NCBI RefSeq assembly: GCF_963678225.1
Contig: NZ_OY782764.1
Location: 186,001-250,000 of the forward strand
Length of the DNA: 64,000 nt
Source of the DNA: an uncultured Cohaesibacter sp.
GTDB taxonomy: Bacteria; Pseudomonadota; Alphaproteobacteria; Rhizobiales; Cohaesibacteraceae
Direction of reading: 5' to 3'
Positions 1-64,000 of this stretch are shown one piece after another. The notes under the pieces were generated by a model. The model was not told the origin of the DNA. It did not search any database and was given only the letters and a program-made list of their open reading frames with translations. Each line of letters starts with the position of its first letter. Positions within the stretch are counted from its first letter, which is position 1. Made by a program: the position numbers and the translations under genes.

Positions 1-161
1 AAGATGCCGCGCAAGTGGGGGAAATTCCGGTGCTGTTAACCTCTCCGGCCATCCGGCCCTATGTCCGTTCTATCATCGAACGCTTCCGCGCTCACACCAC
101 GGTTCTGAGCCAGAATGAGGTCCATACGCGGGTCCGTCTTAAGACTGTTGGATCAATTTGA
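1..161 (+). CDS. flhA: Flagellar export protein FlhA, C-terminal end (partial)
   Basis: Only the last 52 codons are inside the window; the reading frame is open from base 3 and stops at TGA 159-161. The residues PVLLTSPAIRPYVRSIIERF followed by LSQNEVHTRVRLKTVGSI match the conserved end of FlhA, the large inner-membrane component of the flagellar type III export gate. In the family this cytoplasmic domain docks chaperone-substrate complexes. The fliI and fliJ genes for the export ATPase complex lie nearby on the other strand. Identity is judged from this short tail only, but the motif is distinctive. Confidence 0.85.
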   Translation, partial: DAAQVGEIPVLLTSPAIRPYVRSIIERFRAHTTVLSQNEVHTRVRLKTVGSI

Positions 162-172
162 CACAGCGAGCC

Positions 173-201
173 AAAAAGCGCGATTGACGCTGCGGCTTTT
201 T
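173..201 (+). terminator. Possible flhA terminator
   Basis: A 7-bp inverted repeat (AAAAAGC at 173-179, GCTTTTT at 195-201) starts 11 bases after the flhA stop. The second arm ends in five T residues. The loop is long (15 bases) and the stem is AT-rich, so this is only a plausible intrinsic terminator. Confidence 0.4.
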
Positions 202-258
202 GCGAAAAGGCCACTTAACAAAAGGCCGCAAAAAGTAACTATTGGGGCCTTTTGACGG

Positions 259-693
259 CTATTTCCGGACCATCACAGAGGCGATCACCGAAGCCAGCGT
301 GGCCGCACCATAGAACCAGATACCGGGCATCGCCGAGGCCGTTGCAAGGCCACTGGTCTTGGCTGAAAAGATGACCAGGGCCACAAGAAGCACGTCCATC
401 ATGGACCATTTGCTCACCACGGACAGCACCGCCAGAGAACGGGATTTTTTGCCCCTATATACGGCAATATGCAGCAACAGGATCTTGGTTGCCGGCAGAA
501 GCACCGAGAAGGCCAGAATCACCAGCGCCAGAATCCGCTCATCCTGCTCCCAGAGCCCTGCAATGATGGTTCTGAGCGATGGCGTCTCAGTAAAGAAAAG
601 CAACTTGTCGAGGGAGACCAGAGGCAATGTGAGGCCCAACCCGAAGGAAAAGGCAGCGATCGCCAGCAGGATCGGCAAAAGGAAAGATCTCAC
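259..693 (-). CDS. PqiA-like (paraquat-inducible protein A) membrane protein
   Basis: The 144-residue product has about four hydrophobic segments and resembles the single-domain paraquat-inducible protein A family. It is an inner-membrane protein; in PqiA-type systems this domain takes part in envelope lipid transport, but no MCE-domain partner is seen here. GTG at 693 is chosen because a GGGAG Shine-Dalgarno lies seven bases upstream. A longer frame opens at TTG 771, six bases after the hemG stop, but its extra 26 residues look unlike the family. It is probably cotranscribed with hemG. Confidence 0.65.
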   Translation of the reverse strand: MRSFLLPILLAIAAFSFGLGLTLPLVSLDKLLFFTETPSLRTIIAGLWEQDERILALVILAFSVLLPATKILLLHIAVYRGKKSRSLAVLSVVSKWSMMDVLLVALVIFSAKTSGLATASAMPGIWFYGAATLASVIASVMVRK

Positions 694-777
694 AGACAGG
701 CTCCCGACATGAAGAAACTGGACGCATGAAGCTTTGAACACACTAAGTGTGCCCAAAGCTCCTGCATTCAAATTCCC

Positions 778-1314
778 TTATACAAGCTGGGAGATCTCCT
801 CGGCCAGCTCTTTTACCTGATCCCAGTCGGTAAACTCGACCGTTAGGCTCGGATCGGTCGGCCCTTTGGTGATCCGCATGATCAACTGGATCATGAAGCG
901 ATCGAAAAAGCCATAGCTGGGATAATCCAGTTTTCCGGCGATGGCCCGCACGATATGTGGTTCAAGCGGATGACGCTTGAGCCATTTCTGCAAATAGACA
1001 CTATGCTCGATGGTCCGCTTATGCGGTTTGCGGGCCGTCAGATTGACCGACAGCATGACAAGCGGTTTCTTGCACAGCTTATCCCCATGCGTTGAAAGAA
1101 AGCGCTCGGCAGGCTTGAGATGGAAGCCATAACGGATGGCAGCAAGCACAATCACCAGATCAGCCGCCTCGATATCAGAGGCCGACACGGCAGTGTCCCT
1201 GAGGTCAAACAGGGTGACCTGATGGGCTGAATTGGTAAGATGACTGGAAAGCGTGTGGGCGATTTTGTTCGTCTGGCCATCTTGGCTAACGAAGAAAAGA
1301 GCGATTTTTGCCAT
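778..1314 (-). CDS. hemG: Menaquinone-dependent protoporphyrinogen IX dehydrogenase (flavodoxin type)
   Basis: The 178 residues match HemG along their whole length (E. coli HemG is 181). An N-terminal flavodoxin FMN loop reads SQDGQTNKIA, followed by VLAAIRYGFH, SVNLTARKPHKRT, AGKLDYPSYGFFDRFMIQLI and a C-terminal TDWDQV block. HemG oxidises protoporphyrinogen IX to protoporphyrin IX at the inner membrane, the penultimate haem step, passing electrons to quinone. Most Alphaproteobacteria use HemJ instead, so its presence is notable. It sits upstream of the PqiA-like gene and downstream of a strong hairpin. Confidence 0.88.
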   Translation of the reverse strand: MAKIALFFVSQDGQTNKIAHTLSSHLTNSAHQVTLFDLRDTAVSASDIEAADLVIVLAAIRYGFHLKPAERFLSTHGDKLCKKPLVMLSVNLTARKPHKRTIEHSVYLQKWLKRHPLEPHIVRAIAGKLDYPSYGFFDRFMIQLIMRITKGPTDPSLTVEFTDWDQVKELAEEISQLV

Positions 1315-1421
1315 TAGGAAACTGCTGCTTGTAAGATCAATGCAGCATCAGCTTTACCCGATATCCCGGCAGGAGACCACCGCTCAAAAGGCCCATATGT
1401 GACAAAGTCACAAATAGGGTT

Positions 1422-1451
1422 CGGATTTGCCAATGGATGGTGGCAAATCCG
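1422..1451. repeat. Perfect 11-bp inverted repeat (hairpin) between fliJ and hemG
   Basis: The arms CGGATTTGCCA (1422-1432) and TGGCAAATCCG (1441-1451) are perfectly complementary around the 8-base loop ATGGATGG. The hairpin lies about 75 bases after the fliJ stop and about 110 bases before hemG. No T-run follows on either strand. It may act as a transcript-end stabiliser, a weak terminator or a protein-binding site. Confidence 0.6.
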
Positions 1452-1524
1452 GAAAGGAGTATACAAGAGTGCACGAGCCCCTCAGCAAGGGGACCCACAG
1501 CTCTTCAAACCTGATTCGTAAGGA

Positions 1525-1938
1525 CTAGTGCCCGCGGCGATGACCAATCATCGCAAAATCATCAAGCTCATCCTGCTCTGCCTGATCTCTGGCAGCCTGT
1601 TCGCGATGGTGGTCGCGCTCTTCGAGCATCTCGACCTTTTTCATCTCAGCGACAGCTTCACGCAGTTGGTCCTGCGCCCGTTCCAGCTGTTCATTGAGGT
1701 CATCGATCGAAACCTGCAGGTTTTCCTTGCGCTGAATGGCAGCTTTCGCAAAGGTTGGATAGGCAAAATGGGCGATATCACTGATACCGGCTTTTTCCTC
1801 CTCGAACGCAATTTGCGCATCGAGATCACGGATCATGCCTTCAAACTCAGTGACCATCAGTTCAATCTGCCCGACCTGACGACGTTTCTCATCGACTTGA
1901 AACCGTTTCAGGCGAATAAGACTTTCACGCGACTTCAT
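1525..1938 (-). CDS. fliJ: Flagellar export protein FliJ
   Basis: This 137-residue, highly charged protein is almost entirely alpha-helical coiled coil, with heptad patterns from about residue 5 to 120, and ends in a His/Arg-rich tail (IGHRRGH). Length, the MKSRESLIRLKRFQVDEKRRQ start and position directly after fliI identify FliJ. It is the stalk-like subunit that inserts into the FliI hexamer and links it to FlhA during flagellar protein export. The gap to fliI is 13 bases, so the two are cotranscribed. GGAG sits nine bases before ATG 1938. Confidence 0.85.
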   Translation of the reverse strand: MKSRESLIRLKRFQVDEKRRQVGQIELMVTEFEGMIRDLDAQIAFEEEKAGISDIAHFAYPTFAKAAIQRKENLQVSIDDLNEQLERAQDQLREAVAEMKKVEMLEERDHHREQAARDQAEQDELDDFAMIGHRRGH

Positions 1939-1951
1939 TACTCAATACTCC

Positions 1952-3292
1952 TTAAAGCCCCGAATTACCCGTTGCGGTCTGCGTTCCCAAAATGGACTGT
2001 AACGCTTGGTATCCCTCTTCGATGCTGGTGGCCTCCCCCTTGTTTTGCGTCAGGAAGGTTTCCAGAGGTTCATGAAGAGCGATAGCCAAATCCACATTTG
2101 GATCGCTTCCCTGTTTATAGGCTCCCAACCGGATCAACTCTTCCATATCCGAATAGGTCGCCATAAATTGCCGAGCCTTGAGCACATCAGGCCAGAAGGC
2201 CGGATCGGCAGCCTTGGGGAGAGTACGCGAAACAGATTTCAAAATGTTTATCGCCGGGTACCTTCCCCTCTCAGCAATGGCCCTTTCCATAACGATATGT
2301 CCATCCAGAATACCACGAACAGCATCCGCTACGGGCTCATTGTGATTATCACCTTCCACCAAAACAGTAAAAAGACCTGTAACGGCACCCTCATTTTTTT
2401 CGCCAGGCCCCGCTCTTTCCAACAATTTAGGCAATTCTGCAAAAACTGTGGGGGTATATCCCTTGGAAGTCGGGGGTTCACCGGCCGCCAAACCGATTTC
2501 GCGCTGCGCTTGAGCAAAGCGTGTCACCGAATCCATCATGCAGAGAACCTGCTTGCCCTGTTTTCGGAAAAACTCGGAAAGAGCCAGCGTCAGATAGGCC
2601 GCCTGTCTGCGCATCAACGCCATTTCATCTGATGTGGCCACCACCACGATGGACCGTTTGAGGCCCTCTTCGCCCAGATCATCCTCTACAAATTCCTGCA
2701 CCTCACGTCCACGTTCACCGATCAGGCCGATAATATTGACCTCGGAACTGGCATTGCGCGCCAACATAGAGAGCAAAACGGACTTACCAACACCCGAACC
2801 GGCAAAGATACCCATGCGCTGGCCCTCACAAAGCGTTACAAAGGTGTTGAGCGCCCTTACGCCAAGGTCCATAGGGCCACCCACGCGCATACGCTTGTGC
2901 GCCGCTGGAGGCTTTCCTCGAAGGGATACGGTATCATGCCCACGCCCCAAAGGCCCCTTGCCATCAATCGGCTCGCCAAAGGCATTGATCATCCGCCCCA
3001 GCCAGTCTTTCGTCGGGCGCACGACCGCTGGCCCATGCAGCTCCGCCCGGCTGCCCAGACGAATCCCATCCAGCTCCGAATAGGGCAGACAGAGAGCCCG
3101 ATCTGAGGAAAAGCCCACCACTTCGCATTTGATCGGCTCGCGTCCATCCACATGGATATGCAACATTGAGCCCACGCTCATCTCGAAGAGCGGCCCTACC
3201 ACTTCCACCAGATGCCCCTGAATCGACGCAACCCGGCCAAAGGAATGCCGCGGGTTTATGTCCTCCAGTTTACTGATCAGTTCCTGTACCAT
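1952..3292 (-). CDS. fliI: Flagellum-specific export ATPase FliI
   Basis: The 446-residue product is an F1-beta-like ATPase. A Walker A region reads [11 protein letters not shown] near residue 165, with [18 protein letters not shown] and the Walker B-like [14 protein letters not shown] further on; the [11 protein letters not shown] and LPKLLERAG blocks are typical of FliI/YscN ATPases. It powers substrate unloading at the flagellar type III export apparatus. ATG 3292 is preferred over TTG 3298 because AAAGG lies seven bases before it. It heads a fliI-fliJ unit divergent from ctrA. Confidence 0.94.
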
Positions 3293-3660
3293 TGCCAAGC
3301 CTTTAATAATTCTTTTCCATGGTAATGATTCGTTTACCCGATTGGTTAATTATTATCTCTAGTGGGTTTGCTAGGGAAATTCTTCCTAGTAGGTCAAAAC
3401 CGACTACGCCAGATAGAGAGTAACACTTAATAATTTTTCTTAATGTGAAACTTTACGTCTGGTACTGGGAACAATTTTCCTAGGATTCAATGGGATATCA
3501 CTTTTCTTTGTGAAGTTCCAACGTCAGGCTTGCGCAGTGGAATCAGTATTTGTTAACCATTATGTACTAGCCTCGGAATCTGGGTTAAAAATTTGGTTCT
3601 TGTCGGCTGCGACCCTGCAGATTGCTCCGAGCCCAGAATAGGCAAACAAAGAGGATTGGC
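3293..3660. promoter_or_regulatory. fliI/ctrA divergent intergenic region with four GANTC sites
   Basis: This AT-rich, 368-base region must hold the promoters of fliI (minus) and ctrA (plus). It contains four GANTC motifs, the CcrM methylation target of Alphaproteobacteria, at 3327-3331, 3484-3488, 3540-3544 and 3576-3580. CtrA half-sites occur (GGTTAA near 3354, GTTAACC near 3552), but no full TTAA-N7-TTAA box was found. No promoter hexamers could be assigned with confidence. Confidence 0.5.
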
Positions 3661-4362
3661 ATGCGCGTTTTGCTAATTGAAGACGACGGCGCCACAGCAC
3701 AGAGCATCGAGTTGATGCTCAAGTCTGAAAGCTTCAATGTCTACACAACCGATCTCGGTGAAGAAGGCATTGACCTTGGTAAGCTGTACGACTACGACAT
3801 TATTCTACTGGACTTGAACCTGCCGGATATGAGCGGTTACGAGGTACTTCGTACTCTGCGCGTTTCCAAGGTGAAAACTCCGATCCTTATCCTTTCCGGT
3901 CTGGCCGGCATTGAAGACAAGGTTCGTGGGCTAGGCTTCGGTGCAGATGACTACATGACCAAGCCATTCCACAAGGATGAGCTGGTAGCCCGTATTCATG
4001 CGATCGTAAGACGCTCGAAGGGCCACGCACAGTCTGTTATCACGACTGGCGAGTTGACCGTAAATCTCGACACCAAGACTGTCGAAGTGGAAGGCCAGCG
4101 CGTTCATCTGACAGGCAAAGAATACCAGATGCTTGAGCTTCTAAGCTTGCGCAAGGGAACGACCCTCACCAAAGAGATGTTCCTGAACCATCTATATGGT
4201 GGCATGGATGAACCAGAGTTGAAAATTATCGACGTGTTCATCTGTAAACTGCGCAAAAAGCTCGCAACAGCGACCGGCGGTCGCAACTATATCGAAACCG
4301 TATGGGGCCGTGGCTATGTGCTGCGCGAACCTGACGAAGAGGGTATGAGAGAAAGCGCCTGA
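3661..4362 (+). CDS. ctrA: Cell-cycle response regulator CtrA
   Basis: The 233-residue protein matches CtrA (231 in Caulobacter). An N-terminal receiver (about 1-120) has the acidic pair in LLIEDDGA, the phosphoacceptor Asp in [12 protein letters not shown] near residue 51 and the Lys in [11 protein letters not shown]-terminal OmpR-type winged helix (about 125-230) reads [12 protein letters not shown] and [12 protein letters not shown]. CtrA controls cell division, flagellar, chemotaxis and envelope genes. The start is fixed by AGAGGA six bases before ATG; an upstream in-frame extension to 3622 lacks support. Its phosphotransferase ChpT is encoded about 7 kb away. Confidence 0.96.
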
Positions 4363-4437
4363 AAAGACATTGATGACTGATAGGCCCGGCCGCCAAATGC
4401 CGGGTTATGGGTCAGTATTGCAATCCACATCCTCTTT

Positions 4438-4470
4438 AGAAAAAGCCGCCTCTTCGGGGCGGCTTTTTCT
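4438..4470 (+). terminator. ctrA intrinsic terminator
   Basis: A 13-bp perfect stem (4438-4450 with 4458-4470) surrounds the 7-base loop TCTTCGG. The GC-rich core GCCGCC/GGCGGC is flanked by five A and five T residues, so it can work in both directions. It lies about 75 bases after ctrA. Confidence 0.9.
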
Positions 4471-4573
4471 TTGGCACAATCGCCCCTACCCGCTTATGAT
4501 TCTGTTCCACTTGCTTTGGCTTCAACCAGGTTGCCCCTGTTATTAAAGCCATTGGGCCGAACCGTTCACACAA

Positions 4574-4610
4574 AGAAAAACCGCCCTGATGCTTATCAGA
4601 GCGGTTTCTT
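4574..4610 (-). terminator. Chemotaxis operon terminator (after cheR)
   Basis: On the minus strand, AAGAAACCGC pairs with GCGGTTTTTCTT, and an inner CTGAT/ATCAG helix extends the stem. A run of five T residues follows the GC-rich part. It starts about 33 bases after the cheR stop, closing the chpT-to-cheR transcript. Confidence 0.8.
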
Positions 4611-4643
4611 GATACTATAGCGGATGTCAGCCGCTAAATCTGA

Positions 4644-5615
4644 CTATTTGCGTCCGCCGGGAATGCTAGACAGTCTCGAAGACGAAAACACGGAAGGCTT
4701 CGCAACAGTTTGCCCCGCGCCCAAGGCACGAGATCCAAAGGTGCTTTGGGCACTCTGCCCAACGGCAATCTTTGGCTGCGTCGGGCTGGCGGTTTTCCCA
4801 GCCGCACCACGAGCATTGCAATAGAGCCCTCTTTTGCCGGGCACCGCCTGAAAGGCGTCTGTCAGGCCAACAACGGTTTCGGCAGCCCCAAGCAGCAAAT
4901 AGCCATCGTCCGGCATTTGCTTGGCCAGCCGCTGCATGATATCCGTCTTTGTTGCCTGATCAAAATAGATCAACACATTGCGGCAAAAGATGACATCGAA
5001 TTGTCCCATGGCGGAGAAGCTCTCCAGCAAATTGAACGGCTTATAAGTAACCATTGACCGGATTTCCGGTGCAATCTGCCACATTTCCCCATGCTGTGTG
5101 AAATATTTCAACAGGAGCTGCACAGGCAGACCGCGTTGCACTTCAAATTGGCTGTAAAAGCCTGCCTTCGCCTTTTCCAACACCTCGTGAGAAATATCGG
5201 TTGCGATGATTTCAAAGCTCAAACCACCCAGTTTCGACGCATTTTCCTTCAGGCTCATGGCCAGAGAATAAGGCTCCTGCCCTGTAGACGCGGCAGCACA
5301 CCAGATGCGCACACGACCACGTTTGCGCGTCTCAACCAGATGCGGAACAATCGTATCAACGAAATGCTCAAAGGGTGTTTTATCACGAAAGAAGAAAGAC
5401 TCGTTGGTGGTCATTGCTTCGACAACAGCCGTCTGCAATGTGCGGTCGCCAATCCCTTTCAGCTTGCCAATCAGTTCGCTGATGGTTTGCAATCCAGCCT
5501 TGCGTGCGATCGGCATCAAGCGGCTCTCGATGAGATACTGCTTATCATTCGAGAGCACCAATCCTGACTTTTCCTTCAAGAAGCCCTGCAAGAAAGAATA
5601 TTCCTGTGGCGTCAT
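4644..5615 (-). CDS. cheR: Chemotaxis protein methyltransferase CheR
   Basis: The 323-residue product has an N-terminal helical CheR_N region (about 1-60) followed by the SAM-dependent methyltransferase fold (about 70-265). Visible motifs are TTNESFFFRD, the SAM loop CAAASTGQEPYSLAM, ATDIS and FCRNVLIYFD. It methylates glutamates on chemoreceptors using S-adenosylmethionine, opposing CheB. After residue 270 the tail is low-complexity Ser/Ala/Gly; no TPR domain is present. Its ATG overlaps the cheB stop by four bases (ATGA), indicating translational coupling. Confidence 0.95.
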   Translation of the reverse strand: MTPQEYSFLQGFLKEKSGLVLSNDKQYLIESRLMPIARKAGLQTISELIGKLKGIGDRTLQTAVVEAMTTNESFFFRDKTPFEHFVDTIVPHLVETRKRGRVRIWCAAASTGQEPYSLAMSLKENASKLGGLSFEIIATDISHEVLEKAKAGFYSQFEVQRGLPVQLLLKYFTQHGEMWQIAPEIRSMVTYKPFNLLESFSAMGQFDVIFCRNVLIYFDQATKTDIMQRLAKQMPDDGYLLLGAAETVVGLTDAFQAVPGKRGLYCNARGAAGKTASPTQPKIAVGQSAQSTFGSRALGAGQTVAKPSVFSSSRLSSIPGGRK

Positions 5616-6853
5616 GTCCGCTCCCCTCTAAATATACGCATTACTTTGGAGCCAATCTGATTGAGCGGTATGACGGCAGCGCAGACACCAGCCTGTGCGG
5701 CGGCTCCTGGCATGCCCCAAACAACACTGCTTGCTTCATCTTGAGCTAATATACTGCCACCGGCATCAACAATGTGGCGAGCGCCTGCAGCACCATCATG
5801 GCCCATACCGGTCAGAATGACACCGAGAGCGGCTGCACCATAGACCTGAGCAGCACTTTCGAAAAATGGATCAACTGCTGGCTTACAGAAATTAACCGGC
5901 GGCCCATCAGTCAGCCTGATAACGGCCTGACCCGCCTGTTTGGTCAATTCCATATGCTTGCCACCAGGAGCAACATAAATATGCCCGTTCTGCACCACCT
6001 CTCCATCCTGCGCTTCAGCTGAAGGCATTCCGGAAGCCCGGGCCAGATGATCGGCCAGAATGGCTGTGAAGGTTGCAGGCATGTGCTGGGTGATCAGAAT
6101 TGGCGCCGAACGCATTTGTGGCCCGATTTCCTGAAGCAGCTTTTCAAGAGCCTGTGGCCCTCCTGTAGAGCTGCCAATCAATAGAGCACGAGGGCGAGCG
6201 GAGCCCATCTTGCGCAGCATGATCCCGTTTGGACCAGCAACAGCCCCTACTGGTGCAGAAGCGGCCGTTGCAGCGGCAGGCCTGCGTCCAGCGGCCGTGT
6301 CGGCAGCAAGGGCCTGTCGGCTTTGCTGAGCGCGCGCAGTCGGAGCCACTCCTGGACGGCCAGCCGTTGCACGCGATGCACGAAACTGTGTCGGGCCATC
6401 CTCAACAGCGCCGCCAATAGCCTTGATCTTGGCCAGAAGCTCTGTACGGAATTCACGGGATGTAGTGATCTGGCTGTTTGATTCCGGCTTGGGCACATAA
6501 TCGGTAGCGCCCAGCGAAAGCGCGCGCAAACTGATCTCGGCGTTGCGACGGGTTAGCGTCGAGGCCATCAGAATTCTCGCTTTTGAGTAGTTTTTCAAAA
6601 GCAGAGGCAGCGCAGTGAGCCCGTCCATGTCGGGCATTTCGATGTCCAGAACGACGATATCAGGTTTTGACTTGGCGATATCCTCAACAGCCAAACGGCC
6701 ATTGCGATGCGATCCAACCAGTTCAAGCGCCGGATCCTCACTGACCCACCGACTAATCAAACCACGAATGACAACAGAGTCATCGACTACCATCACTTTC
6801 ACTTGCCGTGAAGGAGATTTCGCAACAGTAGCCTCAGCGGACATCAGACCCAT
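5612..6853 (-). CDS. cheB: Protein-glutamate methylesterase/glutamine deamidase CheB
   Basis: The 413 residues form a receiver domain (about 18-140; DDS and the phosphoacceptor in VVLDIEMPDMDG), an Ala-rich linker with many Gln/Arg/Thr residues (about 155-210), and a methylesterase domain (about 220-410). The catalytic Ser, His and Asp are visible in GSSTGGPQAL, ITQHMPATF and LTGMGHDGA. Phosphorylated CheB demethylates chemoreceptors during adaptation. It lies 30 bases after cheY and overlaps cheR by four bases. A second in-frame ATG four codons in is also possible as the start. Confidence 0.95.
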   Translation of the reverse strand: MGLMSAEATVAKSPSRQVKVMVVDDSVVIRGLISRWVSEDPALELVGSHRNGRLAVEDIAKSKPDIVVLDIEMPDMDGLTALPLLLKNYSKARILMASTLTRRNAEISLRALSLGATDYVPKPESNSQITTSREFRTELLAKIKAIGGAVEDGPTQFRASRATAGRPGVAPTARAQQSRQALAADTAAGRRPAAATAASAPVGAVAGPNGIMLRKMGSARPRALLIGSSTGGPQALEKLLQEIGPQMRSAPILITQHMPATFTAILADHLARASGMPSAEAQDGEVVQNGHIYVAPGGKHMELTKQAGQAVIRLTDGPPVNFCKPAVDPFFESAAQVYGAAALGVILTGMGHDGAAGARHIVDAGGSILAQDEASSVVWGMPGAAAQAGVCAAVIPLNQIGSKVMRIFRGERT

Positions 6854-6883
6854 ATTAAAAACTCACACAAGAGGAAAACTGAC

Positions 6884-7249
6884 TTATATCAGACCGACTT
6901 CTTGAAGCTTGGCTTCCACGATGTCGCGGTCAAACGGCTTCATAATATACTCGTTTGCCCCAGCACGGATCGCCTTTGCTATGTGCGCAACATCATTTTC
7001 AGTGGTACAGAAGATAACCTTCGGATTTGCTCCGCCTTCCAGTTTGCGAAGCTCCATAAGAAAATCCAGACCGTCCATGACAGGCATATTCCAGTCAAGC
7101 AACACGGCATCAGGCATTTGAGCCGCACAGCTCTCAAGAGCTTCCTTGCCATCTTCTGCCTCGAAGATCTCGAAATCGAGATCTTCCAGAATGCGACGAG
7201 CAACTTTTCTGATTACACTGGAGTCATCAACTACCAGACACGTTTTCAT
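6884..7249 (-). CDS. cheY: Single-domain chemotaxis response regulator CheY
   Basis: This is a stand-alone receiver domain of 121 residues. It has the acidic pair in LVVDDSSVIRKV, the phosphoacceptor in VLLDWNMPVMDG, the conserved Thr region FCTTEND and the Lys in IMKPFDRD. It would carry the signal from CheA to the flagellar motor switch or serve as a phosphate sink; the operon position favours a direct role. ATG 7249 is chosen over the open frame to 7285 because it matches CheY length and follows a GGAG nine bases upstream. Confidence 0.93.
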   Translation of the reverse strand: MKTCLVVDDSSVIRKVARRILEDLDFEIFEAEDGKEALESCAAQMPDAVLLDWNMPVMDGLDFLMELRKLEGGANPKVIFCTTENDVAHIAKAIRAGANEYIMKPFDRDIVEAKLQEVGLI

Positions 7250-7285
7250 ATTCTTTGTCTCCAAAGGTACCGCCGAGCGGGTCAA

Positions 7286-7777
7286 CTAGGCAGCAACGCC
7301 CGTTGTAACCATATCGCCCAGAACACGATCAACATCGAGAATAACCATGAGTTCCTTGTCCAAGCGATGCACGCCGGCTGCAATGTCAGCCCAGCGGGAA
7401 TCAAGGTTGCTTGGCACGGCCTCACGGCTCGTCTCGCTCAAATCCAGAACCTCCCCAACACTATCGATTATGAGGCCGTAGGATTCCTCCTTGAACTCGA
7501 TTCCGATAGCCATCATGCTTCCCTCATGTTCATGAGGGGGCAGACCAAGACGCTTGCGCATATCGATTGCCGTCACGATCCGTCCTCGCAAATTCAGCAC
7601 ACCGGCAATTTCCACCTGAGACAGGGGCACGCGGGTAACCGATTCAGGAACGAACACGTCGTGAACGCGGTTGATTGGCAAGCCAAACAGCTGACCGGAA
7701 ATGAAGATCGTCACATACTGGATGGTTTCATTGACGCTGTCATCTTCCAGCTCTGGTGTCATATGATGGTTGCTCAT
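7286..7777 (-). CDS. cheW: Chemotaxis coupling protein CheW
   Basis: The 163-residue protein is a single CheW domain with the typical QYVTIFISGQLFGLPI start, the V.NLRGRIVTAIDMRKRLGLP block (about residues 62-82) and a final MVILDVDRVL. CheW bridges chemoreceptors and CheA in the signalling array. Its ATG overlaps the end of cheA by four bases, showing translational coupling, and cheY follows after 36 bases. A short His/Met-rich N-terminal extension (SNHHMTPELEDD) is unremarkable. Confidence 0.94.
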   Translation of the reverse strand: MSNHHMTPELEDDSVNETIQYVTIFISGQLFGLPINRVHDVFVPESVTRVPLSQVEIAGVLNLRGRIVTAIDMRKRLGLPPHEHEGSMMAIGIEFKEESYGLIIDSVGEVLDLSETSREAVPSNLDSRWADIAAGVHRLDKELMVILDVDRVLGDMVTTGVAA

Positions 7778-10605
7778 GCTGCAACTCCCAATTCAATGCG
7801 TTGTTCCTTCAGAGAGGCAATGAGGCCAGGACGATCAAACTTGGCAACATAGTCATTGAAGCCAGCCTGACGACCACGCTCGATGGCAGCCGGTGTGCAC
7901 AGCGAAGACAGAGCGATAATCGGAATATCGCGGGTCGCTGGCTGACGGCGAATTGCCTCGCAAAGCTCGAAGCCGTTCATTTCGGGCATTTCGATATCGG
8001 ATACGACGATTTCGTAGCTTGGATCTCTTTCAAGAACAGACAGGGCCTCTGCACCGGACGAACAAATCGTCACTTCATAGCCGGCCGCTTTCAGCACTGG
8101 GCCAAGCATGTTGCGGAAGAAGCTGGAGTCATCGACAAAGAGCAGTTTCTTGACCAGAAGATCCTCTTCGCTCATTTCCTTGCGGTGGAACCAGTCCTCG
8201 AAGGCCTGAGGCAGGAAGTGGCCCACATCGATGATTTCGGTTGCCTTGCCTTTGATCACGGCCGTACCAAGAATGCCCGGAACTTCAGAGGACACCTCGA
8301 TATTGAGTTGTTCGTCGACGATATCGACGATCTCATCAACAACCAGACCCATGGAGCGCCCGGCATCGGAGAAGACCAGCATCGGCTGGGATCCTTCGGT
8401 GCGACGTTGCACGAAGTCGTTGACCTGAACCAGCGGCATCAGGCTGCCTCGATACTGAACCATGTCGCGACCGTTGGAGAATTCGATCTGTTCGATTTCG
8501 AATTCTTCCAGGCGTGTGACCAGTGAAAGCGGCACCGCTTTCGGCTCTGGCGAGCCGGCGCGGAATATGAGCAGGGAAACCGTATTCTGTTCCTCTGGCA
8601 GCGCTTCTTTTTCTGCTGCCTCAGTGCTGGCTTCCACATCGGTGCCAACATGGCTACCGAAGGCCTGAGCCACACCATTCGGATCAAGGATCATGATCAC
8701 GGAACCATCACCCAGAATGGTATTTCCGGAGAACATTGTCAGGTGCCGCAGCATGGTCGCCATAGGCTTGACCACAATTTCCTCGGTATGGAAGACCGCA
8801 TCGACAACAACGCCGAAGGTCTGCGCACCAACCTGCATGACGACAATGAAGCCATTGTCATCAAGCTCGATGTCGTTGGTCTCGCCCTTCTTGTCAATGC
8901 CAAGCAGATTGCTCAAATGAATGAGCGGCAGCAGCTTGTTGCGCAAGCGCAGAACCGGGGTATCCTTGATCCGCTCTATCTTGTGCTCGGAATTGTTCTG
9001 AACACGAACCAGCTCGACCACGGAGAGCTGCGGGATCGCAAAACGATCACCCGATGCTTCAACCAGCAGCGTGGAAACGATGGCCAGCGTCAGCGGGATC
9101 TTGATGGAGAAGGTCGACCCCTTGCCCGGAATGGACTTCAGATCAACGGACCCACCGATCAATTCGATATTATTGCGAACAACGTCCATGCCGACACCGC
9201 GACCGGACACGTTGGTCACTTTTTCAGCCGTTGAGAAGCCGGCCGCGAAGATGAACTTGTTGATCTGCTGCTCGGACATCTTGTCCAGCTCAGCTTCGGT
9301 CGCAAGCTCGTTCTTGAGGATCTTTTCCTTGACCTTCTCGGTGTTGATACCGCGCCCGTCATCGGAAATGTCGATGATGATATGGCCGCCTTCATGGTAA
9401 GCGGAAAGGGTCACGGTACCCTTGGCCGGCTTGCCCATGGCAACACGTTCTTCGCTGTTCTCCAGACCATGGTCGGCAGAGTTGCGCACCATGTGGGTCA
9501 GCGGATCCTTGATCAGTTCCAGAACCTGACGGTCAAGTTCGGTATCCTGACCGATCATGATAAGATCGATTTCCTTGTGCAGGTCGTTGGCCAGATCACG
9601 GACAATACGTGGCAGTTTCTGCCAAGCGTTACCGATTGGCTGCATTCGGGTCTTCATGACCCCTTCCTGCAGTTCAACGGTGACATTGGAGAGACGCTGC
9701 AGCGGAACCTTAAATTCGGAATCTTCATGACGGCGCACAATTTCCAGCAGTTGGTTGCGGGTCAGCACCAGCTCGGAAACCATGGTCATGAGATGTTCGA
9801 GCGTTTCGACATTCACACGGATGGACTGATGTGCCCCGCCGCCTGACTTCTGCTCTTTCTCAGCTTTTGGTTCTTCTTTTTTCTTTTTGGCCACAGGAGC
9901 CTTTTCAGCAGGCGCCTTGGTCGTTGGCACCTTGCCCAGACGTTTCTGCGCAGCAGCATCGGCAATGGCAGCTTCAGCTGCTTCCTTGGCGCTCTGGGCA
10001 ACGTCGAAATCTTCGGGGCCGTCAGCCTCGCGGAATGCGCGTTCCAGCTCATCCAGAGAAACTTCACCAGCCTTGAGCTCGCGCTCAAGAACCTGATACA
10101 CTTCGTGTGGAGGTTCGTCTTCGGATGGCGCTTCTGCTGCCGGGGTTTCTTCAGCAACTTCAGCTGCGGGCGCTTCAGCGTCGCCGCCACTGGCCTGATC
10201 CACCACAGATGTTCCCTGCCCGGCCCATTTTCCTACGCCTGACAAACGGTCCAACTGATCGATGAGATCCTCATCAGAGCCTTCTGGTTCCGCCTCATTC
10301 GCCTCCAGCTCTCCGACGATCTCCTTAATCCGATCAAGCGAGACAAGAATGATGGAAACAGCTTCTCCCGTCACAGGAGCCCCGTCTCTGAACTTGCCCA
10401 TCAAGGTCTCAGCGGCGTGCGCAAGGCTTTCTAGTCTTGGAAGCCCCAAGAAACCGCAAGTCCCTTTGATAGTATGTACGAGACGAAAGATGTTATCGAG
10501 GATCTGAGCATTGTTTGGCTCTTGCTCAAATTTGACAAGCTCAACGTCTACAACGTCAAGGCTTTCATTCGTTTCCTCGATAAATTCACGTAAAAGATCA
10601 TCCAT
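7774..10605 (-). CDS. cheA: Chemotaxis histidine kinase CheA, hybrid with second CheW-like and receiver domains
   Basis: The product has 943 residues, longer than a classical CheA of about 650. Order: HPt domain (1-105, phosphorylatable His44 in LVHTIKGTCGF); an acidic Ala/Glu and Lys-rich linker (about 105-258); dimerisation helices (260-325); kinase ATPase domain (about 330-500; N box around Asn375, DDGRG near 415); a CheW-like domain (about 500-640); a second CheW-like domain (about 665-800); and a C-terminal receiver (818-940, phosphoacceptor Asp870). It autophosphorylates and passes phosphate to CheY and CheB. ChpT is encoded just upstream. Confidence 0.95.
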   Translation of the reverse strand: MDDLLREFIEETNESLDVVDVELVKFEQEPNNAQILDNIFRLVHTIKGTCGFLGLPRLESLAHAAETLMGKFRDGAPVTGEAVSIILVSLDRIKEIVGELEANEAEPEGSDEDLIDQLDRLSGVGKWAGQGTSVVDQASGGDAEAPAAEVAEETPAAEAPSEDEPPHEVYQVLERELKAGEVSLDELERAFREADGPEDFDVAQSAKEAAEAAIADAAAQKRLGKVPTTKAPAEKAPVAKKKKEEPKAEKEQKSGGGAHQSIRVNVETLEHLMTMVSELVLTRNQLLEIVRRHEDSEFKVPLQRLSNVTVELQEGVMKTRMQPIGNAWQKLPRIVRDLANDLHKEIDLIMIGQDTELDRQVLELIKDPLTHMVRNSADHGLENSEERVAMGKPAKGTVTLSAYHEGGHIIIDISDDGRGINTEKVKEKILKNELATEAELDKMSEQQINKFIFAAGFSTAEKVTNVSGRGVGMDVVRNNIELIGGSVDLKSIPGKGSTFSIKIPLTLAIVSTLLVEASGDRFAIPQLSVVELVRVQNNSEHKIERIKDTPVLRLRNKLLPLIHLSNLLGIDKKGETNDIELDDNGFIVVMQVGAQTFGVVVDAVFHTEEIVVKPMATMLRHLTMFSGNTILGDGSVIMILDPNGVAQAFGSHVGTDVEASTEAAEKEALPEEQNTVSLLIFRAGSPEPKAVPLSLVTRLEEFEIEQIEFSNGRDMVQYRGSLMPLVQVNDFVQRRTEGSQPMLVFSDAGRSMGLVVDEIVDIVDEQLNIEVSSEVPGILGTAVIKGKATEIIDVGHFLPQAFEDWFHRKEMSEEDLLVKKLLFVDDSSFFRNMLGPVLKAAGYEVTICSSGAEALSVLERDPSYEIVVSDIEMPEMNGFELCEAIRRQPATRDIPIIALSSLCTPAAIERGRQAGFNDYVAKFDRPGLIASLKEQRIELGVAA

Positions 10606-10867
10606 GGCCTAAAACCCTGATTCTTGGCGGAAACCGGTCCGAATAGACAGTTATTCCGCTTCAGTCTCGGGCTAAAGCGTTAATTTAAGCTGAAGCAAAG
10701 CACACAAACATTCAAACTTGATGCAATTCTCGGGGCATCTGTTTATAAAAGTTTCGCGACTTTGGTATGAATGACTATACTTGATTAATGTAGAATAAAT
10801 TCAATAGTCTGGATACAGTTCTGTCCAGAATATTATCCATTTACGATAAGTAACTCTACGGATCACC

Positions 10868-11578
10868 TCAACCCTCGGAGGACTCCTCGCTCGGGATCGC
10901 CTGACCGATCATTTCGTCGGCACTTGGAATGTGAACCGGCTTGGCCTGAATGGTGATGGTATCATCAACCCAATCAAACGCCAGGTCCATTTTGGCTTCC
11001 CGCGCAAGCAGACCAGTATAATAAGGCTGGATGGAGTTGGCCGTGAATCCCTGCTCATCAGCGGGACGACCGCGCAGCAACCGATCAAGGCTTGCCGGGA
11101 TACGGGCGTTCTTGCCCTCGGAAACCAGTTTGAAGGTCGGATATTTGGGGTCGCCCTCATGAGAGACCTTGATGGTACCCCCGCGAGGAATGGTTGAAAT
11201 GCTGATCATGATCAGGTTGAGCAGCAGCTTGACCAGATTCTTCGGCATCAATACGCGGGTGCCTTCCCACTCGATTTCAGCCTTTTCGGAATTCATATAG
11301 CCCCGTGCAACGCTTTCCGCGTCGCCGGTATCAATTTCCGCTCCGGCTGACCCTGCAGCGCCGAAGGCAAGGCGCGCGAACTGGAGTTTGGCAGATGCCG
11401 TGCTGGCGCTCTTGGTAATAAGCTCCATAGCGAAGGTCTGCATCTCCTCGCCATTATCCTCTTCAAGAACTTCCAGGCCGTTGATGACGGCCCCGACAGG
11501 ACTGATGATATCGTGACAAACACGGCTGCAAAGCAGCGCGGCCAAATCCATCGAAGACAGTGTATCAATACCAGACAT
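10868..11578 (-). CDS. chpT: Histidine phosphotransferase ChpT
   Basis: The 236-residue protein has a DHp-like helical hairpin with the conserved His in LLCSRVCHDIISPVGAVING (near residue 22), followed by a degenerate ATPase-like domain without clear ATP-binding motifs. This is the ChpT (DUF2328) pattern. In Caulobacter ChpT passes phosphate from CckA to CtrA and CpdR. ATG 11578 follows GAGGG; the longer frame from 11602 lacks a ribosome binding site. The gene heads the chemotaxis operon, 262 bases from cheA, and ctrA is at the other end of the locus. Confidence 0.88.
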   Translation of the reverse strand: MSGIDTLSSMDLAALLCSRVCHDIISPVGAVINGLEVLEEDNGEEMQTFAMELITKSASTASAKLQFARLAFGAAGSAGAEIDTGDAESVARGYMNSEKAEIEWEGTRVLMPKNLVKLLLNLIMISISTIPRGGTIKVSHEGDPKYPTFKLVSEGKNARIPASLDRLLRGRPADEQGFTANSIQPYYTGLLAREAKMDLAFDWVDDTITIQAKPVHIPSADEMIGQAIPSEESSEG

Positions 11579-11833
11579 TGCACCCTCTAAAAGCAGCGGC
11601 ATAGCTTTGGGCTCGGTTCAACACCAGCTCTGGTTCCTGATACTCAACGGACCCCAAAGGTTAGCAGATTTATTAGAATACGAATCAACCTTTCGCACAA
11701 TTGGAAGCATTACCTTTTAGCCCCCCCGCTGCCAAGGCCAGAAGCCGCACAATCGACCTGTTTCACAGACGCTTGCGCATTTTCACGCAGCCAGTCACGC
11801 AGATTGAAAAGATTAGACACGCTTTTACACAAT

Positions 11834-12304
11834 TCAGCGCGACAAGGTGCCCTTGATCGCGGGCCATTCGCCGTCGGCGCGCTCCACATGCAGATCAACC
11901 GCCTCGGCCCAGGCCGCACGCGCAGTATAGGAATAGAAAAGAAACAGCCGATTCCGGTAAATCGCCCAGACATTGGGGTTGCTATCCGAGGCATAGCCCC
12001 GAGCCATGGCCAAAGCGCCATGCCCACCATATTGAGGCGCATAGACATCCGGGTTCTGCATGAACACGGCTTTGTTGGCTCTGGAAGAAAAGATCCACGA
12101 AACCCCGTTCCAGACATATTCATGATCTCTGAGTCCGGGTACTGCCGAATGCTCCGTGAAATAGGCCACAGGGTCATACCCGTAGATGGCGTAGCCCGAA
12201 CGCGCATCGGTTACAATCCTGCGTGACTGCGCTGACGCCTCTGCAGTTGAACTCATGCCCGTTGCAGCAAAGACAAGAGCAAGCAGAATAAAGAGAAGAC
12301 GCAT
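11834..12304 (-). CDS. Secreted YHS domain-containing protein
   Basis: The 156-residue product starts with a clear signal peptide (MRLLFILLALVFAATGMSST, cleavage near the AEAS region) and continues with a YHS-like domain: YGYDPVAYFTEHSAVPG, WNGVSWIFSSRANKAVFMQNP and YAPQYGGHGALAMARGY. Such domains are often linked to metal binding; this subfamily is periplasmic and its role is unknown. ATG 12304 is preferred because AAGGA lies nine bases upstream and the signal peptide starts there; the open frame extends to 12490. The gene stands alone, with eipA divergent. Confidence 0.75.
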   Translation of the reverse strand: MRLLFILLALVFAATGMSSTAEASAQSRRIVTDARSGYAIYGYDPVAYFTEHSAVPGLRDHEYVWNGVSWIFSSRANKAVFMQNPDVYAPQYGGHGALAMARGYASDSNPNVWAIYRNRLFLFYSYTARAAWAEAVDLHVERADGEWPAIKGTLSR

Positions 12305-12614
12305 ACAGAGAAATCCTTGTCGACCAATCATGGAGCGCCCGCATCGCATGGCTCGTTTCAGAAGCGAAGCCTCCTCCTTTTTATCACAAAAAAGGGGCAA
12401 CAGTGGATGAGATGCAATGGCAATCACTTTTTTGCTCATATTTCGGGTTAAAATCAGATTGTGAGTCTTTCCGTTAAATAAAAGTGTCATCCAACGATCA
12501 ATGTAAACAAAAGCTTTTCATTTTCACTTGCAAGTGAGGCCACTCCTGTAAAAAATGGCGAGCAGAATGAAGGATGATCGGTGGAAAAGCTGCCACAGCA
12601 TTACAAGGATATTC
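12305..12614. promoter_or_regulatory. YHS-gene/eipA divergent intergenic region with a 14-bp palindrome
   Basis: This 310-base AT-rich region separates two divergent envelope genes. It contains the perfect palindrome TCACTTGCAAGTGA at 12524-12537, 77 bases before the chosen eipA start, a possible operator. No confident promoter hexamers or full CtrA box were found. The YHS-side frame is open here to 12490, but a usable ribosome binding site supports only the later start. Confidence 0.4.
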
Positions 12615-13220
12615 ATGATGGCAAATCTGGCCTGGTCAAACGAACTGATAAACAAAGGCAAGGAATTGCTTTTGCTTGCGTTCACCATCGCGGCCCTGAC
12701 GGTCTTCGCATCAGCGGCACGCGCACAGACAAACCAGCATTACACGACGAACGAAATCGTGGCCACTGGCCACAAATTCTTCGGAACGGTCACCGGCGGC
12801 CTAGCATCTGCGGTTGAAAAGGCCGTTTCGAAATATGGCCTGCCGAACGGCTACATTCTAGGCCAGGAAGGCAGCGGCGCCTTTGTTGCTGGTGCGCGCT
12901 ATGGTGAAGGCGATCTTTACACCAAGAATATGGGCACACACAAAGTCTTCTGGCAGGGACCTTCTATCGGCTGGGATTTCGGCGGCGATGGCAACCGCAC
13001 CATGATGCTGGTCTATCATCTGCCTAGCGTGGACTATCTCTACCGCCGCTGGGTTGGCGTCAATGGCTCGGCCTATCTGGTTGGAGGCTTCGGTGTTACC
13101 GTTCTGAGTCTTGACCAACAATATTACATTGTTCCCATTCGCTCTGGCGTGGGCGCACGGCTGGGCGTGAATATCGGCTATTTGAAATTCACCCGCAAAG
13201 CCACCTGGAACCCGTTTTGA
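12615..13220 (+). CDS. eipA: EipA family (DUF1134) envelope protein
   Basis: The 201-residue product has a hydrophobic N-terminal signal (about residues 18-38, ending in ASAARAQ) and a DUF1134 body. Recognisable stretches are ATGHKFFGTVTGGLASAVEK, YILGQEGSGAFVAGARYGEG, GPSIGWDFGGDGNRTMMLVY and the end GYLKFTRKATWNPF. The family includes EipA of Brucella, a periplasmic beta-barrel-like protein needed for envelope integrity and reported to be under CtrA control. AGGA lies five bases before ATG 12615; ATG 12618 is an equal alternative, and the frame opens at 12555. Confidence 0.8.
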   Translation: MMANLAWSNELINKGKELLLLAFTIAALTVFASAARAQTNQHYTTNEIVATGHKFFGTVTGGLASAVEKAVSKYGLPNGYILGQEGSGAFVAGARYGEGDLYTKNMGTHKVFWQGPSIGWDFGGDGNRTMMLVYHLPSVDYLYRRWVGVNGSAYLVGGFGVTVLSLDQQYYIVPIRSGVGARLGVNIGYLKFTRKATWNPF

Positions 13221-13333
13221 TCCTAGTGACATAGACAGAGCGCGTTCCAACCGGTCTTTCCAGCCAGAAAGCGCAATGTAACGCAATTTTTTATTTCCGC
13301 TGAACAAGATTGGCTGCTATCTAGGCGATAACA

Positions 13334-13366
13334 GCCTTTCTTTTCATGAAAGGCAGATTGTCTGCC
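13334..13366 (+). promoter_or_regulatory. Two overlapping, mutually exclusive hairpins
   Basis: GCCTTTC (13334-13340) pairs with GAAAGGC (13348-13354), and GGCAGA (13352-13357) pairs with TCTGCC (13361-13366). The two stems share the bases 13352-13354 and so cannot fully form together. They lie between eipA and the coiled-coil gene. No T-run follows, so a terminator role is uncertain. Confidence 0.4.
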
Positions 13367-13514
13367 TATATGGGAATATGTTTGAATGTCCAGGCTTGGG
13401 CTGCATAGGCTGCATATCGTTTTTCCGGTCCGCATCCGGATAGCTGGCCAGACCATCTGATGGGCGCATAGATTTCTAGTTTACCACGGCTCGCCAACAA
13501 GGAACAAAGACACC

Positions 13515-14933
13515 GTGATCGCAATTATCATGTACATATTGCTCGGGGTATTTGTCACTCTGCTGCTGATGCTGCTTGTGGTTCCGATGATCTGGCGCCG
13601 TGCCGTACGCCTGACCCAAAAAAGGCTCGTGGCCGAAATTCCCATGAGCTACAACGAGCTACAGGCCGAGAAAGACCATATCCGCGCCGAGATGGCAGTC
13701 GACATGCGCCGCCTAGAAGTCATCTCCAACCGTCGGCAGGATGAACTGGCCAATCAGACCATCAAGATCAACCGTCTCAACGCCACCCTTGAGAAGCGCG
13801 ACACCACGATTGAGCAGCACGAAGACGAAATCGAAACACTCAAGAGCACACTGTCCGATCAAAAGGCAGAAACCGACCAGATCTCTGGCCTGCTGCAGGA
13901 AACAAAAACACTGCTGGCAGAAGCCCGTCAGGCAATCGCAAATCTGGAAACGGACAAGGTCGACCTCAATAAGGAAATCTACTATCTGGAAACCAATGTT
14001 GACGAACAAAAGGTCGAGTTGGCCGCCCAGATGGCTCGCATAGAAAATCTCCGGGACGAAATTTCCAGCCTATCCAGCCAGCTGACCGCACAGACCAATG
14101 AGCGCAGCAAGGCAGAATCTTTGCTTGGCCAGCGCACCAATGAGCTAGAGCGCACCAAGGAACGCCTCACGGCTCTACAGGACAAAGTCGATGGCCTGCA
14201 GGCAGACCTTGCAGACAGAGACAGCAAAATCGACACGCTGTCCATTCAGCTTGATCGCGCCAATCAGCAATCGGCAGAAAGCGGCAGCGACAGCGATACC
14301 CTTCTGGCAGAAGCAGAAACCCGCCGTCTGGAAGCAGAAGCCAAGATCGCCAATCTTGCCATGCAGCTGGAAACCCAACAGAAACTGCAAGACGGAGAAA
14401 ATCTGTCGAACGTCATCAACGGCCTCGAAAAGGAAAAGCAGGTGCTACAGGACGAACTGGACAAAGCGCTCGCCAGCAACGAGGATCTTGCAACACGCCT
14501 TGATGCTCTCGAAAAACAGCTTCAAGACAACAAGGGAGAGGAACTGCCCACTGGCCCTCTCACCACGCGCGAGCAGATATTACGCGACGAAATCAAGCAG
14601 ATCGCCAGCCGCCTGACCGAGTTCACCGCTCCTAAGGCAGACGCCAACGATGACAGTGAAGATACCGCCTCGGCAAAAGCCGAAGCAATCAAGGCGACCG
14701 TGATCCGGGCATCCCAGATCAGCGAAAGGGTCGAGCAAACGGCAGCCATTTTGCAGAATGCGTCTGAGGCGTCAAATTCTGAAGCTTCAAATACAGACGA
14801 CGACAGCTCCGACGAAACCACGGATGATGCGCGTGACCAACGCCCTGAGCCCAAAAGCGCAAAGCAGGATCCGTGGTCGCAAGTTTTCTCTCTCGCCGAT
14901 CAGGTGCGGGAGCTGGAAAAAAGTTCCAATTAG
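13515..14933 (+). CDS. Membrane-anchored long coiled-coil protein, function unknown
   Basis: The 472-residue protein has one N-terminal membrane segment (about residues 4-26) followed by a nearly continuous charged coiled coil (about 50-345), rich in Glu, Gln, Leu and Lys, and an acidic, Ser/Asp-rich C-terminal region (about 370-450). This architecture resembles conserved hypothetical proteins of Hyphomicrobiales. A structural or scaffolding role at the inner face of the membrane is possible, but nothing in the sequence proves it. The chosen start is GTG; ATG 13530 is the alternative. It stands between eipA and uup. Confidence 0.7.
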   Translation: MIAIIMYILLGVFVTLLLMLLVVPMIWRRAVRLTQKRLVAEIPMSYNELQAEKDHIRAEMAVDMRRLEVISNRRQDELANQTIKINRLNATLEKRDTTIEQHEDEIETLKSTLSDQKAETDQISGLLQETKTLLAEARQAIANLETDKVDLNKEIYYLETNVDEQKVELAAQMARIENLRDEISSLSSQLTAQTNERSKAESLLGQRTNELERTKERLTALQDKVDGLQADLADRDSKIDTLSIQLDRANQQSAESGSDSDTLLAEAETRRLEAEAKIANLAMQLETQQKLQDGENLSNVINGLEKEKQVLQDELDKALASNEDLATRLDALEKQLQDNKGEELPTGPLTTREQILRDEIKQIASRLTEFTAPKADANDDSEDTASAKAEAIKATVIRASQISERVEQTAAILQNASEASNSEASNTDDDSSDETTDDARDQRPEPKSAKQDPWSQVFSLADQVRELEKSSN

Positions 14934-15074
14934 CCCTCTCGTCAACCGAACGAATGGCATCCAAGCAATCCACCGTGGGCCTTGCCAACAGCTCCGGCTT
15001 TGTTTAAAGCCAAGGACGAGCAATCGCTTGGCTATTCCTGCAAGCTTTCCAACTCATTTTCGGACAGACTTTTC

Positions 15075-16898
15075 ATGGCACCACCGCTCCTTCACCTTCA
15101 GGACATTCATCTGGCAATTGGCGGACAGGCTCTTCTGGCTGGTGCCGAACTGGCCGTGCATGAAGGGGATTCCATCGCGCTGGTCGGCCGGAACGGGTCT
15201 GGTAAATCCACGCTTCTGAAAATCGCCGCCGCCATTGTCGAACCCGATGGTGGGGAACGCTTCTTCCAGCCGGGCACCACATTGCGCTATCTGCCGCAGG
15301 AACCGGATCTTACCGCCTTTGATACGGTGCTGGATTATGTCGAGGAAGGCCTCGCACCCGGTGACGCCCACTATCGGGCGCAATATCTGCTCGAAGAGCT
15401 GGGCCTTACTGGCAAGGAAAACCCCAAAGACATCTCCGGCGGCGAAGCCCGCAGGGCCGCTATCGCCCGTGTTCTGGCACCGGAACCTGATATCCTGCTG
15501 CTGGACGAACCAACGAACCATCTCGATCTACCCGCCATCGAATGGCTGGAAAGCGAACTCAAGCAGATCCGCTCGGCCAAGGTAATCATCAGCCATGACC
15601 GTCGCTTCCTGGAGAATCTGACACGCAACGTGGTCTGGATCGATCGCGGCACCGCACGCAGGTCCAACCGAGGCTTCGCCAATTTCGAAGCCTGGCGCGA
15701 TGAAGTTTTTGAGCAGGAACAGATTGAAGAGCAAAAGCTCAAGCAGAAGATTCTGGCCGAAGAGGACTGGATTCGCTATGGCGTCACGGCCCGACGCAAA
15801 CGCAACGTGCGCCGCCTTGGCGAGCTGGGTGCCCTGCGCGAGAAGAAACAGCATATGGCCCAGAACCGCCCGCAGGGCGATGTGAAGATGAGCGCGACCG
15901 AAGGAGAAAATTCTGGCAAGTCGGTCATCAAGGCCAGAAATATTTCCAAGAGCTTTGACGGGCGCACCATCGTCAAAGATTTCTCCATGGAGATCCTGCG
16001 CGGTGATCGCATTGGCATTGTTGGCCCCAACGGCGCAGGCAAATCGACCCTCATCAACCTGCTCACCGATGGCCTTGAGCCTGATAGCGGCTCGGTCAAG
16101 CTGGGCACGAACCTGCAGATGGTGACCCTCGACCAGAAGCGCGAAAGCCTCAATCCCGATTGGACGCTGAAGGAAGCCCTCACCACCCATGACGGTGACA
16201 TGGTACAGGTGGGCGACAGCTCCCGCCACGTGGTCGGCTATATGAAGGACTTCCTCTTCCGCCCTGAACAGGCCCGCAGCCCGATATCAGTGCTTTCCGG
16301 CGGTGAACGTGGGCGCCTGATGCTGGCCCGCGCCCTTGCCAAGCCGTCCAACTTCCTTGTCTTGGACGAACCGACCAACGACCTCGATCTGGAGACGCTT
16401 GATCTGTTGCAGGAAGTCATCGACGACTATTCTGGCACAGTGCTGCTCGTCAGCCATGATCGTGATTTCCTTGACCGGCTGTGTACCACCACCCTCTATG
16501 CCGAAGGCGATGGCCGCTGGACCGAATATGCCGGTGGCTACACCGACATGATTGCCCAGCGAGGCTCGGGCGTCACCGCACGTAAAGCCGCCAAAAAGGA
16601 AAAATCATCAAAGGCCCAGGCCGCCTCCACGGAGGAGACATCGGCGCCCAAACAGCAAAAGGGCCTCACCTTCAAGGACAAGCATCTGCTCGAGACGCTG
16701 CCTGCCAAAATGGACGATATTCAAGGCAAAATCGATCGCCTGCGCACGCGTCTGGAAGACCCCGACCTGTTCAGCAAGGACCCCGAGACCTTCAACAAGG
16801 CCGCCAAGGCACTCGAAGCGCAGGAAGAACTGCTGGCAAAGGCCGAAGAAAAATGGCTGGAGCTGGAAATCCTGCAGGAAGAACTGGGCGAAAGCTGA
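15075..16898 (+). CDS. uup: ABC-F family ATPase Uup-like
   Basis: The 607-residue protein has two ABC ATPase domains and no membrane segments. Domain 1 (about 5-230) shows Walker A GRNGSGKST, signature SGGEARRAAIARVL and Walker B LLLDEPTNHLDL; domain 2 (about 285-500) shows GPNGAGKST, LSGGERGRLMLARAL and LVLDEPTNDLDL. A charged Ala/Lys linker leads to a C-terminal coiled-coil domain (about 540-607), the mark of Uup, which binds branched DNA or ribosomes. ATG 15075 matches the family start; the frame opens at 14982, without a clear ribosome binding site for either. Confidence 0.9.
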   Translation: MAPPLLHLQDIHLAIGGQALLAGAELAVHEGDSIALVGRNGSGKSTLLKIAAAIVEPDGGERFFQPGTTLRYLPQEPDLTAFDTVLDYVEEGLAPGDAHYRAQYLLEELGLTGKENPKDISGGEARRAAIARVLAPEPDILLLDEPTNHLDLPAIEWLESELKQIRSAKVIISHDRRFLENLTRNVVWIDRGTARRSNRGFANFEAWRDEVFEQEQIEEQKLKQKILAEEDWIRYGVTARRKRNVRRLGELGALREKKQHMAQNRPQGDVKMSATEGENSGKSVIKARNISKSFDGRTIVKDFSMEILRGDRIGIVGPNGAGKSTLINLLTDGLEPDSGSVKLGTNLQMVTLDQKRESLNPDWTLKEALTTHDGDMVQVGDSSRHVVGYMKDFLFRPEQARSPISVLSGGERGRLMLARALAKPSNFLVLDEPTNDLDLETLDLLQEVIDDYSGTVLLVSHDRDFLDRLCTTTLYAEGDGRWTEYAGGYTDMIAQRGSGVTARKAAKKEKSSKAQAASTEETSAPKQQKGLTFKDKHLLETLPAKMDDIQGKIDRLRTRLEDPDLFSKDPETFNKAAKALEAQEELLAKAEEKWLELEILQEELGES

Positions 16899-16950
16899 TC
16901 TGGCCGCGCCCGGTTTCAAACAGAGACCATCTGCGCCCATCTGCCTTGCA

Positions 16951-17193
16951 TCATTCTTCCAGCTTGTGGCTGTCAGCTGCGGTCAGCTCAAGCCCGTAGG
17001 CTTTGCGTATGGTCTCGATGAAGTCCAGCGTCTCGGGACTGAAGGGTGCCTTGCCTTCAAAACTGTGTAGCACAATCCCCTCGATCAGGTCTCCCAGACC
17101 GATTTCCAGATGCGCCGCCAGAGCCTTCATTACCTTCAGGACATTCTTTTCCAGACGAACGCCAGTCTGCACACGCTCAATTTTATTCGCCAC
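16951..17193 (-). CDS. Small conserved protein of unknown function
   Basis: This 80-residue protein starts with GTG, preceded by AGAGG seven bases upstream. It reads as an amphipathic helical protein with a short N-terminal strand (NKIERVQTGVRL) followed by helices, a layout that resembles small ribbon-helix-helix DNA-binding proteins, and it ends with LTAADSHKLEE. Similar small proteins occur in many proteobacteria without assigned function. It lies divergent from the DMT transporter gene, across a region carrying an 18-bp perfect palindrome, so a regulatory role is conceivable but unproven. Confidence 0.6.
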   Translation of the reverse strand: MANKIERVQTGVRLEKNVLKVMKALAAHLEIGLGDLIEGIVLHSFEGKAPFSPETLDFIETIRKAYGLELTAADSHKLEE

Positions 17194-17283
17194 GGCTGCG
17201 CCTCTCTTCCATCATTCTGATTCGCATTCAAGATGCCACTCTCTCACCACCTGTGACAACAAGGCACTTTACTTATCTATATT

Positions 17284-17301
17284 TTGGTACCATGGTACCA
17301 A
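17284..17301. promoter_or_regulatory. 18-bp perfect palindrome, candidate operator of the DMT transporter gene
   Basis: TTGGTACCATGGTACCAA is its own reverse complement. It ends 26 bases before the transporter ATG and directly follows an AT-rich TATATTTT stretch that could be a -10 element, with GTGACA about 17-19 bases upstream as a weak -35. A repressor bound here would block transcription of the transporter gene, and possibly act on the divergent 80-residue gene. Confidence 0.6.
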
Positions 17302-17327
17302 CTTACTCAAAATGCGGATAGAGTGTC

Positions 17328-18236
17328 ATGACCAACAATCAAAAAGCCGTCCTCCTCGCTTTGTGTTCAACTGCCCTGATGACGGCAACAGCAAGCTTGG
17401 CGAAGCTGGCCGCGCATGACTATCACGTGCTCCAGATCCTGTTTTTCCGACAAATCGTCATTCTTCTTTCAACCCTGCCGCTCCTCGTCAAAGATTTCCC
17501 AAACGCGCTCAAGACCAGCCATCCGGGGCTACACTCCTTACGCCTTTCCGGCGCTTTCGCTGCCTTGTCCCTTGGCATTCTGGCTGTGAGCGGTTTGCCA
17601 TTGACCACCTCAACCACCCTCGGCTTTGCCAATATCTTCTTTGTGTCTTTGCTCGCGCACCAGTTTCTTGGCGAAAGGCTTGGCCCTTTTCGGCTCGTCG
17701 CCATTGTTTCAGGGTTTATCGGCGTCTTTATCGCCATCAAACCGTCGCCAGAGAGTTTTCTGGATGGCTTCAGCCTGATTGCCCTTGCAGCTGCCTTTGG
17801 TGCCTCTCTGGCAGCGCTTTCGGTAAGAAAGCTGTCCCAGACCGAATCCACCACCACCCTGCTCTCCTATCAGGCACTTTTCATTGGCCTTTTATCGGGC
17901 ATTCCCATGATCTGGCTCTGGCGGCAACCAGACCTGACTGACCTCGTCCTTCTGCTGGGTATGGGGTGCTTATCGGCAGCGGGCAACTGGATCGGCATTC
18001 GGGCATTGCGACTTGGTGAAGCGGGGCTGGTCAAGAGCGTCGACTATATCTCGCTGATCTATGCTGCCCTGTTCGGCTATTTCATTTTCGGCGAATATCC
18101 CGATAGCAGCACTCTTTTGGGGGCAGGTATCATCATTCTGGCGGCCTTTGCCATCGTGCAGCAACGCCCTATCGAGAAGCTGCTTTTCTCAGCCAACCGC
18201 AAAATGCGCCGCACCGATCGCTGCTATAAAGGTTGA
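17328..18236 (+). CDS. DMT/EamA family transporter
   Basis: The 302-residue protein has about ten hydrophobic segments arranged as two EamA repeats (about 8-140 and 150-280), the fold of drug/metabolite transporters. The Arg after the second helix (FFRQIVIL) and the second-repeat end ISLIYAALFGYFIFGEYPD are typical. It is an inner-membrane exporter of an unknown metabolite; specificity cannot be read from sequence. A cytoplasmic Arg/Lys-rich tail follows the last helix. A perfect palindrome just upstream suggests dedicated repression. Confidence 0.8.
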   Translation: MTNNQKAVLLALCSTALMTATASLAKLAAHDYHVLQILFFRQIVILLSTLPLLVKDFPNALKTSHPGLHSLRLSGAFAALSLGILAVSGLPLTTSTTLGFANIFFVSLLAHQFLGERLGPFRLVAIVSGFIGVFIAIKPSPESFLDGFSLIALAAAFGASLAALSVRKLSQTESTTTLLSYQALFIGLLSGIPMIWLWRQPDLTDLVLLLGMGCLSAAGNWIGIRALRLGEAGLVKSVDYISLIYAALFGYFIFGEYPDSSTLLGAGIIILAAFAIVQQRPIEKLLFSANRKMRRTDRCYKG

Positions 18237-18388
18237 CTGCTTTTTCTATGGAAATTTTCCCTTGTATCCCCTATGGTCCGGCCCAAATCGGATCCCTTGT
18301 TTATGGTAGATCGCGCCTGCCTTGATGCATACGCGCTGAGCACCGAATAAAAAGCAGCCAGAGCACTGGCCAGAAAGACAAGATATCA

Positions 18389-19975
18389 ATGCCATCATCT
18401 CATGAAACCCGCCGCACCTTCGCGATCATCTCGCACCCAGATGCCGGTAAGACCACCCTTACGGAAAAGCTTCTCTATTTTGGCGGTGCCATCCGCATGG
18501 CCGGACAGGTCAAGGCGCGTGGCGAGAAACGTCGCGCCAAATCGGACTGGATGAAGATCGAACAGGAGCGCGGCATCTCGGTCACTTCATCGGTGATGAC
18601 CTTCGAGCATAAGGATCTGATCTTCAACCTGCTCGACACTCCGGGCCATGAAGACTTTTCCGAAGATACCTACCGCACGCTGACCGCCGTCGACAGCGCC
18701 ATCATGGTCATCGATGCCTCCAAGGGCATCGAGGCCCAGACGCTGAAGCTGTTCGAGGTTTGCCGCCTGCGCGATATTCCCATTATCACGCTGGTCAACA
18801 AATGCGACCGCGAAGCCAAAGACCCGTTCGAGCTAATGGACGAAATTCAGGAGACGCTCGCTCTGGATGTCTCCCCCATGGTTTTGCCCATCGGGTCGGG
18901 CTCCACCTTCCATGGTTGCTATAACGTGACCAATGGCGACTATTACACCGCCAAGACCAAAGGGGATGCCTTCGACACGATCGTTGAAACCTCCGGCATC
19001 GATGATGCCAAGCTCGATGATCTGGTCGACAGCCAGTTGCTGGAAGAAAGCCGTGAGATGATCGAATTGGCGTCTGTTGGCTATTCCGATTTCGATCTTG
19101 AAAGTTATCGCGAGGGCCATCTCTCGCCGGTCATCTTCGGGTCGGCGCTGAAAGACTTCGGACCAACCGCCCTGCTTGATCTCATCGCGGATATCGCCCC
19201 GATGCCGCGCCCGTCCCCGACAACCGAACGCACGGTGTCTCCAGACGAGAAAAAGGTTTCCGGCTTCGTCTTCAAGGTGCAGGCCAACATGGATTCTCAC
19301 CATCGCGACCGCGTGGCCTTCATGCGTATCTGCTCGGGTGACTTCAAACGCGGCATGAAACTGCGTCAGGTCCGCACCGGCAAGGATATAATGGTGCACA
19401 GCCCGATCATGTTCTTCGCACAGGATCGCGAGATCGCACAGGAAGCCGGCCCCGGCGACGTGATCGGCATTCCCAACCACGGCACCATTCGCGTTGGCGA
19501 TACCTTCACGGAAGGCGAGCAAATGCAGTTCACCGGCCTACCCGCTTTTGCGCCGGAAGTGTTGCGCCGTGTACGCCTGCCCGATGGAACCAAGGTCAAA
19601 CAGCTACGTCGTGCCCTTGAAGACTTGGCTGAAGAGGGCCTCACACAGGTCTTCAAACCAAACATCGGTTCCAACTGGATCATCGGTCTGGTGGGCATCC
19701 TGCAGCTCGACGTTCTCAAATCCCGCGCCAAAGCCGAATATGGCGTCGAAATCGACTTCGAACCCATCACCTACAATATGGCGGTTTGGGTCAAATGCGA
19801 TGACGAGGCCAAGATGAAAACCTTCCTCTCGGCCAACGTCAACAATATCGTGCATGACCGCGAAGGTAGCCCGGTCTTTCTGGCAAAGAGCCAGTGGGAA
19901 ATCGACTTCACCAAGGAGCGACACCCGGACATCACCTTCATGAAAACGCGAGAACTGGTGCAGACCGAAGCCTGA
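18389..19975 (+). CDS. prfC: Peptide chain release factor 3
   Basis: The 528 residues match RF3 (529 in E. coli). The G domain shows ISHPDAGKTTLTEKLL, the RF3-typical KSDWMKIEQERGISVTSSVM, the G3 motif DTPGHEDFSEDTYRTL and NKCDREAKDP. The following domains include VFKVQANMDSHHRDR and a C-terminal KPNIGSNWIIGLVGILQLDV. RF3 is a GTPase that recycles RF1 and RF2 from the ribosome after peptide release. It is monocistronic here, followed by an intrinsic terminator 34 bases downstream. Confidence 0.96.
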   Translation: MPSSHETRRTFAIISHPDAGKTTLTEKLLYFGGAIRMAGQVKARGEKRRAKSDWMKIEQERGISVTSSVMTFEHKDLIFNLLDTPGHEDFSEDTYRTLTAVDSAIMVIDASKGIEAQTLKLFEVCRLRDIPIITLVNKCDREAKDPFELMDEIQETLALDVSPMVLPIGSGSTFHGCYNVTNGDYYTAKTKGDAFDTIVETSGIDDAKLDDLVDSQLLEESREMIELASVGYSDFDLESYREGHLSPVIFGSALKDFGPTALLDLIADIAPMPRPSPTTERTVSPDEKKVSGFVFKVQANMDSHHRDRVAFMRICSGDFKRGMKLRQVRTGKDIMVHSPIMFFAQDREIAQEAGPGDVIGIPNHGTIRVGDTFTEGEQMQFTGLPAFAPEVLRRVRLPDGTKVKQLRRALEDLAEEGLTQVFKPNIGSNWIIGLVGILQLDVLKSRAKAEYGVEIDFEPITYNMAVWVKCDDEAKMKTFLSANVNNIVHDREGSPVFLAKSQWEIDFTKERHPDITFMKTRELVQTEA

Positions 19976-20009
19976 GCGGGACAATCCGCGCATAGCAACA
20001 AAGCAAAGA

Positions 20010-20040
20010 AAAACCCGGAGCCAAACCAGCACCGGGTTTT
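20010..20040 (+). terminator. prfC intrinsic terminator
   Basis: AAAACCCGG (20010-20018) pairs with CCGGGTTTT (20032-20040) around a 13-base loop, followed by CTTTT. Because of the flanking A and T runs it could also end the converging transcript of the secreted protein gene that stops at 20076. Confidence 0.8.
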
Positions 20041-20075
20041 CTTTTGACTCTTGCGACGGCTCAAGGCCTGACAAA

Positions 20076-21422
20076 TCAGAACTTCAAAGCGCTATTGACC
20101 TTGTCGATGTTCTTTTGTCCAAATCTGGCAACTTCATTATCCAAATAACTGCCATCAAACAAAACAACCCTTACACGGTACTGCTCGCCGTCGTGGTTAA
20201 CATTGAGCTTGTAGAAGCTGTGGCAAACCTCGAGAGATTTCTCAAGCCATTCATTTACCGGCTTCTCTTGTTGACGAAGCTGGTCCAATGCATTCACGAA
20301 GCCATCAATATTGTTCAGATCACTCATATAGGCTGCGCACTCAGCACTGTTGCTCAGAATGTGATGGGGAGCGGCGGCTATTTCTGGATAGGCCTCAGCG
20401 ATTTTCGCATCAATAACAGACTGGTCAACATCAACCTTCAATAGGGTCGTTCTGTCCATTAGGTAAACAGGAACATCAGCCTGCTCCAGACCACGTGCAA
20501 TACGTATGGTTTCAGTCACGCCAGCTTTCTGAGCGGAGCATGTGATGAATTCTTCCTGCCCCGCACAGTTCTGATATCCATTCTCTTCCAGTTTACTCAA
20601 ACCGCTCTTGAAGGGTTCACCCAATTCAATACCAAGAATGGATGGTTGTCCTGAAGCAAAGCTAAGATCGGTGTTGGCAGTACTCACAGCAGCCCCATCA
20701 TCAAGCGCTGCCTCGTCCATGTTTGAAACAGCAGGCATGCCGGTCACAGCAGCTGCAGTTCCAGCTCCTGCCGCTGCGCCTGCCATCGGCTTTCCAAAGG
20801 AAGCAGCCGGTGTACCAAAACTTGGCATAGCATTGTCAAACTGCCCTCCAGAGGGAGTGCCAATCTGCATTTGATTGACATTACCGCCACCGATCGTCGG
20901 GAATGCGGGCCCATTGATCGCTCCGCCATTGTTCATACTGTTATTCATAGATGGGAAGGCAGGACCGGCGGCCCCGGGTATGGCAGGAGCCTGCATGCCC
21001 ATGCCACCATTCATCCCCGCAGCCTGCCCCTCGGACAGTTGATAAAGCAAGGCAGTCTGCTCATTGGAGAGTTTACCCGTAGGCGGCAAACCATTGTCTC
21101 GCTGAAAAGCGGAAATAGCGGCCTTTGACCTACGCCCCAAGACCCCATCAGGCGTGCCGGCATCATAGCCCAGCTCGTTCAATCGTCGTTGCAAATCCCG
21201 GTTATTTTCCCGTTGCGTAGGGTCGATCCTTGACCTGGAGGACGTGCCCTTGCGGCTTCGATTGCTCTTGGCCCTTGCCTTATTAGCGCCTCCGGCAATA
21301 AGTCCAACAGCTCCGCCAACAAGCGCACCAGCAAAGAAGTCACCACTCCCTGCATAGACAGGCGCTGTCATTTGTGCATTCCCGAGTGTGTAGGCAATGG
21401 CAAGCACCATAAGTTTCTTCAT
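20076..21422 (-). CDS. Secreted protein with glycine zipper and peptidoglycan-binding domain
   Basis: The 448-residue product begins with a signal peptide (about 1-24, cut near VYAGS), followed by a glycine-zipper-like stretch (GDFFAGALVGGAVGLIAGGA, 27-46), a basic Ser/Arg segment, and a PG_binding_1 domain (about 72-130; LQRRLNELGYDAGTPDGVLG, AISAFQRDNGLPPTG). A low-complexity Gly/Ala/Pro/Met/Asn linker (about 135-255) leads to a C-terminal domain with several Cys residues (NCAGQEEFITCSAQ, SAECAAYM, LEVCHSFY) that may form disulfides. It is probably periplasmic and attached to the cell wall. The gene lies 25 bases after another secreted protein gene, likely its partner. Confidence 0.7.
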   Translation of the reverse strand: MKKLMVLAIAYTLGNAQMTAPVYAGSGDFFAGALVGGAVGLIAGGANKARAKSNRSRKGTSSRSRIDPTQRENNRDLQRRLNELGYDAGTPDGVLGRRSKAAISAFQRDNGLPPTGKLSNEQTALLYQLSEGQAAGMNGGMGMQAPAIPGAAGPAFPSMNNSMNNGGAINGPAFPTIGGGNVNQMQIGTPSGGQFDNAMPSFGTPAASFGKPMAGAAAGAGTAAAVTGMPAVSNMDEAALDDGAAVSTANTDLSFASGQPSILGIELGEPFKSGLSKLEENGYQNCAGQEEFITCSAQKAGVTETIRIARGLEQADVPVYLMDRTTLLKVDVDQSVIDAKIAEAYPEIAAAPHHILSNSAECAAYMSDLNNIDGFVNALDQLRQQEKPVNEWLEKSLEVCHSFYKLNVNHDGEQYRVRVVLFDGSYLDNEVARFGQKNIDKVNSALKF

Positions 21423-21447
21423 AAAACGCTCCTATCAAAACTCTTGG

Positions 21448-22461
21448 TTAGCGCTGCTGCTGGAAAGTCAGAAGCCACTGGGCTGTTTCAACATCCCCTT
21501 TGGCAGCAAACTCGGAAACCATCGTTTCCAGATGAGGATGGCTCCGCGCCAACGCTGAAACCAACTGTACGCAAGCATTGGGAAATGCCCTGAAATAAAT
21601 TCGATTATGAGGATCTGGCTGCGCTCTCAAGTTCTCGGCGCGAAATGATTGACGCATATCCATCAAGTAACGAAGATAGTCAAAACTTGGTGCAAATTTT
21701 TGCGCGGAATGTGAAATGAACGAACACACGAGTTCGTCCCGCCGACTAAGCTGTAATTCACTCATGCCAAACCGATTGTAAACACCCTGATGATGTTCAT
21801 CTACGTTGCCCAGAGAAATAGTGAGCATATCCATGAAATGGAATGAAGTCACTGCCCCTGTATCAAGAGGCAGAACGACCCGATTCAAACCGGGATCCTG
21901 CATCAGGCTAGGGTCATAGAGTTCATCACCAAAGACCATTCCCATAGCAGTAAGCTGGTTGATATTGGCAAGGCTGTAATATTGCGTCCCCAATCGGTTG
22001 ATAATTAGGAACGGCGCAGGAATCGCGTCCGCGAAGACAGCATTGAGATTGAGACCACGCTCCGCATAGAATTGAAACTTATCGACCGATTGTCCTCGAG
22101 CGAGCAGGTTCACCATATAGCAGGGTTTCTCGTATTCGTTTCTTCCGGAAGACTTGCACAAAAACTGACGATTGAGATCAATCGTCTTAAGTGCATTCAG
22201 ATACTGATAGACCTGCGGAAGAACCTCAACATCACTTTCATCATGTGCGACCGCAATGCGAAAATAGATTTGCGATGTATCCAGGTCCTCTTGTTTCAGA
22301 TACCCCTGCCGCAAATAGAAGTTTGCCTGCGTAAAATTCTTCGTTTTCACGAAATTCACAAATGCGGCCAGATGTTGAGAAGACGCATCCGCTGTGAACG
22401 ACAGGCAGAACAATCCTACAAAAACAAGCAAGCCAAAACTAAAACGCCGAGGTCGATGCAT
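21448..22461 (-). CDS. Secreted protein of unknown function
   Basis: This 337-residue protein has a signal peptide (HRPRRFSFGLLVFVGLFCLS, cleavage near TADAS) and no further membrane segment. The body contains repeat-like helical stretches (AAFVNFVKTKNFTQANFYLR, LLARGQSVDKFQFYAERG, FAAKGDVETAQWLLTF) that look like degenerate TPR or ankyrin-type helical pairs. I do not recognise the family. ATG 22461 follows GGAG by seven bases; the frame opens six codons earlier at TTG. It forms a two-gene unit with the peptidoglycan-binding protein downstream. Confidence 0.6.
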   Translation of the reverse strand: MHRPRRFSFGLLVFVGLFCLSFTADASSQHLAAFVNFVKTKNFTQANFYLRQGYLKQEDLDTSQIYFRIAVAHDESDVEVLPQVYQYLNALKTIDLNRQFLCKSSGRNEYEKPCYMVNLLARGQSVDKFQFYAERGLNLNAVFADAIPAPFLIINRLGTQYYSLANINQLTAMGMVFGDELYDPSLMQDPGLNRVVLPLDTGAVTSFHFMDMLTISLGNVDEHHQGVYNRFGMSELQLSRRDELVCSFISHSAQKFAPSFDYLRYLMDMRQSFRAENLRAQPDPHNRIYFRAFPNACVQLVSALARSHPHLETMVSEFAAKGDVETAQWLLTFQQQR

Positions 22462-22539
22462 TCGAACACTCCAGACCAATAAATAAAAGGAAAGAACTAA
22501 AATCCATTTATACCAAGAAATATAAAGAAAGCATCAAAA

Positions 22540-22566
22540 AAATCCGGAAGCATTGCTTCCGGATTT
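22540..22566 (-). terminator. ilvD intrinsic terminator
   Basis: A 12-bp perfect stem (22540-22551 with 22555-22566) with a 3-base loop is followed, on the minus strand, by a run of seven T residues (complement of A at 22536-22542). It lies about 40 bases after the ilvD stop. Confidence 0.9.
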
Positions 22567-22606
22567 CAAAATCGATTAGATCAATAAATATAGAAGTTAT
22601 TGATGA

Positions 22607-24463
22607 CTAATCATCATAGCGTCTTAATCCGGTCAGGTCGCGCACAGCGCCCTTGTCGGCAGATGTTGCCATCAGGGCATAGGCCTGAAGGGAGCGGGAA
22701 ACGATGCGTTCACGCTTTTCAGCCGGTTGCCAACCATCAGCCCCCTTGGCATCCATGGCCGCACGGCGCTCAGCCAGAACAGCATCAGATACAGCGACAT
22801 TCATAGAGCGGTTCGGGATATCGATCTCGATGGTATCCCCTTCTTCGATAAGGCCAATGGCGCCACCGGCGGCAGCTTCCGGAGACGCATGACCGATGGA
22901 AAGCCCCGATGTGCCGCCCGAGAAACGACCATCGGTGATCAGCGCACATTCCTTGCCCAGCCCCATGGATTTGAGGTAGGAGGTCGGATAGAGCATTTCC
23001 TGCATGCCCGGACCACCGCGTGGCCCTTCATAGCGAATGATAACCACGTCACCAGACAGGATCTTTCCGCCGATGATGCCTTTCACAGCAGCTTCCTGAC
23101 TTTCGAAAATGCGAGCCGGACCGGAGAATTTGAGGATACTTTCATCCACACCGGCGGTTTTCACGATGCAGCCATCCAACGCGATGTTGCCAAACAGCAC
23201 GGCAAGGCCACCATCCTGGCTGTAGGCATGCGCCTTGTCGCGGATGCAGCCTTCAGCGCGGTCCTTGTCCAGTTCCTTGTAACGGCTTGCCTGAGAGAAT
23301 GCTTCGGTAGTGCGCACCCCGCCCGGAGCAGCTTTGTAGAGATTTTCCACCTCTGCGCTCGGCGCGCCCATGATATCATAAGTATCGATCGCTTCCCCGA
23401 GGGTCTTGCAATGCACGGTGCCACAATCACGATGGATAAGACCGGCGCGATCCAGCTCGGCCAGAATACCGAAGATGCCACCGGCGCGGTTGCAATCCTC
23501 AACATGATATTTCTGCGTCATCGGTGCTAGTTTGCAAACGTTTGGAACGATGCGCGACAAGCGGTCAATATCACCCATGGTGAAGTCCACTTCGCCTTCC
23601 TGCGCAATTGCCAACAGATGCAAAACCGTGTTGGTGGAGCCGCCCATGGCGATATCAAGCGTCATGGCATTTTCGAACGCCTTGAAGTTGGCGATGTTGC
23701 GCGGCAGAACGCTTTCGTCGTCTTCCTTGTAATAGCGTTTGCACAGTTCCACTGCCTTGCGGCCTGCTGCAAGGAACAGCTCTTTGCGATCGGCATGGGT
23801 TGCCACGATAGTACCGTTGCCCGGCAAGGCAAAGCCTAGGGATTCAGCCAGACAGTTCATGGAGTTGGCCGTGAACATGCCCGAGCAGGAGCCACAAGTC
23901 GGGCAAGCGAATTCTTCCACTTTCTGCACCTGCTCATCAGACACCTGAGGGTCAGCGCCCATGATCATGGCATCGATGAGGTCGAGCTTGTGATCGACGC
24001 CTTCCGCCTTGCCAGCTTCCATCGGGCCACCAGAGACAAAGACAGCCGGAATATTGAGGCGCATGGCCGCCATCATCATGCCCGGGGTGATCTTGTCGCA
24101 GTTGGAAATGCAGACCATGGCGTCAACGCAATGAGCATTGACCATATATTCCACGCTGTCGGCGATAATCTCGCGAGACGGCAGCGAATAGAGCATGCCG
24201 TCATGCCCCATGGCGATGCCATCATCCACAGCAATGGTGTTCATTTCCTTGGCGATGCCACCGGCAGCCTCGATCTCACGTGCCACCATCTGCCCCAGAT
24301 CCTTCAGATGCACATGCCCCGGCACGAACTGGGTGAAGGAGTTGACCACCGCGATGATCGGCTTGCCAAAATCTCCATTTTCAACGCCGGTCGCACGCCA
24401 AAGCGCGCGGGCACCAGCCATGTTGCGGCCATGGGTCGAAGTCTTGGAACGATAGTCAGGCAT
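22607..24463 (-). CDS. ilvD: Dihydroxy-acid dehydratase
   Basis: The 618 residues match IlvD (616 in E. coli). The iron-sulfur cysteines are visible in [12 protein letters not shown] and [19 protein letters not shown], with [18 protein letters not shown] at the start and [20 protein letters not shown] near the C-terminus. It converts 2,3-dihydroxy-isovalerate and its methylvalerate homologue to the 2-oxoacids in branched-chain amino acid synthesis. GAAGGA lies seven bases before ATG 24463; the frame opens ten codons upstream. A strong terminator follows. No other ilv gene is near. Confidence 0.97.
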
Positions 24464-24712
24464 TATAAAGTCCTTCAGAGGAAAGGGTGACACTCGTCAG
24501 TCAAGCGAGAGTTGTCAGAATGTGCAGATCCTTGCGTCGCGCGATATCGGACGCAATCAGTTGCCCCCTGTTTAAACCAAACCAGAAAGGGCTGACAATA
24601 GCATTTCTTTCAAAAACTGCATCATTTACGCACAATTCGAAAAGAAAATGAGACGAATTCCGACAATCTATAGAGATCGCCGGAATTCCATTTCTGGATC
24701 AAAGGATTGATC

Positions 24713-25923
24713 CTAAAGCGAGAAGTCTTCGCCAAAGCCGAAATTCTCGGTCACATAGTCAATGTCCTTGTCGCCACGACCGGACAGGTTGACCAGAATG
24801 CTTTCTCCCGGATGCGCCGGAGCCATCTTCATGGCATAAGCCACCGCATGAGAGCTTTCCAACGCCGGAATGATGCCTTCATATTTGCTGAGTGCATAGA
24901 AAGCCTTCAAGGTCTCTTCATCGCTGGCAGAGCCATAATTCACCTTGCCGATGGTGTGCAGATAGGAATGCTCCGGCCCGACACCGGGATAATCAAGGCC
25001 AGAAGCAATGGAATGCACTGGAGCCGGTTCGCCCTTGTCATCGGTCAGCACCAGGCATTTGAAGCCGTGGATCTCGCCCGGATGTCCATAGGTGATGTCG
25101 CGGCATGCTGGCCGAGCTCGGAGCCCTTGCCATGCGGCTCAACACCATAGAGCTTCACATCCTCATTGTCGAGAAAGCCGGAAAACAGCCCCATGGCATT
25201 GGAGCCGCCACCGACGCAGGCCACCACATGATCCGGGTCCAGCCCCGTCATGGCCTGAAACTGGTCTCGAGCTTCAAAGCCAACAACAGACTGGAAGTCG
25301 CGCACCATTTTCGGGAAAGGATGAGGCCCGACAACAGATCCAATGGCATAGATGGCCTCGTCAGCTTGCTCAAGATAGGCCATAAAGGCGCTGTCGACCG
25401 CTTCCTTGAGGGTCTTGCCACCAAAAGACACCGGCACAACCTCGGCCCCGAGCAATTTCATGCGGATCACGTTGGGGTGTTCCTTGGCGATATCCACTTC
25501 GCCCATATGGATCTCGCATTCCATGCCGAAATAGGCCGCGGCCGTGGCAAGCGCCACGCCATGCTGTCCAGCACCGGTTTCCGCGATCAGCTTCTTCTTG
25601 CCCATGAATTTGGCCAGAAGCGCTTCACCCATGCAGTGATTGAGCTTGTGCGCCCCGGAATGGTTCAGATCTTCGCGCTTGAGATAAATCTGTGCCCCGC
25701 CCATCTTTTCCGACAAATTCTTGGCATGCTGGACAGGCGTCGGGCGGCCCTGAAAATGCTCGCGAATATAGCGAAGCTCCGCAATGAAGGAGCTGTCCAC
25801 GGCAATACGCTCATAGGCCTCGCCGATTTCCTTGAAATGGGGCACCAGCTGTGGCGGCAGAAAAGCGCCACCGAAATCACCAAAATAGCCTTCCTTATTT
25901 GGAAATTGCTTCAAATATCCCAT
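24713..25923 (-). pseudogene. trpB: Stand-alone tryptophan synthase beta-like protein, frameshifted
   Basis: Two overlapping frames together encode one TrpB-like protein. The first (from ATG 25923) gives [19 protein letters not shown], the PLP lysine region [33 protein letters not shown] and [15 protein letters not shown], then runs out of frame after [10 protein letters not shown] and stops at 25045. The second frame (24713-25051) restores the family C-terminus: [45 protein letters not shown]. Adding one base near 25097 gives a 403-residue protein of normal length. No slippery sequence is visible, so it is a recent inactivation or a sequence error. No trpA adjoins it. Confidence 0.85.
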
Positions 25924-26058
25924 AATTCTTCTCCGACTGTTTTATGGTATTTGCTTTTTTGTACAACCACACTAACCAATCAAATACACTCTGAACAGCG
26001 CCAACCCGCAAGGGATTGCCAACAAATAGGCCCCCTGTACACGAGCGGCGAATATGAT

Positions 26059-26142
26059 ATGTGTTATACGCGAATTATCGCTTGCACTGGTCTTGGCTTT
26101 CAGCCATATGCAGGCCAACGCAAGCACATGTTGACGCAATAG
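26059..26142 (+). CDS. Putative 27-residue leader peptide of speA
   Basis: ATG 26059 to TAG 26142 encodes a 27-residue peptide beginning MCYTRIIACTG and ending KHMLTQ. Its stop codon ends eight bases before the core stem of an intrinsic terminator hairpin that precedes speA. A second small frame (ATG 26054, 26 codons) overlaps it in another phase. There is no strong Shine-Dalgarno. It is proposed as a leader peptide only because of its position; translation is not shown. The two Arg codons (CGA, CGC) and single Gln/Met end offer no strong codon-stalling signature. Confidence 0.3.
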   Translation: MCYTRIIACTGLGFQPYAGQRKHMLTQ

Positions 26143-26172
26143 AAACAGAAGCCCGGTAACGGGCTGTTTTTT
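26094..26172 (+). promoter_or_regulatory. Candidate transcription attenuator in the speA leader
   Basis: Three helices compete: TGGCT/AGCCA (26094-26098 with 26102-26106); GGCTTT/GAAGCC (26095-26100 with 26148-26153, one G-U), a possible antiterminator; and the terminator stem GCCCG/CGGGC (26151-26155 with 26160-26164, loop GTAA), extended by AAACA/TGTTT and followed by TTTTTT at 26167-26172. The T-run is directly before the speA ribosome binding site, so the hairpin cannot serve an upstream gene on this strand. Confidence 0.6.
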
Positions 26173-26190
26173 CATCAAGAGGACGGGCGA

Positions 26191-28089
26191 TTGAGCACTA
26201 CGGAACAGGAGGCTCCCTGCGCAATCTATGGCATTGAGCGCTGGGGCAATGATCGGTTCGAAGTTCTGGACAATGGCAACATTGGCCTCATCACAGATCA
26301 CGCAGAAGGGCCCGTCACAACGGACCTGACTTCTATCTTGCATTCACTGGAAGAGCGCGGCATCGCCTCCCCCATTTTGTTGCGCGTGGCCAACAGCCTG
26401 AAAAACCAGATTGATCGCATCAATATGAGTTTCGCCAACGCGATGAAGGAGCTTGACTATAAAGCCAACTATCGCGGCGTGTTCCCCATCAAGGTCAACC
26501 AGCAGGCCCATGTGATCGAAAAGATCGTCGAATATGGCGCGCCGCATAATTTTGGCCTTGAAGTCGGCTCAAAACCGGAATTGATCATTGCTCTGGGCCA
26601 GCGCCTTTCCAAAGATGCGCTGCTCATCTGCAATGGCATCAAGGATAGTGAATTCATCAATCTGGCCCTGCTCTCCAGCAAACTCGGCTTCAACACGATC
26701 ATCGTGCTGGAAAGCAAGGCTGAGCTGGATCTGGTGCTTGAAGAATCCAAAAAGCTCAATATCCGCCCGCAGCTTGGCATCCGCATCAAGCTGAATAACC
26801 GCATCACCGGCAACTGGGCTTCCTCCTCGGGGGATCGGTCAGCCTTTGGCCTGTCTTCACCGGACGTGCTATATGTGATCGACCGTCTGCGCGATGAAGG
26901 CTATCTGGATTGCCTGCAACTGCAGCATTTTCATCTGGGCAGCCAGGTCCCCGACATCATTGACGTACGCCGTTCGGCGGCTGAGGCTTGTCGCTTCTTT
27001 GTTGAACTGCGCAAGGAAGGGGCTCCGCTCAACTATATCGATCTGGGCGGCGGTCTCGGGATCGACTATACCGGCGAGCACAAATCCACCGATAACTCCA
27101 TCAACTATTCCACCGACGAATATTGCTATTCCATCGTCGAGGCCGTGAAAAACACGATGGACGATGCGGAACAGAAGCACCCCACCATCGTGACCGAAAG
27201 CGGGCGCGCAACGGTGGCCTACAGCTCCATGCTGCTGTTCAACATCATCAATGTGACCCATTATGAAGAAGACAACATTGTCGAGGTCTCAGAGGATGAC
27301 GATCGCTCCATTCGCGATATGCGCGATGTCGAGACCTACCTGACGCCAAGCCGCTTGCAGGAGTGCCTTAACGACGTCACCTTCTACCGCGATGAAGTGC
27401 GCCGCAATTTCGGACGCGGCGAAGTGGGTCTGCGCGATCTGGCCAAGGCAGAGAAACTCTATCTCAACCTGATCGCCAAGATGCGCAAGGCAACAGAGGC
27501 CGATGAATGGGTCTCCGATGACGTGCTGAGCGCCCTTGAATCGGCAGCTGACATTTATCACGCCAACTTCTCGCTGTTCCAGTCTCTACCCGATGTCTGG
27601 GCCATTGACCAGTTGCATCCGATCATCCCGATCCAGCGGCTCAATGAGACACCGACCCGCCGCGCGATTCTGTCCGACATCACCTGCGACAGTGATGGCA
27701 AAGTGGATCAGTTCGTGCTTGCCGATGGTATTTCCTCGTCTCTTCCAGTGCATGCTCTGGAAGAAGACGAGCATTATTGCATGGCCGTCTTCTTTGTCGG
27801 CGCGTATCAGGAAACGCTGGGTGATTTGCATAATCTGTTTGGCGACACCAACGTGGCAACCATCGAGATCAAACCGAACGGCGACTTCAACCTCATCCAC
27901 GAAGTGGAAGGGGACACCATTGCAGAAGTGCTCAGCTACGTGGAATATAACACGACAGCATTGTCCAACAGCTTCAAGCAGATGGTTGAAGAAGCGGTCT
28001 CTAATAAGAAGCTGACCGTGAAGGAACGCAAGGCCATGATGAATGCTTTCAAGGAAAGCATGAACGGCTATACTTATTTCGAGCATTAA
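26191..28089 (+). CDS. speA: Biosynthetic arginine decarboxylase
   Basis: The 632-residue protein matches SpeA (658 in E. coli), a PLP fold-III decarboxylase making agmatine from arginine. Visible blocks include YRGVFPIKVNQQAHVIEKIV with the PLP lysine, FGLEVGSKPEL, LQHFHLGSQVPDI, IDLGGGLGIDY, TESGRATVAYSS and the C-terminal SDITCDSDGK and VGAYQETLGDLHNLFGD. The start codon is TTG, supported by AGAGGA seven bases upstream; no nearby ATG fits. It opens the polyamine operon and lies behind the candidate attenuator described here. Weak initiation plus attenuation would suit a feedback-controlled enzyme. Confidence 0.95.
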   Translation: MSTTEQEAPCAIYGIERWGNDRFEVLDNGNIGLITDHAEGPVTTDLTSILHSLEERGIASPILLRVANSLKNQIDRINMSFANAMKELDYKANYRGVFPIKVNQQAHVIEKIVEYGAPHNFGLEVGSKPELIIALGQRLSKDALLICNGIKDSEFINLALLSSKLGFNTIIVLESKAELDLVLEESKKLNIRPQLGIRIKLNNRITGNWASSSGDRSAFGLSSPDVLYVIDRLRDEGYLDCLQLQHFHLGSQVPDIIDVRRSAAEACRFFVELRKEGAPLNYIDLGGGLGIDYTGEHKSTDNSINYSTDEYCYSIVEAVKNTMDDAEQKHPTIVTESGRATVAYSSMLLFNIINVTHYEEDNIVEVSEDDDRSIRDMRDVETYLTPSRLQECLNDVTFYRDEVRRNFGRGEVGLRDLAKAEKLYLNLIAKMRKATEADEWVSDDVLSALESAADIYHANFSLFQSLPDVWAIDQLHPIIPIQRLNETPTRRAILSDITCDSDGKVDQFVLADGISSSLPVHALEEDEHYCMAVFFVGAYQETLGDLHNLFGDTNVATIEIKPNGDFNLIHEVEGDTIAEVLSYVEYNTTALSNSFKQMVEEAVSNKKLTVKERKAMMNAFKESMNGYTYFEH

Positions 28090-28132
28090 GCAACCGCCAT
28101 CAAGAGCGATCCCTTATAACATAAACATCACG

Positions 28133-28203
28133 CTCCCAATCGACAAAGGTGCCATGGTTTCGGCATCTTTGCCGGTGCATTATGGGAGACAGGCAGGTCT
28201 GTC
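28133..28203 (+). promoter_or_regulatory. Structured leader before carboxyspermidine dehydrogenase
   Basis: CTCCCA (28133-28138) pairs with TGGGAG (28183-28188), enclosing a 9-bp helix 28145-28153/28162-28170 (one G-U) with an 8-base loop. A third helix, GACAG/CTGTC (28188-28192 with 28199-28203), stacks beside it. A GGGA at 28184-28187 can alternatively pair with TCCC near 28217-28220. No T-run follows. It does not match a riboswitch class I can name. Confidence 0.45.
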
Positions 28204-28241
28204 AGGCTGGCAGATATCCCTCTGAAAAGAAGGACATTGAT

Positions 28242-29447
28242 ATGAACAAAGTTCTGGTCATCGGCGCTGGTGGCGTCGGCTCCGTCGTCATTCATAAAAT
28301 GGCGCAGCTTTCCGATATCTTCGGAGAAATTACTCTTGCTTCCCGACGTATTTTCAAATGCGACGAGATCGCCGCGTCCGTGAAAGAGCGCACCGGCGTT
28401 TCCATCAAGACAGCAGAAGTGGATGCCGATGATGTGGAAGCCCTTTCGGCTCTCATCGACAAACTTGGTGTGTCTCTGGTGGTCAACGTGGCCCTGCCTT
28501 ATCAGGACCTCAACATCATGGATGCCTGCCTGAAGTCCGGCGTCAACTATCTCGACACAGCCAACTATGAGCCGCGTGACGTGGCCAAGTTCGAATATAG
28601 CTGGCAGTGGGCCTATCAGCAGCGCTTCGAAGAAGCTGGCCTGATGGCGTTGCTCGGTTCTGGTTTCGACCCGGGTGTTACCAACATCTACACCGCCTAT
28701 GCCAAGAAGCATCTGCTCGACCGTATCGACACGCTTGACATTCTCGATTGCAATGGTGGCGACCATGGCCAGCATTTTGCGACCAACTTTAACCCGGAAA
28801 TCAACATCCGCGAAGTCACCGCGCCTGTCCATCACTGGGAGAATGGCGAATGGGTCACCACCCCGGCCATGTCCAACAAACAGCCATTTGACTTCCCCGC
28901 TGTGGGCGAGAAGAACATGTACCAGATGTATCACGAAGAGCTGGAAAGCCTTGTGAAGCATCTGCCGGAAATCAAGCGCGCCCGCTTCTGGATGACCTTC
29001 GGCGATGCCTATATCAAGCATCTGGAAGTGCTGCAGAATGTCGGCATGACCCGCATTGATCCTGTCATGTATGAGGGCAAGGAAATCATCCCGCTGCAGT
29101 TCCTCAAAGCCGTGCTGCCAAACCCGGGTGATCTGGGCAAGACCACCAAGGGAAAGACCTGCATCGGCAACATCATGACCGGTGAGAAAGACGGCAAGGA
29201 AAAGACCGTCTATGTCTACAATATCTGCGACCATGAAGAATGCTTCGCCGAGGTTGGCTCTCAGGCCGTGTCCTACACCACCGGCGTGCCTGCCATGATC
29301 GGCGCGGCCCTGATGCTCACCGGAGCATGGTCTGGCAAGGGCGTGTTCAACATGGAACAGCTCGACCCCGATCCTTTCATGGACATGCTCAACAAGCATG
29401 GCCTGCCATGGGAAGCCCATGAGCTGGACAAACCGCTGGATTTCTAA
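28242..29447 (+). CDS. Carboxyspermidine (carboxynorspermidine) dehydrogenase
   Basis: The 401-residue protein belongs to the saccharopine dehydrogenase-like family. The N-terminal NADPH loop reads VLVIGAGGVGSVVIHKMA, followed by ITLASRR; later blocks are NVALPYQDLNIMDACL, GVNYLDTANYEP, GLMALLGSGFDPGVTNIYTA and SYTTGVPAMIGAALML. It reductively condenses aspartate semialdehyde with putrescine (or diaminopropane) to carboxyspermidine. AAGGA lies seven bases before ATG 28242. Between speA and nspC, it completes the alternative spermidine route that needs no decarboxylated SAM. Confidence 0.92.
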   Translation: MNKVLVIGAGGVGSVVIHKMAQLSDIFGEITLASRRIFKCDEIAASVKERTGVSIKTAEVDADDVEALSALIDKLGVSLVVNVALPYQDLNIMDACLKSGVNYLDTANYEPRDVAKFEYSWQWAYQQRFEEAGLMALLGSGFDPGVTNIYTAYAKKHLLDRIDTLDILDCNGGDHGQHFATNFNPEINIREVTAPVHHWENGEWVTTPAMSNKQPFDFPAVGEKNMYQMYHEELESLVKHLPEIKRARFWMTFGDAYIKHLEVLQNVGMTRIDPVMYEGKEIIPLQFLKAVLPNPGDLGKTTKGKTCIGNIMTGEKDGKEKTVYVYNICDHEECFAEVGSQAVSYTTGVPAMIGAALMLTGAWSGKGVFNMEQLDPDPFMDMLNKHGLPWEAHELDKPLDF

Positions 29448-29462
29448 ACCGGTTTGTATAAA

Positions 29463-29485
29463 GGAGCCCGGCCCCGCCGGGCTCC
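29463..29485 (+). terminator. GC-rich intercistronic hairpin
   Basis: GGAGCCCGG (29463-29471) pairs perfectly with CCGGGCTCC (29477-29485) around the 5-base loop CCCCG, 15 bases after the dehydrogenase stop and about 60 before nspC. It lacks a T-run, so it probably stabilises the upstream mRNA or causes only partial termination inside the operon. Confidence 0.45.
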
Positions 29486-29546
29486 CTTGCCTCTATCCCC
29501 TTTGGCCAAGTGAAGCGGCCACCAGTCCCTGTTTGGAGAAACCGAC

Positions 29547-30740
29547 ATGACCGATGCGCCAGTAATGGAAACGCAGGCAGGCGATGCCGGAGCCTTTGCG
29601 ACCTTCGATCTCGCACGTGTGCCTTCCCCCTGCTTTGTTATCGACAAGGCAGCCATCCGGCGCAACCTGCGCATTCTCTCTCAAGTCGGAGAAGCAGCCG
29701 ACGTCAAGGTTCTGCTGGCGCTCAAGGCCTTTTCCTGCTGGGCGCTGGGCGACCTCATCGGCAACTATCTTGACGGCACCTGCGCTTCCGGTCTTTGGGA
29801 AGCCAAGCTGGCCAAGGAGCAATTCTCCGGCGAACTGGCCACCTATTCCGCAGGCTTCAAAGCCGAGGAAATACCCGAAATTCTGGAGCTGTCCGATCAC
29901 CTGATCTTTAACAGCCCGGCGCAGTTCCACCGCTTCGCGCCGCAGATCAAAGCTGCGCGCAAATGGGGCTATGCGCCTGATTTCGGTCTCCGGATCAATC
30001 CCGAACACTCAGAAGGGCATATCGCCAAATATGACCCCTGCGCCATTGGTTCACGCCTTGGCACCCCCATCAGCCAATTGAGCGACGAAGATCTCGCCCC
30101 CTTCTCCGGCATCCATATGCATACCCTGTGCGAACAGGATTTCACGCCCCTCAAGCGCACCTTTGAGGCGGTAGAAGAGCGCCTTGCGCCTTGGCTGCAT
30201 AAGCTTAAATGGCTCAATTTCGGTGGTGGTCACCATATCACCCGCGACGATTATCAGCGTGATGAACTGGTCGACTTCCTCAAAACCATCAAGGCCAAAT
30301 ATGATGTCGAAATCTACCTTGAGCCCGGCGAAGCCGTAGCGCTGGACGCAGGCATTCTAGTGGGTGAAGTGCTGGATGTGACGCGCAATGGCGACGTCAA
30401 CATCGCCATCATGGATATCTCGGCCACTTGCCACATGCCCGATGTTATCGAGGCCCCCTATCGCCCCGCTCTTCTGGGCGAGCAAAAGGGCGGCACATCC
30501 TATCGTTTGGGTGGCCCGTCCTGTCTTGCGGGCGACGTCATAGGAGATTACGAATTCGAGACCGATCTGGAGCTAGGCCAACGCATCGCCTTTCTCGATC
30601 AGGCTCATTATTCGATGGTCAAGACAAACACCTTCAACGGCGTGCGCCTGCCATCCATCGCTATCTGGGATTCAGAAACAGACCAGCTCGACGTCATCCG
30701 CGAGTTCACCTATGCTGAATTCCGCGACCGCCTGTCGTAA
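29547..30740 (+). CDS. nspC: Carboxynorspermidine/carboxyspermidine decarboxylase
   Basis: The 397-residue protein is an alanine-racemase-fold PLP decarboxylase. The PLP lysine is Lys60 in LLALKAFSCWAL; SGLWEAKLAKEQF, GLRINPEHSEG, GIHMHTLCEQDF, WLNFGGGHHITRDDY and EPGEAVALDAG are NspC blocks, with DISATCHMPDVIEAPYRP supplying the second subunit's active-site Cys region. It decarboxylates carboxyspermidine to spermidine (or the nor form to norspermidine). GGAG lies eight bases before ATG 29547. A roughly 20-residue N-terminal extension precedes the conserved fold. Confidence 0.94.
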   Translation: MTDAPVMETQAGDAGAFATFDLARVPSPCFVIDKAAIRRNLRILSQVGEAADVKVLLALKAFSCWALGDLIGNYLDGTCASGLWEAKLAKEQFSGELATYSAGFKAEEIPEILELSDHLIFNSPAQFHRFAPQIKAARKWGYAPDFGLRINPEHSEGHIAKYDPCAIGSRLGTPISQLSDEDLAPFSGIHMHTLCEQDFTPLKRTFEAVEERLAPWLHKLKWLNFGGGHHITRDDYQRDELVDFLKTIKAKYDVEIYLEPGEAVALDAGILVGEVLDVTRNGDVNIAIMDISATCHMPDVIEAPYRPALLGEQKGGTSYRLGGPSCLAGDVIGDYEFETDLELGQRIAFLDQAHYSMVKTNTFNGVRLPSIAIWDSETDQLDVIREFTYAEFRDRLS

Positions 30741-30764
30741 GTCGGACAACACGGGACATCCATC

Positions 30765-31643
30765 ATGCTTGATTTGACCTATCCTGCTTTTCTGGCTTCG
30801 GAACTCACCGACGCTGAAAGCGACCCGCAAACAGCCCTGTTTGAAGTCATTCCTTGCCCGCTGGAAAAGACGGTTTCCTATGGCGCTGGCACGGCTGCCG
30901 GACCGCTGGCGCTGCTGGAAGCAAGTCAGGAACTGGAGCGTTTTGACGGCAAGGGCTTCCCGATCAAAAAGGGCATCATCACCTCTGACGTGATCAATTG
31001 CGATCAATCGATCGAGCAGGTCATGAAGGATCTACGCGCCCACACGGCAGCCAGCGTGGCAGCCGGACGCATTCCCGTCACTCTTGGCGGAGAGCATAGC
31101 CTCTCTTATGGCGCCATAATGGGCGTCGTGGACGCGCTGGATGAGCCGGTTGGCATCATTCAGATCGACGCGCACGCAGACTTGCGCAACGCCTATCAGG
31201 GCCACAAGCATTCCCACGCCTCGGTCATGCATCTGTGCGCCGTGGAACGCCGCCTGCCTCTCATGCAGTTCGGCATCCGCGCTCTTTGCAGTGAGGAGCA
31301 GGATTCACGCATGAATGAGGCGCATATCCAGTTTGTTGATGCGGAAAAGCTTGTCACGGAAGGGATTGCTGCAGTCGACCTGCCGGAAGACTTCCCCGAA
31401 CAGGTCTATATCACCTTTGACGTCGACGGGCTGGACCCATCCATCATGCCGGCAACGGGAACGCCTGTGCCGGGGGGCCTCAGCTACTATCAAAGCCTAC
31501 AGCTCATCGCACACGCCCTCAAGGGCCGCAAATGCGTTGGTCTGGATGTGGTGGAACTAGCCCCCATCGAAGGGCAATGGGCTTGGGACTTCACCGCAGC
31601 CAACCTAACCTACCGCCTGATGGGACTGGTCGGCGGCCACTAA
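30765..31643 (+). CDS. speB: Agmatinase
   Basis: The 292-residue protein has the ureohydrolase manganese motifs GGEHSLS, IDAHADLR, HSHASVMH and FDVDGLDPSIMP. Its place downstream of speA in the same operon points to agmatinase, hydrolysing agmatine to putrescine and urea, rather than arginase. Putrescine is then the substrate of the carboxyspermidine dehydrogenase encoded two genes upstream. It begins 24 bases after nspC. A related guanidinohydrolase activity cannot be excluded from motifs alone. Confidence 0.9.
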   Translation: MLDLTYPAFLASELTDAESDPQTALFEVIPCPLEKTVSYGAGTAAGPLALLEASQELERFDGKGFPIKKGIITSDVINCDQSIEQVMKDLRAHTAASVAAGRIPVTLGGEHSLSYGAIMGVVDALDEPVGIIQIDAHADLRNAYQGHKHSHASVMHLCAVERRLPLMQFGIRALCSEEQDSRMNEAHIQFVDAEKLVTEGIAAVDLPEDFPEQVYITFDVDGLDPSIMPATGTPVPGGLSYYQSLQLIAHALKGRKCVGLDVVELAPIEGQWAWDFTAANLTYRLMGLVGGH

Positions 31644-31739
31644 ACAACAAGCCGGCTATGAGGCTGCCAAACAGCCGCAAGCATGCTGCCTATGACCGAT
31701 TGGCGTAAGCCAAGCGAGCGCCAACGGGTTTCGACAGCT

Positions 31740-32363
31740 TCACCAATCGGTGATCTGACCAATCATTTTCTCGCTCTTTCTGACGAGCCGCGAGAAATAG
31801 CCGCCCTCTTCAGGGCTGCGTCTTGCAGTGCCCGACCCTTCAGGAGCATCCAGAGGGGTGAGCGGCGCACGTTCCACGGCGCCCTCTTTGGCAGCTTCCT
31901 GCTTGCCTATCGGTGCACCATCGGCATTGGTGGGCGCGTCGGCCAGAGGCAGAGCTTTTGGGGAAGCAGCATCCGTTTTTGACGCATCCGGAGCGGGGTC
32001 ATCTGACAAGGAAATGGCACCAGATCCGCTATCCAGATCCTCCGGCAACATCTTCGGAGCAGTGGCCCCATATCCTGCATTGGCCAGTTGTGTCTGCATG
32101 CCATCAAGACGCTTGGTCAGACGGTCAACTTTTGCAGCCAGACTGGCATTTTCCTTGCGCTGCTCTTCCAGTTGGGTTGCCATACGAGTCAATTCGCCGA
32201 GCAAAGCCTTTGTGCTGACCTCATTGTGCCAATCTTCATCCATCGGCGCCTGCTCGACTTGCGGAACGGCTTCGTCATTGGCAGATTGGGCCAGGGAAAG
32301 CTGACCGGAAGACAGCAGAAACAGCGACGCAAACAGCACACGGCACGAAAACAGACGTTTCAT
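31740..32363 (-). CDS. Secreted coiled-coil protein of unknown function
   Basis: The 207-residue product has a signal peptide (KRLFSCRVLFASLFLLSSGQ, cut near SLAQS), a short coiled coil (about residues 55-95; LTRMATQLEEQRKENASLAA) and a low-complexity Ala/Pro/Asp/Ser-rich tail ending SRLVRKSEKMIGQITDW. It would be periplasmic. I do not recognise the family. The start at ATG 32363 gives a standard signal peptide; ATG 32387, eight codons upstream, is an alternative. It converges with speB and is divergent from the GNAT gene. Confidence 0.55.
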   Translation of the reverse strand: MKRLFSCRVLFASLFLLSSGQLSLAQSANDEAVPQVEQAPMDEDWHNEVSTKALLGELTRMATQLEEQRKENASLAAKVDRLTKRLDGMQTQLANAGYGATAPKMLPEDLDSGSGAISLSDDPAPDASKTDAASPKALPLADAPTNADGAPIGKQEAAKEGAVERAPLTPLDAPEGSGTARRSPEEGGYFSRLVRKSEKMIGQITDW

Positions 32364-32603
32364 TCCCAAATCACATTGACTAACCATTCTCTTTGCACCT
32401 TTGCGACTAAACCAGAGAGACCGACCTTATTGGTCAACACGGCCCCAAAAACACCGGATCTATGGCAACATTATGGGCATAGAGATCAGTTTCTCCCGCA
32501 CGGTCTTTCCCAGACCACTTGCTTGTCATTAAAATCGGGCAAGGACATCCGGTAACAATTCTGCAAATAGCAGAAATTTGAAGCACTTGAAAAGAGTCGG
32601 TTT

Positions 32604-33020
32604 ATGGATCAGCCCAATTACCGCGTCGAAACGCAAACACCTCCGCTGGAAGATTTCCTGCGTCTGAGAAAGATCACCGGCCTCACGGTCTATTCAGAAG
32701 AAGCAGCCCAAGAAGGCCTCAAGGGCACCATTGCCGCCGCCACGGTGTACTATGGAGAACAAGTCGTCGGTATTGGCCGCCTTGTTGGCGATGGCGGCTG
32801 CGTCTTTGTCATTTGCGATATCGCCGTTGATCCCGTCCATCAAGGCAACGGGCTAGGCAAGGCCATCATGGCCAGCCTGATGGACTATGTGCAGAAGAAT
32901 CTGAAGTCAAAGGCCTATGTGACGATCATCGCCGACCTGCCAGCAGACAAGCTCTATGAACAATTCGGCTTTGAAGCAACCGCCCCCGATTCTATCGGCA
33001 TGGCCTACAGAATGCCATGA
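32604..33020 (+). CDS. GNAT family N-acetyltransferase
   Basis: The 138-residue protein is a single GNAT domain. The acetyl-CoA motif A is visible as ICDIAVDPVHQGNGLGKAIM (about residues 73-92), preceded by VVGIGRLVGDGG and followed by ADKLYEQFGFEA near the C-terminus. It would transfer an acetyl group from acetyl-CoA to an unknown amine. Size and layout resemble small cytoplasmic GNATs of Proteobacteria; the substrate cannot be told. It converges with the YbaK-type gene. Confidence 0.8.
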   Translation: MDQPNYRVETQTPPLEDFLRLRKITGLTVYSEEAAQEGLKGTIAAATVYYGEQVVGIGRLVGDGGCVFVICDIAVDPVHQGNGLGKAIMASLMDYVQKNLKSKAYVTIIADLPADKLYEQFGFEATAPDSIGMAYRMP

Positions 33021-33036
33021 CGCCAGCCGAGGCATG

Positions 33037-33510
33037 TCACCGCACCAGATCCGCCACCACGCAACGCATGAAATCCACCAGCGCCTTGGGAGCAACCTTA
33101 ACCTGCAGTCCTCTCTGCCCGCCATTGATGTGAATAAACGCCTTGTCCATGGCGCTGATATCAAGAGCGGTCGGCACGCGCTTGCGCTGCCCGAGCGGGC
33201 TGATGCCACCAACCTTGTAGCCAGTCATCCGCTCCGCATCAGTAGGCAGCATCATGGCCGCGCGCTTGCCGCCAAGCGCTTTGGCAAGTTTCTTCATATT
33301 GACTTCACAGTCAGAGGGCACCACGGCACAAACCGGCTTGCCATCAAGCTCCACCATCAACGATTTAAAGACCTCTGCCGGATCTGCCCCGATGGCTTCC
33401 GCCGCCTGCAGCCCGACCCGATCCGCCTCATGATCATATTCATAATGCAACAGGGAAAAGTCCACTTTCCCCTTCTTGAGGGCCTGAGTTGCGGGCGTAC
33501 GATCAGACAT
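33037..33510 (-). CDS. ybaK: Cys-tRNA(Pro)/Cys-tRNA(Cys) deacylase, YbaK type
   Basis: The 157-residue protein matches the YbaK/EbsC editing-domain family. Typical features are the N-terminal TPATQALKKGKVDFSLLHYE, AAEAIGADPAEVFKSLMVEL, the lysine-rich KKLAKALGGKRAAM and MTGYKVGGISPLGQ. These trans-editing enzymes hydrolyse mischarged Cys-tRNA(Pro). ATG 33510 matches the family start and has AAGG seven bases upstream; the frame opens 29 codons further up. It is monocistronic. Confidence 0.9.
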   Translation of the reverse strand: MSDRTPATQALKKGKVDFSLLHYEYDHEADRVGLQAAEAIGADPAEVFKSLMVELDGKPVCAVVPSDCEVNMKKLAKALGGKRAAMMLPTDAERMTGYKVGGISPLGQRKRVPTALDISAMDKAFIHINGGQRGLQVKVAPKALVDFMRCVVADLVR

Positions 33511-33681
33511 GGGAGTACCTTGGGAACTTTTTTGTAAATATAAAATGGGCGAACCGAATGGCTGCCCTTTTCTATGCCCCCAGACGAAGGGAGGCAAGAG
33601 GAGAAAGCCGCGCGCGCGTGCGTCAGCTCAGGCTAAGAGAATGCATCAGCTCACGCAAAGCCATCCAGCAAGGCCCGCCCT

Positions 33682-34113
33682 TCAGCCGACAACCTTGTAT
33701 TCAATGCCGCAATCCTTGAAAATTTCTTCACTGCGCGTTGTATCGAACCGGCCCTGAATGCCCTCATTATGACGCCAGACCACCTTACCCACCTGATGAG
33801 CGGCCAGAAATTTCGTGCATTCCTTACAAGGCGGATGGGTCACATAGACGATACAGCCCTTGGCAGGTTCTTTCATCGCTGCCAGCGCATTCATCTCCGC
33901 ATGGATCACGCGATCATATTTTTCCTCGCGTGTCTCATACCATTCCGGTTTGTCTTCCATGGAACGGGGAAAGCCATTATAGCCAACCGCCGCAAAGCTC
34001 TTGTCAGGCCGAACAATGACGCATCCCACCTTGGTGGACGGATCACGGCTCCGTTTGGCAACAGCATCGGCGCAATCAAGCACCCATTCATCAAATCCGG
34101 GCCTGCTGGTCAT
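33682..34113 (-). CDS. Deoxycytidylate (dCMP) deaminase family protein
   Basis: The 143-residue protein carries the zinc motifs of cytidine/dCMP deaminases: the catalytic HAE in VIHAEMNALAAM (about residue 71) and PCKEC in VTHPPCKECTKFL. KRSRDPSTKVGCVIV and VGYNGFPR are typical of the ComEB/dCMP deaminase branch, which makes dUMP from dCMP for dTTP synthesis. ATG 34113 follows a GAGGGGG stretch; the frame opens seven codons upstream. It lies just before a tRNA-Glu gene on the same strand. Confidence 0.88.
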   Translation of the reverse strand: MTSRPGFDEWVLDCADAVAKRSRDPSTKVGCVIVRPDKSFAAVGYNGFPRSMEDKPEWYETREEKYDRVIHAEMNALAAMKEPAKGCIVYVTHPPCKECTKFLAAHQVGKVVWRHNEGIQGRFDTTRSEEIFKDCGIEYKVVG

Positions 34114-34290
34114 TTGCCCCCTCACAAAAAACACCTACGGAAAACAACGAAACTGGCCAAAATTTGCGATGCTCATCTAAAAATTGCAAGAGAAATTAGA
34201 AGCCTAAGAGGCTAAAAGGCAACAAATGCGCCCAAAAGAGCACCATGACTGGCAGCGCGACCGGGTCGACGGCAATTTTAATGGGAAGTT

Positions 34291-34366
34291 TGGCACGCCC
34301 TACGGGGTTCGAACCCGTGTTGCCGCCGTGAGAGGGCGGCGTCCTAGACCACTAGACGAAGGGCGC
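34291..34366 (-). tRNA. tRNA-Glu (anticodon CTC)
   Basis: A 76-base cloverleaf including encoded CCA. The acceptor stem GCGCCCT pairs with AGGGCGT (G1-U72, as in other alphaproteobacterial tRNA-Glu), the anticodon stem is CCGCC/GGCGG with loop CTCTCAC, and the T loop is GGTTCGAACCC. The anticodon CTC reads GAG. The discriminator is G. Confidence 0.95.
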
Positions 34367-34551
34367 TTGATATAAGCAAAGCCTGATCACAAGATGTAAC
34401 CGTCAACCTTACCTCGGCGCACACTAGACCTCTCCCCTTGTTGTTTCAAACAAAAAAAGCACGAAGGTCCAGATAATTAAACGCAAAATAGCAAACCACG
34501 AAGAAAAAGCATTTGGCACAGGCCCGCAAAAGACAAGCAGATGAGCTCTAC

Positions 34552-34597
34552 AAAAAAAAGCCGCCGCGGCAGCTGCATTCATGGATGCAGCGCCGCG
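34552..34597 (-). terminator. Terminator of the small secreted protein gene
   Basis: On the minus strand CGCGGC-GCTGCAT pairs with ATGCAGC-(one-base bulge)-GCCGCG around a 6-base loop, and a run of eight T residues (complement of 34552-34559) follows. It lies about 65 bases after the gene ending at 34661. Confidence 0.9.
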
Positions 34598-34660
34598 ACG
34601 GACATGAGCTGACTTTATGAAGATCAAAAGCGCGAGAAAGCCAATTTGACTGGCTTGGGC

Positions 34661-34960
34661 TTAGCTGTTGCTTTGAATTGCTTCGCAGGTATAGCCCACG
34701 AGGCTGGCATCAGAATTGGCTGTTGGAATATATGCAGGCTGTGCATCGCTTCCAACGCCGCAGTAAGAACCGTTGGCAACATACCGGTCAAACTGGTTTG
34801 CTCCGGTAGAAATCAGAACGCTGCCTTGTTCCTGAACAAGCTGTCTTGCCTGGCTGGCGGTCAGGTCACGGCTATCAACCTGGGCAGCAGCAAATACGGA
34901 AGACGTGGAAGCAATTGCCGCGATGGCAAGAACGGAAAGAGCAGTAGCTGGTTTTTTCAT
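34661..34960 (-). CDS. Small secreted protein of unknown function
   Basis: The 99-residue product has a signal peptide (KKPATALSVLAIAAIASTSS, cut near VFAAA) and a mature part of about 75 residues: DLTASQARQLVQEQGSVLI, STGANQFDRYVANGSYCGVG, QPAYIPTANSD and VGYTCEAIQ. Two cysteines could form a disulfide in the periplasm. Similar short secreted proteins are common in Hyphomicrobiales and have no assigned function. It stands alone, with a strong terminator downstream and a long AT-rich upstream region. Confidence 0.7.
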   Translation of the reverse strand: MKKPATALSVLAIAAIASTSSVFAAAQVDSRDLTASQARQLVQEQGSVLISTGANQFDRYVANGSYCGVGSDAQPAYIPTANSDASLVGYTCEAIQSNS

Positions 34961-35454
34961 CGATTTATTCCTTTTCTTTGTTATCGATGCGACACCTTTT
35001 TTTCTGCGACACTCATGAGATAGAAATCGAAATGCCGTTGTTCAAGACACCGACAAAACTTTCGCCCGTCAACAAAACGTGACTAAAATAATCGATAAAA
35101 ATCATTAGGTTAACCTTGAAAAACCACTTCTGGTTACATAGCTGAAAAAAGGATTACATCCTTGAAAAACACGCTCTATAAAGTACGCAACTATCGCTAT
35201 CTGTTGCCTATGGCTTACCAATTTGGGCGCCCCACCTTCTCTGCTATAAATATGCCCGCAATAAAAGCGGATTGTTTGGTCCCAATAGGCTCCGAAAAGC
35301 CCTGAAGCGCCGATCTGGCCAAGACAAGTACGCCTCCTTTTGACGACCTAATACGAAAAACTGCGAATGAAGGCTGGTGACATTCCCGATATTCGGCAAT
35401 AGTGTCCCTTTAAAGATTCACATAGCAGACATTTTTTTCTAACAGGGCGCCCTA
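34961..35454. other. 494-base intergenic region before the P450 gene
   Basis: No credible ORF is seen here. The region is divergent between the small secreted protein and the P450 gene and must hold both promoters. An 11-bp direct repeat CCTTGAAAAAC occurs at 35114-35124 and 35160-35170. No hairpin terminator or clear promoter hexamer was identified. Confidence 0.4.
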
Positions 35455-36870
35455 GTGTCAAACGAACCAAGCATTGCAAATTATTCTGGCGAAGATTTCC
35501 GCCCTCCCTTTCCCACCCGAGATCCGGGAAGAGTCAAAGTGCTTCGCCTGTTGAAGCAGGCAAGAAAGAATTATCTAGCCATCTGGTCCCTGAAGGATTT
35601 TGACACCCGGCTTATCGATTTCAAAATCCTGAACCGTCAATTGATGGTCTGCAACGCACCGGACGTGGTGAAAGAAGCCTTCCAGACCAACCATGAGGCC
35701 TTGCAGCGCAAAACGCCGCAAATGCGCAACGCCCTCAGCCCTCTCATCGGTGATGGCTTGTTCATCAGTGATGGCGACATCTGGGCTGCACGCCGCAAGA
35801 TGGTCGCGCCCATCATTCACGGCTCAAGAGTGCCCGGCTTTGCACCTATCATGATCGAGACCATCGAAGAGAAGAAAATGGAATGGCTGGCTCTGCCCAA
35901 GGGGGGCGAGATTGACGCTTTGGCAGAGATGGCCCACCTGACAGCAGAAATCATCTGCCGGACCATCTTTGGTCAAGATCTTGGGCGCCAGTTCGCCACG
36001 GAAGTGGTGGAAGCCTTTTCCGATTATCAACGCCAGATCGACCAGATCGACCTTGTATCTCTTTTGGGGCTGCCCGAATGGCTGCCCCGCTTCGTCAAAC
36101 CATCCGTCAGGAAGTCTGTCAAACGCATTCACACCGTACTCGACCAGATCATCGATCAATATGCAGTCTCCAAATCCAAGGGCAGTGTTTCCGTGCTCGG
36201 CGGCCTGCTTGAAGCATGTGATGAAGATGGCGTTCCATTAAGCCGCGAGGCGATCCGCAATGAAGCGGCGGTGATTTTCATGGCCGGGCATGAAACCACC
36301 GCCAATACGCTGGCATGGGCATGGTATCTTCTGTCCCAATCCCCTCAGGTATCCAGCCGATTGACCGAAGAGATTGATCGCGTTCTGGAAGATAGAAGCC
36401 CGACTTTTGCCGATGTCAGAAACCTGCCCTATACAAAGGCCGTGGTGGAAGAAACCCTGCGCTTATACCCGCCAGTGCCCATTCTGGGCCGTGAAGCGAT
36501 AGCGGACACGAGCATTGATGGCCGCCCCGTAGGCAAAGGCACTCTGCTGCTGGTGGTGCCATGGCTCTTGCAGCGCAATTCCAAACTGTGGAGTGACCCG
36601 CACATCTTCCGCCCTGAGCGCCATGTGGAAAGCGATGGAGACAAGCGCTCCAAATATAGCTATGTCCCCTTTAGCATCGGCCCGCGTATTTGCCCCGGGC
36701 TTGCCTTCGGCATGACGGAATCTGTATTGAGCCTTGCGATTTTGGCCCGCGATTTAGAACTGCGCTTGAAAGAGGGCGAAGATGTGCAGCCGATCTGTCG
36801 CTTAACTGTCCGGCCCGGAGCTCATCTACCGATGACGGTTCATCGCCGCCAGAAAAAAGCACAGACTTAG
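35455..36870 (+). CDS. Cytochrome P450
   Basis: The 471-residue protein has all P450 hallmarks: the I-helix oxygen motif MAGHETTANTLAW (about residue 278), the ExxR motif in VVEETLRLYPPVP, and the haem-binding loop FSIGPRICPGLAFGM with the Cys ligand (about residue 412). Motif order and length resemble fatty-acid or terpenoid hydroxylases of the CYP4/CYP102-like superfamily branch, but the substrate is unknown. No membrane anchor is seen, so it is probably cytoplasmic. The start is GTG 35455 with only a weak ribosome binding site. It is cotranscribed with an acyltransferase 13 bases downstream. Confidence 0.9.
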   Translation: MSNEPSIANYSGEDFRPPFPTRDPGRVKVLRLLKQARKNYLAIWSLKDFDTRLIDFKILNRQLMVCNAPDVVKEAFQTNHEALQRKTPQMRNALSPLIGDGLFISDGDIWAARRKMVAPIIHGSRVPGFAPIMIETIEEKKMEWLALPKGGEIDALAEMAHLTAEIICRTIFGQDLGRQFATEVVEAFSDYQRQIDQIDLVSLLGLPEWLPRFVKPSVRKSVKRIHTVLDQIIDQYAVSKSKGSVSVLGGLLEACDEDGVPLSREAIRNEAAVIFMAGHETTANTLAWAWYLLSQSPQVSSRLTEEIDRVLEDRSPTFADVRNLPYTKAVVEETLRLYPPVPILGREAIADTSIDGRPVGKGTLLLVVPWLLQRNSKLWSDPHIFRPERHVESDGDKRSKYSYVPFSIGPRICPGLAFGMTESVLSLAILARDLELRLKEGEDVQPICRLTVRPGAHLPMTVHRRQKKAQT

Positions 36871-36883
36871 GCGATTTGACCAG

Positions 36884-37882
36884 ATGCCCCTGCACGACAT
36901 TCCGTTTGAAGAAACAAAATCCCCCGAACCTGAAGGCCCGCCTCTTTCCTGGGCCTTTTCAGCCGACGGCAAAAAGCGGTCCGACTGGCGCCTTTTCTGG
37001 CTGCTCGAACCGATCATGGGCGGACTAAACTATGTTACCCACCATGCCCTGCGTCTCTTGCCACTCTCAGCCTGTTCCCGCTTCGGAGCCCTGCTGGCTC
37101 CGCTGGCCCAGGCGCGTTTTGCAAAAGCCAAGTTCGCACAACGCCTATTAAAGAATATCAAATTGCTACGCCCCGACCGCACAGGTTCCGAACAGGGAGT
37201 AAACGAACTGCTCTCCAGTTGGTGGACCAATACCGGTCGCGTCTTTGCTGAATTTTCCATGACAACCCGACACTACCCGGATGGAAAAATCGAACTGGTC
37301 GGAGCGGAGCATTTCAATACGGTCCAGGCGCAAGGCAAACGGGTGATTTTCATATCAGTGCATGTAGGGCATTGGGAGGCTCAAATGTCCGCTCTGCGCC
37401 AGTCACTGAACATCGAGATGGCCGGCCCCTTCCAGCCCGAACCGAGCCGCTTCACAAATCGGCTGATTCATAATCTGCGCAAGCGACGCGGGCAATATGT
37501 CTTTCCGCCCGGCAGAAAGTCGGGAATAAGGTTGCACCGGCTCCTCGCGGCCAATGAGGTTTGCGGCTTGTTCTATGTCGATGATGTCAGGGAAAACCAG
37601 ATCCACCTGCCTCTCTTCGGCCGCCCTGCGCCAACCAAAGGCAATGCCGTCGCAGCCATCAAGCTGGCAAAGGCAACGGACGCTGCGCTCATCCCGGTTT
37701 TCATGATCAGAACACAGGGAGCCAACTATCAATTGAAGTTTCTTCCTCCGGTCGAGCAGGCCAATAGCGGCGACAGAGAGGCCGACATAGAAACAACCAT
37801 CATAAGGATCAACGCTATGATCGAGCCCATCATACTGGAGCATCTTGACCAATGGTACATGCTGGCAGAGCTCAGACTCTAA
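36884..37882 (+). CDS. Lysophospholipid/lipid A type acyltransferase
   Basis: The 332-residue protein belongs to the LpxL/HtrB acyltransferase family. The catalytic HX4E motif appears as ISVHVGHWEAQM (about residue 157), with a hydrophobic membrane-associating segment at about 45-65 and VCGLFYVDDVRENQIHLPLF and FGRPAPTKGNAVAAIKLA further on. Members transfer fatty acyl chains to lipid A or to other membrane lipids at the inner face of the membrane. It follows the P450 gene by 13 bases, suggesting that the two act on one lipid. The exact acceptor is unknown. Confidence 0.82.
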   Translation: MPLHDIPFEETKSPEPEGPPLSWAFSADGKKRSDWRLFWLLEPIMGGLNYVTHHALRLLPLSACSRFGALLAPLAQARFAKAKFAQRLLKNIKLLRPDRTGSEQGVNELLSSWWTNTGRVFAEFSMTTRHYPDGKIELVGAEHFNTVQAQGKRVIFISVHVGHWEAQMSALRQSLNIEMAGPFQPEPSRFTNRLIHNLRKRRGQYVFPPGRKSGIRLHRLLAANEVCGLFYVDDVRENQIHLPLFGRPAPTKGNAVAAIKLAKATDAALIPVFMIRTQGANYQLKFLPPVEQANSGDREADIETTIIRINAMIEPIILEHLDQWYMLAELRL

Positions 37883-38348
37883 TAATTGCGGGATTTCATA
37901 AGGCACCCCTCTGGATGCCACTCTCGCCTGCCGCCCAATTGTGCACATATCCAAAGATTTCATCGCCTGATAAAAAAATAGTCAAAAGCGAACAATTTGC
38001 CGAATTTTGCGCCATTCGATGCACCCGCTGCTTTTATCGCCAGAATGAATAAACGCTATTTGAAGGCCTTACCAACGATCTTCCAATTCTATCAGATGCA
38101 AGATGATGCCAAAATAAATGGCACATTTAAGCACCGACAATCATCGTGCCCATTGTTTTCGCATGAGTTCTTGACTTTGTATTTGCGAACATATTGAGTT
38201 CATTCATACTCATTTCCATTAGCAAGAAGAAAGAGCTTTTCCAATCAACCCCAAAAATCAAGATATTTTTCTTTCTGATCAGACACTTAAGAAACATATA
38301 GCCACAGAAGATAAGTAACAACAAACACAATAATAACGCAGATATTTC
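37883..38348. other. 466-base AT-rich intergenic region
   Basis: No credible ORF or terminator is seen after the acyltransferase gene. The promoter of the dipeptidase-peptide transporter operon should lie here; TTGACT near 38173 followed by AT-rich sequence is a possible -35, but no matching -10 at standard spacing is clear. The region is notably more AT-rich than its neighbours. Confidence 0.35.
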
Positions 38349-39419
38349 ATGACAAATACTAGCAGCCCAATCATTTTCGACGGTCACAACGACTTTTTGT
38401 TACGATTTTATCGGAAAAGCTTGACGATCACTGACGCACTTAAAGGTACAGACACTGGCCAAATGGACCTTCCAAGAGCGAAAGCAGGTGGGTTTGGTGG
38501 TGGCTTCTATGCCCTTTATGTTCCCAGCGATCTCGGGACCGCTGCGCGTGCCAGTTACGAAGACAAGATGAATGAGCCCCGATACGACCTCCCGCTGCCT
38601 GAAGAGGTCCATTGGAATGACGCCATCAAGGTGGTCCTGTCAGAGGTTGCCACCTTCAAAAAGCTTGAAAAGGCGGGATTCCTGAAAGGCTGCACATCCA
38701 CCCAAGACATCCTCACAGCCTTTGAAAGCGACACCATCGCTGGCGTCCTTCATATGGAAGGAGCCGAAGCCATTGATGAAGAATTCGAAACTCTGGAAGT
38801 GCTGTATGCCGCCGGTCTGCGATCCATCGGGCCGGTTTGGAGTCGGCCAACCAAGTTTGGCCATGGTGTTCCCTTCCGTTATCCGTCCACGGGCGACACG
38901 GGACCAGGCCTGACCGATCTTGGCAAGAAACTTGTCACGGAGTGCAACCGCCTCGGCGTCATGCTTGACGTGTCGCACCTCAACGAGAAGGGATTTGACG
39001 ATCTGGCGGCTATAACAGATGCCCCGATTGTCGCAACCCACTCCAATGCCTATGCCATCTGCCCTCATGCCCGCAACTTGACTGACCGTCAACTAGCGGT
39101 CATCGCTGAAAGCGACGGCATGGTTGGACTGAACTTCGCCGTGGCCTTCTTGCGTCCGGATGGACAGCAGAATGTGGACACGGACATCGAGCTCATGCTG
39201 CGCCATCTCGATTATTTGATGGAGAAGCTCGGTGAAGACCGCGTCGGGCTCGGGTCCGACTTCGACGGCGCAGATATTCCCCAAAATGTCAAAGATCTTT
39301 CCGGCCTGACCAGATTGCGCGAAGCCATGCGTGAACATGGATATGGCGAAGAGCTGATGGCCAAGCTGTGTCATGGCAACTGGATGCGCCTGCTCCAGAA
39401 AACCTGGAAAGAACAATAG
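38349..39419 (+). CDS. Membrane-dipeptidase family (M19) peptidase
   Basis: The 356-residue protein matches M19 zinc dipeptidases. The metal-binding HxD is in IFDGHNDFLLRF near residue 13, the bridging Glu in VLHMEGAEAI, and His residues in MLDVSHLNEKGF and IVATHSNAYAICPHARNLTD; GLGSDFDGAD is the conserved C-terminal block. It hydrolyses dipeptides, often including those with a D-residue. No signal peptide is seen, so it acts in the cytoplasm. It heads a peptide ABC transporter operon, suggesting that imported dipeptides are its substrate. Confidence 0.88.
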   Translation: MTNTSSPIIFDGHNDFLLRFYRKSLTITDALKGTDTGQMDLPRAKAGGFGGGFYALYVPSDLGTAARASYEDKMNEPRYDLPLPEEVHWNDAIKVVLSEVATFKKLEKAGFLKGCTSTQDILTAFESDTIAGVLHMEGAEAIDEEFETLEVLYAAGLRSIGPVWSRPTKFGHGVPFRYPSTGDTGPGLTDLGKKLVTECNRLGVMLDVSHLNEKGFDDLAAITDAPIVATHSNAYAICPHARNLTDRQLAVIAESDGMVGLNFAVAFLRPDGQQNVDTDIELMLRHLDYLMEKLGEDRVGLGSDFDGADIPQNVKDLSGLTRLREAMREHGYGEELMAKLCHGNWMRLLQKTWKEQ

Positions 39420-39537
39420 AAACATTAAAGAAGTCAATCACCTGAAGAAGGTCTCAACCAAGAGGCATAAGCCCGCGAGACCGGCTAATTTGCATACCAG
39501 AACCATAAACAAGGGATCAATCCAGAGGAACAGAGCT

Positions 39538-41136
39538 ATGAAACATTTCAAGATTTCTCTTTTGGCTGCAGCAGCAGTCGTCACGGTCACAGCGATGCCG
39601 TCGCTCGCCGAAACGCCTAAGAGCATGCTTGTTGTCGCAGAACGCATCGACGATATCATTTCACTTGACCCAGCACAGTCTTTCGAATTCACCGGCAACG
39701 AAATCGACAGAAACCTCTATTCTTTCCTGATCAACACCGATCCATTGGATCTGGATGCAGGCTACGGTCCGGATCTCGCCTCCAGCTGGGAAGTGTCCGA
39801 AGATGGCAAGACCATCACCTTCAAGATCGCAGAAGGCCGCACATTTGCATCCGGCAACCCGATTACCGCTCAGGATGCAGCCTTTTCCCTGCAACGCGTA
39901 ATTCTTCTTAACAAGACACCTAGCTTTATTCTCAGCCAGTTCGGCTTCACCCCTGAGAATGTAAAAGAAAAGATTGTCGCAACCGACGACTATACCCTGT
40001 CCATTACCACCGACAAGCCATACGCCGTTTCCTTCGTGCTCAACTGCCTGACGGCAAACGTCGCCGCCATCGTTGACAGCAAGCTGACCATGGAAAATGA
40101 AGTTGATGGCGATATGGGCAATGCATGGCTGCGCAACCACAGCGCCGGGTCCGGAGCCTACACGCTGAAAAGCCTGAAACCGAACGAAAGCGTCATTCTG
40201 GTTGCCAACCCGAACTGGTGGGGCGAAGCACCTGCCATGAAACAGATCTTCATCCGTCAGGTTGCAGAAAGTGCTTCCCAGCGCCTGCTGCTGGAAAAGG
40301 GCGATGTTGACGTTGCGCGCAACCTCTCCACGGAAGATGTGGCCGCCGTCAGCGAAAATGACGACATCAAGATTCACGCAGAACTGCGTGGCCGTATCAT
40401 GTACTGGTCTGCAAACCAGAAAAACGAGATCCTGACCAACCCGAAGGTTCTGGAAGCTCTGAAATATCTCACTGACTATCAGGGCATGGCAGACAGCTTC
40501 CTCAAGGGTCAGTATTCGGTGCATCAGTCCTTCCTGCCGCTGACCTATCTTGGCGCTCTGGAAGACAACCCCTATTCCCTCGACGTTGAAAAAGGCAAGG
40601 CGCTGCTTGCGGAGGCCGGGTATCCCGATGGCTTTGAGATCAACGCCATTGTGCGCGAAGCACAAGAGCGTATCGACATCGCCCAGTCGCTTCAGAACAC
40701 CTGGGGCCAAGCAGGCGTCAAGCTGAACATCACCGTCGGCACCGGCGCCCAGACACTGGACAAATACCGTGCCCGCGAACATGACATCTATGTTGGCGCA
40801 TGGGGTCCGGATTATCCAGATCCGAACACCAACGCAGGCACCTTCGCCCTTAACCCGGGCAATGCCGATGATGCGGGCAACACCGGTTATCTCGCATGGC
40901 GTAACGCTTGGGATATCCCGGAATATTCCGAACGAACCCTTGCTGCAGTCGTTGAAAACGACGTTGAAAAGCGTAAGCAGATGTATATCGATCTGCAAAA
41001 GGACTTCCAGAAGGATAGCCCATTCGGCATCATGTTCCAGCAGACCGAACAGGCCGCTTTGCGTTCCAACGTGGACAACTTCTCAATCGGCGGGGCAATC
41101 ACGACCACGTCTTACTGGCAAGTCACCAAAGACTAA
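39538..41136 (+). CDS. Peptide ABC transporter, periplasmic substrate-binding protein
   Basis: The 532-residue product has a signal peptide (KHFKISLLAAAAVVTVTAMP, cut near SLAET) and the SBP family 5 fold. Typical blocks are DIISLDPAQSFEFTGNEI, LASSWEVSEDGKTITFKI, the family hallmark of GSGAYTLKSLKPNE and YVGAWGPDYPDPN. It binds di- or oligopeptides in the periplasm for the permease genes that follow. AGGA lies eight bases before ATG 39538; the frame opens upstream inside the dipeptidase gene. It is 118 bases after the dipeptidase. Confidence 0.93.
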   Translation: MKHFKISLLAAAAVVTVTAMPSLAETPKSMLVVAERIDDIISLDPAQSFEFTGNEIDRNLYSFLINTDPLDLDAGYGPDLASSWEVSEDGKTITFKIAEGRTFASGNPITAQDAAFSLQRVILLNKTPSFILSQFGFTPENVKEKIVATDDYTLSITTDKPYAVSFVLNCLTANVAAIVDSKLTMENEVDGDMGNAWLRNHSAGSGAYTLKSLKPNESVILVANPNWWGEAPAMKQIFIRQVAESASQRLLLEKGDVDVARNLSTEDVAAVSENDDIKIHAELRGRIMYWSANQKNEILTNPKVLEALKYLTDYQGMADSFLKGQYSVHQSFLPLTYLGALEDNPYSLDVEKGKALLAEAGYPDGFEINAIVREAQERIDIAQSLQNTWGQAGVKLNITVGTGAQTLDKYRAREHDIYVGAWGPDYPDPNTNAGTFALNPGNADDAGNTGYLAWRNAWDIPEYSERTLAAVVENDVEKRKQMYIDLQKDFQKDSPFGIMFQQTEQAALRSNVDNFSIGGAITTTSYWQVTKD

Positions 41137-41157
41137 GTTCGAGTTGGAACAATTATC

Positions 41158-42210
41158 ATGAAAAATCTGGATGGACAGCGTAAGTGGCTGTCCATTCCGT
41201 CCATCGTGCGCAAGCCGATCTCGACCCTGTCGACGATCGTCGTTACAATGGTCGGATTGCTGTTTATCACCTTCATCATCGGGCGCGTCATGCCGGTGGA
41301 TCCGGTATTGGCTATTGTCGGGGAGCGGGCCTCTCAGGAACAATATGATGCGACCTACATCGCGCTTGGACTGGATAGGCCGCTGCTGGTGCAGTTTTTC
41401 TACTATCTCGTCGATGTGTTCCACGGCAATCTTGGCGTTTCCATTCGCACGGGCCTGCCTGTGTTCGAAGACATCAAACGCTTCTTTCCAGCAACCATGG
41501 AGCTGGCAACCATTGGGACCATTATCGGCATCATTGTCGGCATTCCTCTGGGGGTCTTGGCCGCAGTCAAGCGCGGCACATGGATCGATCAGATCGCCCG
41601 CTTCATCGCACTGATCGGCTATTCCATTCCCGTATTCTGGATCGGGCTCGTTGGCCTTCTCATCTTCTATGGCATTCTGGGCTGGGTCGGCGGCCCGGGC
41701 CGTCTCGACATCTTCTATGAAGACCTCGTCCCGCAGGTAACAGGAATGATCCTGATCGACAGCCTGCTGGCCGGCGATCTTGATGTATTCTCAAACGCCT
41801 TCTCCCATATCGTTCTACCTGCGAGCATTCTGGGTTATTATTCGTTGGCCTATATCAGCCGCATGACGCGCTCCTTCATGCTTGAGCAGCTGAATTCGGA
41901 ATATATTACAGCCGCTCGCGTCAAGGGCCTCTCGGAAGCCCGCGTCATCTGGAAACACGCCTTCCGCAACATCGGTGTTCAGCTGATCACCGTGGTCGCC
42001 CTTTCCTATGCCGGACTGCTCGAAGGGTCAGTGCTGACAGAAATCATTTTCTCGTGGCCGGGCATTGGCAGCTACATAACAACCTCGTTGCTTTCTGCCG
42101 ATATGGCTGCCGTTCTTGGCGGCACCGTGGTTGTCGGGCTGGTCTTTGTCTGCCTGAACGTCCTGTCCGATATTCTTTATCGTTTACTTGACCCTCGCGC
42201 CAAACAGTAG
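41158..42210 (+). CDS. Peptide ABC transporter permease (DppB-like)
   Basis: The 350-residue inner-membrane protein has about six transmembrane segments and the binding-protein-dependent permease loop (AARVKGLSEARVIWKHAFRN). The N-terminal helix ends in ITFIIGRVMPVDPVLAIVGE, as in DppB/OppB. It pairs with the DppC-like permease to form the channel. It follows the binding protein by 21 bases. An unusual long periplasmic insertion around GGPGRLDIFYEDLVPQVTG is in keeping with DppB-type proteins. Confidence 0.92.
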   Translation: MKNLDGQRKWLSIPSIVRKPISTLSTIVVTMVGLLFITFIIGRVMPVDPVLAIVGERASQEQYDATYIALGLDRPLLVQFFYYLVDVFHGNLGVSIRTGLPVFEDIKRFFPATMELATIGTIIGIIVGIPLGVLAAVKRGTWIDQIARFIALIGYSIPVFWIGLVGLLIFYGILGWVGGPGRLDIFYEDLVPQVTGMILIDSLLAGDLDVFSNAFSHIVLPASILGYYSLAYISRMTRSFMLEQLNSEYITAARVKGLSEARVIWKHAFRNIGVQLITVVALSYAGLLEGSVLTEIIFSWPGIGSYITTSLLSADMAAVLGGTVVVGLVFVCLNVLSDILYRLLDPRAKQ

Positions 42211-42220
42211 AGACCATGTG

Positions 42221-43150
42221 ATGAGCTTAGTAAAAGAAACAGAAAAGCAAAGCTTGCGTTCCTGGTTGCTGGCCGAGGTGCCAACGTCACGCAACCATGC
42301 GCGCATGGCAGCCTGGTATCAGAATTGGCTGGCCCTCAAACGCAACACTCTCGCAATGGCGGGACTGGGCATTCTTGTTGCCGTCGTCTTCATCGCGGTC
42401 TTCGCCCCTCTGCTCGCACCACACGATCCGTTCAGTCAGGATCTGGCCAATCGCCTTCAGCCACTCAGCTTTGAGGGGCACCCACTGGGAACGGATTCGC
42501 TGGGGCGCGACATTCTTAGCCGCCTGCTCTATGGCTCCCGTATCACGCTCTATATCGTGACGCTGGTGGCCATCATCGCCCCCATCATGGGCCTCATCGT
42601 CGGAACCATCTCCGGTTATGCCGGCGGCTGGGTGGATGTTGTGCTCATGCGGATCACCGACATCTTCCTTGCCTTTCCAAAGCTCGTGCTTGCTTTGGCC
42701 TTCGTGGCCGCATTGGGCGCAGGCATTGAAAATGCGGTTCTGGCCATCTCGCTGACAGCCTGGCCGCCTTATGCCCGCATCGCCCGGGCAGAGACGCTGA
42801 CAATCCGCAAGTCCGATTTCATTCAGGCGGTCAAACTGCAGGGCGCCGGTCCCATCCGGATCATCACCAAACATATCTGGCCGCTTTGCATCTCCTCACT
42901 GGTTATCCGTGTCACGCTCGATATGGCGGGCGTCATTCTCACTGCTGCCGGGCTTGGCTTCCTTGGCCTCGGCGCTCAGCCTCCGTCACCCGAATGGGGC
43001 GCCATGATCTCTGAAGGGCGCAAGTTCATTCTGGACCACTGGTGGGTCGCCACAATGCCCGGCCTTGCCATCTTCATGGTAAGTCTTGCCTTCAACCTGT
43101 TGGGTGATGGCTTGCGCGATGTTCTGGACCCCAAGGAGAATGGCCGATGA
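42221..43150 (+). CDS. Peptide ABC transporter permease (DppC-like)
   Basis: The 309-residue protein has about six membrane segments, the DppC/OppC N-terminal region (LAPHDPFSQDLANRLQPLSF, HPLGTDSLGRDILSRLLYG) and the coupling loop ARAETLTIRKSDFIQAVKLQ. It forms the membrane channel with the DppB-like partner. ATG 42221 is chosen; the frame opens at 42188 inside the preceding gene. Its end overlaps the next gene by four bases, showing translational coupling. Confidence 0.92.
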   Translation: MSLVKETEKQSLRSWLLAEVPTSRNHARMAAWYQNWLALKRNTLAMAGLGILVAVVFIAVFAPLLAPHDPFSQDLANRLQPLSFEGHPLGTDSLGRDILSRLLYGSRITLYIVTLVAIIAPIMGLIVGTISGYAGGWVDVVLMRITDIFLAFPKLVLALAFVAALGAGIENAVLAISLTAWPPYARIARAETLTIRKSDFIQAVKLQGAGPIRIITKHIWPLCISSLVIRVTLDMAGVILTAAGLGFLGLGAQPPSPEWGAMISEGRKFILDHWWVATMPGLAIFMVSLAFNLLGDGLRDVLDPKENGR

Positions 43151-44004
43151 GCAATCTGGTTGATGTAGAAAATCTCTGGGTCCGGTTCCCCACCCGCACG
43201 GGCCTGTTTGATGCGGTGCGCGGCGTCAGCTTTTCCTTGGGAAAGGAACGGCTCGGCATCGTTGGAGAGAGCGGGTCTGGCAAATCCATGACCGGACGGG
43301 CTCTTCTGCGCCTCATCCGAAAACCCGGTATCGTGGAAGCAGACCGTATGCAAATCCTCGGGCATGACGTGATGTCTTTGCCTGAAAAAGAGATGCGCAA
43401 ATTGCGTGGCCGGGATATTTCCATGGTCATGCAGGACCCGAAATATTCGCTCAATCCAGTCATGCGCGTTGGCGAGCAGATCGTCGAAACTCTCTCGATT
43501 CACGAGAAGGTCGACAAAAAGCTTGCGCGCCATAAGGCGCTGGAAATGCTCGAGGCCGTGGTCATCCGTGATCCGGAAAGGGTCTATGACGCCTACCCAC
43601 ACGAGCTTTCCGGCGGCATGGGACAAAGGGTCATGATCGCCATGATGCTGATCGCTAATCCGAAAATCCTGATCGCCGACGAGCCAACCTCTGCCCTTGA
43701 CGTATCCGTTCAGATTCAGGTGCTTGAAATCATGGACAAACTCGTGCGCGAGCGTGGCATGGGGCTGATCTTCATCAGCCACGATTTGCGTCTGGTTTCC
43801 AATTTCTGCGACCGGATTCTGATCATGTATGGCGGGCGCATTGTCGAGATCTGCGAATCCGGCAAACTGGATCAAGCCACCCACCCCTATACCCGAGGCC
43901 TCTTAAATTCCATGCCGCAGCTTGATCATAAGAATGAAAGACTGGAAGTGCTGAACCGTGACCCGGCCTGGCGTGACCAAGAAAGTGTAAGTGGGCTGCT
44001 ATGA
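43147..44004 (+). CDS. Peptide ABC transporter ATP-binding protein (DppD-like)
   Basis: The 285-residue ATPase has Walker A GESGSGKSMTGRALL, the signature LSGGMGQRVMIAMML and Walker [17 protein letters not shown], with the HPYTRGLLNSMPQL start of the oligopeptide C-terminal region. It is shorter than typical DppD (about 325), because the iron-sulfur-type C-terminal extension is trimmed. Together with the next ATPase it drives import. The start and end overlap both neighbours by four bases. Confidence 0.92.
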   Translation: MSNLVDVENLWVRFPTRTGLFDAVRGVSFSLGKERLGIVGESGSGKSMTGRALLRLIRKPGIVEADRMQILGHDVMSLPEKEMRKLRGRDISMVMQDPKYSLNPVMRVGEQIVETLSIHEKVDKKLARHKALEMLEAVVIRDPERVYDAYPHELSGGMGQRVMIAMMLIANPKILIADEPTSALDVSVQIQVLEIMDKLVRERGMGLIFISHDLRLVSNFCDRILIMYGGRIVEICESGKLDQATHPYTRGLLNSMPQLDHKNERLEVLNRDPAWRDQESVSGLL

Positions 44005-44756
44005 AAAAAGCGCTGGAAATTCTCAATCTCAATGTCTGGTTCGGTGAAGAACCCAATCGTGTCGACGCCGTCAAATCCGTCTCCTTTGCCATCAAGCAGG
44101 GGGACAGCTTCGGCTTGGTGGGAGAAAGCGGATCAGGCAAGTCAACTGTGCTGCGCGCGATCACCGGTTTGGTGCCAAACTGGAGCGGTGACATTCTCGT
44201 CGACCAGAAACAGCTCGGCGCCAAACGGGATAGAGCCTTCTACAAGACGGTGCAGATGGTCTTTCAGGACCCCTATGCCTCTCTCCACCCACGCCACACG
44301 GTTGATCGGGTTTTAAGCGAAACCCTGCAGCTTCATGGCTTTGGCGATATTGATACCAAAATTCCGAAGCTGCTGGATGACGTCGGGCTCAGCGCCGCCT
44401 TTCGCTTCCGTTACCCCCATCAGCTCTCGGGTGGCCAGCGCCAGAGGGTGGCCATTGCCCGCGCACTGGCGCCAGAGCCGGAAATTCTTTTGCTGGACGA
44501 ACCGACCTCGGCGCTAGATGTCTCGGTTCAGGCTGAAATTCTCAATCTGCTGTGTGATCTGCGCGCCGAGCATAATCTCACCTACGTCATGGTCTCCCAT
44601 GATCTGGCCGTGGTGGGACATATGTGTGACGAGGTCGCCGTGATGCAGCATGGCGCCGTGGTTGAAATGATGACCGTCGACAAAATGCGCCAACAGCAAG
44701 CCGACCACCCCTATTCAAAGCATTTGCTGGAAAGCAGCGCCCGCTACAGAGCTTAG
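44001..44756 (+). CDS. Peptide ABC transporter ATP-binding protein (DppF-like)
   Basis: The 251-residue ATPase has Walker A GESGSGKSTVLRAI, the Q-loop VQMVFQDPYASLHPRHTV typical of DppF/OppF, the signature [15 protein letters not shown] and Walker [16 protein letters not shown]. It is the second ATPase of the heteromeric transporter; it lacks the longer C-terminal domain of E. coli DppF. It overlaps the DppD-like gene by four bases and ends the operon. Confidence 0.92.
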   Translation: MKKALEILNLNVWFGEEPNRVDAVKSVSFAIKQGDSFGLVGESGSGKSTVLRAITGLVPNWSGDILVDQKQLGAKRDRAFYKTVQMVFQDPYASLHPRHTVDRVLSETLQLHGFGDIDTKIPKLLDDVGLSAAFRFRYPHQLSGGQRQRVAIARALAPEPEILLLDEPTSALDVSVQAEILNLLCDLRAEHNLTYVMVSHDLAVVGHMCDEVAVMQHGAVVEMMTVDKMRQQQADHPYSKHLLESSARYRA

Positions 44757-44826
44757 CTTGTTGGAAAGCACTCTTGCAGGACGGGGTGGGGTGCACAGGA
44801 CCGATCCCGTCATGAAAAGGCCGATA

Positions 44827-44860
44827 ACCAGCCCCTGATTTGCAAGCAAATGGGGCTGGT
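44827..44860 (+). terminator. Convergent terminator-like hairpin after the peptide transporter operon
   Basis: ACCAGCCCC (44827-44835) pairs with GGGGCTGGT (44852-44860), and an inner ATTTGC/GCAAAT helix closes the loop. No T-run follows on either strand, but its position between converging genes fits a terminator or 3' stabiliser for both. Confidence 0.5.
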
Positions 44861-44875
44861 GAAGCGCGGTCTTTC

Positions 44876-45529
44876 CTACTTTTCGCGCGCCTTCAACTCT
44901 GCCTGATGCGCCTCCGCCAGGTTTTGATCGCTCGCAAAAACATTCTGAAAGATTGGGCGTGCGATAATTCGATCACGATAAGCAGAGAAAGCAGGCCTTT
45001 CTGGCACGGCACCGAACATCATCGTCCAATGAAGGGCCGATGCCCACTGGATGTCTGCAATGCTGAAGCGCTGCCCCAGAAGATAAGGCCCTTGCGACAG
45101 GGCCTCTTCCAATATATCGAGCACCTGATCATACGATCCATAGACTGACATTGCCTCGGGGCTGGGCTCCCTTGCTTGCGCTTTGTCGACCACGGCAGGC
45201 TCAAAGCTGGCTGCATAAAAGATCATCCAGCGAAGATAGGCGCCCCGATCCGGGTCGCTGATGGTTGGAGCAAGGCCTGCCTCGGGAAAAAGATCCCCGA
45301 GATATAGGGCAATGGCGACCTGCTCGGTAATAACCGTCTCTCCATGCCTGATGGCGGGCACTTTGCCCAGTGGGTTGATCTTGAGATAGGCCTCATTTCG
45401 ATTTTCACCTGCTTTCAGATTCATCACCTGCATGTCATATGGCACTCCCAGTTCATCGAGAATGACACGTGTTGTGCTCGAGCGTGTCTGTGGGCAATGG
45501 AAGAATGTCAGGTTTCTTTCGTCGGTCAT
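44876..45529 (-). CDS. Glutathione S-transferase family protein
   Basis: The 217-residue protein has a thioredoxin-like N-terminal domain (about 1-80): FFHCPQTRSSTTRVILDELG, NPLGKVPAIRH (cis-Pro) and ETVITEQVAIALYLGDLFP, followed by an all-helical domain with FSIADIQWASALHW. This is the pattern of bacterial cytosolic GSTs, which conjugate or reduce with glutathione; the substrate is unknown. It is divergent from a WYL-domain regulator, which may control it through the shared intergenic region. Confidence 0.88.
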   Translation of the reverse strand: MTDERNLTFFHCPQTRSSTTRVILDELGVPYDMQVMNLKAGENRNEAYLKINPLGKVPAIRHGETVITEQVAIALYLGDLFPEAGLAPTISDPDRGAYLRWMIFYAASFEPAVVDKAQAREPSPEAMSVYGSYDQVLDILEEALSQGPYLLGQRFSIADIQWASALHWTMMFGAVPERPAFSAYRDRIIARPIFQNVFASDQNLAEAHQAELKAREK

Positions 45530-45592
45530 ATCGCGGTCTCACTTCTCTTGGTGCGCATGGATTTTGAAACTGCCAGAGAAAATACGCGCTCT

Positions 45593-45615
45593 TACCTGTC
45601 AAATTATGTCAGGTA
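45593..45615. promoter_or_regulatory. Inverted repeat in the GST/WYL regulator intergenic region
   Basis: TACCTG (45593-45598) and CAGGTA (45610-45615) are perfect 6-bp arms around an 11-base centre that also contains the direct repeat TGTCA. It lies 33 bases before the regulator ATG, between the two divergent genes, and is a reasonable operator candidate. Confidence 0.5.
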
Positions 45616-45648
45616 TAAGTAGGATACCGCAAAAAAGGAGTTTTACCC

Positions 45649-46611
45649 ATGCGCGCCAGCCGTCTCTTGAATATCCTGACCACGCTACAGGCCTCGGGGC
45701 GAGCTACGGCCGCAAAATTGGCCAAAGAGAATGAAGTCTCGCTCAGGACCATCTATCGCGACATTGACGCGCTCTCTGCTGCCGGCATTCCTGTCTATAG
45801 CGAACGTGGCCCCGAGGGCGGGTACAAATTGCTGGAGGGTTATCGTGTTCGCCTGAATGGCATGTCATCCAGGGAAGCTGAAGCGCTATTCTTCTCCGGG
45901 ATGTCTGGCCCTGCCACCATTCTTGGGCTCGGGTCCATATTGGCCACCGCGCAAAACAAACTCATGGTGGCCCTGCCGGAAAACCTGCGCGAAGGGGCCG
46001 AGCAAATGCGCCAGCGCTTTCACCTTGATACATCAGCCTGGCATCAGGAAACCGAGGAACCTCAATATATTCGGGAAATCGCCGATGCCGTCTGGCGCAG
46101 CTCTATCATTCAGATGACCTACCGCAGTTGGCACGCCGAAAAGGACCGCTCAGCCTGCCCGATGGGTCTGATCCTGAAAAACGGTGCTTGGTATATGGCC
46201 GCGATGACAGAAGGCGTCGTCAAAACCTACCGTGTCAGTCGTATTCTCAAGTTGGAAACAACGCCGCAAACCTTTACCCGCCCACGCAATTTCGATTTAG
46301 CTACCTATTGGCAGGAGAATGCAAGGCGACTGGAAAAGGAATTATATCCGCACGTGGCCAAGCTACGTGTTTCCGAACGGGGCCTGCATATCCTCAGGGG
46401 CATTAGCCCCTCTTATGTCCGCGCGCATATGAAGATTTCGGCTCCTGATGCAGACGGCTCTCGCATTGTTGTCCTGCCAAGTGGCACCCAAGACCAGGCC
46501 GTTCACGAGTTCTTGCACCTTGGTCACGAAATCGAGGTATTGGAGCCTCGCCAATTACGGGAAGCGATGGCAGATGTCGCACAAAGCATGGCTGCTCTTT
46601 ATGAAAAGTGA
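45649..46611 (+). CDS. WYL-domain transcriptional regulator (HTH_11 type)
   Basis: The 320-residue protein has an N-terminal winged helix-turn-helix (about 1-60: LLNILTTLQASGRATAAKLA, VSLRTIYRDIDALSAAGIPV, YSERGPEGGYKLL) and a C-terminal WYL-type ligand-sensing region (about 140-310; QMTYRSWHAEKDRSACPMGL, YRVSRILKLE). Such YafY-like regulators act as repressors or activators that bind small ligands. AAGGAG lies eight bases before ATG 45649. It is divergent from a GST gene, so it may regulate both itself and the GST. Confidence 0.88.
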   Translation: MRASRLLNILTTLQASGRATAAKLAKENEVSLRTIYRDIDALSAAGIPVYSERGPEGGYKLLEGYRVRLNGMSSREAEALFFSGMSGPATILGLGSILATAQNKLMVALPENLREGAEQMRQRFHLDTSAWHQETEEPQYIREIADAVWRSSIIQMTYRSWHAEKDRSACPMGLILKNGAWYMAAMTEGVVKTYRVSRILKLETTPQTFTRPRNFDLATYWQENARRLEKELYPHVAKLRVSERGLHILRGISPSYVRAHMKISAPDADGSRIVVLPSGTQDQAVHEFLHLGHEIEVLEPRQLREAMADVAQSMAALYEK

Positions 46612-46715
46612 CGGCTAAGAGCTCTCATCGTCACCCCGGCTTTCAGTCATTTCGGTCGGTGTTCGCCATCAGATTCTACTTTTTTACAACAATAGCCTTG
46701 CACTCAGGCCAAATA

Positions 46716-46735
46716 TATGCAAATAAATTTGCATA
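46716..46735. promoter_or_regulatory. 20-bp inverted repeat upstream of the amino-acid transporter operon
   Basis: TATGCAAAT (46716-46724) and ATTTGCATA (46727-46735) are perfect 9-bp arms with the 2-base spacer AA. It lies 68 bases before the first gene of the operon. It may be the operator for the RpiR regulator encoded last in the same operon; this is inference. Confidence 0.55.
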
Positions 46736-46803
46736 ATAATATTGCACGCAAATTTATGTGCCTAAAAATTCAGCATCACCAAACCAACCATGTGGGAACC
46801 CTT

Positions 46804-47553
46804 ATGAAATCTCTCCTCAATCTGGCTTGCGCTGCAGCCATTGCCCTCACAGGCGCCTTCTTCTCCGGCTCGGCCAATGCCCAAGACCTTATCGTCGCGA
46901 CCGACACCGCATTCGTGCCATTCGAATTTAAGGATGGCGACAAATATACCGGTTTTGATATCGACATGTGGGAAGCGATCGCCAAGGATCTCGACCTCTC
47001 TTACGAACTGCGCCCGATGGATTTCTCCGGCATCATTCCTGCCTTGCAGACTGGTCAGGTGGATGTTGCATTGGCAGGCATCACCATCAAACCGTCTCGC
47101 GAAGAGGTTATCGATTTCTCGGATGGCTACTATGATAGCGGCTTTCTGCTGATGGTATCCTCTGACAGTGACATCAAGGGCGCTGAAGACCTCAAGGGCA
47201 AGACCCTTGCGGTGAAGACCGGCACCTCCGCCTCTGACTATGCAGCCGAAAATTTTGAAGGCACCGAGCTGCGCAAATTCCCCAATATCGACAACGCCTA
47301 TCTCGAGCTGCGCACCGGCCGCGTGGATGCCGCCATGCATGACACGCCAAACGTGCTTTACTACATCAAGAAGGCTGGCAACGGTCAGGTTAAAACCGTT
47401 GGCAAGCAGATGATGGCCCAGCAATATGGTATCGGCTTCCCCAAAGGCAGCGATCTGGTCGGCAAGGTCAATAAGGTTTTGGCCGCGATGAAAGAAGACG
47501 GCCGCTATGACGCTATTTACAAGAAATGGTTCGGCACCGTTCCTGCCAAATAA
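46804..47553 (+). CDS. Polar amino-acid ABC transporter, periplasmic binding protein (GlnH-like)
   Basis: The 249-residue product has a signal peptide ([20 protein letters not shown], cut near ANAQD) and the SBP family 3 fold: [60 protein letters not shown] and a late [18 protein letters not shown]. The best likeness is GlnH, the glutamine-binding protein, but basic or other polar amino acids are possible. ATG 46804 follows a GGGA; the frame opens upstream. Its transporter genes follow directly. Confidence 0.9.
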
Positions 47554-47622
47554 GCGCCTTCATGCTTTCAGGCCGGGCGAAACGCGCTCGGCCTTTCTTT
47601 TTCTCAAGAATTGAGACTTCCC

Positions 47623-48279
47623 ATGGAAATCGACTGGTCGGTCGTCATCACCTACATGCCGCAGTTGCTGCAGGGTGCGAAGACGACAGTATATATTACC
47701 ATTCTGGGCCTCGTCGGAGGGCTGGCACTAGGCTCTATAGCCGGACTCATGCGCGCCTATGGCGGCCGTATCCTCAATGCTATTGCCTTCGTCTATATCG
47801 AACTGATCCGTGGCACGCCGATCGTGGTGCAGGTCATGTTTCTCTATTTCGCTCTGCCGGTCCTTGCAGATATCCGGATTGATCCGATGGGGGCCGCCGT
47901 TCTATCAATCGTCGTCAATGCCGGAGCCTATATCGCCGAGATCGTGCGCGGGGCCTTCCTTTCGATTGGCAAAGGGCTGAGTGAAGCCGGACTGGCTCTG
48001 GGACTTCCACGCTGGAAAGTGCTGGTCTATATCGTTGGCCCACTCGCTTTTCGTCGCCTCATTCCGCCGCTTGGCAACCAGTTCATCGTTTCACTCAAGG
48101 ATACATCACTGTTTATCGTCATTGGCGTGGCTGAACTGACCCGGACAGGGCAAGAGATCATGGCCTCCAACTTCCGGGCTGTAGAAATCTGGACCGCTGT
48201 TGCCGTTCTCTATCTGATCATGACCGGAGCTCTGACCCTGCTTCTGCGGGTCGTTGAAAAGAGGATGAAGATCCTATGA
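47623..48279 (+). CDS. Polar amino-acid ABC transporter permease (GlnP-like)
   Basis: The 218-residue inner-membrane protein has about five membrane segments and the HisM/GlnP signature: [60 protein letters not shown] and the LPPLGNQ-like [18 protein letters not shown]. It forms a homodimeric channel. ATG 47623 is chosen over the frame start at 47611. Its last four bases overlap the ATPase gene. Confidence 0.92.
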
Positions 48280-49004
48280 GCATCATCGAATTTCATAAAA
48301 CGTCAAAGGCGTTCGGCCCACTTACCGTGTTGGACGAAGTGGACCTCAACATTGATGCTGGCGAAGTGGTTGTGCTTGTTGGTCCTTCCGGATCAGGTAA
48401 ATCGACCCTTCTACGCTGCATTAATGCGTTGGAGACGATTACCGGCGGAGACCTGATTGTTGACGGGTTGAGCGTCAAGGGCAATGCGCGGCAATTGCGC
48501 GAAATCCGGCAAGAGGCCGGCATGGTGTTCCAGCAGTTCAATCTGTTCCCGCAATTGACAGCTCTCAAGAATGTTGCCTTCGGGCCAAGGCAAGTGCGCC
48601 ATCTTTCCCAGTCAGAGGCCGAGAGCGTTGCCAGAGATCTACTCAAGAAGGTTGGACTGGAAGACAAGGCCAACCATTTGCCATCGGAGCTGTCTGGCGG
48701 TCAGCAGCAGCGCGTGGCCATTGCCCGTGCCCTGGCTGTCAAACCCAAGGTCATGCTGTTTGACGAGCCAACCTCTGCGCTTGATCCAGAACTCAAGCAT
48801 GAAGTGCTCAGTGTGATGCAACAATTGGCCGAAGAAGGCATGACCATGGTTGTGGTCACCCACGAAATGGCTTTTGCGAAAAAGGTCGGGTCGCGGCTCA
48901 TCTTCATGGAGCATGGCAAGATCGCCGTCGATGGTCATCCCCGCGAAGTGATTGACAATCCGCCCAATGATCGCATGAAGGACTTCTTGCACCATGTCGA
49001 ATAA
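48276..49004 (+). CDS. Polar amino-acid ABC transporter ATP-binding protein (GlnQ-like)
   Basis: The 242-residue ATPase has Walker [19 protein letters not shown], the Q-loop [19 protein letters not shown], the signature [15 protein letters not shown] and Walker [16 protein letters not shown], typical of GlnQ/HisP. It drives amino-acid uptake by the adjacent permease. It overlaps the permease gene by four bases and the C45 hydrolase gene by eleven, so the whole unit is translated in a coupled way. Confidence 0.93.
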
Positions 49005-50010
49005 GCCCCGCGATCTGGGCAGGATAGAAGCCACAGGAACACCGTTTCAGATTGGATATCGCCTTGGAAAAGAAGGGCGCAAGAGTGTGCACGAACACCT
49101 GCTCTCAAGCGATATCTGGGAGCAAGTAACTGCAAAGGCAGAAGCTGGAAAAGTTCAACAGATGAGCCGGATGGTTCAAGAGCAATTTCCTCACATCTGG
49201 GAAGAGCTGGAAGGCCTAGCCGAGGGGCTGGAATTGCCGCTTGATCAGGTTGTGGCGTGGAATTGTCGCGGCGACCTGCTTGCCTCAGTGCCCGATGGCT
49301 GCACCACGGTCGCTTTACCCGGAGACTATCCTATCGTGGCACACAATGAAGATGGCTTGCCCTTCTTTCGCGGGGCCTGCTTTCTGGCCGATATCAGGCC
49401 TGATGAAGGACCGGCCTTTACTTCATTCTGCTACCCTGGCTCAATTCCCGGCCACACATTTGCCATCACCGAAACAGGGATGGTTCAGACCGTCAACAAT
49501 TTGCGTATGGTGGAAGCCCCGTGTGGCATGCCGCGTATGGTGATCGGGCGCGCCATGCTGGCCTGCACAAACATCGAATGCGCGTTGGAAATGCTGCATA
49601 GCGTTCCGACCAGTGGAGGATTCCACGTTCTGCTTGGACAACGTGACCAAGGGGCCAACATGCGCCTTGTTTCCATCGAATTTGGATCGGGCACGCTGGC
49701 AACGAAGGAAATATCCACTCCCTTTGCTCATGCGAATCATGCTCTCCTCATTGCCAAACGTCAGATCGTGACTGAGTCATCACGCGACAGACAAAAACGC
49801 GCTCAAGACCTTCTGACAGAGAAAGATGCGTTGCCATTGGCTATATTGCGCGATACCGACGGGCAAGGCCTGCCCATAAGGCGGGACCAGCCAGACGACC
49901 CTGACAATGAGAATACGTTGGCGACCGGCCTATTTGAGTTTTGTGAAGACAAGGTGAAGTGGACAATTTATGACACCCTCTCAGACGACAGCTTCTACAC
50001 CAACAGGTGA
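48994..50010 (+). CDS. C45-family Ntn hydrolase (acyl-CoA:6-APA acyltransferase-like)
   Basis: The 338-residue protein resembles the C45 peptidase family, the AAT fold of N-terminal nucleophile hydrolases. Autoproteolysis before Cys103 in [13 protein letters not shown] would expose the nucleophile; [28 protein letters not shown] and the HALL region fit the fold. Members cleave or form amide bonds between acyl groups and amines. Within an amino-acid transporter operon it could deacylate an imported N-acyl amino acid; this is inference. The start overlaps the ATPase gene by eleven bases. Confidence 0.75.
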
Positions 50011-50905
50011 GAATGGCCTGCCGCCTTCGACCATCGAGGGGCTGCGGGACTTGATGATCAAGGTTGGCCGAGGCCAGAGTGATATTCACCTCGGCCCCAA
50101 GGCGCTGGCAGCCTTGGGCAAAATCCTCAATCTTCAGGGAGACCCTGCACTATTCTCAATCACCTCACTCGCAGAGCGTCTCGAGGTCAATGCCTCAACC
50201 ATAACCCGGCTGGCGCGCAATCTTGGCTATCCCGGCTTTGGCGCCTTTCAAGAGGTTTTGATCAAGGCCTCGATATCCTCGCCGGGAGAGTTTTATTCCA
50301 AAAAGGCACAACAAACCCTGCAAAGCGGTGATAAGCCCAGCCTCTCCAAGGTTTCCCAACTGTGCCATGAGAGCCAAGCCAACACAGATCGCCTGATTGA
50401 GAGCTTTGATACCGCTGCATTCGATCATGCAGTGTCCATGATCACCAACGCGCCGCGCATTGGCCTCTATGGAATTCGGCAGTTTCATGCCTTTGCGAGT
50501 TTTCTTACCTATGGCCTGAGGATGATCCGTGCGGATGTCAATTTGTTGGACAGCAACGCCTTGGGGTTGGCTGAAGGCATGGCCCAATATTCATCCGAAG
50601 ACTTATTGATAGCGGGCAGCTGCGCGCCGTACTCCGTTCAAACCGTCAAGGCGGTGGAAGCGGCCCATGAATATGGCATGCAGACACTGGTCATCACCGA
50701 TTCACCCGCGTCGCCTCTCGTCAAATTTTCTGATGAAGCGCTCTTTTCTCCCCATCAGACGAGCTTTATTTCAAACTCCATCTCAACCTTCATGCTTTTG
50801 GCTGAATGCATTATCAATGGCTGTGCCGCTGCAACTCCAGACGCAACTCAAAAAGCACTTGAGGACAGGGACCGACTGATAAAGCTGATGCAGATCGAAA
50901 TGTAG
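49970..50905 (+). CDS. RpiR/MurR family transcriptional regulator
   Basis: The 311-residue protein has an N-terminal HTH_6 domain (about 25-100; FSITSLAERLEVNASTITRL, LGYPGFGAFQEVL) and a C-terminal SIS domain (about 130-290; APRIGLYGIRQFHAFASFLT, DLLIAGSCAPYSVQTVKAV, TLVITDSPASPLVKFSDEAL). RpiR regulators sense phosphosugars or other ligands through the SIS domain. It overlaps the C45 hydrolase gene by 41 bases and would regulate the operon it ends, probably through the inverted repeat at 46716-46735. Confidence 0.88.
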   Translation: MTPSQTTASTPTGENGLPPSTIEGLRDLMIKVGRGQSDIHLGPKALAALGKILNLQGDPALFSITSLAERLEVNASTITRLARNLGYPGFGAFQEVLIKASISSPGEFYSKKAQQTLQSGDKPSLSKVSQLCHESQANTDRLIESFDTAAFDHAVSMITNAPRIGLYGIRQFHAFASFLTYGLRMIRADVNLLDSNALGLAEGMAQYSSEDLLIAGSCAPYSVQTVKAVEAAHEYGMQTLVITDSPASPLVKFSDEALFSPHQTSFISNSISTFMLLAECIINGCAAATPDATQKALEDRDRLIKLMQIEM

Positions 50906-50986
50906 AAATTAAGCTGCCTGCGGGCCAAGATTTATTGTCCCAAAATCCAACGCGATCAGGAGAATAGAAATCGTCTCCTAAATGAC

Positions 50987-51023
50987 AAAAGCCCTCGCAA
51001 TTAAGAAAATTGCGAGGGCTTTT
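50987..51023. terminator. Bidirectional terminator between the RpiR gene and tRNA-Glu(TTC)
   Basis: A 16-bp perfect stem (50987-51002 with 51008-51023) closes a 5-base loop AAGAA. Both flanks carry four T residues on their outgoing strand, so it ends the RpiR operon in one direction and the tRNA-Glu transcript in the other. Confidence 0.9.
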
Positions 51024-51033
51024 AGCAAACGAT

Positions 51034-51108
51034 TGGTACGCCCTACGGGACTCGAACCCGTGTTACCGCCGTGAAAGGGCGGCGTCCTAACCGCTAGACG
51101 AAGGGCGC
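51034..51108 (-). tRNA. tRNA-Glu (anticodon TTC)
   Basis: A 75-base cloverleaf including encoded CCA. The acceptor stem is GCGCCCT/AGGGCGT (G1-U72), the anticodon stem CCGCC/GGCGG holds the loop CTTTCAC, and the T loop is GGTTCGAGTCC. The anticodon TTC reads GAA and GAG. The discriminator is A. The stem sequences match the CTC isoacceptor elsewhere in the window. Confidence 0.96.
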
Positions 51109-51184
51109 TCATCAATCGGTGAGGCGGTTTATAGGGAGCTTTGTGTCAAAGCGCAAGAGACGATTTTGACGAATCTGTGAATAT

Positions 51185-51559
51185 TCATTGCCCCTGTGGA
51201 ATAAACTCGATCCGGCGGCTCACAGTACCGGATTTCTTGTCGACCATCATCAGGGATGTCCTGTCTTCTCCATCCACCAGAAGATAGATCGTGCCATTCT
51301 CGACAATCATCGAGCGCACGCTTTCACCGGCCTTTAATTGATTACCCACAATGACCGGATCGCCTTGACCATTCTCTGCACTTTCATTATTGGCTACGCT
51401 CTTGTAGATAATAACACCAAGAATGGAAAAGATACCAAGCCCCATGATCAGGATTGAAGAGACAACCATCATGCGGATCTTGCGTTGAACATCCAGCATT
51501 TCCGGGCTCTGAAAGGACTCATCGCCGGGCATTTGTTCGTCGGGAGTTTGTTGCACCAT
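51185..51559 (-). CDS. Single-pass membrane protein, DUF6476-like
   Basis: The 124-residue protein has one membrane segment (about residues 32-52; VVSSILIMGLGIFSILGVII) after a short acidic N-terminal tail, and a periplasmic part (SVRSMIVENGTIYLLVDGED, MVDKKSGTVSRRIEFIPQ) that looks like a small beta domain. It resembles the conserved DUF6476 family of Rhizobiales. Function unknown. The ATG 51559 overlaps the divergent start codon of the RluD-type gene by two bases. The open frame continues to 51697 inside that gene, so its true start is uncertain. Confidence 0.6.
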   Translation of the reverse strand: MVQQTPDEQMPGDESFQSPEMLDVQRKIRMMVVSSILIMGLGIFSILGVIIYKSVANNESAENGQGDPVIVGNQLKAGESVRSMIVENGTIYLLVDGEDRTSLMMVDKKSGTVSRRIEFIPQGQ

Positions 51560-52592
51560 GTCTGACTCTTGTTTTGATAGTGAAAATGAAATCCTGTCTT
51601 TCCTCATCGAAGAGGACGAGGCCGGCAAGCGCCTTGATGCCGTCATCGCCACCAAGGATACGCGCCACTCCCGCTCCCGCTTCAAGAGCCTGATCAAGGA
51701 AGGCCATGTTGCCCTTGCTCGCCCCGATCAAGCAGAGCGGACGATACTGGAGCCCAACCAGCGGGTCAATGTGGGTGATCGTATAACTGTCACCCTGCCT
51801 GCCCCTGAAGATCCGACCCCACAGGGCGAAGATATTCCGCTTGATGTGGTCTTTGAGGATAATGATCTGATCGTCATCAACAAACCGGCCGGACTGGTCG
51901 TCCACCCCGCAGCAGGCAACTGGACGGGAACGCTGGTCAATGCCCTCATCCACCATTGCGGCGACAGTCTATCGGGCATTGGGGGCGTCAAGCGCCCTGG
52001 CATCGTGCACAGGCTCGATAAAGAAACCTCCGGTCTGCTGGTCGTCGCCAAAACAGATGCGGCCCACAAGGGGCTCAGCGAGCAATTTGCAGACCATGGA
52101 CGGTCTGGCCCTCTTGTCAGGGCCTATCAGGCATTGGTCTGGGGGCAGCTCAAAAACAAGAAGGGCACGATCGACACACAGATCGGCCGCTCACAGCATA
52201 ATCGCCTCAAGCAGAAAGTGCTCAAGCAGGGTGGCAGGCAAGCCATTACCCATTACCGCCTTTTGGAAGAATTTGCCTCAGAAGGGGATATCCTGGCTTC
52301 CTTGGTCGAGTGCAAGCTCGAAACGGGCCGCACACACCAGATCCGCGTCCATATGGCTCATATCGGACACCCCCTCGTGGGAGATCCGGAATACGGGCAA
52401 GGCTTTAAATCCAAGCTCAATAAACTGCCCAAAGACTTGGCCGAAGATATAGAAAACCGCAAACGTCAAGCGCTCCATGCAGGGCTATTGGGCTTCGCCC
52501 ATCCGATAACCGGCGAAGAAATGGTTTTTCAAAGCGAAATGCCGGAAGATTTACAAAATGTAATGAATGCATTGAAGAAAATGTCAATTTAA
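51558..52592 (+). CDS. rluD: RluA/RluD family 23S rRNA pseudouridine synthase
   Basis: The 344-residue protein has an S4-like RNA-binding N-terminal region (about 15-75; EDEAGKRLDAVIATKDTRHS, FKSLIKEGHVAL, EPNQRVNVGDRITV) and a pseudouridine synthase domain with the catalytic Asp in IVHRLDKETSGLLVVAK (about residue 155), and later ETGRTHQIRVHMAHIGHPLV. RluD makes pseudouridines in helix 69 of 23S rRNA; specificity is inferred from family resemblance. The start ATG overlaps the ATG of a divergent gene; a GGGAG lies eleven bases upstream. Confidence 0.9.
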   Translation: MSDSCFDSENEILSFLIEEDEAGKRLDAVIATKDTRHSRSRFKSLIKEGHVALARPDQAERTILEPNQRVNVGDRITVTLPAPEDPTPQGEDIPLDVVFEDNDLIVINKPAGLVVHPAAGNWTGTLVNALIHHCGDSLSGIGGVKRPGIVHRLDKETSGLLVVAKTDAAHKGLSEQFADHGRSGPLVRAYQALVWGQLKNKKGTIDTQIGRSQHNRLKQKVLKQGGRQAITHYRLLEEFASEGDILASLVECKLETGRTHQIRVHMAHIGHPLVGDPEYGQGFKSKLNKLPKDLAEDIENRKRQALHAGLLGFAHPITGEEMVFQSEMPEDLQNVMNALKKMSI

Positions 52593-52701
52593 TTGGGTCA
52601 AGGCCCTGTAATTGTCGCATTTCTGCCTATATTTGTTATGTCCGCAGGCTACGGCTGCGCAACTCGTCCTGCCATTTTGGGGGATAAGAGGAGTAATATG
52701 A

Positions 52702-53598
52702 ATGGCAAAAGATTCTACTGGCAATATTCCAGCGCTCTCTTCCGAAGGAGGATTGAGCAGCTATCTCAATGAAATCCGACGTTTCCCAATGCTTGAGCCG
52801 CAAGAAGAATATATGCTGGCCAAGCGTTACGCCGACTATGGTGACAGCAAGGCGGCCCACAAGTTGGTGACGAGCCATCTGCGCCTCGTTGCCAAAATTG
52901 CAATGGGCTATCGCGGCTATGGTCTGCCGGTGAGCGAAGTCGTCTCCGAAGGCAATGTTGGTCTCATGCAAGCCGTCAAGCGCTTTGACGCAGACAAGGG
53001 CTTCCGTCTGGCCACCTACGCAATGTGGTGGATTCGCGCCAGCATTCAGGAATATATCCTGCGCTCATGGTCCCTCGTCAAAATGGGCACCACAGCAAAC
53101 CAGAAGCGTCTTTTCTTCAACCTGCGCAAGGTAAAGGGTCAGATTCAGGCTCTGGAAGACGGCGATCTGAAGCCCGATCAGGTTGATTATATCGCCGAGA
53201 AACTCGGCGTCAGCAACGAAGAAGTGATTTCCATGAACCGCCGCCTGTCTGGCGACGCGTCTCTAAATGCGCCTCTCAAATCCGATGGCGAGAGCGGACA
53301 GTGGCAGGACTGGCTGGTGGATGACAGTGAAAGTCAGGAAACGGTTCTGGCCGACAAGGAAGAGTTCGACCACCGCATGGATCTTCTGAGCAATGCAATG
53401 GGCATTCTGAATGATCGCGAGCGCCGTATTTTTGAAGCGCGTCGACTGGCCGAAAAACCGGCAACGCTAGAAGAGCTTTCCGAAGAATTCTCCGTCAGCC
53501 GCGAGCGCATTCGCCAGATCGAAGTGCGTGCCTTCGAAAAAGTACAAAAAGAGGTCCAGACAGCTGCTGCCAAGGCACAGGAAACAGAAACAGCCTGA
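52702..53598 (+). CDS. rpoH: RNA polymerase sigma factor RpoH (sigma-32)
   Basis: The 298-residue protein is a sigma-70 family factor of the RpoH group. Region 2 reads AHKLVTSHLRLVAKIAMGYRGYG and RFDADKGFRLATYAMWWIRA, the RpoH box QKRLFFNLRKVKG follows, and region 4 carries LEELSEEFSVSRERIRQIEV. It directs transcription of heat-shock and protein-folding genes. AGGAG lies eight bases before ATG 52702. It is followed by a strong terminator and stands downstream of rluD, from which it is separated by 109 bases. Confidence 0.95.
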   Translation: MAKDSTGNIPALSSEGGLSSYLNEIRRFPMLEPQEEYMLAKRYADYGDSKAAHKLVTSHLRLVAKIAMGYRGYGLPVSEVVSEGNVGLMQAVKRFDADKGFRLATYAMWWIRASIQEYILRSWSLVKMGTTANQKRLFFNLRKVKGQIQALEDGDLKPDQVDYIAEKLGVSNEEVISMNRRLSGDASLNAPLKSDGESGQWQDWLVDDSESQETVLADKEEFDHRMDLLSNAMGILNDRERRIFEARRLAEKPATLEELSEEFSVSRERIRQIEVRAFEKVQKEVQTAAAKAQETETA

Positions 53599-53663
53599 GC
53601 TATCTTCGGCCTGCCATAACATTTGGCGTTTGGCTAAACACACCGCGCATGCTGAGAGAAGAC

Positions 53664-53701
53664 AAAAGACTGCTCGGACACCTGTCCGGCAGTCTTTTTT
53701 T
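53664..53701 (+). terminator. rpoH intrinsic terminator
   Basis: AAAAGACTGC (53664-53673) pairs with GCAGTCTTTT (53689-53698), with an inner GGAC/GTCC helix, and is followed by more T residues. It lies about 65 bases after the rpoH stop. Confidence 0.9.
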
Positions 53702-53796
53702 ATGCCTATCGATTGAGACGCGCTTAAGTGCGAACCGTGTGTCTCACGCGCTGGCCTCACCTTCAAAGACCCAAGAGCGCACTCTACGACAGCGCG

Positions 53797-55434
53797 CTAG
53801 CGGCCGGACCAGGCCTGAATGGCATTTGTGATCACCTGATCCCCTGCCTCGCCCTTTTCAAGCGTAAGGATCGCACGACGACCGGTCTCATACTGGATCG
53901 GAATATCAATCCAACCGCGCAAATGCAGCAGCTCCAGATTATAGCGTTCTTCACGGTCTCCCGAGGTAAGCGCAACCCAGTGCAGGTCATCGGCTATGCG
54001 AATGGCAGCCCCGACAAGCCCTTCCCCTCGGCTCTGCTCGGTCGGCTTGAGAATGAGCCCCGGAATCTTGACGATGGCCTTGGCCGGGTCTGCGTCAGCA
54101 TGGGTGGCTGAAATCTCGATCAGATGAGAAGCAGGAAGCTCGGCATCCTGATTCTTCTTCATCGTGATGTTGAAGGACATCTTCTTGTCCGGAATGGTTG
54201 CATCGATCACAACAACAGCATTGTCCCCTTCTCCCTCAAGAGACCAGAGAACTTCGCCAGCACTTGCAGACCCAGGTTCGCCCTCACCCCCAGGTTCCTC
54301 ATAAAGGATCGAGCGCTGGGCAACAGACAGATCAGCCAGACCACTGCTTGCGCCATTATTTGCGTCTTCAGCCGCCGGTGCGGTGGCATCAGCCGTCGTT
54401 GTATCGGTTTGAGCGGTCGCATCGTCGTCTTGCGCTGCGCCATCTTCTTCCGATGGAGGCGTCACAGTAATCGTGCGGACGGACTTGGCCGCCATATCGG
54501 ATGAATTGCTGGAGGATCCGTTATCGCCCGGTTGTGTTTTTCCAACAGACTGGGCGGAGCCATTGGCAGCCTGCTCGGTGTCCGTCGAATCGGAAAGAAG
54601 GAAGGCATCCCTGTTGGCATACAGCAGATAACCACTGCCAATCAGCACAACAACAATCAGCATGGCGATGGCAATCAACCCAAAGCGCGATTTGGAGCCA
54701 TCATCATCTGTGGAATCATCAGAGGCATAGCTTGGGCGCTCGGATACGCCCTCTTCGATGCTAGGCCGTTTATAGGTCTTGGATTGGGAAACAACCGCAT
54801 CGCCAAGTGTTGGCTCGATGCGGGCCGCCTCCCCGCTGTCGCGTTCCTCGCCGACAGCATCAGCAGCATCCTGAGCATGCTTGACAGCCTTGTTGGTCGC
54901 CTGCCCCAGCGCATTGGCATCCCTGACAGCATTTTTCAGAACATCCTGCCCGGCACGGCGCACAACCTTGTCGGAAGGAGACTTTTTCTCGAGAATTTCC
55001 TGCTTGGGTCTTTCCTTGGCGTCAGGGCGCTCGCCCTGATGAGGTTTTTGAGGCTTAGCGCGCTCTTTGCTGGCCCCGTCAGCATCCCGTGCATCATCAT
55101 CCGGCCCGGCACTTTTGAGCTTGTGCGAAGCCTCAACCTTTGGCGCCTCATGACGATGTTGATCAGCCCGAACATGTTCCTCATCATCAGTATCATGAAG
55201 AGCGGGAGCGGCGGTCATGCTGCTTCCGCTCAAATCGCGCTCGACAGCCCTTACGGCTTCTTCAAGCGCCATGCGTTGTTTGGATATATCGGCAGGAGTT
55301 AATGGCGGATCCATATTCTGAAGCTTCGCCAAAAGCGCCTTGCGCGCCTTGTCGTAGATCGTCTGCCTCTGTTCCCTTGTCTGGGTAGGCACAGCCTCTA
55401 CGGCCCGCTTCAAAATTGCGTAATAGTCCGCCAT
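53797..55434 (-). CDS. Large single-pass membrane protein of unknown function
   Basis: The 545-residue protein starts with a conserved-looking helical N-terminus (ADYYAILKRAVEAVPTQTRE, YDKARKALLAKLQNM) followed by a charged, Asp/Glu/Lys/Ala-rich cytoplasmic stretch (about 80-250), one membrane helix (about 253-275; LIAIAMLIVVVLIGSGYLLY) and a periplasmic part with a Thr/Ala-rich acidic linker (about 300-380) and a beta-rich C-terminal domain (about 400-545) ending IQAWSGR. Such proteins occur across Hyphomicrobiales, usually as hypothetical. No function can be assigned. It is downstream of purA on the same strand. Confidence 0.7.
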   Translation of the reverse strand: MADYYAILKRAVEAVPTQTREQRQTIYDKARKALLAKLQNMDPPLTPADISKQRMALEEAVRAVERDLSGSSMTAAPALHDTDDEEHVRADQHRHEAPKVEASHKLKSAGPDDDARDADGASKERAKPQKPHQGERPDAKERPKQEILEKKSPSDKVVRRAGQDVLKNAVRDANALGQATNKAVKHAQDAADAVGEERDSGEAARIEPTLGDAVVSQSKTYKRPSIEEGVSERPSYASDDSTDDDGSKSRFGLIAIAMLIVVVLIGSGYLLYANRDAFLLSDSTDTEQAANGSAQSVGKTQPGDNGSSSNSSDMAAKSVRTITVTPPSEEDGAAQDDDATAQTDTTTADATAPAAEDANNGASSGLADLSVAQRSILYEEPGGEGEPGSASAGEVLWSLEGEGDNAVVVIDATIPDKKMSFNITMKKNQDAELPASHLIEISATHADADPAKAIVKIPGLILKPTEQSRGEGLVGAAIRIADDLHWVALTSGDREERYNLELLHLRGWIDIPIQYETGRRAILTLEKGEAGDQVITNAIQAWSGR

Positions 55435-55513
55435 TTCCTATTCCATTCACTTGTCCGCCGGAACCATCTGAGCACAAAAGATCGCACCAACCAAGACAAT
55501 AGGCAACCCCAAC

Positions 55514-56809
55514 CTAATCTTCGTAAGGGTCCTGCACGAGAATCGTGTCTTCCCTCTCAGGGCTGGTAGACAAAAGAGCCACCGGTGCGCCAATCAGCTC
55601 TTCCACATGGCGAACATATTTGACGGCCTGTGCTGGCAATTCTTTCCAAGTACGGGCTCCTGCAGTCGTTTCAGACCAGCCTTCCATGGTTTCATAAATC
55701 GGCTCTACACGAGCCTGTGCCCCTTGCGAAGCAGGAAGGTAATCGATTCGTTCGCCATCCAGCATATACCCGACGCATATCTTGATTTCTTCAAGGCCGT
55801 CAAGTACATCGAGTTTGGTCAGAGCAATGCCGGTGATGCCGGAGGTGCAAACAGTCTGGCGAACCAGAACCGCATCGAACCAGCCGCAACGGCGCTTACG
55901 ACCGGTAACAACGCCGAATTCATGGCCTTTTTCACCCAAAAACTGCCCCACTTCATCGAACAGCTCGGTCGGGAAAGGCCCCTCACCCACGCGAGTGGTG
56001 TAGGCTTTGGTAATCCCCAACACATAGTTGAGTGCTGAAGGCCCGATGCCTGACCCGGCAGCTGCCTGACCGGCAGAGGTGTGGGAAGAGGTCACAAACG
56101 GATAGGTGCCGTGGTCAACGTCGAGCAGAGCGCCCTGCGCACCTTCGAACAGGATGCGCTTGCCAGCCTTGCGGGCCTGATCCAGCAGACGCCAGCTCTG
56201 ATCCATGAAAGGCAGAACCTGATCGGCAACGCTCATCAACTCTTCATAAATGTCATCCGCTTTGATTTCTTCAACACCCAAGCCGCGACGCAGCGGATTG
56301 TGGTGCGCCAGCATGCGATCAATCTTGGCAGGCAGGGTTTCAGGATTGGACAGATCCATGACGCGGATTGCGCGACGACCAACCTTGTCTTCATAAGCAG
56401 GACCAATGCCGCGCTTGGTGGTGCCAATCTTGGTGCCAGCAGATGCGGCTTCCTCGCGCATCGCATCAAGTTCACGATGCAGCGACAGGATCAAAGAGGC
56501 ATTCTCGGCAATGCGCAGATTATCACGAGTGACAGTGACCCCCTGGTCACCAAGACGGCCGATTTCAGCGACCAGCGCGTGCGGATCAACGACAACGCCG
56601 TTACCGATGACACCCATAGTGCCTGGACGCACAACACCGGATGGCAGCAGGCTGAGCTTGTAGCTTACCCCATCGATGACCAGCGTATGGCCAGCATTAT
56701 GGCCGCCCTGAAAGCGCACCACGATATCGGCTCGCTCCGACAGCCAGTCTACGATCTTGCCTTTTCCCTCGTCGCCCCATTGCGACCCGACGACCACAAC
56801 ATTTGCCAT
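55514..56809 (-). CDS. purA: Adenylosuccinate synthetase
   Basis: The 431-residue protein matches PurA. The GTP/IMP loop reads [20 protein letters not shown], followed by [46 protein letters not shown], and [15 protein letters not shown]. It makes adenylosuccinate from IMP, aspartate and GTP, the first step to AMP. ATG 56809 has AAGGAG nine bases upstream; the frame opens far upstream, to 56959, without similarity. It lies 79 bases before the large membrane protein gene. Confidence 0.97.
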
Positions 56810-57292
56810 CGATGCGAGCTCCTTTAATAACGTTAAATCTGAAAGGGATCGGCCCGATTGCTTCTTAAAAGCAGATAAGGAAATGACGGGAAATTCAGCC
56901 GACGCAGTCGCATCAACCAACCCAATCCCATGGAAACGCGCCTTGCACAGGCAAGACACACCCTTTGGTGACAGACCTCGCCGTCCAACGGCAAAACCAC
57001 CTCACCAAGCGAGCAGGACTATAGACAATTCTTTAGTGTGAAGCGAGTGCGAAACCGACTTTTCAAAGGCTAGACCACTGCTGATCATGCATATTTGCCC
57101 CGTGAATGCTGCATTTGCACAGTGATTGGCAGCCTTTGACACAAGATATGCTCTTTCACGCCGAAAACCACGCTGGAAGCTGCTGCAAAAAGACTCAGAA
57201 GACGACACCAAAAAGGCGCCTCGCAATCGTCATTGATCGCGAGGCGCCTTTTCATTTTCATACGCCAGAGCAATGGCTCCGGCCCAGCCTGA
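56810..57292. other. 483-base intergenic region between serA and purA
   Basis: Apart from the serA terminator at its right end, no credible gene or RNA is seen. The purA promoter must lie in the left half; no strong promoter hexamers were recognised. An AT-rich segment lies near 57020-57080. Confidence 0.4.
57211..57252 (-). terminator. serA intrinsic terminator
   Basis: A 14-bp perfect stem (57211-57224 with 57239-57252) with a 14-base loop is followed on the minus strand by five T residues. It lies 40 bases after the serA stop. Confidence 0.92.
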
Positions 57293-58882
57293 TCAGACCG
57301 TAAATTTCAGAGCCTTGGCCTGAACAACGCCTTCCAGCGCCTCGATCTCGGCAATCACCGCATCGCTGATCACACCATCAATTTCGATGAGCGCGATAGC
57401 ATCATCACCAGCCTGCTTACGGCCAAGATTGAAGGTTGCGATGTTCAGCTCGGACGTGCCCAGCAGGGTGCCCAGACGGCCGATGAAGCCAGGCTTATCC
57501 TTGTTGGTGATATAGAGCATATTCTCACCCAACTCGGCTTCCATATTGATGCCCTTGATCTGGATGATGCGTGGCTTGGCATCGCCGAAGACCGTACCAG
57601 CAACAGAGCGTTCCTGACGCTCGGTCACCAGAGTGAGGCGAATATAGTTTTCGTAGTTGCCCTGCTGTTCACGCCGGGTTTCCTCGATGGTAATACCACG
57701 CTCTTTGGCCATCGCCGGAGCAGAGACCATATTCACGGTCTGCAACAGTGGCTTGAGCACACCGGCCAAAACAACGGACGTCAGAGCCCGCGTATTCATC
57801 TCTGCCACGTCGCCTTCATATTCGATGCGAATGCCCTTAAGCCCACTTTCGGTCAACTGACCGGCAAAAGAGCCGAGCTGATCGGCCAGCTTGACAAATG
57901 GCGTCAAGCGCGGTGCTTCCTCTGCGGTGATCGAAGGCATGTTAAGCGCGTTGGAAACAGCGCCATTGACCAGATAGTCAGCCATCTGCTCGGCCACCTG
58001 AATGGCCACATTTTCCTGCGCTTCAGAGGTCGATGCACCAAGATGCGGTGTGCAGACAACATTCGGCAAGCCGAACAGCACATTTTCCTTGGCCGGTTCG
58101 TTTGTGAACACGTCAAAGGCTGCGCCTGCGACCTTGCCGGATTTGATGGCTTCAGCCAGCGCTTCTTCATCCACCAGACCGCCGCGGGCACAGTTGATGA
58201 TGCGCACGCCGTCTTTCATGGTCGCGATGGCGTCAGCAGAAACAATATTGCGGGTCTTGTCGGTCAGCGGGGTATGCAGGGAAATGAAATCGGCCCGTTT
58301 GAACAGATCGGACAGTTCCACCTTTTCAACGCCCAGCTCGACAGCACGCTCCGGCGACAGGAACGGATCAAACGCGATGACCTTCATTTTGAGACCAACA
58401 GCACGGGTTGCCACGATACCACCGATATTGCCGCAGCCGATAATGCCGAGGGTCTTGGACGTGATCTCGACACCCATGAACTTGGATTTTTCCCACTTGC
58501 CAGCCTGCGTGGATGCATCGGCTGCCGGAATCTGGCGCGCAACGGCAAACATCATGGCGATGGCATGCTCAGCAGTGGTGATCGAGTTGCCGAACGGCGT
58601 GTTCATCACGATGATACCGCGCTGGGTAGCTTTCTCGATGTCCACATTGTCCACGCCGATACCGGCACGCCCAATCACCTTGAGATTATCAGCCGCAGCA
58701 ATGACCTTTTCGGTTGCCTTGGTCGCAGAGCGAATGGCCAAACCATCATACTGGCCGATCACTTCGATCAGCTTGTCTTTGTCCTTGCCAAGGTCTGGCA
58801 GGTAATCGACTTCAACGCCTTTGTCCTTGAAGACCTGAACGGCGGTTGGCGACAGTTTGTCGGAAATCAGAACTTTAGCCAT
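57293..58882 (-). CDS. serA: D-3-phosphoglycerate dehydrogenase
   Basis: The 529-residue protein is the long SerA type. A substrate-binding domain is split around the NAD domain (GIIGCGNIGGIVATRAVGLK, about residue 145), with catalytic Arg, Glu and His (VNCARGG-like INCARGGLVDEEAL, CTPHLGASTSEAQ), an allosteric-substrate-binding domain (about 320-440) and a C-terminal ACT domain (about 455-529; DKPGFIGRLGTLLGTSELNI) for serine regulation. It makes 3-phosphohydroxypyruvate, the first step of serine synthesis. GAGGA lies seven bases before ATG 58882. serC precedes it, 129 bases upstream. Confidence 0.97.
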   Translation of the reverse strand: MAKVLISDKLSPTAVQVFKDKGVEVDYLPDLGKDKDKLIEVIGQYDGLAIRSATKATEKVIAAADNLKVIGRAGIGVDNVDIEKATQRGIIVMNTPFGNSITTAEHAIAMMFAVARQIPAADASTQAGKWEKSKFMGVEITSKTLGIIGCGNIGGIVATRAVGLKMKVIAFDPFLSPERAVELGVEKVELSDLFKRADFISLHTPLTDKTRNIVSADAIATMKDGVRIINCARGGLVDEEALAEAIKSGKVAGAAFDVFTNEPAKENVLFGLPNVVCTPHLGASTSEAQENVAIQVAEQMADYLVNGAVSNALNMPSITAEEAPRLTPFVKLADQLGSFAGQLTESGLKGIRIEYEGDVAEMNTRALTSVVLAGVLKPLLQTVNMVSAPAMAKERGITIEETRREQQGNYENYIRLTLVTERQERSVAGTVFGDAKPRIIQIKGINMEAELGENMLYITNKDKPGFIGRLGTLLGTSELNIATFNLGRKQAGDDAIALIEIDGVISDAVIAEIEALEGVVQAKALKFTV

Positions 58883-59011
58883 GGGAATATCCTCACTGGT
58901 TTGCAACGCGCGCCAACTCTCCCCGGCGCAGCAAGTCGCATGAAACGAAAATAGTGTCTTGAGGTCTTGCGACGGCCCTGCCCTGCAGAGCCGCCTGATT
59001 GGCAACAAGCG

Positions 59012-60175
59012 TTAAAGCGCTGCCTTTTCCTGAGCGAAGGCCCAGTCGAGCCACTTGGTCAGAGCATCCAGATCGGACGCTTCAACCGTGGCACCAGCCC
59101 AGATGCGCAGCCCCGTTGGAGCATCACGATAGGCCCCGATGTCATAGGCAACGCCTTCCTTGTCCAGACGCGCAACCAGCGCCTTGGCAAATTTGGCCTG
59201 AGCAGCATCATCGAGCGCGGCCACATCTTCGTCTACAATGGTAAAGCAGACGGATGTGTTGGACCGGATTGCCTTGTCTTTGGCCAGAAAATCAACCCAA
59301 GGCGTCTTTTCAGCCCAGGCTTCCAACGTGGCAAGGTTGTCATTGGCCCGTTTCATCAGAGCATCAAGGCCACCAATAGTCTTGGACCATTTCAAACCAT
59401 CAAGATAGTCTTCAACGCAAAGCATGGAAGGGGTGTTGATCGTGGCGCCTTCAAAGATGCCTTCGATCAATTTGCCACCCTTGGTCATGCGGAAGATTTT
59501 CGGCATCGGCCATGCTGGCGTGTAGCTTTCCAACCGTTCTACAGCACGAGGGCTGAGGATCAGCATGCCGTGAGCTGCTTCGCCGCCCAGCACTTTCTGC
59601 CAGCTGTAGGTCACAACGTCGAGCTTGTCCCATGCAAGGTCCTGCGCAAAGGCAGCAGAGGTGGCGTCGCAAATGGTCAGACCTTCGCGGTCTGCCGGGA
59701 TCCAGTCGCCATTGGGAACACGCACGCCAGAAGTGGTGCCGTTCCATGTAAAGACAACGTCGCGGGAGAAATCAACTGCACCGAGATCCGGGATCTGGCC
59801 ATAGTCGGCCTTCATCACACGGGTATCATCCAGCTTGAGCTGCTTGACAACATCGGTTGCCCAACCAGCACCAAAACTTTCCCAAACGAGAATATCGGTT
59901 CCCCGCGCACCAAGCAGAGACCACAGAGCCATTTCCACGGCACCCGTATCGGATGCAGGCACGACCCCGATGCGATAATCGGCAGGCACGCCGAGCACTT
60001 CGCGGGTCAGGTCGATCGCTTCTTTCAGCTTGGACTTGCCTAGTTTAGCGCGGTGAGAACGGCCCAGCGGCGCGTCTGCAAGACTGTCTAAAGACCAGCC
60101 AGGACGCTTGGAGCAAGGACCAGAAGAGAAATGGGGATTGTTCGGCCGCACGGCCGGTAGTGTCATATCTGTCAT
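59012..60175 (-). CDS. serC: Phosphoserine aminotransferase
   Basis: The 387-residue PLP enzyme matches the alphaproteobacterial SerC branch: [64 protein letters not shown], and the PLP lysine in [16 protein letters not shown]. It converts 3-phosphohydroxypyruvate to phosphoserine with glutamate as donor. GAGGG lies seven bases before ATG 60175 and is partly hidden in a hairpin. serA follows in the same direction, so serine synthesis steps one and two are linked. Confidence 0.95.
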
Positions 60176-60178
60176 AAA

Positions 60179-60216
60179 GCTACCCTCACAGATAGTTGCC
60201 TCTCGTTGGGGAGAGG
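60179..60216 (-). ncRNA. Structured serC leader, candidate serC RNA motif
   Basis: On the minus strand, the RNA has a hairpin CCTCTC/GAGAGG (60199-60204 with 60211-60216, loop 6 bases) followed by a 5-bp helix CTATC/GGTAG (60191-60195 with 60180-60184, one G-U). The second helix covers part of the GAGGG ribosome binding site. A two-hairpin serC motif is known upstream of serC in Alphaproteobacteria; identity with it is judged from position and layout only. Confidence 0.45.
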
Positions 60217-60376
60217 TGTCCCACTGATCGGGTTACTCTTCTTTGAGACAGGCGTCAAACGGATTCTTGGCGTTGATCACCGTATAGCAACAACAGTTGC
60301 ACTTATATCGCACGACTATCGCTTATGCCCCCACATCAAAGGCACGGAACCGGGATGGCAACGGAGACGCCACGTC

Positions 60377-60411
60377 GAAAAAGGCGATCATCACTCTTGG
60401 ACAATCGCCTT
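60377..60411 (-). terminator. Terminator of the outer membrane protein gene
   Basis: AAGGCGAT (60381-60388) pairs with ATCGCCTT (60404-60411). On the minus strand the stem is followed by TTTTTC. It lies about 125 bases after the stop of the outer membrane protein gene, in a 361-base region before serC that holds no other gene. Confidence 0.75.
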
Positions 60412-60536
60412 CTTCGAGAGGAGCAATAAAGAACTATCTATATCAGCCAATACTCATGACCACATCCGCTACGCTTCCATGAAAGCGCAATAGCAGGATA
60501 GGTCTGCGCCGATAACGCAAGACAGCATCGCTCGAT

Positions 60537-61280
60537 CTAGTTCAAGTCGTAACGCAGGCCGAGACGGAACTCGTGCGCGTACAGATCGCTGAATTTAACC
60601 GGATTTGGCTGAGCAGCATTGGAAGAATGTCCGGTGCGAGCCTTACCGAAATTCATCAGACGATAGTTGGCATCAAGCTTGAGACGATCGCTGATGTCGA
60701 ATGCAGCACCAGCCATCACGTTCCAGGCAAAATTCACACGGCTCTTGTTGCCAAATACCTGACCAGAGGTCGTGGTATAATCCGTTGCGCGCAGATAGGC
60801 CATACCGGCACCGGCACCAACGTAAGGCGTGATCGAATTCCAGGTACCAATATCGTAATAGCCGTTCAGCATCAGAGTCCAGGCGCTGAATTTCAGCGTC
60901 TCTTTCGTCGTGCATGGTGCAGCCGCACACGGTGCATCAGCCTTGAACTTTGCTTTCCCATGATAGTCCAGCGTCACATCGCCGCGGAGCTTTTCATTGA
61001 AATAGTAACCGGCACCGATGCCAGCCAACCAGCCGTTATCGATATCTTCGTTAGCAAAATGCCATTTGGTTCCAGTGGAATCCACCCATGTGGCGCCTGC
61101 TCCGGTATAAGCGGCAACCCCGAGGTCTCCGCGCAAGTACCAGCCGGAGCCAATTTCTACAGGAACTTCAGGTTCGTATTCGATGATCGGCGGCGCAGGC
61201 AAATCCGCTGCAAAAGCAACAGAAGCTGTCATAGCGGCCCCGAACACACTCAAAAACAAATTTCTTTTGAGGCTGCTCAT
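60537..61280 (-). CDS. Outer membrane beta-barrel protein (Omp25/31-like)
   Basis: The 247-residue product has a signal peptide (SSLKRNLFLSVFGAAMTASV, cut at AFAAD) and an alternating beta-strand body: GWYLRGDLGVAAYTG, GIGAGYYFNEKLRGDVTLDY, LMLNGYYDIGTWNSITPYVG, GAAFDISDRLKLDANYRLMN and the final HEFRLGLRYDLN, with the C-terminal aromatic-rich strand typical of outer membrane barrels. Similar 8-stranded proteins are abundant in Rhizobiales. AGAGGA lies about six bases before ATG 61280. Two Cys residues (APCAAAPCTT) lie in one extracellular loop. Confidence 0.88.
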   Translation of the reverse strand: MSSLKRNLFLSVFGAAMTASVAFAADLPAPPIIEYEPEVPVEIGSGWYLRGDLGVAAYTGAGATWVDSTGTKWHFANEDIDNGWLAGIGAGYYFNEKLRGDVTLDYHGKAKFKADAPCAAAPCTTKETLKFSAWTLMLNGYYDIGTWNSITPYVGAGAGMAYLRATDYTTTSGQVFGNKSRVNFAWNVMAGAAFDISDRLKLDANYRLMNFGKARTGHSSNAAQPNPVKFSDLYAHEFRLGLRYDLN

Positions 61281-61621
61281 CTCTTTTCCTCTCGACATAA
61301 AGATTTGAACTTGAATTAGAGATATACACTCAAGAGAAAAGATCACAGAATTTTCTTAATACTGGATTAACTACGAATATTAAACATAAATACATCAAAG
61401 AATAGTCAAACCATCAATTATGCATAGATAAATTCGTGCAATTTGCAAATTTTATTCTTAACAAACCGTTACCAATCCTTAAGCCACACAGCCCCCGCCC
61501 GTGCAGCTTCCAGACAAATGGTGCATTACCCATTCTTTCGTCTGCAGGCTCTTGCGCTGATGGGCCAATTACCGATATAGCCAGAACTACCCGCCACCCT
61601 CACCGGACTTTCTAGACAATC
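61281..61621. promoter_or_regulatory. Divergent outer membrane protein/DMT transporter intergenic region
   Basis: This 341-base, strongly AT-rich region holds both promoters. A near-match to the CtrA box, TTAA-N7-TTAC, lies at 61458-61472, and a perfect 12-bp palindrome AATTTGCAAATT at 61440-61451. Assignment to any regulator is inference. No ORF is present. Confidence 0.4.
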
Positions 61622-62524
61622 ATGCAGACTCATGCCCTCCGTCATTGGCTCATACTGGCTTTCCTCGTCCTGTGTTGGGCCTCGGCCATCATTCTTACGC
61701 GCGTGATCGCCGCAGAAATGACCCCCATCTGGCTTACAGCAGGCCGGGTCAGCTCCGGAGCGATCGCCTTGATCCTCTACAGGGTATTTATCGTGCGCAA
61801 ACCATGGTCGCTCGGCAGGCACCATATTCCGTGGGTAATTTGGCTGGCCCTGATCAGCTCGGCTGTACCGTTTATTTTTCTGGCGTGGGGGATGCAGTAT
61901 ACCAGCTCGGCAATTGCAGGCATTCTGATCGGAACCGTGCCACTTTCCGTTCTGGGACTGGCGCACTTCCTCCTGCCCGATGAAAAGATGACCCGCAACA
62001 AGGCGATCGGCTTTCTCATTGGCTTTGCCGGACTTGTACTCATTATCAAACCCGATTCAGGCCCCGCCTCACCCGGGCACAATCTAGAGCTACTGGGTGA
62101 GTTGGCCATTTTCTTCTGTAGCATGTGCTACGCAATGAACACGGTTTCCTCGCGCCTCATCCCGGCAGCAGACAATCTGGACAAGGCTACAGCGGTGGTG
62201 ACCACAAGCTCATGCCTATTGCTATTGGCTGCATTCCTCTTTGAGCCTGCAGATGCCCTTCTCAATGCGGACATAAGGCAGTGGCTCATCCTCATTTATC
62301 TGGGCATTGTCCCGACGGCGCTGGCCACCCTGATGGTCTTCGTCCTGCTTTCCCAGACCACGGCAACCTTCCTGGCCATGAGCAACTATCTGATCCCCGT
62401 GGCCACGGCTCTTGGCGGGATTATCTTCCTCAACGAAAGCCTCACATGGGTTGTATGGGTCGGTTTTGCGATCATTCTTGCAGGGGTTGCCATCAGCAGC
62501 CGTCAGGGTCGTCTTCCGGTTTAG
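61622..62524 (+). CDS. DMT/EamA family transporter
   Basis: The 300-residue inner-membrane protein has about ten hydrophobic segments in two EamA repeats (about 8-135 and 155-290). LVLCWASAIILTRVIAAEM, AWGMQYTSSAIAGILIGTVP, YAMNTVSSRLIP and GIVPTALATLMVFVLLSQTT are typical. It would export an unknown metabolite or amino acid. It is a different lineage from the other DMT transporter in this window. It stands alone and converges with glmM, whose terminator lies between them. Confidence 0.85.
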   Translation: MQTHALRHWLILAFLVLCWASAIILTRVIAAEMTPIWLTAGRVSSGAIALILYRVFIVRKPWSLGRHHIPWVIWLALISSAVPFIFLAWGMQYTSSAIAGILIGTVPLSVLGLAHFLLPDEKMTRNKAIGFLIGFAGLVLIIKPDSGPASPGHNLELLGELAIFFCSMCYAMNTVSSRLIPAADNLDKATAVVTTSSCLLLLAAFLFEPADALLNADIRQWLILIYLGIVPTALATLMVFVLLSQTTATFLAMSNYLIPVATALGGIIFLNESLTWVVWVGFAIILAGVAISSRQGRLPV

Positions 62525-62533
62525 GCAGACAAT

Positions 62534-62565
62534 AAAAAAGCCGCCCCGGTCTGGAGCGACTTTTT
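62534..62565 (-). terminator. glmM intrinsic terminator
   Basis: On the minus strand AAAAAGTCGC pairs with GCGGCTTTTTT (one G-U pair), followed by six T residues. In the plus direction the same pair is a C/A mismatch, so it favours termination of glmM. It lies just beyond the glmM stop at 62594. Confidence 0.75.
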
Positions 62566-62593
62566 CAACTTTCTGCAAAGGATTGATGAGCCC

Positions 62594-63937
62594 TTAGCCG
62601 CTGACTTTGCGCACCTCGTCGCAAATGTCGCCAACGACCTTTTCCACAAGGTCGGAATCATCCCCTTCCGCCATAACGCGAATAAGCGGTTCTGTGCCGG
62701 ATTTGCGAATGACCAAACGCCCGCTGTCGCCAAGCGCGGCTTCACCCGCCGTAATGGCCTTTTTCACGGCATCCGCTTCCAGAGGGGCCCCGTCGGAATA
62801 GCGCACATTCATCAAGAGCTGCGGCACCGGCTCAAACCGGGTGCATACCTCACTGACCGGTTTGCCCATTTTGACCACAACGGCCAAAATCTGCAGCGCG
62901 GCGATCAAGCCGTCGCCCGTGGTGCAATAGTCGCTCAGCACGATATGACCAGACTGCTCACCGCCCACATTATAGTGGTGTTTGCGCATATGCTCGACCA
63001 CATGACGGTCACCGACCTTCGTGCGCACCAGAGAGAGCTTGAGGCTATTGAGATAGCGCTCCAGCCCCAGATTGGACATGACGGTGGCAACGATACCCGG
63101 CGCGGTCAGCAAGCCCTCACGGAACCAGCTCTCGGCAACCACAGCCATCAACTGATCCCCATCGACCACGCTGCCCGTTTCATCGACGATGATCACCCGG
63201 TCTGCGTCTCCATCTAGTGCGATTCCGATATCGGCCCGCACTTCGCGTACTTTGGAAACAAGCGCCCCGACAGACGTTGAGCCGCAATTGTCATTGATGT
63301 TGAAGCCGTTCGGATCAACACCGATCTTCACGACTTCAGCACCCAACTCCCACAGGGCATCCGGAGCAACCCGATAAGCCGCCCCGTTGGCGCAATCGAT
63401 CACAACACGCAGACCCTCCAGCGAGAGATCCTTGGGCATGGTCCGCTTGGCAAATTCAATATAACGGTCATAAACGCTCTCGATGCGCTTGGTCCGCCCC
63501 AGACCTTCCGGAGCCACCAGACTGTTGACCATGTCGGTTTCGATCAGCTCTTCGATCTCCGCTTCGATCTCGTCAGACAGCTTGTAACCATCCGGGCCGA
63601 AGAGCTTGATGCCGTTGTCCTCATAAGGATTGTGCGAGGCAGAAATCATCACGCCGAGATCGGCGCGTAAAGACCGCGTCAACATGGCAACCCCCGGTGT
63701 CGGTACAGGCCCCAGCAGGAACACATCCATCCCCATGGCCGTCAGCCCTGCGGTCAGGGCCGGCTCCAACATATAGCCGGAAAGACGCGTATCCTTGCCG
63801 ATCACCACCCGATGGCGAAAGTCACCACGGCGGAAGATCTTGCCGGTCGCCATGCCAACCTTCATTGCAATTTCTGGCGTCATTGGAAAACGATTGGCGC
63901 ACCCTCGAATACCGTCTGTTCCGAAATATTTAGCCAT
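62594..63937 (-). CDS. glmM: Phosphoglucosamine mutase
   Basis: The 447-residue protein matches Glm[15 protein letters not shown] opens the protein, the active-site phosphoserine loop is [19 protein letters not shown] (about residue 100), the metal loop is [15 protein letters not shown] and the C-terminal [15 protein letters not shown] is the phosphate-binding loop. It interconverts glucosamine-6-phosphate and glucosamine-1-phosphate for UDP-GlcNAc, peptidoglycan and lipopolysaccharide. ATG 63937 matches the family start; the frame opens 14 codons upstream near the window edge. The ribosome binding site is weak. Confidence 0.97.
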
Positions 63938-64000
63938 CAGTCTCAACCAACCTTTCAAGCGGAAAATTATCAAGGCCAACCGCGCTCCCGTCAGCCAATA

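Follow-up and report, generated by a model that had tools for sequence, protein, structure and literature searches.

A terminator-like hairpin between a predicted promoter and the non-ATG start codon of speA in Cohaesibacter

Introduction

The region in front of speA, the gene of the biosynthetic arginine decarboxylase, in an uncultured Cohaesibacter sp. raises the question of whether this gene is preceded by a classical attenuator, with a leader peptide and mutually exclusive RNA helices, or by a simpler element. A preliminary description of this DNA proposed the former, on the basis of a hairpin followed by a T-run directly before speA, an upstream GGCTTT strand with two possible pairing partners and an overlapping 27-codon ORF. 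This attractive, textbook-looking interpretation is corrected by the analysis described here: the switch strand and the peptide are probably promoter DNA, and what remains is a terminator-like hairpin, restricted to one clade, that sits between a conserved predicted promoter and a non-ATG start codon and offers a simple setting in which passive braking of a polyamine operon can be tested. In the following, the window is the whole 64,000-nucleotide stretch of DNA that was analysed, numbered from its first letter.

Results and discussion

The speA locus and its start codon

The genes and the translation start considered here are the following.

26175–26193, plus strand: ribosome-binding site AAGAGGA and TTG start codon of speA
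26191–28089, plus strand: speA, biosynthetic arginine decarboxylase (TIGR01273 and NF003763, above cut-off)
28149–29447, plus strand: carboxynorspermidine synthase-like gene of the saccharopine dehydrogenase family (PF16653, PF03435)
29547–30740, plus strand: nspC, carboxynorspermidine decarboxylase (TIGR01047, above cut-off)
30765–31643, plus strand: speB-like agmatinase (TIGR01230, narrowly past the cut-off, with 177.4 versus 174.3 bits)

SpeA matches the NCBIfam model TIGR01273 with 706.1 bits (cut-off 624.1), and the carboxynorspermidine synthase-like product matches NF043000 with 451.4 bits, under the cut-off of 800 of that model. Given their gene content, the same-strand genes led by speA are considered to be a polyamine operon; nothing was found in the openly accessible literature on an operon of carboxynorspermidine and arginine decarboxylase genes in alphaproteobacteria. 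Upstream of speA, in the opposite orientation, lies trpB, which in the window is present as two frames (25045–25923 and 24713–25051, minus strand); in L003 the trpB halves share one frame (spacing of 45 versus 44 bases), and the split in the window goes back either to an error in sequencing or to a disrupted gene.

When 18 Cohaesibacter genomes are searched, 16 of them (own genome included) have SpeA at 82 to 100% protein identity, and no match at that level is found in G004 and G008. The speA start, at 26191–26193 in the window, is TTG in 14 and GTG in two of these 16 species, as read off the alignment. The weak start codon that had been pointed out earlier is therefore real and conserved, being non-ATG in 16/16, and in L007 and L015 an in-frame ATG is present a few codons past it.

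The hairpin in front of speA

26150–26172, plus strand: terminator-like hairpin AGCCCG-GTAA-CGGGCT, then G and T6 (kept in L002–L010, with one mismatch in L006)

The stem is formed by 26150–26155 and 26160–26165 (six pairs, five of them G-C) and encloses the loop GTAA (26156–26159); after the stem there is one G and then six T (26167–26172), and 18 bases separate the end of the T-run from the speA TTG. The hallmark of an intrinsic terminator, a G-C-rich stem closely before a U-run, is thus present. With a strict criterion (at least six pairs, five G-C, six T in eight), a site of this quality is found in 0/2000 dinucleotide shuffles of 26110–26190 and in 1/2000 shuffles of the whole intergenic region. 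The site is less striking by a looser criterion (26/2000 and 250/2000 shuffles, respectively) and when 1.1 kb is scanned on both strands, where two terminator sites are found versus 1.7 expected, so that it is the quality of the site that counts and not the mere presence of one. The overall fold of 26041–26190 is ordinary, with a z-score of −1.73 and 11/200 shuffles folding equally well or better. Elsewhere in the 64-kb window one other site found by the strict criterion lies at 47570–47594, between two same-strand genes, this count being a lower bound, as the strict scan leaves stems that run into the T-run untrimmed.

The hairpin together with the U-run is kept in nine of the 16 species (L002–L010, the stem being mismatched in L006), and the U6 directly 3' of the stem is invariant in these nine. 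That an intrinsic-terminator-like hairpin precedes speA, where it can act only on the speA transcript, is thereby borne out. If the U-run is disregarded and any hairpin is counted that has 5 bp or more and ends 20 to 26 nt before the start codon, 12/16 species have one, including L011, L014, L016 and L017, where the stem is another one and the U-run is absent; by the same criterion of at least 5 bp there is no hairpin at that place in L012, L013 and L015. By chance, such hairpins occur in 9 to 124 of 500 shuffles of these leaders, depending on the species. Hairpins without a U-run in four species speak for one of two possibilities: the terminator arose out of a plain hairpin or degenerated to one, or the hairpin serves RNA stability or translation.

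The promoter block and the predicted start of the transcript

26081–26087, plus strand: predicted −35 element CTTGCAC (CTTG(C/G)A in 16/16)
26104–26110, plus strand: predicted −10 element CCATATG (CCATA(T/A)GC in 16/16)
26117–26190, plus strand: predicted 5' UTR of about 74 nt, its start placed from the −10 element
26035–26041, plus strand: upstream box CTGTACA, in L002–L010 (9/16 species, the same nine as for the next block)
26050–26068, plus strand: GAATATGATATGTGTTATA block, about 50 to 67 bases upstream of the predicted start

One block is common to all 16 speA upstream regions, CTTG(C/G)A-N15-18-CCATA(T/A)GC. Its spacer is 15 bases long in L012 and L013, 17 in eleven species and 18 in L015–L017, and the predicted leaders, from the block to the start codon, measure 68 to 143 nt. 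This block is promoter-like in that its hexamers are constant, the spacer differs between species in both sequence and length, and the length of the leader varies too; by its form it would be a sigma70-type promoter at 26081–26110. For Sinorhizobium meliloti, CTTGAC(N17)CTATAT is given as the consensus of a promoter query (PMC2573895), and the −10 element is described as poorly conserved (PMC3616915), as far as the available parts of these papers go. CTTGCA-N17-CCATAT agrees with that consensus at 9/12 positions. Sites with 9/12 matches are only mildly enriched before genes (56 sites before 376 genes versus 34 in coding controls), and the promoter call therefore rests on conservation. An E. 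coli-type promoter scan does not list the speA block. Across the genome the exact pattern matches only speA itself; a looser pattern, which is not used as evidence, has 24 genomic sites including speA, versus four for the reversed control. From the position of the −10 element, transcription is expected to start near 26117. Another promoter candidate, within the leader itself (GTTGAC at 26130, 8/12), was dropped, as it is not kept in the aligned relatives.

Further upstream, 26048–26066 has a mean identity of 0.92 among four representatives. The GAATATGATATGTGTTATA block is kept also in L005 and L008–L010, where 1.5 kb of upstream sequence gives no trpB match, which suggests that it is a speA element. 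No second copy of its 16-base core with fewer than three mismatches occurs in the genome, so that no regulon can be built from it. The GAATATGATATGTGTTATA block may be where an activator or a repressor binds at the speA promoter, or an UP-type site, and CTGTACA and GAATATGATATGTGTTATA together (26035–26068) may likewise form a regulator site.

The proposed switch strand and leader peptide

26095–26100, plus strand: GGCTTT, proposed antiterminator strand, inside the predicted promoter spacer
26059–26142 (stop codon included), plus strand: 27-codon ORF, judged not to be a leader peptide (length variable, absent in 7/16)

The pairings on which the proposal of mutually exclusive helices was built do exist: GGCTTT can pair with AGCC at 26102–26105 or with GAAGCC at 26148–26153. 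GGCTTT is, however, located between the −35 and −10 elements of a block found in 16/16 species and should therefore be absent from the RNA, so that the second half of the proposal, that these helices compete in the transcript, probably does not hold. As GGCTTTC, the strand is invariant in the nine-species clade, and it is not kept as such in L011–L017. Over seven distinct rows, the pairing of GGCTTT with GAAGCC is kept in 95.2% of cells (with a break in L006), that of the terminator stem in 97.6% and that of the GCTTGC helix in 59.5%, and in none of these three helices is a pair changed on both sides. These counts by themselves leave the competing helix standing; it is excluded only by the predicted start site. 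In the predicted nascent RNA no competing fold is seen in L002, L007 and L008, and there is one in L006.

The 27-codon ORF is likewise present in the window as described, and with a start near 26117 its ATG (26059) would lie upstream of the RNA. No counterpart is found in 7/16 species, and in the other nine the ORF ends after 19, 23, 27 or 44 codons. Coding selection is not found when the first 19 codons are compared in pairs of six haplotypes (10 synonymous versus 80 non-synonymous codon differences), and the variable columns number 5, 7 and 4 at codon positions 1, 2 and 3. The ORF start and the terminator are both missing in L011–L017.

Which parts of the leader are conserved

The mean identities among L002, L006, L007 and L008 are 1.00 for the −35 and −10 elements, 0.71 for the spacer, 0.47 for 26117–26147 (the first 31 nt of the predicted UTR), 0.79 for the hairpin with the U-run (26148–26172) and 0.88 from the U-run to the start codon. 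The 4-fold sites of speA, used as neutral yardstick, have identities of 0.49 to 0.60. The first 31 nt of the predicted UTR therefore drift at about the neutral rate, and it is the hairpin and the ribosome site, not this stretch of the leader, that are under selection. Where a cis-acting antiterminator or an aptamer would have to sit, the leader appears not to be conserved, and the predicted transcript seems to encode no conserved antiterminator.

A metabolite riboswitch was dropped as a candidate, given the identity of 0.47 in the 31-nt stretch and the lack of a conserved aptamer. At the gathering score no Rfam family matches the speA region, and permissive settings give only Trp_leader, with an E-value of 7.9. 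The speF leader (RF00518) was also dropped, there being no match to its covariance model.

Strength of the hairpin as a terminator

An 864-kb sample of the same genome, with crude gene calls made without a database, is the reference for terminator strength. In this sample a terminator is found within 120 bases past the stop codon of 55/202 genes with a convergent neighbour, versus 1/141 control windows. The median energy of these 55 gene-end terminators is −17.4 kcal/mol; the speA hairpin, with −10.9 kcal/mol, is at their weak end, only 7/55 being weaker, and its U-run (at least six T in seven) is matched or exceeded by 22/55. Hairpin energy and U-run rank would fit a leaky terminator.

Just before a start codon, terminator-like sites are found at 15/609 called genes of the 864 kb. 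Of these 15, 13 lie behind a gene on the same strand (at a distance of up to 160 bases in 11 cases) and probably terminate that gene. Among 202 genes with a divergent neighbour, a site before the start is present only at speA and in one weaker case.

In computed folds of the predicted nascent RNA, the terminator core is paired with a probability of at least 0.96 in L002, L007 and L008. In L006 the mismatched stem has an energy of −5.6 kcal/mol, there is a competing upstream hairpin and the terminator pairs at a probability of about 0.33. In this leader two CGGG partners, one upstream and one downstream, are available to the CCCG of the terminator arm, and it is possible that, by these computed folds, L006 alone has a true switch.

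Interpretation of the hairpin

The element as a whole is real, conserved and of an ordinary kind, a terminator-like and probably leaky hairpin within a short 5' UTR. More specifically, we would explain it as an intrinsic terminator that is leaky and confined to one clade, in a predicted UTR of about 74 nt, without a cis-acting antiterminator, with both the start site and termination deduced from the DNA; this specific version could as well hold as fail. It would work as follows. The sigma70-type promoter at 26081–26110 would transcribe the speA-led polyamine genes with a 5' UTR of about 74 nt, and at about +34 to +56 of the RNA the 6-bp hairpin, followed by GUUUUUU, would form before the ribosome site is made, so that ribosomes could not interfere. 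The weak terminator would let only part of the polymerases pass and thereby keep the operon low, and the conserved non-ATG start codon would add to this low output. If there is regulation, its source would be the promoter with its upstream block, a trans-acting factor or an ion or polyamine effect on termination. Overall the element resembles a plain brake more than an attenuator of the classical type.

What counts against a terminator is that 7/16 species are without the U-run and that in four of these a hairpin with 5 or more bp still occupies the same position; a hairpin kept without a U-run suits a non-terminator role. The main rival explanation, which we consider rather unlikely, is accordingly that the hairpin mainly protects the RNA or leaves the ribosome site accessible, the U-run aiding ribosome loading or pairing with the Shine-Dalgarno sequence. 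A U-run next to a Shine-Dalgarno sequence can help ribosome loading by S1 binding. This rival would account for the hairpins in 12/16 species, for the other stems of the four without U-run, for the pairing of the U-run with AGAGGAC in the computed folds of L007–L010 and for a stem that is weak for a terminator of this genome; the invariant U6, directly after the stem as in a terminator, speaks against it, as does the chance frequency of such hairpins, which are not very rare in the shuffles. The hairpin could also be a chance structure without effect, as its restriction to one clade and a U-run lost or never there in 7/16 species might suggest, but the strict shuffles (0/2000) and conservation above the neutral level make this very unlikely.

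Two further explanations retain an attenuator. In one of them, which is quite doubtful, a protein or the polyamine or magnesium level decides on termination in the short leader. The position of the site before a polyamine gene set, the premature termination in the E. coli speA 5' UTR (PMC7815308, in the part available) and a small hairpin upstream of the terminator in the folds of L006–L010, albeit of differing sequences, point in that direction; the near-neutral leader 5' of the hairpin argues that no conserved binding site is present there, and no Rfam family reaches the threshold in the speA region. The other, a leader-peptide attenuator on a longer RNA begun upstream of 26059, is highly unlikely. 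The invariance of GGCTTTC in the nine-species clade and its well-kept pairing with the terminator arm are in its favour, and the conserved CTGTACA and 26050–26068 block could hold a second promoter (best match 8/12). These points have to be set against the location of GGCTTT inside the spacer of the 16/16 promoter block, the ORF with its 10 versus 80 codon differences and an end that is not fixed, the GCTTGC helix that pairs in just 59.5% of cells, and L011–L017, which are without ORF start and without terminator. As a caution, attenuators should not be called without a start site.

Comparison with known systems

In the classical leader-peptide attenuators, such as those of trp and his, the terminator precedes the structural genes. 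Cohaesibacter speA differs from these in having neither a supported leader peptide nor a transcribed antiterminator.

The preliminary description knew of no attenuator of this type before speA, which overlooked two cases. In the accessible text on E. coli, Rho-dependent premature termination is described in the speA 5' UTR, with yqgB as a potential uORF upstream of speA (PMC7815308). Premature termination in the speA 5' UTR, described for E. coli and proposed for Cohaesibacter, is the shared feature, but in E. coli it is Rho-dependent, whereas in Cohaesibacter the signal has the look of an intrinsic one and a uORF lacks support. For the gammaproteobacterium Shewanella oneidensis, a terminator is predicted in the speA 5' UTR and post-transcriptional control is proposed (PMC2659441); as described in the part of that paper at hand, the prediction is computational, and the likeness to Cohaesibacter is one of description only.

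Two leaders of alphaproteobacteria are also comparable, as far as the available part of their description goes (PMC1273637). In serC (RF00517), as at speA, only a short leader with a hairpin separates the promoter from the start codon; in serC the hairpin has been proposed to occlude the ribosome site, whereas the speA hairpin precedes that site and has a U-run. A serC leader is also present in the window (60175–60226, minus strand, 72.2 bits), and TTGACG-N17-TAACCC is read by eye upstream of it. The speF leader (RF00518), like that of speA, belongs to a decarboxylase gene of the polyamine pathway, but it is long and structured (the Agrobacterium tumefaciens construct starts from −400) and RF00518 gives no match at speA. 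No earlier report on the Cohaesibacter speA leader was found in the openly accessible literature, which was sampled thinly.

speA leaders outside Cohaesibacter

Strong SpeA relatives (E-values up to 1e-100) are found in 12/386 sampled genomes of the class, own genome included. In 13 alphaproteobacterial speA leaders from outside Cohaesibacter no hairpin with a T-run is seen by eye beside the start codon; a scan of the same 13 gives sites further upstream in five (L018, L062, L064, L065 and L069), and those of L018, L062 and L064 are read as terminators of the gene upstream.

At the level of the phylum, SpeA is present in 145/397 sampled genomes (own included), and the leader set covers 130 of these 145, with 15 left out. 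A terminator-like site near the start is found in 19/157 leaders (eight from Cohaesibacter, 11 from others) versus 0 to 4 per shuffled set (20 sets), in a scan where start codons are guessed by script, related genomes are not independent and terminators of upstream genes (L062, L064) are included; the excess is therefore no more than a lead. Owing to its stem mismatch, L006 escapes this automatic scan. Outside Cohaesibacter the flagged leaders are 11/141, and at least two of them belong to the upstream gene. It is conceivable, and in our view very unlikely, that promoter-proximal intrinsic terminators about 25 nt before the speA start arose independently in several proteobacterial lineages, with read-through tuned by polyamines or cations without a leader peptide or aptamer; if this were true, the hairpin and the U-run would themselves be the sensor.

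Four of the 11 flagged leaders fall among the 20 of family f232, and two of these, L162 and L186, have a long T-run. In both, a hairpin GCTGCC..GGCAGC and then the T-run are found just before the speA start, and several relatives of the same family have a hairpin-like stretch at that place without such a T-run.
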